Virus record (IMG/VR): IMGVR_UViG_3300028027_000186
Coordinates: 1-27,891 of that record
DNA length: 27,891 nucleotides
Origin: a virus
Reading direction: 5' to 3' (one strand)
Part shown: positions 1 to 27,891 of the stretch, one piece after another
How the letters are laid out: every line of letters starts with the position of its first letter
Numbering within the stretch: position 1 is the stretch's first letter
Program-made: the position numbers and the translations under genes
Notes under the pieces: generated by a model
What the model was told of the DNA's origin: nothing
The model's database searches: none
The model's input: the letters and a program-made list of their open reading frames with translations, nothing else

Positions 1-4
1 AATT

Positions 5-29
5 AAGCCTTCTTCGGAAGGTTTTTTTT
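5..29 (+). terminator. Rho-independent terminator for a gene upstream of the window
   Basis: CCTTC-TTCG-GAAGG hairpin (8-21) with a UUCG tetraloop, flanked by A/T pairs and followed by seven or more T. It must end a plus-strand unit that lies left of the window. Confidence 0.85.
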
Positions 30-72
30 ATTCCATTGTAAACACTAATTTTATAGAATATATATAGTTACT

Positions 73-303
73 ATGGAAAGAATTAATAATCTAAAGAAAT
101 TACAAACCCTTCTTTTGGAACTTGAGGGTAAATCGAAAGCTACAAGTTTACAGCTTGTATTATTATTCAATTTGCATAATTATTTCAATCCAAAGAAACC
201 TGAATACAGTAAACATTGTAGTCCTTGTGTTGCAAGAGTTTACAAGAAATGTAAAGCAATATACGAAGAATTAAAACATGAACTTTCAAATGAAAACTTA
301 TAA
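73..303 (+). CDS. Small conserved-type phage protein with a CxxC motif, function unknown
   Basis: 76 aa, first gene of the leftmost plus-strand block. It starts about 45 nt after the terminator, and the gap holds an AT-rich promoter-like stretch. The sequence is mostly helical. A C-terminal segment HCSPCVARVYKKCK (about residues 48-61) holds an HxxxC/CxxC-like cluster that could bind metal, although only three Cys and one His are present. It ends in charged helical sequence and overlaps the next gene by 26 nt, so the two are probably translationally coupled. Its position directly upstream of fibre genes suggests a virion-accessory or regulatory role, but nothing in the sequence proves either. 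I do not recognise a named family. Confidence 0.7.
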   Translation: MERINNLKKLQTLLLELEGKSKATSLQLVLLFNLHNYFNPKKPEYSKHCSPCVARVYKKCKAIYEELKHELSNENL

Positions 304-616
304 AATAAAAAAGGAATATTTGTTTAAGACTGTAACAATCAAACAAAAGTTTACAGCAATAACTTACAATCTGTGGAACTTAAATGAAAGAACTGCAGAA
401 TATCTTTATACCAATGGATATAAATATATGTTCGAAGAAGAACAGCTTCCTGAAGAAGCAATCAGTTTACAGCAGTCTGCGTCAGCTGACTTATCTTCAG
501 GCGAAACCTTACAACTTTCTGATGAACCCACATTTGATTTATTTGTAGATGAAAAGAAAGGATGTAAGACTTGTGGAAAATCTAAAACAAAAAGAAAATA
601 TACTAAGAGAACATGA
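278..616 (+). CDS. Small protein with Cys-rich basic tail, unknown function
   Basis: 112 aa. The N-terminal half is a compact mixed region (residues 5-55). The middle (about 56-95) is acidic and low in complexity. The C-terminus GCKTCGKSKTKRKYTKR holds a CxxC and a strongly basic tail, which could bind nucleic acid or metal. The ATG at 290, which gives MKTYKIKKEY, is an equally possible start; both overlap the preceding gene. The stop overlaps the start of the fibre gene as ATGA (613-616), a classic coupling arrangement, so all three left-end genes are probably one operon. No function is assigned. Confidence 0.7.
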   Translation: MNFQMKTYKIKKEYLFKTVTIKQKFTAITYNLWNLNERTAEYLYTNGYKYMFEEEQLPEEAISLQQSASADLSSGETLQLSDEPTFDLFVDEKKGCKTCGKSKTKRKYTKRT

Positions 617-2229
617 GAATACAAGATAGCCGACTTTTACTAAAGAGAAGTACTACTGCAGGACTTGAACCAACAGTTCCCACAGGAAGTACTATACATA
701 CTGATGGAACTTGGAATGTTGAAGATATCTATGCAGGTGAATTGTTTCTCAACATGGATGATAAGAAACTTTGGTTTGGATGGGAAGATATCTCAGGGAA
801 CACAGGTGTTAGTCTTGTGAATCCTTTTGGATATCTCACAGGAAGTTGTATTACTGATTTATTTGTTACAAATGTATACGGATGTTCTCCAATAACTATT
901 CATGATTCAATACAGAATCCAACTTCATTTGCAACAGGACTTTTATCAGTTGCTTTTGGTGATAGTAATACTGCTTCAGGAATTTATTCACATGCTCAAG
1001 GAGGTTTTAATACTGCTTCAGGAGATTATTCACACACTGAAGGAGCAGGAACTACTGCTTCAGGAGACGCTTCACATGCTGAAGGCGTAAATACTACAGC
1101 TTCAGGATTCTACTCACATGCTGAAGGAAATGGTAATATTGCATCAGGATTAGCCTCTCATGCTGAAGGACAAGCTAATACTGCTTCAGCATCTTGGACT
1201 CATGCTGAAGGATATGGTAATATTGCATCAGCAGACGGTTCTCATGCTGAAGGACTAAGTAATACTGCTACAGGCGATTTCTCACATGTTGAAGGATATT
1301 TAACTACAGGTTCTACATTATATGCACATGCTGAAGGAAAAGAAACATTAGCTTCAGGCGCAGCTTCACATGCTGAAGGAAATGGTACTATAGCTTCAGG
1401 AATTGCATCGCATTCTGAAGGATTAAGTAATATTGCTTCAGGAGATTATTCACATGCTGAAGGATTTTCTACAACTGCTTCAGGATTAAATTCTCATTCT
1501 GAAGGACAAGTTACAATTTCACAAGGAAACTATTCACATGCTGAAGGAAATAATACTTTAGCTTCAGGGGAAAATTCTCATTCTGAAGGAGATAGTACTA
1601 CTGCTTCAGGAACAGGTTCTCATTCTGAAGGAATTACAACAATTGCCCAAGGAAATTATTCACATGCTGAAGGAACAGCTACTTTATCTGCAGGATATTC
1701 TTCTCATTCTGAAGGAAATCTTACTCAAGCTTTAGGTAGTTGGAGTCATACCCAAGGAAGACATACAATTGCCAATGGAGATTATCAATGTGTCCTTGGA
1801 AAGTTTAACGTAACAGGTTCAACTGAAGCTGCATTTATAATTGGCAATGGAACAAATGATGCCACAAGAAGTAATCTTTTGGTAGCTGCAGGAAATGATA
1901 TTAATATCGTTGGAGATGTAAATATTACAGGGGATTGTACTGCTACAAATTTTATTGGAGATGGTTCACTTCTAACGAATTTACCTACTATAGGATTAAA
2001 ATCAAATACTGTTGCAGGTGCAAGTTTCGCAGGAAGCCCATTGAAATATACAGTTGTATTTGGAACACCATATGCTACTACCAATTATTCAATTACAATT
2101 ACAGGGGAAGTAAATAGAACTTTCTCTTGGGAAACTAAAACTGTCAACGGATTCGTAATAAATGCCAACTCTGCTACAGCTTTCGCAGGAAATGTAGATT
2201 GGATTACAAAATCACATGGAGAAATTTAA
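613..2229 (+). CDS. Tail fibre / adhesin with 19 YadA-head-like repeats
   Basis: 538 aa. Residues 1-110 form a putative virion-attachment region. Residues 121-386 are nineteen tandem 14-residue repeats of the type ASGxxSHAEGxxTT. The SH.EG core recurs at exactly 14-residue spacing (126, 140, ... 378). This matches the 14-residue left-handed beta-roll repeats of YadA/Hep_Hag trimeric adhesin heads, so a long trimeric shaft is likely. Residues 430-457 (GDVNITGDCTATNF, GDGSLLTNL) match the neck sequence common in phage fibres. The C-terminal 75 residues (TNYSITITGE ... NGFVINANS ... VDW) look like a distal beta-sandwich knob, the likely receptor-binding part. The start is fixed by ATGA coupling to the gene before. 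The role in host binding is inferred. Confidence 0.85.
   Translation: MRIQDSRLLLKRSTTAGLEPTVPTGSTIHTDGTWNVEDIYAGELFLNMDDKKLWFGWEDISGNTGVSLVNPFGYLTGSCITDLFVTNVYGCSPITIHDSIQNPTSFATGLLSVAFGDSNTASGIYSHAQGGFNTASGDYSHTEGAGTTASGDASHAEGVNTTASGFYSHAEGNGNIASGLASHAEGQANTASASWTHAEGYGNIASADGSHAEGLSNTATGDFSHVEGYLTTGSTLYAHAEGKETLASGAASHAEGNGTIASGIASHSEGLSNIASGDYSHAEGFSTTASGLNSHSEGQVTISQGNYSHAEGNNTLASGENSHSEGDSTTASGTGSHSEGITTIAQGNYSHAEGTATLSAGYSSHSEGNLTQALGSWSHTQGRHTIANGDYQCVLGKFNVTGSTEAAFIIGNGTNDATRSNLLVAAGNDINIVGDVNITGDCTATNFIGDGSLLTNLPTIGLKSNTVAGASFAGSPLKYTVVFGTPYATTNYSITITGEVNRTFSWETKTVNGFVINANSATAFAGNVDWITKSHGEI
973..1770 (+). repeat. Nineteen in-frame 42-nt imperfect tandem repeats
   Basis: Each unit encodes ASGxxSHAEGxxTT. 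The nearest-conserved DNA words are variants of ACTGCTTCAGGA and CATGCTGAAGGA. The units are diverged from each other but keep perfect 42-nt phase, so unequal recombination could change shaft length by whole units without breaking the frame. Confidence 0.9.
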
Positions 2230-2240
2230 AACAAAATAAT

Positions 2241-2846
2241 ATGCCATTAATAATTGATACTTTAACAGTTGAAGGAAATGTAACTGCTACAAATTATTTG
2301 AATTTACCTTATGAATATGAGCGAAGTTCAACTACATATACTAATTTTCTTCCTATTGTTCACGGATTAGTAAATCAAATAGTTTCACAAAATCTAATGT
2401 ATTGGATTCCAATATTTATTCAAAGGGATTTAACTATCAGTGAAGTTGCTATTTTCGTTGGAACAGCATCTGCAGGAGGTTCCGTTGTAGGATTATATAA
2501 TTCCAATGGAACAGGTTTGCCTAATAATCTTTTATTTCAAACAACTGCTTTTAATAATGGAGTTACATCAGGACAACTATATACTTTACCAACACCTCAA
2601 ACTGTAAATGCAGGATTATATTACATAGGATATAATTCAAGTTCAGCAGTAACTTTACGTTCTGCTGCAGCTACATCTTATATAAATATTTTTGGTTTAG
2701 GAAATGCTAATGATACTCCACATAGTAGAATATCAAAAACATCTTCTTACACAGGAACATTACCTGCTACTTTTGCAGGTGTTGCAGGTATAGCTACAAA
2801 ATCATTTTCTGTAAATCCAAATATAATATTCAAAATAACTTATTAA
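2241..2846 (+). CDS. Fibre-like / receptor-binding accessory protein
   Basis: 201 aa from the ATG at 2241, which follows an A-rich leader (aaaacaaaataat). An in-frame ATG at 2199 would read through the end of the fibre gene and adds residues that look like an out-of-frame shadow. The N-terminus (LTVEGNVTATNYLNLP) repeats the VTATN-type neck motif of the preceding fibre. The rest is rich in beta-forming, Ser/Thr/Asn/Gly sequence with no Cys. This suggests a beta-sandwich domain attached to the fibre tip or a separate short fibre. It lies 11 nt after the fibre stop, in the same operon. Receptor binding is inferred from context. Confidence 0.7.
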   Translation: MPLIIDTLTVEGNVTATNYLNLPYEYERSSTTYTNFLPIVHGLVNQIVSQNLMYWIPIFIQRDLTISEVAIFVGTASAGGSVVGLYNSNGTGLPNNLLFQTTAFNNGVTSGQLYTLPTPQTVNAGLYYIGYNSSSAVTLRSAAATSYINIFGLGNANDTPHSRISKTSSYTGTLPATFAGVAGIATKSFSVNPNIIFKITY

Positions 2847-2853
2847 TAATCAA

Positions 2854-3270
2854 ATGACAACATATAAAATTTCAAAAGAAAATTGGAGCACTCTTCAGAA
2901 TTTTAATAACTTACAAGAATGTGAGATTTGGGTTTCTGAAGTATTAGGTGAGGGTTACACAATAATTGTTTCTCCTGAAGTATTATTGCCTTTAACTCCT
3001 CAAGAAAAATTAAACTTTGACATTCAATATGGATTATATCTCATTGAAGAATTTTTAATTGACAACAGGAATATAACTCCTAATATGACAACAACAGAAA
3101 GTTTACAATTGCTATCACAATTTGATAATATTGAAAAATTAGCAAGATTAGGTTCTTTATCTGCAGTTTCAGTTCTATTACAAAACATTCAAGTGGATGC
3201 AAGATTGTTTACTCAAGAAAGAAAAGACAAATACATTAGTCAACTAAATTCATATATAAATGCAATATAA
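2854..3270 (+). CDS. Small helical protein in the fibre operon
   Basis: 138 aa. Residues 1-50 are mixed alpha/beta. The C-terminal 90 residues are predicted helical and end in KDKYISQLNSYI. This half resembles the C-terminal half of the protein at 3926-4255: both have a YG.xL segment, then L..G.L, and both end in DKYI..LN. The two are probably paralogous. Its position between fibre proteins fits a fibre-associated chaperone or adaptor, but no catalytic motif is visible. It overlaps the next gene by 11 nt. Confidence 0.7.
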   Translation: MTTYKISKENWSTLQNFNNLQECEIWVSEVLGEGYTIIVSPEVLLPLTPQEKLNFDIQYGLYLIEEFLIDNRNITPNMTTTESLQLLSQFDNIEKLARLGSLSAVSVLLQNIQVDARLFTQERKDKYISQLNSYINAI

Positions 3271-3862
3271 TCCATTATCCTCAGACTTCTTAACAGTACA
3301 GAATGCCATCAGTAAAAATGGACAAGATTTCATCAGAATAATTTTACATATTCCTTCGAATGTGTTTTATACTCTTGATGATGATGGTAATTTTCTTCCA
3401 ATAGGAATTCAAAATCCTTTCTTGAGTTATTATATGACAGGTAACACTTTGGCAACAACAATTCCTACTGTAAATACTTGGCAGAAGATTCAAAGTAATG
3501 CTCCTATTGTTGTGAAACATAGCAGTATAACCAATGATGCTTTAACAGTTGACACAAGTACAGGAGTTGTTTCTTATAATTCAACATCTATTCCTAATAG
3601 ATGGGTAAAAATCGAAGGAACAATATCACTTTCTGATGGAAATAATAATGATGTTCAAATATCATTATTTAAAAATAATATATTGCAACATGAAACAATT
3701 TCTTATGTAGTAACCCAATCAGGAAGTAAGATAACAACTTTAACAGGTTTGGCTGTTATAAAAATGGAAAATGGAGATAGCTTTATTTTGAAACTATTAA
3801 ATGCAACTTCTACTTCAGCAGTAACTGTACATTCATTTAATGTTTTAGTCACAGGATTATAA
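3260..3862 (+). CDS. Fibre protein with shared N-terminal attachment module
   Basis: 200 aa. Residues 3-46 (YNPLSSDFLTVQNA ... FYTLDDDGNF) match the N-termini of the two fibres at 20214 and 20972, with the common signature YNP..S.FL.V, NGQ, RIIL.I and FY(S/T)LDDDGNF. The remaining 150 residues are beta-rich and unrelated to those two proteins. They read like a C1q/TNF-like or jelly-roll trimer domain (NRWVKIEGTISLSDGNN, NGDSFILKLLN). I infer a conserved virion anchor with a variable tip. The last nucleotides of the previous gene contain its ATG. Confidence 0.75.
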   Translation: MQYNPLSSDFLTVQNAISKNGQDFIRIILHIPSNVFYTLDDDGNFLPIGIQNPFLSYYMTGNTLATTIPTVNTWQKIQSNAPIVVKHSSITNDALTVDTSTGVVSYNSTSIPNRWVKIEGTISLSDGNNNDVQISLFKNNILQHETISYVVTQSGSKITTLTGLAVIKMENGDSFILKLLNATSTSAVTVHSFNVLVTGL

Positions 3863-3864
3863 CC

Positions 3865-3880
3865 CTGCTCACGCAGTGAG
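3865..3880 (+). other. Post-stop hairpin element, copy 1 (CTGCTCACGCAGTGAG)
   Basis: Lies 2 nt after the TAA of the fibre gene. It can fold as CTCAC-GCA-GTGAG or alternatively as CTGC-TCAC-GCAG. No T-run follows, so it is not a normal terminator. A second copy with a compensatory change lies at 18928-18913 on the minus strand, also 2 nt after a TAA. Confidence 0.6.
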
Positions 3881-3925
3881 TATAAAACATACCAAAGAAA
3901 CATATATATATTTCAAAAGAATATT

Positions 3926-4255
3926 ATGGCAAACGATTATACAGATAATCCAAAAGAACCAATAAAGCGCAATCCAATAAGATTTATTTCACTTACTGAT
4001 ACAAAAAACAAGACTGATGAAGAACAAGTAATTATTTCAAAAATAAATTATGGTATTTCACTTTCAAAACAATTTAATTTTGATGTAAAAAAAGCTTCAA
4101 AAGAAATTTATCCACATCTTACTAAAGTAATGGCAATGTTATCTTATGGAGATTTAGTAGGTGCTTCTGATGAAATAACAGGATTATCTACGGATGTATT
4201 ACCACAAACTTTGAAAGATAAATATATTCCATTATTAAATCTAAGTTTTAAATAA
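3926..4255 (+). CDS. Small helical protein upstream of terminase
   Basis: 109 aa, soluble, with an Asn/Lys/Pro-rich N-terminus (residues 1-18) and a helical body. The C-terminal part (LSYGDLVGASDEITGL ... LKDKYIPLLN) resembles the C-terminus of the protein at 2854-3270, so the two are likely paralogues. The leader AAAAGAATATTATGG matches, over 14 nt up to the ATG, the leader of the gene at 27546. It lies 6 nt before TerS and is probably co-transcribed with the terminase. Function is unknown. Confidence 0.7.
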   Translation: MANDYTDNPKEPIKRNPIRFISLTDTKNKTDEEQVIISKINYGISLSKQFNFDVKKASKEIYPHLTKVMAMLSYGDLVGASDEITGLSTDVLPQTLKDKYIPLLNLSFK

Positions 4256-4261
4256 AATATT

Positions 4262-4627
4262 ATGGCAAAAGATAGATTAAAACCAAAATTCCTTGAGCTC
4301 TTTGAAAAAAATAGAGGGCTTGTTTATATAACTGCAGCACAATGTGGTATCAATAAAACTACATATTACAATTGGAGAAAAGTTGATGCTGATTTTGCAG
4401 AACAAGCTGATTTCATTTTGGAGCAACAAGTTGACAAAGGGGAATCAAAACTTTTTGATGAACTTGAAAAAGACAATCCAAACCCACAACTTCTTATGTT
4501 CTATTTGAGAACCAAAGGAAAGAATAGAGGTTATGGTGAAGCTATTGATATGACTTCAAATGGAGAAACAGTTAATCAAGCTCCGACAATAAATATTTCT
4601 GTTGTAAAACCTGAATCTGAAGAATAA
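4262..4627 (+). CDS. terS: Terminase small subunit
   Basis: 121 aa. An N-terminal helix-turn-helix (about residues 15-40: VYITAAQCGINKTTYYNWRK) resembles the DNA-recognition domain of phage terminase small subunits and insertion-element HTH proteins. It is followed by a helical oligomerisation segment (45-85) and a polar tail. The C-terminal PTINISVVKPE is a typical short beta segment at the end of such subunits. It would bind packaging-initiation DNA and load the large subunit. The gene stands directly before the large terminase gene, 38 nt apart, which supports the call. No cos or pac site can be picked out by eye. Confidence 0.8.
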   Translation: MAKDRLKPKFLELFEKNRGLVYITAAQCGINKTTYYNWRKVDADFAEQADFILEQQVDKGESKLFDELEKDNPNPQLLMFYLRTKGKNRGYGEAIDMTSNGETVNQAPTINISVVKPESEE

Positions 4628-4665
4628 TAATTGGTTTCATCAGGATATAAAACATTTTCTTTGGT

Positions 4666-5841
4666 ATGGATTTAAAAGTTACAAAAGTATTTGAAAAAAA
4701 TTACAATGCATTAAATGATTCTACTAAACGTTTCATAATAAATGTTGGAGGCACAAGGAGTAGTAAAACTTGGAGCCTCGCACAATTAATGATTGTATAT
4801 TGTTTAAGTAATCCAAAGAAAGTTGTTAGTATCGTAAGAAAATCATTTCCATCTTTACGTTCAACAGTTATGAGAGATGTAATTACTGTTTTGAAAGAAA
4901 TGGGATTATATTCAGAAAAACAACATAACAAAACAGAACATCTTTTTGTTTTTCCTAATGGAAGCCAAATAGAATTTTTTTCAGTAGATGATGAACAAAA
5001 GATTCGTGGACGTAAGAGAGATATTTTATATGCAAATGAAGCCAATGAACTTTCCTTTGAAGAATTTCAGCAATTGAATTTCAGAACCACTGAGAAAGTA
5101 TTTTTTGATTTCAATCCATCCGATTTATATCATTGGATTTATGATTTATATATTCGCCCTGAAACAATTAAAATTCATTCGACATATAAAGACAACCCTT
5201 TCCTGCCAAAGTCTCTTATAAAGGAAATTGAAGAGCTTATACATGTAGATGAGAACTATTATAGAATATATGCATTAGGCGAATCAGCAGTTCCCAAATC
5301 TACAATATTTACACATCAGAAGTTCATAAGAAATTTTCCTAATGAAGATTTATTTTCCAATGTAGTTTACGGAATTGACTTTGGATATAACCACCCAAGT
5401 GCAATTGTAAAAGCAGGAGTTATAGGAAATCAATTATACGTTCAGGAGAAATTATATGAATCTCATTTGACAACAAATGATTTAATTCAGAAAATGAAAA
5501 ATATTCCTATTGATAAAAACATTCCTATAGTTTGTGATTCAGCACGTCCTGAAGTTATAAAAGAATTGCAAAGGGCAGGATATAATGCTCAAATGGCAAA
5601 TAAAAATGTTAAAGAAGGAATTGATGCAGTCAAAAGTATGGAATTATTTATTTCTGATGATTCAATTAATCTTCAAAAGGAAATTAATCAATATAAATGG
5701 AAAGTAATGGGTGATAAAGTAATAGATGAGCCTGTAAAATTACATGATGATGCTGTTGATGCTATGAGATATGCCGTACAGTATTTAAAAAAACATCAAA
5801 AGAAAGGGCTTTCATCTTCTTTCACAAGTTTTTCCTTATAA
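4666..5841 (+). CDS. terL: Terminase large subunit (ATPase-nuclease)
   Basis: 391 aa, the usual length for the Terminase_3-type packaging motor. The N-terminal ATPase has a Walker A variant GGTRSSKT (residues 28-35) and a Walker B/catalytic acid segment DILYANEANE (119-128, E125). The C-terminal RNase H-like nuclease shows the expected acidic set: GIDFGYNHPSA (D238), CDSARPE (D291) and HDDAVDAMRYA (D362/D365). It pumps DNA into the prohead using ATP and cuts the concatemer at initiation and headful. A strong terminator directly follows, and its hairpin overlaps the stop codon, so this gene closes the operon. Confidence 0.95.
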   Translation: MDLKVTKVFEKNYNALNDSTKRFIINVGGTRSSKTWSLAQLMIVYCLSNPKKVVSIVRKSFPSLRSTVMRDVITVLKEMGLYSEKQHNKTEHLFVFPNGSQIEFFSVDDEQKIRGRKRDILYANEANELSFEEFQQLNFRTTEKVFFDFNPSDLYHWIYDLYIRPETIKIHSTYKDNPFLPKSLIKEIEELIHVDENYYRIYALGESAVPKSTIFTHQKFIRNFPNEDLFSNVVYGIDFGYNHPSAIVKAGVIGNQLYVQEKLYESHLTTNDLIQKMKNIPIDKNIPIVCDSARPEVIKELQRAGYNAQMANKNVKEGIDAVKSMELFISDDSINLQKEINQYKWKVMGDKVIDEPVKLHDDAVDAMRYAVQYLKKHQKKGLSSSFTSFSL

Positions 5842-5863
5842 GCTTCTTCGGAAGCTTTTTTTA
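5840..5863 (+). terminator. Rho-independent terminator after terL
   Basis: AGCTTC-TTCG-GAAGCT stem with UUCG loop (5841-5856) followed by a run of T. The TAA of terL (5839-5841) overlaps the base of the stem. Confidence 0.9.
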
Positions 5864-5890
5864 TTTCTAAAGAAAACATAATTCTTTTGC

Positions 5891-5907
5891 ATTATTTATA
5901 ATAAAAA
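5891..5907 (+). promoter_or_regulatory. Recurrent ATTTATAATAAAA start box
   Basis: ATTATTTATAATAAAAA directly precedes the ATG at 5908 and follows a terminator. It is a member of the box family also seen before 8874, 11965, 15060, 24992, 27546 and, on the minus strand, 24599. It could be a promoter -10-like element or an A-rich translation leader. Confidence 0.4.
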
Positions 5908-6357
5908 ATGAGTCAACAGATATCATATAACCAATTAATAGATTATATAGAAAATTTTTCTGATAATCATCTTCAACTACAAAGATTTGGAGAAGGTTTT
6001 CGTGCGGATATAAATGTAATTTCAACAGAAGAAAATAATTTTCCAATATTATATGTTGAACCTTTGAGCCATACAATGCAAAATTGGGTGCAAAGATATA
6101 GAATCAGAATATATTGTTTGGATTTATTGCAGCAAGACAAATCAAATAGACGTGATATTTTAAGTGATTGTATACAGATTCTCAATGATTTATACAAATA
6201 TATTAAAAATGATTCTCAAAATAATTTTGACGTTACAAATATTCCTACTTCTTTACCTGTACAAAATATTTCTATTGAAGGTGTTGGCGGATGGAGCAGT
6301 GAATTTGAAATTCTTGTAACATTGAATGATAAAGATTGTGATATTCCTTTAGATTAA
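5908..6357 (+). CDS. Tail-terminator-like minor structural protein
   Basis: 149 aa. The pattern is an N-terminal helix, then strand regions (PILYVEP, RYRIRIYCLD), a helix (RRDILSDCIQILNDLYKYI, residues 80-98) and C-terminal strands ending GVGGWSSEFEILVTL. That alpha/beta arrangement and the size fit tail-terminator / tail-completion proteins of siphoviruses. It opens a new unit after the terL terminator and is followed by an HK97-gp10-like gene, which is the usual neighbour of such proteins. The assignment rests on fold pattern and synteny, since sequence signatures for this group are weak. Confidence 0.6.
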   Translation: MSQQISYNQLIDYIENFSDNHLQLQRFGEGFRADINVISTEENNFPILYVEPLSHTMQNWVQRYRIRIYCLDLLQQDKSNRRDILSDCIQILNDLYKYIKNDSQNNFDVTNIPTSLPVQNISIEGVGGWSSEFEILVTLNDKDCDIPLD

Positions 6358-6378
6358 ATTTAAAATAAAAATATAGTT

Positions 6379-6555
6379 ATGCCGTGTATAAAATGTCCTG
6401 ATGGAAAATGGAAATGGGGTTCAAGAGGAAAATGTATTTACGATAGTAAATCCGAATGTCAAAGAGCAGGTATTGCAATCATTGTTGATAGAATAAATAA
6501 TCTCAAAGGAAACTTAAATAAAACTTTAAAAGAAAATGCAAAAAGAGGAGATTAA
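6379..6555 (+). CDS. 58-aa Cys-containing small protein
   Basis: Starts at an ATG preceded by AAAATAAAAATATAGTT. It reads MPCIKCPDGKWKWGSRGKC, then YDSKSECQRAG and a helical Lys/Asn-rich tail. Four Cys (3, 6, 19, 27) in a CxxC-C-C layout suggest a small metal-bound or knuckle-like fold. It overlaps the next gene by 20 nt in another frame, as expected for packed phage genes. Short proteins of this look sit among tail genes in Bacteroidota phages. I infer a structural or assembly accessory, and no function can be assigned. Confidence 0.65.
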   Translation: MPCIKCPDGKWKWGSRGKCIYDSKSECQRAGIAIIVDRINNLKGNLNKTLKENAKRGD

Positions 6556-6853
6556 AGCTCTTATTGAGCAAAACGTTTTAAAGGCTTTTAAAGAGGTTAT
6601 TTCTTCAAATGGACTCGTAGATACAGGAACACTACAAAACTCTGCTACAGTGGATATAGATGATGATTTCAATATAGTTTTACAAGCAGAAGATTATTAT
6701 AAATTTCTTGATGAAGGAACAAAATATATTAACGGATATGGTTTGACAGAAGAACTTATAGAACATGAACTTTTCAGAAGAGCAGAAATTCTTTTGGAAG
6801 ATTATATTGTTCTCATGATAGAAGAACAACTTTCTTTAGAAAATGAAGGATAA
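6536..6853 (+). CDS. HK97 gp10-like neck/tail-completion protein
   Basis: 105 aa. An N-terminal helix (KEEIKALIEQNVLKAFKEVI) is followed by LVDTGTLQNS (about residues 27-36), an acidic strand pair, and YYKFLDEGTKY (54-64). The combination 'VDTGxLxNS ... Y..FLDEGT' is the signature pattern of HK97 gp10-type head-tail joining / tail-completion proteins. The C-terminus is helical and acidic. Its position next to a tail-terminator-like gene agrees. It would act at the connector between the head and tail tube. Confidence 0.7.
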   Translation: MQKEEIKALIEQNVLKAFKEVISSNGLVDTGTLQNSATVDIDDDFNIVLQAEDYYKFLDEGTKYINGYGLTEELIEHELFRRAEILLEDYIVLMIEEQLSLENEG

Positions 6854-7007
6854 AAAAGAAATAAAAAATCTCCTGAAGAAATTAGGTAAAGGTTCAAGAG
6901 AAATTTATCTTGAACAAAATCCAAATGGATATTCTGCAGTAAATAAAGTTCATAAAAGTAAAAAAACATACAATAGAAAAAATAATAAGCAATGGCAATT
7001 ACTTTAA
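6843..7007 (+). CDS. 54-aa basic small protein
   Basis: Starts inside the end of the gp10-like gene (11-nt overlap) and ends 16 nt inside the next gene. It reads MKDKKEIKNLLKKLGKGSRE ... NPNGYSAVNKVHKSKKTYNR, which is highly basic with no Cys. Tight overlap on both sides and a plausible helical N-terminus argue that it is real. It may be a small nucleic-acid-binding or assembly factor; there is no family evidence. Confidence 0.55.
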   Translation: MKDKKEIKNLLKKLGKGSREIYLEQNPNGYSAVNKVHKSKKTYNRKNNKQWQLL

Positions 7008-8764
7008 TCCAACAACCACAATTGATTTCTCCTGTGTATAATCCGATTCCATTTGTGGTGGATTCAGATAATAAGAATGAAGATAATTTCAATTATATAT
7101 TTGATTTATATGAAAGTGATGGAGTTACTCTTGGAGATAGACTTATTCGAGTTAGAGTTGCAGGAGAACCTGTTACAGGTTATGGAATTTTCAATCCTCA
7201 AAAGGTACTTCAATCTTATATTAATAACACATTTAATCCTGATTTAACAGGATGTACTACTCCTGATTATGTAGAATATACAATTGAAGTCGGTGAGGCT
7301 TATACCTATATTTGGGATTTCACAGGCACTACAGGCGTTGTTATTGTAGGTTCACCATTTCTATTGAATGTGAAATTAACTTCATCACAAACACATTTAT
7401 ATCAATTAGGTGATGTTATTAATATTTCAAATTGTGCTCATACTCCATATAATGGAAATTGGGAAATTATAGATATTCCTAATTCAACATCTATAACTAT
7501 TTATTTAGGGGTTTCAACATTATCTTCTTTCACAGGAGAAACAAAACTTTTCAATGATGAACAAACATTTTTCACAGGGTTGACAACAATAAGTGGTAAT
7601 ACTGTTCATAATGCTGCCATTGATACTTATGATTATATTGATTATAGAAATGAAGGATTTGTATTAGATAATTATTATCCAAATGTAACAGGTTCAACAG
7701 AATTTTATACAAATGCATTTGATAATTATAAAGTTCGTTTGAGTAATAGGGGTTCTTTTATAACTTTTCAAAATGTTTATGAAGATGTATTACATCCTAA
7801 TCCTGATTTGCTAAATGTAATTACAAGTGATGGGGGTGAATTCCTCATAGATTTGGCTTGTACAGGCAATACAATTGAAGTTGGGGTATTTCCTTGGAAT
7901 TTAAATAATACTGCTTCAGGAGACATTACAATCATCAGTGGAACACTTCCTATCATTAAGAATGCCACTGAATCTTATACTGTAAGTTTACAAGAGAGTA
8001 CAACTACATCAGTCAATATAATTCAAGCATATCCGAGTGTAGTCAATGGAAATATTACAATCAATAAAGGTGGTGTTTACAATGGAGCGAATTATTTTGT
8101 TTGGATAGATGGTACAAATACATTTTATTTATGGTATGATTTGCCAAATTTAAGTTGGCAGGTATCAAATGCTTTAGGTGGTGGTAATGATTATTTAATT
8201 TCTGCAAACAGTGGAACATCTTTATGTCCTCCAATTGGTACTTATGGAATTGAATGGTTAAATGGCAGTAATCCTTTATTTACTAATTTTGAAACAGATG
8301 ATTGTTTTCTAACGAATATTATTCAACCATTCAATATTAAACTTTATGAATATTGTAACAAATGGGATAATTTTGAATTCTTATTTATGGATAGAAAAGG
8401 TTCTTGGCTTCCAATGAATTTTGAACTTGTCCAAAGAAAAAATATTTCCATTAATAGAAAGAGTTTTAAAAAAGGTTTAGAATTGAATTATGGTTATAAT
8501 GATAGAGGCACAACTGTTGTACAAAATGAATTATCATATAGATATACAGTAGTATCAAATTGGTTTTCTGAAGAACAATCACTTTTATTCGAAGAATTTA
8601 TATCTTCTCCTGAAATATTTTGGAATTATAAAGGTGATGGCATTTTTATTCCAATAAATATTACAAAACTTTCTGAAGAAATAAAAGACAAAAGAAACTC
8701 AAGATTAATTCAATATACGATTGAATTTGAAATTTCAAATAATCCAATGGTTCAAACAGGTTAG
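6992..8764 (+). CDS. Large tail structural protein
   Basis: 590 aa, rich in aromatic, Asn, Thr and Ile residues typical of beta-rich tail proteins. The N-terminal domain (1-110) has alternating strands and ends near GCTTPDYVEYTIEVGEAYTY. The middle (110-450) carries Gly/Asn/Thr-rich loops. The C-terminal 140 residues (YEYCNKWDNFEFLFMDRKGS, FEEFISSPEIFW) form a more ordered domain. There is no enzymatic motif. It lies between head-tail joining genes and a distal-tail-like gene and ends shortly before a strong terminator. I infer a tail-tip or tail-tube-associated component; its exact part of the virion is unknown. Confidence 0.65.
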   Translation: MAITLIQQPQLISPVYNPIPFVVDSDNKNEDNFNYIFDLYESDGVTLGDRLIRVRVAGEPVTGYGIFNPQKVLQSYINNTFNPDLTGCTTPDYVEYTIEVGEAYTYIWDFTGTTGVVIVGSPFLLNVKLTSSQTHLYQLGDVINISNCAHTPYNGNWEIIDIPNSTSITIYLGVSTLSSFTGETKLFNDEQTFFTGLTTISGNTVHNAAIDTYDYIDYRNEGFVLDNYYPNVTGSTEFYTNAFDNYKVRLSNRGSFITFQNVYEDVLHPNPDLLNVITSDGGEFLIDLACTGNTIEVGVFPWNLNNTASGDITIISGTLPIIKNATESYTVSLQESTTTSVNIIQAYPSVVNGNITINKGGVYNGANYFVWIDGTNTFYLWYDLPNLSWQVSNALGGGNDYLISANSGTSLCPPIGTYGIEWLNGSNPLFTNFETDDCFLTNIIQPFNIKLYEYCNKWDNFEFLFMDRKGSWLPMNFELVQRKNISINRKSFKKGLELNYGYNDRGTTVVQNELSYRYTVVSNWFSEEQSLLFEEFISSPEIFWNYKGDGIFIPINITKLSEEIKDKRNSRLIQYTIEFEISNNPMVQTG

Positions 8765-8796
8765 ATTAAAAATGAAGGAGGTATTTTTATCTACTT

Positions 8797-8824
8797 GGGG
8801 GTGCATTTGCGCCCCCATTTTATT
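8797..8824 (+). terminator. GC-rich terminator
   Basis: GGGGGTGC-ATTT-GCGCCCCC hairpin (about 8797-8815), containing one G:U pair, followed by a short T-rich stretch (ATTTTATTT). It lies 33 nt after the stop of the large tail protein, and the high local GC stands out in this genome. Confidence 0.75.
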
Positions 8825-8848
8825 TCTTAGAAAACATAAGTTTTAATA

Positions 8849-8864
8849 GATATTTATTAGAAAG
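8849..8864 (+). promoter_or_regulatory. Recurrent GATATTTAT start box
   Basis: GATATTTATTAGAAAG lies 25 nt before the ATG at 8874, directly after a terminator. An upstream GAAAACATAA (8830-8839) also occurs at 5872-5881 before the gene at 5908, which hints at a two-part promoter. Confidence 0.4.
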
Positions 8865-8873
8865 ATGTTATAA

Positions 8874-11800
8874 ATGACAACAAAGATATATATAAAAGAT
8901 AAAGGCTATCTCGATATTTATGAAGATATAAATATTCCTGTTAATTATTCCCTTGCAGATGTTTCTGACATAAGTAAAAGGAATTCCTCCTTTAGTAAAA
9001 CTATTATCCTCCCTGGGAGTAAAAATAATAATCAAATATTAGGTAATATATTCGATGTAAATATTAATTTCTTAGATTGTGATTTTGCAATAAATAGAAA
9101 AATTGAAGCTACTATATTTCAAAATGATATTCCTGTACTCATTGGATATTTTAAATTATTAAGAGTAAATAAAATTTCTCCTTCAGATATTTCATTTGAA
9201 GAAAATATTGAATATGAAGCTGTAGTATATTCAAATCAAGCAGGTATATTTGATGTAATTAAAGATTTGAATGTTAATCAAGTAGATTTATCTGAAGGAA
9301 ATCACATTCTTTCTTTTGATGCTATTAATAATTCATCTACAAATACATGGGTAGATGGTTGGAAATATATATGGCATTATACTCAACATGATAAATATAA
9401 AGTTTCAGATTTTCGCCCTTCATTTTTTGCTAAAAAATTGTTTGATAAGATATTTCAAAATGCAGGATATACTTATACATCAAATTTTTTAAATTCAGAA
9501 CCTTTTACGAAACTGCTTATACCTACAAATGTTAAAGATTTATTAATTTCTGATGAAGAAGTTGAAGATAGAAGTTGTAGAGCCTCCTTTAGTCTTGGAT
9601 TTTCTCAATATGCAGTAAATAGATGGTTTAGAACATCACAATCATTTACGGCTAATAATTTAACTTATAACCGCCCCGAAAATATTGTATTTCAAGCACC
9701 ACAAGCTAATTATAATGCAACTGTTCAATTAAAATTTAATGATGATACTACAGGATTAAATTTTGATGGTGCTTATGATAATTTTAATACAACAACACAT
9801 TTATTTACAGCTCCAAAAACAGGTGCATACGAAATTGAATTAAATTTAGCAGGTACAATGACATTGACATGTCCCGAAGATACTTTTATTAATATACGAT
9901 TGGGAACACCTGTTGCTCAACCAAGAGGTTATTTTGATATTGGATTTCCTGCTTTTGATATATTTGTAGGTTTTATTAAAATTAATCCAAATTTAACCTT
10001 AGCACAAGGACAATTAACAGCATTAAATTCTGCATTATTTACTTATGATATACCAACTGTACCAAAAGTTTATAATGGAATAAATTATAGAGGATTAAAT
10101 TCAGGCGATACTATTTATAATTATAGCTTTAAGCCTGAAAAATTTATTGTTAATTTGAATGTTGGGGAACAAATTAAAATAGTATATAAGGCTATAACAT
10201 ATGCAACTCAAACAAGTAGAATGTCTAATGGACAATACTTCCCATTGGATTATGAATTTTTTATTAATGGATACCAAGATACAAATAGTTATTTAAAAGT
10301 TAAAGCAGTAAAAAATAATCTTTCAAGTGGAGATGAAGTATTTCTTAATGAAATAATACCTAAAAATATTAAGCAATCCGATTTCATCAAATCATTTATT
10401 AATTTATTTAATTTGTATATTATTCCTGATGAAGAGAATGAGAAAAATTTGATAATTAAAACACGAGATGAATTTTATTCTGATTTTCAAGATGATGTAA
10501 TTGATTGGACAGATAAAATTGATTATAATCAACAATATAATTTAACATTATTATCTGAACTTCAAGAGAAAACTTTAAATTTCACATATAAATCTGCCAA
10601 TGATGAAGTAAGTAAAAGATATAGGGAACAAACAGGTTATGATTATGGACAATTCATATTAAATTTTGATAATGATTTTCTTACAGGGGAGAAAAAGATT
10701 GAACCAATATTCGAAAACACTCCATTAGTAAAAACTTTGCTTCCTTTGGGAGATGAAGGGGCTACATTTATAGTACCTTATTTGGTTTATGGAGTTGAAA
10801 CTAAACCTAAATTATTATATGATGGTGGTAATATATCAGTTACTGATTATGTAATTCAAGATGTTGATTCAAATGGAGTTGTTATAGATAATAATATAAA
10901 TTATTATGGTTATGCAGGGCATTTTGATAATCCTGTGAACCCTACATTCGATTTAAATTGGAATGTCAATGAAGTTTACTTTTATAATGAAGTACTTTCT
11001 AATGTCACTTTAAATAACTTATTTAACCTATATTGGTTTAATTATGTAGAATTAATTTCTCAATCAAAATTATTAACGGCATATTTTAGATTAGATGAAT
11101 TAGATGTTTCAAATCTTAATTTTGCTAAACCTATTTGGATTAGAGATAGTTATTGGTTATTGAATAAAATTGTAGATTATAATGCTTCTGAAAATGGTTT
11201 AACTAAATGTGAATTGATTAAATCAATTAATTCTCCAAAATATAATGAAAGTTATACAGTAATACCTCCATATCTTTCTGATGTACAAGTTAGTAATCCT
11301 ATTAGAAGTGTTAAAGGTACACCATTTATTCAAAATGTTGCTATGGGAAATTTTGAAAATGAAAATTGGGGTTATTCAAGTTTATTATATGGACAAGATA
11401 ATAACATTATGTCAAATGTTAAGAATTCTGAAATTCAAGGTAATGTTAATCTCATTGGAACTTCTGCAGAAAATGTTACCATCAAAGGAAATTTTAATTT
11501 TGTCGGAGGAAATGCTAAAAATGTATATATCCAAGGTTCTGAAAATTCTATTAGTGCAGGTTGTATTAATATTTCATTGGTAAATTGTAATAATGTTAAA
11601 ATACTTGAAGGTATTAATAATGTTTCAATTTCAAATTTAACAAATCAAATTATTGATAGAAGCAATATAACCTTTACAAATACATATAACTTTTTTGAGG
11701 AAGGATATCAAATAAAAGCTGCAGATATTATTGATGGTGGTGAAAATATTGTAATAGAACCATTATCACAACAAGAATATCCTATTGATTTAGTTGATGG

Positions 11801-11897
11801 ATTAGAAAATGCAGTATATAATTTAGATGAATCTACAGATTTAGTAAATGGTATTATCAATGGAACACGAATTAATTTTCAAGAGGATATTATTTAA
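8874..11897 (+). CDS. Distal-tail / baseplate-like protein with C-terminal beta-helix
   Basis: 1007 aa, the largest protein here. The N-terminus (IYIKDKGYLDIYEDINIPVN, SDISKRNSSFSKTIILPGSK) matches the opening common to large tail-tip proteins of Bacteroidota phages. The centre holds several beta domains. Around residues 845-945 short turns rich in Asn/Val/Ile (NVNLIGTSAENVTIKGNFNF, NVYIQGSENSI, NVKILEGINNVSISNL) look like rungs of a right-handed parallel beta-helix. This resembles tailspike or baseplate-hub domains that hold or cleave surface glycans; no catalytic residues can be assigned. It starts a new unit after a terminator and is followed by the tape measure gene. Confidence 0.7.
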   Translation: MTTKIYIKDKGYLDIYEDINIPVNYSLADVSDISKRNSSFSKTIILPGSKNNNQILGNIFDVNINFLDCDFAINRKIEATIFQNDIPVLIGYFKLLRVNKISPSDISFEENIEYEAVVYSNQAGIFDVIKDLNVNQVDLSEGNHILSFDAINNSSTNTWVDGWKYIWHYTQHDKYKVSDFRPSFFAKKLFDKIFQNAGYTYTSNFLNSEPFTKLLIPTNVKDLLISDEEVEDRSCRASFSLGFSQYAVNRWFRTSQSFTANNLTYNRPENIVFQAPQANYNATVQLKFNDDTTGLNFDGAYDNFNTTTHLFTAPKTGAYEIELNLAGTMTLTCPEDTFINIRLGTPVAQPRGYFDIGFPAFDIFVGFIKINPNLTLAQGQLTALNSALFTYDIPTVPKVYNGINYRGLNSGDTIYNYSFKPEKFIVNLNVGEQIKIVYKAITYATQTSRMSNGQYFPLDYEFFINGYQDTNSYLKVKAVKNNLSSGDEVFLNEIIPKNIKQSDFIKSFINLFNLYIIPDEENEKNLIIKTRDEFYSDFQDDVIDWTDKIDYNQQYNLTLLSELQEKTLNFTYKSANDEVSKRYREQTGYDYGQFILNFDNDFLTGEKKIEPIFENTPLVKTLLPLGDEGATFIVPYLVYGVETKPKLLYDGGNISVTDYVIQDVDSNGVVIDNNINYYGYAGHFDNPVNPTFDLNWNVNEVYFYNEVLSNVTLNNLFNLYWFNYVELISQSKLLTAYFRLDELDVSNLNFAKPIWIRDSYWLLNKIVDYNASENGLTKCELIKSINSPKYNESYTVIPPYLSDVQVSNPIRSVKGTPFIQNVAMGNFENENWGYSSLLYGQDNNIMSNVKNSEIQGNVNLIGTSAENVTIKGNFNFVGGNAKNVYIQGSENSISAGCINISLVNCNNVKILEGINNVSISNLTNQIIDRSNITFTNTYNFFEEGYQIKAADIIDGGENIVIEPLSQQEYPIDLVDGLENAVYNLDESTDLVNGIINGTRINFQEDII

Positions 11898-11940
11898 GCA
11901 AACTGCATAAACTTTTTTTAATGAACATAATTGTTCAAAA

Positions 11941-11956
11941 GATATCTATAATAAAA
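11941..11956 (+). promoter_or_regulatory. Recurrent GATATCTATAATAAAA start box
   Basis: 24 nt upstream of the tape measure ATG. Just before it lies a small dyad GAACA-TAAT-TGTTC (11923-11936). The box fits the family consensus RATATTTATAWTAAAA with one substitution. Confidence 0.4.
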
Positions 11957-11964
11957 TAAGAAAA

Positions 11965-14304
11965 ATGGCAAGAGAAATAATCATAAATGTCAATGTTGAT
12001 GGAACAGAGAATGCTATAAGTAATATTCAAAAACTTGAACAAGAAATTGAACAGTTAAATAAGAAAAAGGCTGAACTTTTAAGTGCTCCTTCTGCAACTT
12101 CAGGAGAATTTGTTGATAGTTTAGATGAAATTGATTCTAAATTAAATAAATTAAATTCAGCTTATGAATCCGCTACAGGTAAAGCTAAAAAATTTGAACA
12201 ATCTCAAAAAACTTTAGAAGGTGTATCAAAAACTATAGCAGGTTCAATTAATATTGCAACAAGTGCCCTTGCTACATTTGGTATTCAAAATGAAGAAGTT
12301 TCAAAAGCTCTTTTGAAAGTGCAAGCTGCTGCTGCATTGGCAACAGGTATTAAAGATTTACAAGAAGGTTATAGAGCTTTAACAAGTGGTTTAAATATTG
12401 CTAAAATTGCTCAAATAGGATTTAATACAGCAATGTTAGCCAATCCATATGTTTTAGCAGCAGCAGCAGTAGCTGCACTTGTAGTAGGTATTGTAGCTTA
12501 TGCTTCAACTACCGATGATGCAGCTATGAGTGAAGAAGAATTAAAAAAGGCTATAGAAGAAACTAATGAAGCTTTAGAACAACAATCAAAAGTATTAGAT
12601 AGTAATAGACAAAAATTAGAAAAAAGATATTCTGCAGAGGAAAAATTAATACAAAATCAAATTGATTTATTAAGGGCACGAGGAGCAACTGAAGCTGAAA
12701 TTGCTAAAAAAGAGGATGAATTATTAGATGCTCGTATTAATAATTCAGCTACAAAAATTGCTGAAGAAAAACTAAATTTGTTAACACTGTTAGGACTTGG
12801 GCAAAATTATATAACTTCAAATGATAACCTATTACAACAATTAATTAAACAACAAGTTCAAGCAAAAACAGCAGCAATCACTAATCAAAAAGATAGGGAT
12901 AAGGCAGTTTTTGAATTAACTGAAAAATTTAATGCCCAATTTAATAGAATAATAGATGCTCGTGCTGAAAGGGATGAGGCTAATGTTGATAAAGATATAT
13001 TAAGATTGGAGCGTGAGAAGAAAGCAAGAGAAGCTGCAGCAGATGCATTTAAAAAATCACAAGATAAAATAAAATCGGATGGAGAAAAAGCTTCTGCAGA
13101 TTCTGAAAAGGCTGCAAAAGAACGTGAAAGAATAATAAAAGAAACTACTGATAATATCCTTAAAGATTTAGATGAACAATCTAAAGCTATTATTGAGAAT
13201 AATAATAAGCAATTAGATGTTCTTAAACAAAACTTAATTGAAGGTAAAATTACTGAGGAAACATTTGCAGCTGAAAAGGTTTTATTAGATAAAAAAAGTA
13301 ATGAAGAAATTATAGCATTAAGAGATAATTTTCAATTAACTCAAGTACAACAATTTATTATTGGTGCTGATAATGAGGGAAAAATTCGCAAAAAGAATGC
13401 TGAAGAAGTAATTAAATTAGTAAGACAAAATGCTGATATTGAATTAGGATTGGTTAAAACTAATAATCAAGCGAAAGTTACTGCAACAGCCCAAAGTGAA
13501 AAAGATAGAATTGATGTATTTGAAAAGGAATGGTTACAAAAGAAAATTGAATTATTAGGTGTTGAAGGATTAGAAGAAGAAGCACTTGTAGCTAAAATTA
13601 AGCAATTAGAATTAGATAAAAATAAAGCCAAATTAGAAACACTTCAACTTGGTTCTCTTGAATATTTATCTCTTAAAGAACAAATTGCTCAACAAGAAAG
13701 AGCTATTGATAAAAAGACTGAAGATGATGCAATAAAAAATCAAAAGGAGACTCAGGATGCTACTATAGAATTAGCTCAGGCAACATTATCATCTTTAAGT
13801 ACATTATCAGATATTTATTTTCAAAATCAAGCTAAAAAAGTTAAAGGAAATGCTAAAGAAGAAGAGAAACTTGCAAGAAAACAATTTCAAATTAATAAAG
13901 CTTTACAATTAGGTACAGCTATCATTAATGGAGTTAATTCAATATTGGCTATTACATCTGTTCCCGATTTTACATTAGGAGTACAATCTGCAATTCGTAT
14001 TGGAGCTCAGGTGGCATTAAATGCAGCATCTATAGCTAAAATTGCTGCTACTAAATTTGAACCTAATTCTACAGGAGGTTCTTCAGGAGCAGCTACACAA
14101 GTTCCTTCTTTAGGAGTTTCAGGTTCAATTGCACCAACAACTTTTGAACAATCAGCATTTGGTACAGGAATTAGCCAACAACAGACATTTGGAGGTATGA
14201 CAGGAAGTGGTGGCGGAAATGTTATGAGAGCTTTTGTAACAGAAAGCGATATAACTAACACTCAAAATAGATTAAGAACAATTCGAAATGCTTCAGAACT
14301 TTAG
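11965..14304 (+). CDS. Tail tape measure protein
   Basis: 779 aa. Long helical, coiled-coil-rich sequence with many Lys/Glu/Gln heptads. There is one strong hydrophobic segment (about residues 158-181, ANPYVLAAAAVAALVVGIVAYA) and a second Ala/Ile-rich region near the C-terminus (about 655-700, ending ASIAKIAATKFEP), followed by a Gly/Ser-rich tail. This is the usual tape-measure layout. At about 0.15 nm per residue, a known scaling, the tail would be near 115 nm. It would set tail length during tube assembly and may be ejected into the host envelope. The end overlaps the next ORF by 17 nt. The chaperone and tube genes that normally precede it lie on the other strand. Confidence 0.85.
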   Translation: MAREIIINVNVDGTENAISNIQKLEQEIEQLNKKKAELLSAPSATSGEFVDSLDEIDSKLNKLNSAYESATGKAKKFEQSQKTLEGVSKTIAGSINIATSALATFGIQNEEVSKALLKVQAAAALATGIKDLQEGYRALTSGLNIAKIAQIGFNTAMLANPYVLAAAAVAALVVGIVAYASTTDDAAMSEEELKKAIEETNEALEQQSKVLDSNRQKLEKRYSAEEKLIQNQIDLLRARGATEAEIAKKEDELLDARINNSATKIAEEKLNLLTLLGLGQNYITSNDNLLQQLIKQQVQAKTAAITNQKDRDKAVFELTEKFNAQFNRIIDARAERDEANVDKDILRLEREKKAREAAADAFKKSQDKIKSDGEKASADSEKAAKERERIIKETTDNILKDLDEQSKAIIENNNKQLDVLKQNLIEGKITEETFAAEKVLLDKKSNEEIIALRDNFQLTQVQQFIIGADNEGKIRKKNAEEVIKLVRQNADIELGLVKTNNQAKVTATAQSEKDRIDVFEKEWLQKKIELLGVEGLEEEALVAKIKQLELDKNKAKLETLQLGSLEYLSLKEQIAQQERAIDKKTEDDAIKNQKETQDATIELAQATLSSLSTLSDIYFQNQAKKVKGNAKEEEKLARKQFQINKALQLGTAIINGVNSILAITSVPDFTLGVQSAIRIGAQVALNAASIAKIAATKFEPNSTGGSSGAATQVPSLGVSGSIAPTTFEQSAFGTGISQQQTFGGMTGSGGGNVMRAFVTESDITNTQNRLRTIRNASEL

Positions 14305-14638
14305 TTTATTTCTCAAAAGAAATCTTGTATATATCCTATTGATTGCTATTAGTATATCTATAGGGTATATACTTATTTCAAATCAAGGGAAATTAGAAAA
14401 AAAAATATTAAAGAATGAAAGATTATTTAGAGATAGTCTTTCAAAAGAAATAAAAATTCTTCATCAGGAACGTATTTTTTTGAATGAAGAAATTGAAATT
14501 CTAAATAATAAAATAAAAAATTCAGAAGAAAGTATAAATTTAAAAATAAACAGACTAAAATATGAACCTAAGAAAACTGTTGATTACGTTAATATCACTA
14601 ATGATTCTCTCTTCAAACGTCTTTTGCCAAAAGATTGA
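14288..14638 (+). CDS. N-terminally anchored coiled-coil protein, i-spanin candidate
   Basis: 116 aa. A short basic N-terminus (LFLKRN), one transmembrane segment (about residues 12-31, LVYILLIAISISIGYILIS), then a charged coiled coil (35-95) and a polar tail (TNDSLFKRLLPKD). This is the topology of inner-membrane spanins (Rz-like), which bridge to an outer-membrane partner in the last lysis step. The next gene starts inside it in another frame (77-nt overlap) and encodes an exported protein, an arrangement like Rz/Rz1. A tail-associated membrane protein is the alternative, because the gene directly follows the tape measure. Confidence 0.55.
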   Translation: MLQNFSLFLKRNLVYILLIAISISIGYILISNQGKLEKKILKNERLFRDSLSKEIKILHQERIFLNEEIEILNNKIKNSEESINLKINRLKYEPKKTVDYVNITNDSLFKRLLPKD

Positions 14639-15014
14639 ATTCAAACAAAATGGTAAGGATACTTTCTTTGTATTTGATAGATTATACGGAAAATGGTTGG
14701 CAAATAAATTAGATAGTTTAGATTACTTTAGAAATCAAAATAAACTTTCTTTTGAAATAATTAATGAACAACAAGTATTGATTGAAGATTATAAAGATTT
14801 TATTTTCATCAAAGATGATATGATTAGAAATTATAAATATGAAATTTCCAATCTAAATTTACAAATTAATAGCTATAGACAAAGTGAATTAATTTATAAA
14901 GATGTTCAAAGGCAAAGAATTAGAGAAGAAAAACGTAAAAAATTGTGGAAAATACTTGCAATTGCAGGATTTAGTACAACTTTAGCAACTTTTTCGATAA
15001 TTATTTTAAAATAA
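14562..15014 (+). CDS. Exported coiled-coil protein with C-terminal TM, spanin-type candidate
   Basis: 150 aa. A clear signal sequence (residues 1-22, LRKLLITLISLMILSSNVFC) ends at a Cys followed by Gln. The -3 to -1 residues (N-V-F) do not form a canonical lipobox, so lipidation is uncertain. Residues 60-125 are an amphipathic coiled coil. Residues 130-149 (WKILAIAGFSTTLATFSIII) form a C-terminal membrane anchor. An N-terminal export signal with a C-terminal anchor is the layout of unimolecular spanins if Cys22 is lipidated; otherwise it is an inner-membrane periplasmic protein. It overlaps the preceding coiled-coil gene by 77 nt. Confidence 0.55.
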   Translation: MNLRKLLITLISLMILSSNVFCQKIEFKQNGKDTFFVFDRLYGKWLANKLDSLDYFRNQNKLSFEIINEQQVLIEDYKDFIFIKDDMIRNYKYEISNLNLQINSYRQSELIYKDVQRQRIREEKRKKLWKILAIAGFSTTLATFSIIILK

Positions 15015-15036
15015 TTGGTACTTTTTCAAATGTCAT

Positions 15037-15052
15037 GATATTTATATTAAAA
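15037..15052 (+). promoter_or_regulatory. Recurrent start box, exact copy A
   Basis: GATATTTATATTAAAA is identical to the box at 27523-27538, and both lie exactly 23 nt before an ATG with the same following AATATTATG. Two such identical leaders in front of unrelated genes point to a shared signal. Confidence 0.5.
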
Positions 15053-15059
15053 CAATATT

Positions 15060-15503
15060 ATGGCACACATTACAAAAACAGCCGAATTTAAGTTAGGCAG
15101 AGAAGGAGAACATACCATTTTAAATAAATTATTGAGCTTAGGTGATTATCAATTTGTTTCTTGGAATGACACTAATTCACATGATTTTATTCTTTCAAAA
15201 GAAAATGTACAACGTTCTTATGAAATAAAAACAGATACTTATAAGAATCCTAAAAATTTCTTTATTGAATTTCATTCTTGGGGTAAACCATCAGGAATTT
15301 CTGTAACACAATCCGATTGGTATTGTTATTATTTCAAAAATGAAAATGTAGCATACTTTATAAAGACTCAAGAATTAAAGGATTTACTTCTATCTAAACA
15401 ATGGGAACAAAAGGGACTAAAATACGGTAATGAAGGGAATTTAGGGTATATCCTTCCGATTTCTGAAGTTGAACAACATTTCAAAAGATATTATATTGAT
15501 TAA
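15060..15503 (+). CDS. PD-(D/E)XK nuclease-like protein
   Basis: 147 aa. After an N-terminal helix (LGREGEHTILNKLLSLG) comes FVSWNDTNSHDFILSK with an acidic residue (D42). It is followed by YEIKTDTYKN, giving an ExK pair (E55, K57), then FFIEFHSWGKPSGI. The D-x(12)-E-x-K pattern on adjacent strands with a leading helix is the core of the PD-(D/E)XK superfamily, which includes Holliday-junction resolvases and restriction-type enzymes. It could resolve replication intermediates or trim DNA. The gene has its own start box and ends at a bidirectional terminator, so it may be a single-gene unit, set apart from structural genes. Confidence 0.6.
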   Translation: MAHITKTAEFKLGREGEHTILNKLLSLGDYQFVSWNDTNSHDFILSKENVQRSYEIKTDTYKNPKNFFIEFHSWGKPSGISVTQSDWYCYYFKNENVAYFIKTQELKDLLLSKQWEQKGLKYGNEGNLGYILPISEVEQHFKRYYID

Positions 15504-15504
15504 A

Positions 15505-15536
15505 TAAAAAAAGCCCTCAATTTTGAGGGCTTTTGT
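15505..15536. terminator. Bidirectional terminator between convergent genes
   Basis: AGCCCTCAA-TT-TTGAGGGCT (15512-15531) with A-runs on the left and T-runs on the right. It serves the plus-strand nuclease gene and, with a stronger T-run, the minus-strand tail-tube unit. A perfect 12-nt palindrome TAGAACGTTCTA (15555-15566) lies between it and the minus-strand stop. Confidence 0.85.
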
Positions 15537-15570
15537 GTTCCGAGGAGGAAGGAATAGAACGTTCTAAATA

Positions 15571-16089
15571 TTAAAGTACTGAAAGTACAGCAGCTTCATC
15601 TACTTCATAAGCAGGTGTTGCACTTTCACAAGTAAATGTGAGAGTATATCCATTGGCATCAGCTTTAGCTGTACCTGAGCCACCTGCATTTCCTGTAAGG
15701 TATACTTTATCTTCATCAAAGCCAAAGCCCCAATAAAGTCCATTAGAATCCTTTACAATGCAAGTTAATTTCTGTTGCCCTGAAGCAATAAGTAACAAGG
15801 ATTGACGTTTTGCTGCTTCTCTACGAGCGAGAACAATGGTAATAGTTTGATTATAAAAAGTAGAACCATTTTCAAGAGAAACTGTCATATCTTCACCATA
15901 AGAAGAAGTATTTCTGTTGAATTGATATTCTACAAATTCTGTAGAACCTGACATTGCAATTGCAGAAATTTCACCATTTGCTTCAGTGAAACCTGATACA
16001 AAATCTTCAGGAGCTATAAAAAAACTAACTACACCACCTGCATTGTTGTCACAACCTTTTAAAATTGAAGTGAGAGTATTACAAGCCAT
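15571..16089 (-). CDS. Tail tube (major tail) protein
   Basis: 172 aa. The N-terminus MACNTLTSILKGCDNNAGGV and the later FYNQTITIVLARREAAKRQS with a C-terminal GYTLTFTCESATPAY are characteristic of tail-tube proteins in Bacteroidota siphophages: a short Cys-containing head, a beta-sandwich with a helix, and a final beta-strand pair. It would form hexameric rings stacked around the tape measure. The gene is separated from the capsid gene by a terminator, so it is probably expressed from its own promoter. Its A-rich leader ends AAATATAAACAA before ATG. Codons look more varied and less extreme in AT than in the large tail genes, in keeping with high expression. Confidence 0.75.
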   Translation of the reverse strand: MACNTLTSILKGCDNNAGGVVSFFIAPEDFVSGFTEANGEISAIAMSGSTEFVEYQFNRNTSSYGEDMTVSLENGSTFYNQTITIVLARREAAKRQSLLLIASGQQKLTCIVKDSNGLYWGFGFDEDKVYLTGNAGGSGTAKADANGYTLTFTCESATPAYEVDEAAVLSVL

Positions 16090-16121
16090 TTGTTTATATT
16101 TTTATTTTTTATTTGTTAAGT

Positions 16122-16152
16122 TTAAAAAAAGGGAGTTGTTTAGACTCCCTTT
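16122..16152 (-). terminator. Terminator after the capsid gene
   Basis: On the minus strand AAAGGGAGT-CTAAACA-ACTCCCTTT is followed by further T (complement of the A-run at 16124-16130). It separates capsid from tail-tube transcription. Confidence 0.85.
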
Positions 16153-16174
16153 GAAGTTTTTAATTTCCTATAGA

Positions 16175-17107
16175 CTAAGAGTAGAAAACAATTTCAGAAG
16201 ATACAAGGTAGGAAACACCCCATTTGAATCTACCTGCAATACGAACTGTAGAAACAGCTGCAACATTCCATTGAGGAACAACTGTAACAGTTTCGAAATC
16301 ATCCAACAAGTCAGTCAAAAGAATAAAGTTATCTTTTACACCTGCAACCATTGTGTTGTTTGACATTCCAGGAGCCCAAACGATTGGAATTCCGAGGAAG
16401 TTAGGTTCTTTAGCACCTACATAGTATGCTTCACTTGAAGCAGCTGCAATAGCTTGCTGATAAAGCTTGTAAATTTGAGTTGGAACATAAATAACCAAAT
16501 TAGGGTTATTCAAAATTGTTTGAGGAATTGCATCATATACTGAAGTAATCTCAGCAATTACATTTGAAAGTGTTACAGTAGTTCCTGTAGCAACAATAAC
16601 ATCACCATCAGCAGCAAGTTGAAGTTCCAAACCATCACAAATATTCAATGGATAAGTAGGAGCAGTTGCATCACCTTGCCATACAGCCAATTCCAAATCG
16701 TTCTGTACTTGTTTTTTCACTTGATTAAGCATGTAGCTTGTGAAAAGTTCAGGAGCAACTTCACCTGTGTTAGAACCAGGACGTAGGTATTCACCCAAAA
16801 AGTTAGCTTCGAATGTGGTTGTACAAAGTTCCATTTGGAATTCTTTATCACAAACTTCAAAAGATTTTTGAGAAAGAGTACCTTCGCCTGCAGGACTCCA
16901 AGAGCAACCTGCATCTTTAATAAGTTCACCTACATTATATTGAGGCAATTTGATTTTACTTTTTACTCCAGGGACTACACGGAATGTTTTGCTTGAAACA
17001 CCATCCAAAAGAGCTACGCTGAAAAAATCAACTGCATCTTTTCCTTCATAAACAGTGTTATCTGTAATAGCAAATTTGAATTTTTTTGACAAAATAGATT
17101 TACTCAT
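16175..17107 (-). CDS. Major capsid protein (HK97-like fold)
   Basis: 310 aa, directly downstream of the protease-scaffold gene, as expected for a capsid gene. Features typical of this group: an N-terminal arm without an obvious long delta domain; a region with Cys residues (GELIKDAGCSWSPAGEGTLS, residues 56-75); a spine-like helix (FTSYMLNQVKKQVQNDLELAVWQGD, 121-145); then P-domain and A-domain-like segments (NPNLVIYVPTQIYKLYQQAI; GIPIVWAPGM; GRFKWGVSYLVSSEIVFY at the end). It would form the icosahedral shell, matured by the upstream protease. An 87-nt gap with the dyad ATTGAT-TAT-ATCAAT (17150-17164) precedes it, so extra transcription starts are likely. Confidence 0.85.
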   Translation of the reverse strand: MSKSILSKKFKFAITDNTVYEGKDAVDFFSVALLDGVSSKTFRVVPGVKSKIKLPQYNVGELIKDAGCSWSPAGEGTLSQKSFEVCDKEFQMELCTTTFEANFLGEYLRPGSNTGEVAPELFTSYMLNQVKKQVQNDLELAVWQGDATAPTYPLNICDGLELQLAADGDVIVATGTTVTLSNVIAEITSVYDAIPQTILNNPNLVIYVPTQIYKLYQQAIAAASSEAYYVGAKEPNFLGIPIVWAPGMSNNTMVAGVKDNFILLTDLLDDFETVTVVPQWNVAAVSTVRIAGRFKWGVSYLVSSEIVFYS

Positions 17108-17194
17108 GATTTATTGTTTTTATTTTTTATTTTTAAGTTTTGAGTTTTAATTGATTATATCAATATATATAAAATTACATTTTTTGTTTCAGTG

Positions 17195-17659
17195 TTATTC
17201 TGTAATTAGTCTTCTAAGGTTAGAAACTCTAAATTTGATATCATTGAATTTTTCTTTATTCAATTCAATTTCAAGTTCACCTGAAGGTTTGTTGCCTTCT
17301 AACATTTCAATTCTTGATTGCATTTCAGCCATCATTGCACGGATTTCATCTAAAATTGGATTAATAATAGGCATGATTTCTTCTGCAGTAACTTGCATTT
17401 TAACTTCTTCTTTTTTGTCTTTAGATTGTTCAAGTTCTTCTACAACTACTTCTGCAGGTGTAATTTCAGAAATAAGCCCTTCAGCATCAATCATAAGCAT
17501 AGTACCATCTTCAAGGATAACTTCTCCTTCAGACATTTGCTCCATAGTGCCATCTTCAAGTATCACAAATACAGGAGAACCTACCATGATTTCACCTTCA
17601 ATAGAAATTTTTACTCCATCGTTAGTCAAATATTCAGAAAATTTAATTCTTTTTTTCAT
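17195..17659 (-). CDS. Nested in-frame scaffold protein (internal start)
   Basis: 154 aa, identical to residues 405-558 of the protease gene. The ATG at 17659 is preceded by GATAAAATAAAATTAAACAAA. This is an A-rich leader almost identical to those of genuine starts in this genome, for example AAATATAAACAA before the tail-tube ATG. The codons just before it encode a low-complexity linker (NQQDKIKLNK), consistent with sequence constrained for initiation. The product has a beta-rich acidic first half (EDGTM occurs twice) and a C-terminal coiled coil, fitting an assembly scaffold. Lambda C/Nu3 is the known precedent for such nesting. Internal initiation is inferred. Confidence 0.5.
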   Translation of the reverse strand: MKKRIKFSEYLTNDGVKISIEGEIMVGSPVFVILEDGTMEQMSEGEVILEDGTMLMIDAEGLISEITPAEVVVEELEQSKDKKEEVKMQVTAEEIMPIINPILDEIRAMMAEMQSRIEMLEGNKPSGELEIELNKEKFNDIKFRVSNLRRLITE

Positions 17660-18871
17660 TTTGTTTAATTTTATTTTATCTTGTTGGTTTAATTGTTCAT
17701 TTTCTATTTGTTGTATTTTGTTTATTGCCCAATTTATTCCTTCATCTCCTCCCCAACTGTCCCACATTAATTTTCCACATCCTTCACCATAAGGAGTATC
17801 TTTATTTTGCTCATGACGTATAAATGCAGCCATTCTTTTGATAGTTTCAACAGAAATAGGTTCTTTATTAGCTAATTGATTTGCTCTTATTTTGCCAACA
17901 GGTGTTCCACAAGAACCCCATCCATTTTCTTCAGCATAATTTAATGCTCTTTGGGCATTCTCAGTTGCAGCTTCAGGATAATCAGTATATGATTCAAATT
18001 CTTCTTCAGAAATTATATTAATATAAAATTTATATCCAATATTTCCTAATTCATCAATAACATCTTGATTATCATCATAATGTTTTGATATATTTAATTC
18101 TTTTATCTTTTCAATTTTAGCATTATTAGAACCTTCAGCAAAAATATTTGAATGAGGAACTTTAAATTCATCTGTAATTTCAAATATATTTTCTTTTGTA
18201 TGTCTTGCAGATATAATATAAACTTCAGAACCTTTATTTATTTCTTCCTGTAACATATCTCTACCTTCTTTAGTTGTTAATACTCCATCAACATCAAAAG
18301 AAATTCGATTAAGTTCAAAATTTTTCTTTAGAAGTTCAGACATTTTCAATCCTAACAATCCTTCAATACTGAAACCATATCTACCTTCTTTCTTAATTTC
18401 TTTTTCCCAAAAATCTTTATCAGTGATTTTAACTTCAGCAAAAAATGTTCCTACAGGAAGATTATCAAATCCATACATTTTAGATTTATCATATTCTTCT
18501 GATTCAATTATCCAACTACCTAACATAAATGCAGGAGCTATTTTTTCAGTATGCTCAATATTGAACATATCTTTCTTAGGATTTTGATTGAAACGTTCAA
18601 CCATTTTCTTAATGGTTTCTTTGGAGAATGTTACATAATATTCTCCAATTTCTTCATCATATCTATAAATTTTCAAATCAGGAATTAAGACAGCACCTGC
18701 AACAATCATTTGTTCTTCAGAAAGTTTGAATTGCAAAATTGGTTTATTATCTGCTAAAGTTACACCTTTAACAAGTATTGCAGGATTTGATACAAAAGAA
18801 ATCAAATCAATTCCTGCTTCATCATAATCATCAATACTAATTTGATATATTGGTAATTGTCTTTCTGTCAT
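17195..18871 (-). CDS. XkdF-type prohead protease fused to HAD-like, conserved and scaffold domains
   Basis: 558 aa in four parts. (1) Residues 10-180: XkdF-like protease with NIEHT (H107) and GRYGFSIEG (S168) as the likely catalytic His and Ser. (2) Residues 186-285: HAD phosphatase-like insert with motif I DVDGVL (D193, D195), motif II IISAR (S221), a Lys-rich helix (251-259) and motif IV HYDDN (D266/D267), all key residues present. (3) Residues 298-390: YPEAATENAQRAL ... RANQLANKEPIS ... LMWDSWGGDEG, a domain often seen in phage head-morphogenesis proteins, activity unknown. (4) Residues 405-558: acidic helical scaffold-like region (AEEIMPIINPILDEIRAMM, coiled coil). It lies 60 nt after the chaperone-like gene and 87 nt before the capsid gene. 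It would cleave the scaffold and capsid arm during prohead maturation. A separate scaffold may be translated from M405. Confidence 0.8.
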   Translation of the reverse strand: MTERQLPIYQISIDDYDEAGIDLISFVSNPAILVKGVTLADNKPILQFKLSEEQMIVAGAVLIPDLKIYRYDEEIGEYYVTFSKETIKKMVERFNQNPKKDMFNIEHTEKIAPAFMLGSWIIESEEYDKSKMYGFDNLPVGTFFAEVKITDKDFWEKEIKKEGRYGFSIEGLLGLKMSELLKKNFELNRISFDVDGVLTTKEGRDMLQEEINKGSEVYIISARHTKENIFEITDEFKVPHSNIFAEGSNNAKIEKIKELNISKHYDDNQDVIDELGNIGYKFYINIISEEEFESYTDYPEAATENAQRALNYAEENGWGSCGTPVGKIRANQLANKEPISVETIKRMAAFIRHEQNKDTPYGEGCGKLMWDSWGGDEGINWAINKIQQIENEQLNQQDKIKLNKMKKRIKFSEYLTNDGVKISIEGEIMVGSPVFVILEDGTMEQMSEGEVILEDGTMLMIDAEGLISEITPAEVVVEELEQSKDKKEEVKMQVTAEEIMPIINPILDEIRAMMAEMQSRIEMLEGNKPSGELEIELNKEKFNDIKFRVSNLRRLITE

Positions 18872-18912
18872 AAGAATATATATTTTTTATAATTTTTTGT
18901 TTTTACCTTGTA

Positions 18913-18928
18913 CTTACTGCGTAAGCAG
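18913..18928 (-). other. Post-stop hairpin element, copy 2 (CTGCTTACGCAGTAAG)
   Basis: On the minus strand it lies 2 nt after the TAA at 18933-18931. It matches copy 1 at 14 of 16 positions, and the two differences restore pairing in the CTYAC/GTRAG stem. No T-run follows. Confidence 0.6.
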
Positions 18929-18930
18929 AA

Positions 18931-19212
18931 TTATTCAATTTTCAACTCTTTTTTCATGCTAAGAAAATTAAGTACTTGTATATAATTCAATTCTAAAACT
19001 TTATCGTAGTCGCAAATACGTCCTTCAGCAAGTTTGAATAATAAGAGTTCCCAATTCCATTTTCTAATTGAGCGTTCTCGTGCCATTGCATCAGCTTCTT
19101 CCTTGCTTCTGAATTTTTTATTCTCAATATCAAGTTCTTCATCATCATCTCCTGCGTCATCTCCGTTGAACAAGATGTTGTATTGTTGCATAACTCGGTT
19201 ACGATGTGATAA
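18931..19212 (-). CDS. -1 frameshift extension of the chaperone-like gene
   Basis: After TTT TTT (residues 175-176 of the upstream ORF) a -1 slip reads TTA TCA CAT CGT and continues 93 codons to a TAA at 18931. The total product would be 269 aa. The extension reads an acidic linker (FNGDDAGDDDEELDIEN), then RSKEEADAMARERS and KWNWELLLFKLAEGRICDYD, a helical domain like those encoded downstream of tail chaperones. It could also start alone at the ATG at 19191 (86 aa), but no good A-rich leader precedes that ATG, and the -1 frame stays open back through the T-run, which favours a fusion. Confidence 0.55.
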   Translation of the reverse strand, partial: LSHRNRVMQQYNILFNGDDAGDDDEELDIENKKFRSKEEADAMARERSIRKWNWELLLFKLAEGRICDYDKVLELNYIQVLNFLSMKKELKIE

Positions 19213-19739
19213 AAAAAAACCACCGTTCCATACATATCAGCAATTTTCATATTATATTTAAAGAATTTTGCTTGATTTTCCAATTTTACATTATTATAAC
19301 TATCAATTTCATAATCGAAATTTTCATCCCCTTCAGAAATTAGCTTTCTATAGAAAATTGCAGCAATATAATGAAGATTTTGAATTACATCTCCATTGGT
19401 AACATAATGTTCAATATCAATCCATTCACCCAAAGTTAATTTATGTAAATCCTTTTGAAACCCATATTTTTTTCCTTGGATTTCAATTATATTTTTGAAT
19501 ATAGCATTAGGTTCATCTTCTAAAAAAATCATGTTAGTTTTGATTTCATCAATAACTTCATAATTCAATTTAAATAAGATTTCTTCATCTGTATCAGTTA
19601 ATATTGAAAGCATTTGAATCAATCTTGTCAAAGGACGTTTTTCTTCAGAATTTTTAGTATATTCAATATATTCTTGGAATTGTGCTATTGTAATCTCTTC
19701 CCAAGAGGTTGGAACTATTATTTTCATCTCTTCTGTCAT
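18993..19739 (-). CDS. Tail-assembly-chaperone-like protein, zero-frame product
   Basis: 248 aa. The N-terminal domain (MKIIVPTSWEEITIAQFQEY, residues 5-24, then RLIQMLSILTDTDEEI and a helical region to about 176) resembles a chaperone-like family in Bacteroidota siphophages. At residues 174-177 the codons GTT TTT TTT TAT form a run of nine T (19219-19211), including the canonical heptamer T TTT TTT. The zero frame continues 72 codons to 18993 with unusual sequence (EMTQEMMMKN). The -1 frame is open from the run onward and encodes a convincing C-terminal domain. Two products, as in lambda G and GT, are likely. The gene lies next to the protease rather than the tape measure, so the name stays tentative. 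Confidence 0.6.
   Translation of the reverse strand: MTEEMKIIVPTSWEEITIAQFQEYIEYTKNSEEKRPLTRLIQMLSILTDTDEEILFKLNYEVIDEIKTNMIFLEDEPNAIFKNIIEIQGKKYGFQKDLHKLTLGEWIDIEHYVTNGDVIQNLHYIAAIFYRKLISEGDENFDYEIDSYNNVKLENQAKFFKYNMKIADMYGTVVFFYHIVTELCNNTTSCSTEMTQEMMMKNLILRIKNSEARKKLMQWHENAQLENGIGNSYYSNLLKDVFATTIKF
19211..19220 (-). promoter_or_regulatory. Candidate -1 slippery site (G then T9)
   Basis: Zero-frame reading is GTT TTT TTT TAT. The heptamer T TTT TTT fits X XXY YYZ, and a one-base backward slip keeps every codon-anticodon pair. An extra or missing T in the assembly would give the same picture, so this needs read-level support. Confidence 0.55.
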
Positions 19740-19831
19740 ATAATTTATTTAAAATAAATATAAAAAAATATAGATGTTTTCTTTCAAAACACTTTAAAAT
19801 ATTTTTATCTATAAGAAAATTAAATGAGAAT

Positions 19832-20197
19832 ATGATAAATATTCAAAAAAATACTTCGAATACAGTAATTCTTACTTTAACTGAGAAAAGTTCTCTGTTG
19901 AACCCTTTTTATCTCTTTAGAATGAGATATTGTTCTGAATTAGATAATGAAAAATATTTCACTGCATCTGATTTGAGTTCTTATAAATCAAGATATAATC
20001 AATTTTCAATTATTGAGAATCAATTTGAAGATTTAACAGGTGGAACTGTGGCTCTAAAATCGGGCATGTGGGACTACTTTATATATGAACAGGTTAATCC
20101 TTTAAATTTAGATTTAAGTGGCACTACAGGACTTGTAGAGCTTGGTAAAGTGATTGTAGAAGGTGAAGATTTCTCAATTCCATTAGTATACAGATAA
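19832..20197 (+). CDS. Small virion-type protein upstream of the fibres
   Basis: 121 aa from the ATG at 19832, which gives MINIQKNTSNTVILTLTEKS. The longer in-frame reading from 19709 would run through the divergent intergenic region and is unlikely. The pattern is strands, TLTEKSSLLNPFYLFRMRY, then LTGGTVALKSGMWDYFIYEQ and a final strand pair VELGKVIVEGED. This two-part beta layout is common in small proteins located beside fibres or portals of Bacteroidota phages, where it is usually annotated hypothetical. It is the first gene of the plus-strand block and lies 16 nt before a fibre gene. Likely a minor virion part, with no experimental anchor. Confidence 0.7.
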   Translation: MINIQKNTSNTVILTLTEKSSLLNPFYLFRMRYCSELDNEKYFTASDLSSYKSRYNQFSIIENQFEDLTGGTVALKSGMWDYFIYEQVNPLNLDLSGTTGLVELGKVIVEGEDFSIPLVYR

Positions 20198-20213
20198 AAT
20201 TAAAAAATAAACA

Positions 20214-20951
20214 ATGCCAATACCTTATAACCCAACTGATAGCCGTTTTTTAGCTGTTGCACAAGCAAGAACAAATAATGGACAAAAAGATGTTCGAATT
20301 ATTTTAGACATTATTACAAATGAATTTTATTCATTGGATGATGATGGAAATTTTAATCCTATTGCAGGTGGTGGTGGTTCACAAACACTTGAACAAGTGT
20401 TATTTCAAGGTAATACAACAGGTAATTATGTTATATATTCGCCTGATGGATTAAGTACTCTTTCAATAATAGATGGAAATAATGAAATGTTAGTTAATCT
20501 TCCATTTTCATTGAAAAAATCTCAATTATTTCAAGGAGGTGATTATACTCAAATAATTACAAGTGATGCTGCTACTGTAGAACAAAGCAATTTTTCTGTA
20601 GCTATAGATAATGCAAATATATTAACATCATTTCCTAATGGAACAGGTACATCCTTAGTTCAAACAAATCAAAGTTATTCTAAAATACAATGTGCTGATA
20701 AAATTACAAGTATTACTACAAGAGTAGAATGTAATCATACAGAGGCTTTTATTTCTCATCTTGATGGCACTATACCTATAGAAAAAAGATTTACAGTTGA
20801 TTTTGATGGATATAAACTTCAAGGATTACCTAAATATGCTGATGATGCAGATGCAGGTTCAGCAGGATTTTCAACAGGAAGATTATACCAAACTAATGGT
20901 TTAGGTGCTGCTCCTTTGAATGTTGCAGGTATCGTAATGATTAAACAATAA
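20214..20951 (+). CDS. Fibre protein, shared N-module and LPxYADD-type C-terminus
   Basis: 245 aa. Residues 1-50 (PYNPTDSRFLAVAQART, RIILDIITNEFYSLDDDGNF) are nearly identical to the next gene and related to the fibre at 3260. After a Gly-rich hinge (GGGGS) comes a beta-rich region. The C-terminus YKLQGLPKYADDADAGSAGF ... GRLYQTNG ... IVMIKQ matches a widespread phage-fibre ending (LPTYADNAAA ... GxLY). I infer an N-terminal attachment to the virion and a C-terminal receptor or trimerisation domain. The leader AAATTAAAAAATAAACA is A-rich. Confidence 0.75.
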   Translation: MPIPYNPTDSRFLAVAQARTNNGQKDVRIILDIITNEFYSLDDDGNFNPIAGGGGSQTLEQVLFQGNTTGNYVIYSPDGLSTLSIIDGNNEMLVNLPFSLKKSQLFQGGDYTQIITSDAATVEQSNFSVAIDNANILTSFPNGTGTSLVQTNQSYSKIQCADKITSITTRVECNHTEAFISHLDGTIPIEKRFTVDFDGYKLQGLPKYADDADAGSAGFSTGRLYQTNGLGAAPLNVAGIVMIKQ

Positions 20952-20971
20952 AAATAAAACAATAAATAACA

Positions 20972-21841
20972 ATGCCAATATCTTATAACCCAACAGATAG
21001 CCGTTTCTTAACTGTCGCACAATCAAGGACTAATAACGGACAAAAAGATATTAGAATCATTTTGGATATTATCACAAATGATTTCTATTCATTAGATGAC
21101 GATGGAAATTTCAATATTATTGGAGGTGGCGGAGGAAGCCAAGGTTTAGATAGTGTATTAACTATTGATAACAGAAGCGGTTTAAACGATATTGTATTTG
21201 AGAATTTATATGGATTATTTTTTAGTAATGGTTCATTATTTAAAGAAGGAACAACTAATGCAGGACTTGGTGGTGTGAATGGTGTTGCTCAAATTTGTTC
21301 GGTTGGGTATGAACTTAAATGGGAAGCAGGCAGGTTGTACGTTATGCAGCAAGGGGGAACTCAAATCCGCCAAAGTTTGTATAATTTTAATATCACCCCC
21401 ACTGTTACTGATGATGATACAAAAGGATATGTTGTTGGTAGTATTTGGACATTAGATAATGGCAATTATTATACTTGTACTGATGCGACAACAGGAGCAG
21501 CTGTTTGGACACAAGTTACAACTCAACTTGATTATACTGAATATGTAGCTTTTATAACTCAAACAGCAAATACAGCTCCAACTGCAGTAGTAGTTAAAAA
21601 TGATACAGGATATACTTTTACTTTTGCTTATTCAAGTCAAGGTATTTATCAAATTAATGCAACAGGGGCTTTCGCAGATAAAAATAAAGTTGTACCTTCT
21701 TTTAATCAACAAGTTAATCAAGGATTTACATCAATCATATGGAATAATACTAATAGACTTGATGTTGGAACAACAGATACATCAGCAGTATTACAAAATG
21801 ATTATTTTACAGGTAATTTAACTATTAAAATTTATAATTAA
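20972..21841 (+). CDS. Fibre protein, second paralogue with a different tip
   Basis: 289 aa. The N-terminal 50 residues differ from the preceding fibre at only a few positions (SYNPTDSRFLTVAQSRT, RIILDIITNDFYSLDDDGNF), while the DNA shows many synonymous differences, so the duplication is old. After GGGGGS the rest is unrelated: a strand-rich region, then PTVTDDDTKGYVVGSIWTLD ... YYTCTDATTGAAVW, a motif common before the knob of phage fibres, and a beta-sandwich (TGYTFTFAYSSQGIYQINA ... NDYFTGNLTIKIYN) to the end. It is separated from the portal gene by 12 nt and probably co-expressed with it. Confidence 0.75.
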   Translation: MPISYNPTDSRFLTVAQSRTNNGQKDIRIILDIITNDFYSLDDDGNFNIIGGGGGSQGLDSVLTIDNRSGLNDIVFENLYGLFFSNGSLFKEGTTNAGLGGVNGVAQICSVGYELKWEAGRLYVMQQGGTQIRQSLYNFNITPTVTDDDTKGYVVGSIWTLDNGNYYTCTDATTGAAVWTQVTTQLDYTEYVAFITQTANTAPTAVVVKNDTGYTFTFAYSSQGIYQINATGAFADKNKVVPSFNQQVNQGFTSIIWNNTNRLDVGTTDTSAVLQNDYFTGNLTIKIYN

Positions 21842-21853
21842 AAAATAAAATAT

Positions 21854-23029
21854 ATGGCTTGGTATAACTTTTCTAAAGCTAAAAAAGAAATTATGGTTCT
21901 TCCTATTGAAAGGGAAACTGTAAAAGAAAAATTTGAAAAATTCTATGGATTAGATAGAGTTTCTTCTGAAAACTTGAATCAACCTTTGATTACAGAACGA
22001 TTCTCAGGAGAATATATTTTCTTTGGAAATGATAATCTTTATCCAAATTTACTTAATAATCTTTTTTATGCATCACCTTTTCATGCATCAATAATTAATT
22101 TCAAAAATCAACATATTGTTGGAAATGGTTACGATGTAATTACAAATACCACTCAACAAAGAGAATTGGTTGCTATTGAACAAATGAAATGGATGTTTAA
22201 TGAATTATTTATTCTTCAGATGGGTATGGATTTTAATATCCACAACAGACTCACTTGGAAAATCTATTGGAATGAGGCTCACGATAAAATTATCAATATT
22301 GAAAGAATTGAACCTGCTAAAGTTCGTGCAACGAAGAAGGTTGATGGAAAGATAAAAGAATATGTGGTTGCAACAGATTGGAGTCTTCGTGTTAGTGGAA
22401 TTAATGATAAAGAATACATTCCTTCCTTTGATACATTTAATAAGAAGGAAAGGATTCAATTGTGGGTATGGCAGGGTTACTCCCCAGGACTTGACTACTA
22501 TTGTCAGCCTGCATATGCTTCTGCAGTCAATTGGCTTTATCTTGATGGACAAATTTCTTATTTTCATAAATCAAATATTGAAAACAGTATTAATCCTTCA
22601 GTGGTAATGAAATTCTATGAGAAGCCTGCAAATGTTCAAGAGCAACAAGAATTTGTTCATAATTTAAGACGTTCATTCACTTCAGCAAGAAATGCAGGTA
22701 AAGTTTTGACATTCTTTTCTAATTCAAAAGAAGATGCTCCTGATATTCAAGTTTTGGAAGCAAATAAACTTGATGAAGCATTTATGACTACTCAAGAAAG
22801 CATTGTAAAGAATATTGCTTATGCTCATACTGTTAATCCTATTATACTTGGTGTGGCACAATCAGGTTCACTTGGAGCAGGTACTGAATATGAAGCTGCT
22901 TATACAATCTTTAAGAATACTTATGCAGAACCTACTCAAGAAACTTTAAATAAAATTCTAACGAGCTTCTTCAAAATAAATAATTTGAATGCTACAGTTA
23001 AATTGAAAGAAGTTAATGTAACAATGTGA
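21854..23029 (+). CDS. Portal protein
   Basis: 391 aa, short for a portal but within range. It has the usual opening ending in FFGNDNLYPNLLNNLFYASP (56-75), then AIEQMKWMFNEL (117-128), a WKIYWNEAHDKIINIERIEP segment, the central helical stem (LYLDGQISYFHKSNIENSIN, then EQQEFVHNLRRSFTSARNAG) and the C-terminal NPIILGVAQSGSLGAGTEYE that typifies portals of HK97-related phages of Bacteroidota. It forms the dodecameric ring for DNA entry and head-tail joining. Unusually, it lies directly after fibre genes and 16 kb from the terminase. Confidence 0.85.
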   Translation: MAWYNFSKAKKEIMVLPIERETVKEKFEKFYGLDRVSSENLNQPLITERFSGEYIFFGNDNLYPNLLNNLFYASPFHASIINFKNQHIVGNGYDVITNTTQQRELVAIEQMKWMFNELFILQMGMDFNIHNRLTWKIYWNEAHDKIINIERIEPAKVRATKKVDGKIKEYVVATDWSLRVSGINDKEYIPSFDTFNKKERIQLWVWQGYSPGLDYYCQPAYASAVNWLYLDGQISYFHKSNIENSINPSVVMKFYEKPANVQEQQEFVHNLRRSFTSARNAGKVLTFFSNSKEDAPDIQVLEANKLDEAFMTTQESIVKNIAYAHTVNPIILGVAQSGSLGAGTEYEAAYTIFKNTYAEPTQETLNKILTSFFKINNLNATVKLKEVNVTM

Positions 23030-23035
23030 AATACG

Positions 23036-23061
23036 AAAGCCCTCATCAGAGGGCTTTTTTT
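23036..23061 (+). terminator. Terminator after the portal
   Basis: AGCCCTC-ATCA-GAGGGCT hairpin (23038-23055) followed by T7. The AGCCCTC stem is shared with the bidirectional terminator at 15512. Confidence 0.9.
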
Positions 23062-23065
23062 ATGC

Positions 23066-23108
23066 TAAAAAAATTGCGAAAAATACCAAAAAGTGGTACT
23101 ATTCGCAA
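23066..23108 (-). terminator. Minus-strand terminator with a long interrupted stem
   Basis: Read on the minus strand: TTGCGAA, 3 nt, TACCA, 5-nt loop, TGGTA, 3 nt, TTCGCAA, then T8. It is a 12-bp interrupted hairpin ending the connector-holin-HEXXH unit, placed tail to tail with the portal terminator. Confidence 0.8.
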
Positions 23109-23144
23109 AAATTTTCTATTAATTACCTTTTTTTGGAAAATATT

Positions 23145-23564
23145 TTACATATAATGAGTTGAAGATTGTTCAAAAATGCCTACTACTCCATTATCAATTA
23201 CCCAATTCATTTCTTTTTCAATCCAACTTACAACTGTTTCTTCATTTGAATCTGTAATTTGTTTAGCTAACAATTTTGCAATATGAAGATATTCATGCAA
23301 CATGCCTGTAACATCTTTATATGTTCCGTTTAAACGCATTTTATTAAGGAATAGATATGGTTTATAGGTAAGAGTTAAATTGTTGTCTAAGGGGTGATAA
23401 TTTGCCATTCCATAGATATATGCAGAACCATCACTATCAGGATATAATTCACAAACTTCTCTTGTCAATCCATGAAGTTCATCTACACGGAAATAATTGA
23501 ATAAATCAATGCTTTTATCACCAATTAAGAGTTGGTAACTTCCTCTATCGTATTTCTGTATCAT
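23145..23564 (-). CDS. HEXXH-containing protein in the lysis unit
   Basis: 139 aa, no signal peptide or membrane segment. It holds MLHEYLHIAKLLAKQ with a perfect HEXXH (residues 90-94). E108 or E109 (NEETVVSW), 14-15 residues on, could be the third zinc ligand, as in gluzincin-type peptidases. The N-terminal part (YDRGSYQLLIGDKSIDLFNY) is beta-rich. The gene overlaps the end of the holin gene by 20 nt and is last in the unit. No lysozyme- or amidase-like endolysin was found elsewhere in the window, so a peptidoglycan-directed or other lysis-time peptidase is possible. Activity and substrate are inference, and non-catalytic relatives with HEXXH-like sequences exist. Confidence 0.55.
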   Translation of the reverse strand: MIQKYDRGSYQLLIGDKSIDLFNYFRVDELHGLTREVCELYPDSDGSAYIYGMANYHPLDNNLTLTYKPYLFLNKMRLNGTYKDVTGMLHEYLHIAKLLAKQITDSNEETVVSWIEKEMNWVIDNGVVGIFEQSSTHYM

Positions 23565-24042
23565 TTGGTTTTTTATTTTCGTTTACTTCTTCAAATGTTG
23601 ATTTTACTTTTTTTGCGGATTTAATCATTTCTATAAAATAAGAAAACATAGACTTTCCTTTGATAACTTTGAATGATTCATCTATAGAAAGTACTTCGAT
23701 ATACACAAGAACCATAGCTGTAACTTTTGTTAATGCAAATGATATCTTTGTAAAATAAATAATGAATTCATTCAATAAAGCAAAATCTACCATAAAGAAT
23801 GTAATTACTAAAAGTTGATATGTAATAAGTTTAGGAACTAAACCCATTCTCATCTTTCTACTTGTCCAATTCTTTTTTGTTTTTCGGGCTCTTATATATG
23901 CCATGATAGTATCAAGTAATATAAAAGCTCCAACAGCAAGTAAAACATATTGTATTGGTTGAAAGAATGAAAATATCATTCCAATTACAGGTAAAACATT
24001 TTGCCAAATTTGTCCTAATAAATCAATAATATGGTTCTTCAT
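23545..24042 (-). CDS. Holin-like membrane protein
   Basis: 165 aa. Hydrophobic segments lie at about residues 15-50 (likely two spans, VLPVIGMIFSFF and YVLLAVGAFILLDTIMAYI), 72-92 (LITYQLLVITFFMVDFALL) and 99-118. The basic loop RARKTKKNWTSRKMRMGLVP between spans, and IEVLSIDESFKVIKG after the last, match the phage_holin_4-type family. The C-terminus is charged and cytoplasmic. A holin opens the inner membrane at lysis time. It overlaps the HEXXH gene and is preceded by the connector gene, which is an unusual neighbour. Confidence 0.7.
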   Translation of the reverse strand: MKNHIIDLLGQIWQNVLPVIGMIFSFFQPIQYVLLAVGAFILLDTIMAYIRARKTKKNWTSRKMRMGLVPKLITYQLLVITFFMVDFALLNEFIIYFTKISFALTKVTAMVLVYIEVLSIDESFKVIKGKSMFSYFIEMIKSAKKVKSTFEEVNENKKPNDTEIR

Positions 24043-24092
24043 TTTATTTTTATATCAATATTGAAAATGATTAATGTTTTTAATGATTTCAA

Positions 24093-24599
24093 TTAATAAA
24101 ATACTAAACCTGACTGCCAACCGTTTCTTGGATTAGGCTGAATAATAGAATTTGGCTGTGATTTAAATTGAGGAAATAATTCTGAATTCTCACAAAGATA
24201 TCTTACAAGACGTTTTTCATAAAATTCAGCTCTATTATCAACATTATGCAAAAGAAATCTAAATTCTTCAAAAGAAGTTGCCTCAGAATAGTCCTCTCGT
24301 TGCTTCTGTGCCCCTTTGTTGACAATTTGATTCTGAAGGAATGGTAATGTCATACTTAGACTTCTGTATGCTACATGGGGCTTTATATAATCTTGTACAA
24401 GGGTTTCTTCTGAAGGATTCAAAGTTTGCCCTGAATAAGCAAGAAGAATGTATTCATAAAAATCACTACCTAAAATATCTTGTGTATATGTTTCTTGAGC
24501 AGCAATAACATTTGGACGAATGATTTTGAAATCAATGTTTCTTGATATAGGTAGGTTATCTCTAAGATAATTTTCGGATGTTAATAGTATATCTGTCAT
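24093..24599 (-). CDS. Head-tail connector / adaptor, DUF6712-like
   Basis: 168 aa. The helical pattern (ENYLRDNLPISRNID, RPNVIAAQETYTQDILGSDF, residues 28-47; then TLVQDYIKPHVAYRSLSM, a disordered charged stretch QKQREDYSEATSFEEF and a final amphipathic helix EFYEKRLVRYL) is the pattern of the DUF6712-type connectors of Bacteroidota phages, which bind under the portal. It would form the adaptor ring. It opens the minus-strand unit that continues into the lysis genes, with a start box (complement of 24602-24617) directly upstream. Confidence 0.7.
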   Translation of the reverse strand: MTDILLTSENYLRDNLPISRNIDFKIIRPNVIAAQETYTQDILGSDFYEYILLAYSGQTLNPSEETLVQDYIKPHVAYRSLSMTLPFLQNQIVNKGAQKQREDYSEATSFEEFRFLLHNVDNRAEFYEKRLVRYLCENSELFPQFKSQPNSIIQPNPRNGWQSGLVFY

Positions 24600-24601
24600 A
24601 G

Positions 24602-24617
24602 TTTTTATTATAAATAT
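24602..24617 (-). promoter_or_regulatory. Recurrent start box, minus strand
   Basis: On the minus strand it reads ATATTTATAATAAAAA, ending 2 nt before the ATG at 24599. It fits the same consensus as the plus-strand boxes. Confidence 0.4.
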
Positions 24618-24646
24618 TAAAGGCTTTTTTAGTTTTTAGGTATATA

Positions 24647-24730
24647 CCCCCCTGTTTTTTGGTTTTTTTTGACACTCTCCTATAGTATATATAATAGGAC
24701 AGTGTTATTTTTCTCCAAAAATAAGGGGGG
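24647..24730. repeat. 84-bp nested imperfect palindrome
   Basis: Outer arms 24647-24662 and 24715-24730 pair at 14 of 16 positions (CCCCCCTGTTTTTTGG with CCAAAAATAAGGGGGG). Inner arms 24672-24683 and 24694-24705 pair at 11 of 12 (ACACTCTCCTAT with ATAGGACAGTGT). Equal 9-nt unpaired stretches separate them, so both share one dyad axis at 24688.5. Confidence 0.75.
24669..24695 (+). promoter_or_regulatory. Sigma70-like promoter, TTGACA-15-TATAAT
   Basis: Consensus -35 TTGACA at 24669-24674 and -10 TATAAT at 24690-24695, with a 15-nt spacer (short). It sits within the central palindrome, so a protein bound to the dyad would cover it. Bacteroidota hosts usually use a TTTG / TAnnTTTG type, so this may be chance or a signal for a different polymerase. 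Confidence 0.35.
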
Positions 24731-24739
24731 TTTGAATAA

Positions 24740-24847
24740 ATGCATAATAAAGCAATACACTTTACTATGATAGTAACACTTCTAAAGAACTTTAAGTGCG
24801 CATTTGTTAAATATTTGTTAAATTTATTAAAAAGTATAAATTTTTGA
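24740..24847 (+). CDS. Possible 35-aa hydrophobic small protein
   Basis: ATG at 24740, 9 nt after AAGGGGGG, the only clear Shine-Dalgarno-like purine stretch seen before a start in the window. It reads MHNKAIHFTMIVTLLKNFKC, then AFVKYLLNLLKSINF, stop TGA. It is basic and amphipathic or membrane-seeking. A promoter-like pair lies upstream and a terminator at 24909, so the region could be a self-contained small unit. The ORF is short and may be chance, and a non-coding RNA is the alternative. Confidence 0.25.
   Translation: MHNKAIHFTMIVTLLKNFKCAFVKYLLNLLKSINF
24762..24776. repeat. TTACTA-TGA-TAGTAA dyad
   Basis: A perfect 6-bp inverted repeat with a 3-nt centre. It is followed at 24777-24798 by a second dyad (CACTT...AAAG with CTTTAAGTG). 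Both are operator-sized. Confidence 0.45.
24802..24830 (+). repeat. Three tandem ATTTRTTAA words
   Basis: ATTTGTTAA at 24802 and 24813, ATTTATTAA at 24822. They resemble AT-rich iterons, but such words are easy to find by chance in DNA of this composition. ATTTGTTAC also forms the dyad at 27458-27486. Confidence 0.35.
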
Positions 24848-24908
24848 AAAGTTGTGCATATTTATATATGTATGAAGTAATATATGTGTTTGTTTTAATT
24901 AATGTTTA

Positions 24909-24941
24909 GCCCCGAAGGGTAATTGCTTCGGGGTTTTTTTT
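24909..24941 (+). terminator. Terminator upstream of the primase-helicase gene
   Basis: CCCCGAAG (24910-24917) pairs with CTTCGGGG (24926-24933), followed by T8. No plus-strand gene longer than 35 codons lies before it, so it ends either a small transcript or a leader. Confidence 0.85.
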
Positions 24942-24972
24942 AAAATAGCATATAACTTTTTACAATAAACAT

Positions 24973-24988
24973 ATATTTATAAAAAAAC
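24973..24988 (+). promoter_or_regulatory. Recurrent ATATTTATA start box
   Basis: ATATTTATAAAAAAAC lies 19 nt before the primase-helicase ATG and after the terminator. It is a likely transcription start area for that gene. Confidence 0.4.
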
Positions 24989-24991
24989 ATT

Positions 24992-27379
24992 ATGAAACAC
25001 AAAGTATTATTTAACCTCAAAAACAAATTAACATCAAAGCCAACTGACAATCAACAAGCAACTATTGTAATGAATTTGAAAACTCCTTTAGAAGTTACAG
25101 TAGCTGAATTAAAAGATTATATTGAACAAGGATATGCTTATGCTCCTTCAGAATTTAAAGATAATCATAACAAAGGTGAAAAATGGATTTCACAATCTAT
25201 TTTCTGTTTAGATTTTGATTCAGGTATAGCTCCTGAAGAAGTTTTATCTGATTTACTTGATAAATATGGTGTAAAACCTAATCATATGTACTCTACATTT
25301 TCAGATTCACCTGAAAAAAGAAAGTTTAGGGTTATAATTGCATTAAATGATGTAATAACTTGTAATGAAACAAGAAAAATTATTCAAGAAGGTTTGATTG
25401 CGTTATTTAAAGATAGCAATGGAGAAATTCTTGCGGATAAAGCTTGTAAAAATGCAGGCAGATATTTCCTCCCTGGGAAGAAAAAGATTATGTTCCAAGA
25501 TGAAGAATTAAATTCTTTAGATACTATTTTATCTTTAGCTTCTTCAGCATTGGTTACTAAAGATGGTGGCAGAACAAGAACTATAAATAAGAGTACATAT
25601 AAAAAATATGAAACCAATCAAGAACAATATAGAGATTTCAATTATGATTTAGTATACAATAGAATTCAAATCTTTCGTGATTTTGTTGATGGTAAACATT
25701 TAAAGTATGATATCATTTTTCCATTAGCTACAAATATGATTAATATCTATGGTGGTGAAAAATGGATGAAATCAAAAATGAATGAATTAAACAAAGCAGG
25801 TTTAACTCGTTATAATGATGTAGACTTCAATACATTTGCTTTTGCTAAAAGAGCTAACTATGCTCCAACTCGCCTTGAAAACTTTTCACCGTATTTTGAA
25901 GATGCTGAATATCTAAATTTGATTGAAGCTTCAAAATTTGAAAGAGGTTTGATTACTCAAATTGAAGAAATTAATTTATTAACTTTACAAGAAGCAGAAA
26001 TGATTTTCGAAACAGAATTCCAAAAAGCATTAGAAGCTGAATCAGGTATCTTTGTATTAAAAATTCCAACAGGATTAGGTAAGACAAATGCGCTAAAAAA
26101 ATTGAAAGATGTAACCTTGGCATTGAATACTCATAAGTTGAAAGATGAATTGAAACAGGAAATGGAACATCCTTATTATGAAACTTCTGAACTTCCTAAT
26201 TTTAGTGAGGATATTAAAAAAGAAATTGAATATTTATATTCTGTAGGATTACATAAGAAAGCTGTTGCAAAAATGTTTGAAATTGCAAAGAACAAAGGAA
26301 ACAAATATAATTTGATAGATGCAGCTTCTGCTAATCAATATGTAAATTCTTTAAACAATGCAAGCAAAACTGATAAAGTTATAATTACAACACATCAAAA
26401 AGCATTATTCAGTAGTTTCAAACATGACACTATTATTTTTGATGAATGCCCAATGAAATCTCTTATGACAATAAATAATATTTCTATGGATGATTTATTC
26501 AAAATCAAAAATGATGAAATGCTTGCGCCTGTTTATGAGTTCTTAAATAATCTTCAAGCAGGAATTTTAACAGATATTCCTTTATTTCCTGTAATAGATT
26601 ATGACTACATGACTAAATTTATCATTGAGAATAATATTAAATCTGATTTAATTAGTTTGTTGGATGCTGAAGGAGTTTATAAAGAAACTAAAAAAGATAA
26701 AGACACTGATGATGATAGCGAAGATACTGCAATTTATTATATCACCAAAAGAGAATTGCCAAAAGTAAATAAGGTAATCATCTTATCTGCAACAGCTCCA
26801 TTATTTATTTATAAGAAATTGTTCGGAGATACAATAACTATTACAGATATCACTGATGTAGAACAAACAGGACAAATTATTCAAAATGCAACTCATAGCT
26901 ATAGTAAATCATCTACATTAAGAAGAAAGGATATTATTTCTAAAGAAGTAGATACGTTACCTGTAATTACTTTTAAAACTATGAAAAACTTTTTTAAGAA
27001 TGCTGTACAAGAAATGCATTTCGGAAATTGTGCAGGATATAATTCTTTGAAAGGAAAAGATATTGCTGTAGTAGGAACTTATCATATTAGAAATGTAGCA
27101 TACTTCTTATATGCAAAAGCTTTGGGTTATAAGCTAAAAAATTCACATAGCCTTATGTCATATCAAGAAATAGAATATAATGGCTACAGATTCAAATTTA
27201 ATACGTTTGATGATGAATTTCTAAGGAACATTCAATTGTGTTTAATAGAATCAGAACAAACACAAGCTGTAGGTAGAAGTAGAACTCTAAGAGAAAATAG
27301 CAAAGTATATTTATATTCAAACTTTCCAAGTAGACAAACAACTCAATTTAGTTCTCCTTTTAGAAAGCAATTGAAATAA
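24992..27379 (+). CDS. Primase-helicase (AEP-like primase plus SF2 helicase)
   Basis: 795 aa. The N-terminal part has FCLDFDSG (D74, D76) followed by MYSTFSDSPEKRKFRVIIAL (99-118) and later DKACKNAGRYFLPG (149-162). This is the DxD, S/T-rich and basic pattern of archaeo-eukaryotic-type primase-polymerases. The C-terminal half is a superfamily 2 helicase with Walker A KIPTGLGKT (357-365), Walker B IIFDECP (481-487), motif III-like LSATAP (598-603) and motif VI-like QAVGRSR (758-764). It would unwind and prime phage DNA. It is the only replication gene seen, has its own start box and terminator, and lies beside the dyad-rich region. Polymerisation beyond priming cannot be judged. Confidence 0.75.
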   Translation: MKHKVLFNLKNKLTSKPTDNQQATIVMNLKTPLEVTVAELKDYIEQGYAYAPSEFKDNHNKGEKWISQSIFCLDFDSGIAPEEVLSDLLDKYGVKPNHMYSTFSDSPEKRKFRVIIALNDVITCNETRKIIQEGLIALFKDSNGEILADKACKNAGRYFLPGKKKIMFQDEELNSLDTILSLASSALVTKDGGRTRTINKSTYKKYETNQEQYRDFNYDLVYNRIQIFRDFVDGKHLKYDIIFPLATNMINIYGGEKWMKSKMNELNKAGLTRYNDVDFNTFAFAKRANYAPTRLENFSPYFEDAEYLNLIEASKFERGLITQIEEINLLTLQEAEMIFETEFQKALEAESGIFVLKIPTGLGKTNALKKLKDVTLALNTHKLKDELKQEMEHPYYETSELPNFSEDIKKEIEYLYSVGLHKKAVAKMFEIAKNKGNKYNLIDAASANQYVNSLNNASKTDKVIITTHQKALFSSFKHDTIIFDECPMKSLMTINNISMDDLFKIKNDEMLAPVYEFLNNLQAGILTDIPLFPVIDYDYMTKFIIENNIKSDLISLLDAEGVYKETKKDKDTDDDSEDTAIYYITKRELPKVNKVIILSATAPLFIYKKLFGDTITITDITDVEQTGQIIQNATHSYSKSSTLRRKDIISKEVDTLPVITFKTMKNFFKNAVQEMHFGNCAGYNSLKGKDIAVVGTYHIRNVAYFLYAKALGYKLKNSHSLMSYQEIEYNGYRFKFNTFDDEFLRNIQLCLIESEQTQAVGRSRTLRENSKVYLYSNFPSRQTTQFSSPFRKQLK

Positions 27380-27426
27380 TTATAGTTCAAATAAACGATA
27401 ATTGAAAATATCATCGAATTACACGA

Positions 27427-27450
27427 TACCCTCTTCGGAGGGTTTTTTTA
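27427..27450 (+). terminator. Terminator after the primase-helicase
   Basis: ACCCTC-TTCG-GAGGGT stem (27428-27443) with UUCG loop and T7. Confidence 0.9.
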
Positions 27451-27457
27451 TTTAATT

Positions 27458-27486
27458 TGTAACAAATATATGTTAAATTTGTTACA
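27458..27486. repeat. TGTAACAAAT...ATTTGTTACA dyad
   Basis: Perfect 10-bp arms (27458-27467, 27477-27486) around a 9-nt centre, located between a terminator and the next gene's start box. It is operator-like. TAAATTTG inside it (27474-27481) fits the Bacteroidota -7 element TAnnTTTG. Confidence 0.5.
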
Positions 27487-27522
27487 TTTTTTCATTTAAA
27501 AATGATTTTTTTAAAATTACGT

Positions 27523-27538
27523 GATATTTATATTAAAA
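27523..27538 (+). promoter_or_regulatory. Recurrent start box, exact copy B
   Basis: GATATTTATATTAAAA, identical to 15037-15052 and at the same 23-nt distance from the ATG. The 3' leader AAAAGAATATTATG also matches the one before 3926. Confidence 0.5.
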
Positions 27539-27545
27539 GAATATT

Positions 27546-27845
27546 ATGATACATTTTGTCCACGTACTTAACAAACCTAAACTTGAATTACCAAAACAAG
27601 AACAACCAAAAAAACCAAAATCAATTATGAAAACAATTTTAATTATCTTTGTTTTAAGTATCTTATTAGGATTATCTACACTTGCATCCATTTATAGATT
27701 TGAATGGTATATCTCAGTAGGATTTTTCTACATACTACTAAGAGAAAGATTTGTTGATTCAATTTTAATAAGAGATAGAATTCTAATAGTAACATCACAT
27801 TTATTAGGATTACTTGCAGGAGTAATAATCGGAACACTTATATAA
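27546..27845 (+). CDS. Small membrane protein, unknown function
   Basis: 99 aa. A Lys/Pro/Gln-rich cytoplasmic N-terminus (residues 8-27, KLELPKQEQPKKPKS) is followed by hydrophobic spans at about 29-49 (MKTILIIFVLSILLGLSTLAS), 53-66 (EWYISVGFFYILLR) and 78-98 (RILIVTSHLLGLLAGVIIGTL). It is preceded by a strong dyad and a start box, so it is separately regulated. No family was recognised; it could be a second lysis-related or superinfection protein, or a host-interaction protein. Confidence 0.65.
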   Translation: MIHFVHVLNKPKLELPKQEQPKKPKSIMKTILIIFVLSILLGLSTLASIYRFEWYISVGFFYILLRERFVDSILIRDRILIVTSHLLGLLAGVIIGTLI

Positions 27846-27858
27846 AAAATTCAATACC

Positions 27859-27891
27859 ATGATAAATAAATTAATAGATGAAGTATTAGAT
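27859..27891 (+). CDS. Start of a gene cut by the window end
   Basis: ATG at 27859, 13 nt after the preceding stop, and 11 codons (MINKLIDEVLD) open to the edge. The spacing fits an operon with the membrane protein. Nothing can be said on function. Confidence 0.45.
   Translation, partial: MINKLIDEVLD

Follow-up and report, generated by a model that had tools for sequence, protein, structure and literature searches.

A small HAD-fold domain carried by a phage prohead protease and by other head proteins

We found that the prohead protease gene of a virus contains, in the same frame, a minimal domain of the HAD superfamily. The gene lies in the window, by which we mean the whole stretch of DNA analyzed (27,891 nucleotides; positions 1 to 27,891 of IMG/VR record IMGVR_UViG_3300028027_000186). 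The domain is mobile among phage head proteins, occurs in one copy per record, keeps its motifs under purifying selection, and is dispensable. We tentatively favor the notion that it is an accessory capsid-associated phosphatase module that would be placed in the head by its partner, possibly freed, and act on a phosphorylated substrate.

A four-part gene in the head cassette

The gene encodes 558 aa on the minus strand. In the list of open reading frames, its ATG is at 18871 and its stop ends at 17195. The protease and the major capsid protein (MCP) belong to a head cassette on the minus strand (window 15571-19739); the plus strand carries the genes for terminase, tail and portal. The features are as follows.

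17195..18871, minus strand: whole gene, 558 aa; XkdF protease, HAD, helical 'SDYP' domain and scaffold in one open frame
18359..18724, minus strand: XkdF-type serine protease domain, residues 50-171 (PF14550, 40.8 bits)
18551-18553, minus strand: codon of protease H107 (invariant, 47/47)
18368-18370, minus strand: codon of protease S168 (invariant, 47/47)
18011..18316, minus strand: minimal capless HAD domain, residues 186-287 (model and family alignment)
18278..18295, minus strand: HAD motif I, DVDGVL, residues 193-198 (D193 131/131, D195 128/131)
18203..18217, minus strand: HAD motif II, IISAR, residues 219-223 (S221 131/131, R223 128/131)
18116..18118, minus strand: HAD motif III, K252 (131/131)
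18068..18082, minus strand: HAD motif IV, HYDDN, residues 264-268 (D266 127/131; HYDNN in most relatives)
17690..17995, minus strand: 'SDYP' head-associated helical domain, residues 293-394, with two invariant Cys (phrog_2859; model pLDDT 93.4)
17198..17668, minus strand: scaffold-like C-terminal part, residues 402-558 (homology to separate ORFs between protease and MCP in relatives)
16175..17107, minus strand: major capsid protein, the next gene downstream on the same strand (phrog_11320 and phrog_1623, virion structural protein)
21854..23029, plus strand: portal protein (phrog_11226 portal protein, 1.4e-21), without a HAD here, in contrast to the HAD-bearing portals of some relatives

The initial annotation had divided the protein into an XkdF-type protease, a HAD-like domain, a head-associated domain and a scaffold, and all four parts held up. 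The N-terminal part matches Peptidase_S78_2 (XkdF) well above the Pfam cut-off of 24 bits, and the catalytic H107 and S168 are invariant in all 47 distinct relatives. Like other XkdF-type phage proteases (PF14550), it has the conserved His and Ser and is encoded in a head cassette, adjoining the scaffold and the MCP. It differs in holding the HAD and SDYP domains between protease and scaffold; the protease-scaffold fusion of Nonlabens phage P12024S, the nearest named relative by protease, is without both. Protease residue 118 (18518-18520, minus strand) is Glu in 43/47 relatives and Gly in the window; judging from the alignment, this position might provide a third catalytic residue.

The virus likely infects a member of the Bacteroidota, because its protease is nearest to that of P12024S and the sole cellular match of the HAD domain is a Bacteroidetes MAG. 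Elsewhere in the window (613-2229, plus strand) is a 538-aa protein with many SHAEG-N-x-ASG repeats, which resembles a trimeric fiber or the head repeat of an adhesin.

The SDYP domain (~100 aa) matches phrog_2859, and haloarchaeal viruses and Vibrio phages have it in their head genes. The viruses that carry it include phages of Bacteroidota, haloarchaeal viruses, and Vibrio/Roseobacter phages. The model has five helices, and an invariant W-G accompanies the two invariant Cys (A4 alignment). It had no meaningful match in the PDB (Foldseek best E 0.99; VIA best Z 3.7), and the predicted structure is possibly an undescribed fold. In loci L003-L016, SDYP has a gene to itself, encoding 141 aa that include a short Cys module at the N-terminus. 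By eye, this free gene lies ~2 kb upstream of a TerL-looking ORF in L004 and L012, and is followed by a GIY-YIG-like-looking ORF in L003 and L004. The last part of the window protein, residues ~402-558, is homologous to separate ORFs that relatives have in the scaffold position, between protease and MCP.

The HAD fold and its conservation

The predicted structure and the family alignment confirmed that the inserted domain has the HAD superfamily fold with motifs I-IV. All four motif regions were found where the initial annotation had placed them within the ~100-aa domain (residues ~188-287). An AlphaFold model based on a 43-row alignment had a pLDDT of 91.7. From its N-terminus, the model consists of a strand (motif I), a short helix, a helix, a strand (motif II), a helix, a strand, a helix (Lys), a strand (motif IV), a helix and a strand. 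When it was compared with the PDB using Foldseek, the top matches were HAD phosphatases (best E 3e-3). With VIA, the 3'-phosphatase of T4 polynucleotide kinase-phosphatase (Pnkp) ranked first (Z 11.7, rmsd 2.0, 98 aligned). Universal stress proteins tie with T4 Pnkp in this ranking, scoring almost as high; they share only the general Rossmann layout with the domain. The model has no cap insertion, from which we would expect an active site that is open or that a neighboring domain covers.

The 3'-phosphatase of T4 Pnkp is itself a capless HAD, in which DxD, S-x-R, Lys and motif IV follow the order seen here. In contrast to that enzyme, the domain described here has ~100 aa rather than ~145, has DNN rather than DD in most members, and is joined to head proteins. 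Members of the family match the phage nucleotidase profile phrog_8630 (33/43 members, best E 2e-7). No curated Pfam or NCBIfam family scored above its cut-off for the domain. Two other readings were rejected. Matches to de novo TIM barrels in the PDB were judged to be chance, and the weak PADLOC matches to CARF (E 0.002-0.007, members scanned singly) cover only a generic beta-alpha-beta stretch.

The motif residues are conserved, with one common exception. D193, S221 and K252 were unchanged in all 131 distinct relatives, as was the T/V position of motif I (131/131), and D195 and R223 were each kept in 128. D266 was Asp in 127, Glu in 3 and a gap in 1. The exception is the second motif-IV acid, D267, which is Asn in 126/131 relatives (HYDNN); the window is among three sequences with Asp there. 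From this replacement, catalysis would not be assured in the family. D195 is changed to His in three distinct divergent sequences (L142, L143, L144 and L149, where L142 and L143 are one locus), and R223 is changed to Ala in three divergent sequences. Judging from these substitutions, the divergent copies with a changed D195 are probably inactive. The initial annotation had named a non-HAD predicted fold and routine loss of the Asp motifs among relatives as outcomes that would count against its reading. The predicted fold proved to be HAD-like, and loss proved to be partial: the motif I Asps are kept apart from the three changes at D195, and the second Asp of motif IV is generally replaced.

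The median dN/dS of the domain was 0.13-0.20 in three clades, indicating purifying selection. We conclude that the domain is not a product of chance, because it recurs in 131 distinct sequences with its motifs kept and a purifying dN/dS.

Exchange among head proteins and dispensability

We found related domains in many phage contigs. Searching viral contigs with the window HAD alone gave no relatives, as this sequence is a divergent member of the family. When the HAD of L001 was aligned with it, the two rows found 107 relatives, and a scan of IMG/VR with a wider alignment found at least 461 related loci. A search of genome contigs gave a single match, the Bacteroidetes MAG. The same domain is present in BFVD entries from uncultured Caudovirales named 'HAD-like domain containing protein' and 'XkdF' (39-47% identity and TM 0.86-0.90 for the best six), whose names are automatic annotation only.

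The domain is joined to several kinds of head protein. Among 84 non-redundant HAD sequences, 38 were fused to an XkdF protease, 34 were free genes, 6 were fused to a portal, 3 were fused to an HK97-type protease, and 3 were cut by a contig end. The search for the same fusion in other phages, one of the checks that had been proposed, thus returned 38 XkdF-HAD fusions. The first description of the domain as a phosphatase inside a maturation protease was correct about the fusion and too narrow about the family.

The fusions are variously arranged. The 38 XkdF-HAD fusions showed seven orders relative to SDYP, and the exact order protease-HAD-SDYP was seen once in the sample. The protease is N-terminal in the window and C-terminal in most fused relatives. 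HK97-type protease fusions matched PF04586 with 158-165 bits. Portal fusions matched PF04860 with 111.6 bits in one lineage. The others scored 22-35 bits, short of the 39.1-bit cut-off, and resemble the window's own portal in this respect. In seven of the inspected free-gene contexts with a TerL match, the HAD gene was just upstream of TerL. In L105, the free HAD is a bare 97-aa ORF that starts MKISFD, between protease and scaffold. A HAD gene precedes the tape measure gene in L142.

Records with the domain contained exactly one copy of it (53/53, from sets of 27/27 and 26/26), and one XkdF protease was present in 26/27 of the first such records examined. On a tree of the domain, the fused and free states require at least six changes, two of which are forced by well-supported branches; the 96 columns limit resolution. 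A Cys module of ~45 aa precedes the HAD in 21/38 XkdF, 22/34 free and 3/6 portal contexts, and may be a propeptide or targeting module.

Other modules were seen in the same proteins. In L147 and L166, a Tudor-like domain (PF11160) lies between the HAD and an HK97-type protease. The N-terminal half of the XkdF fusion in L058 and L064 holds an extra Cys-rich module of ~120 aa (CGNCSFFN...GYCEAF...TCDAWVVGGP), vaguely HiPIP-like by eye; the L058 copy had no Pfam or PHROG match. XkdF proteins in L044 (3080-3997) and L025 (2111-3073) carry modules otherwise found at the end of a portal family (phrog_33693; weak in L025), and the L044 protein also carries DUF3721. These two cases suggest that modules move between portal and protease.

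Related phages do without the domain. P12024S gene 01 consists of protease and scaffold with nothing between them, and no HAD was found elsewhere in the P12024S genome. L022 and L019 share 89% identity across 5.4 kb, and of their records only that of L019 has the HAD. These comparisons of gene content indicate that the domain is accessory. Since the same single-copy domain occurs on another protease family, on portals and as its own gene, and since there are protease-scaffold proteins without it, the HAD is neither a part of the protease nor needed for proteolysis.

Possible roles of the domain

All identified fusion partners are prohead-interior or portal-vertex proteins, and placement in the head is therefore the simplest common denominator. 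The free copies beside terminase are no proof of packaging. A survey of polyvalent proteins read the enzyme domains found on MuF or portal proteins as effectors that are packaged and injected (PMC5512222). By analogy, the HAD would be a capsid-associated phosphatase, probably delivered with the DNA.

Based on these results, we suggest the following course of events for the accessory phosphatase module. The HAD would be brought into the head by the protein to which it is joined (XkdF protease, HK97-type protease or portal), or, where it is encoded separately, by the short module at its N-terminus. During maturation, the prohead protease may free it at junctions rich in cleavage-like motifs with Glu. 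With its open site, it could then remove phosphate from a large substrate or a nucleotide, most likely once it has been ejected along with the DNA into a newly infected cell. We infer catalysis, release, packaging, ejection and substrate.

The junctions suggest how release might occur. The motif [FLIMY][AS]x?E was present in 30/50 non-redundant junctions around the starts of HAD and SDYP. Glu residues at junctions were in this context in 31/46 cases, compared to 132/1059 other Glu (odds ratio 14.5), with the motif framed after the sequences had been viewed and the rows related rather than phylogenetically independent. The window's own junctions, NFELN and EEFES, fit it only partly. The [FL]A motif might be intrinsic to the modules, although the HAD of L105 begins directly at MKISFD, and haloviral portals that bear SDYP are without the motif. 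The prohead protease of SPN3US has a measured consensus of A-x-E and cuts after the Glu (PMC10052503), a consensus that may not be the specificity of XkdF-type proteases. This pattern suggests release by cleavage at Glu motifs. Of the roles offered in the initial annotation, the pattern agrees with a module that would be carried in the prohead and cut free, and this is the explanation that we tentatively favor.

A fuller version is possible, though we doubt it more. The family would then be a virion-packaged HAD phosphatase, swapped among unrelated head proteins (two protease families, portals and free genes), cut loose in the capsid by the maturation protease, and sent in with the DNA to act on a phosphorylated molecule of the host, possibly a defense signal or a nucleic-acid end.

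The main rival is a role in head assembly or DNA packaging. The HAD might, for example, dephosphorylate a protein of the head or of the terminase, or else DNA ends close to the portal; it would not have to be ejected. This would account for partners that are portals and prohead proteases, for the many free copies directly upstream of TerL, and for a best structural match that is a nucleic-acid 3'-phosphatase. However, related heads are built without a HAD. Terminases are generally held to produce 3'-OH ends when they cut, which would leave a 3'-phosphatase with nothing obvious to do during packaging. We consider this role unlikely.

As a second rival, the HAD might no longer be catalytic; it would then have a structural or ligand-binding function inside the prohead and be exchanged as other small head modules are. 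The common Asn in motif IV and the three members without D195 and R223 are consistent with this, and the domain is accompanied by other small modules for which no enzymatic role is known. In contrast, D193, D195, S221, K252 and D266 hardly vary despite many rearrangements, a conservation that a purely structural part would not call for; moreover, relatives manage without the domain and free copies exist. We regard a non-catalytic module as somewhat less probable again than a role in assembly.

A phosphatase half of a T4-Pnkp-like end-healing system, with separate kinase and ligase, is very improbable. Besides the structural match to the T4 enzyme, there were weak matches to T4 PseT (hhalign E 3e-4, probability 38%) and to the polynucleotide kinase family phrog_415 (best E 0.0087). 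However, the window ORF has no kinase domain, and a PNK-type kinase (PF13671) was found in 0/28 records, many of them incomplete, while the control genomes were all positive. We dropped a T4-like pair as the main idea for this reason. Finally, an accidental in-frame fusion or chimera, which might be suspected from the single occurrence of the exact domain order, is hardly credible given 38 non-redundant fusions from many samples, public predicted structures of the fusion named XkdF, and purifying selection.

The accessory phosphatase module most resembles the polyvalent, MuF and portal effector fusions (Iyer et al. 2017, PMC5512222), in which enzyme domains are likewise found on head and portal proteins, are shuffled, and also occur solo. 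It differs from them in that the window ORF has no MuF match and has its protease at the N-terminus, whereas the assemblin-like peptidase of polyvalent proteins is C-terminal (PMC5512222). The word 'phosphatase' is absent from the text of that survey, and our literature search for a HAD with a prohead protease or XkdF found no paper describing the fusion or the domain.

Until now, the head proteins described as carrying enzyme cargo were MuF and portal fusions; our results add maturation proteases to them and a phosphatase fold to the cargo. That the same single-copy domain moves among unrelated proteins of the prohead interior is an evolutionary argument that the capsid interior, and not the protease, is the place where the domain matters. 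IMG/VR holds many phage contigs with members of the family, whose small size lends itself to quick testing. Ejection of the HAD, if it occurs, would make it an early counter-measure or repair enzyme in Bacteroidota phages, for which few examples have been worked out.
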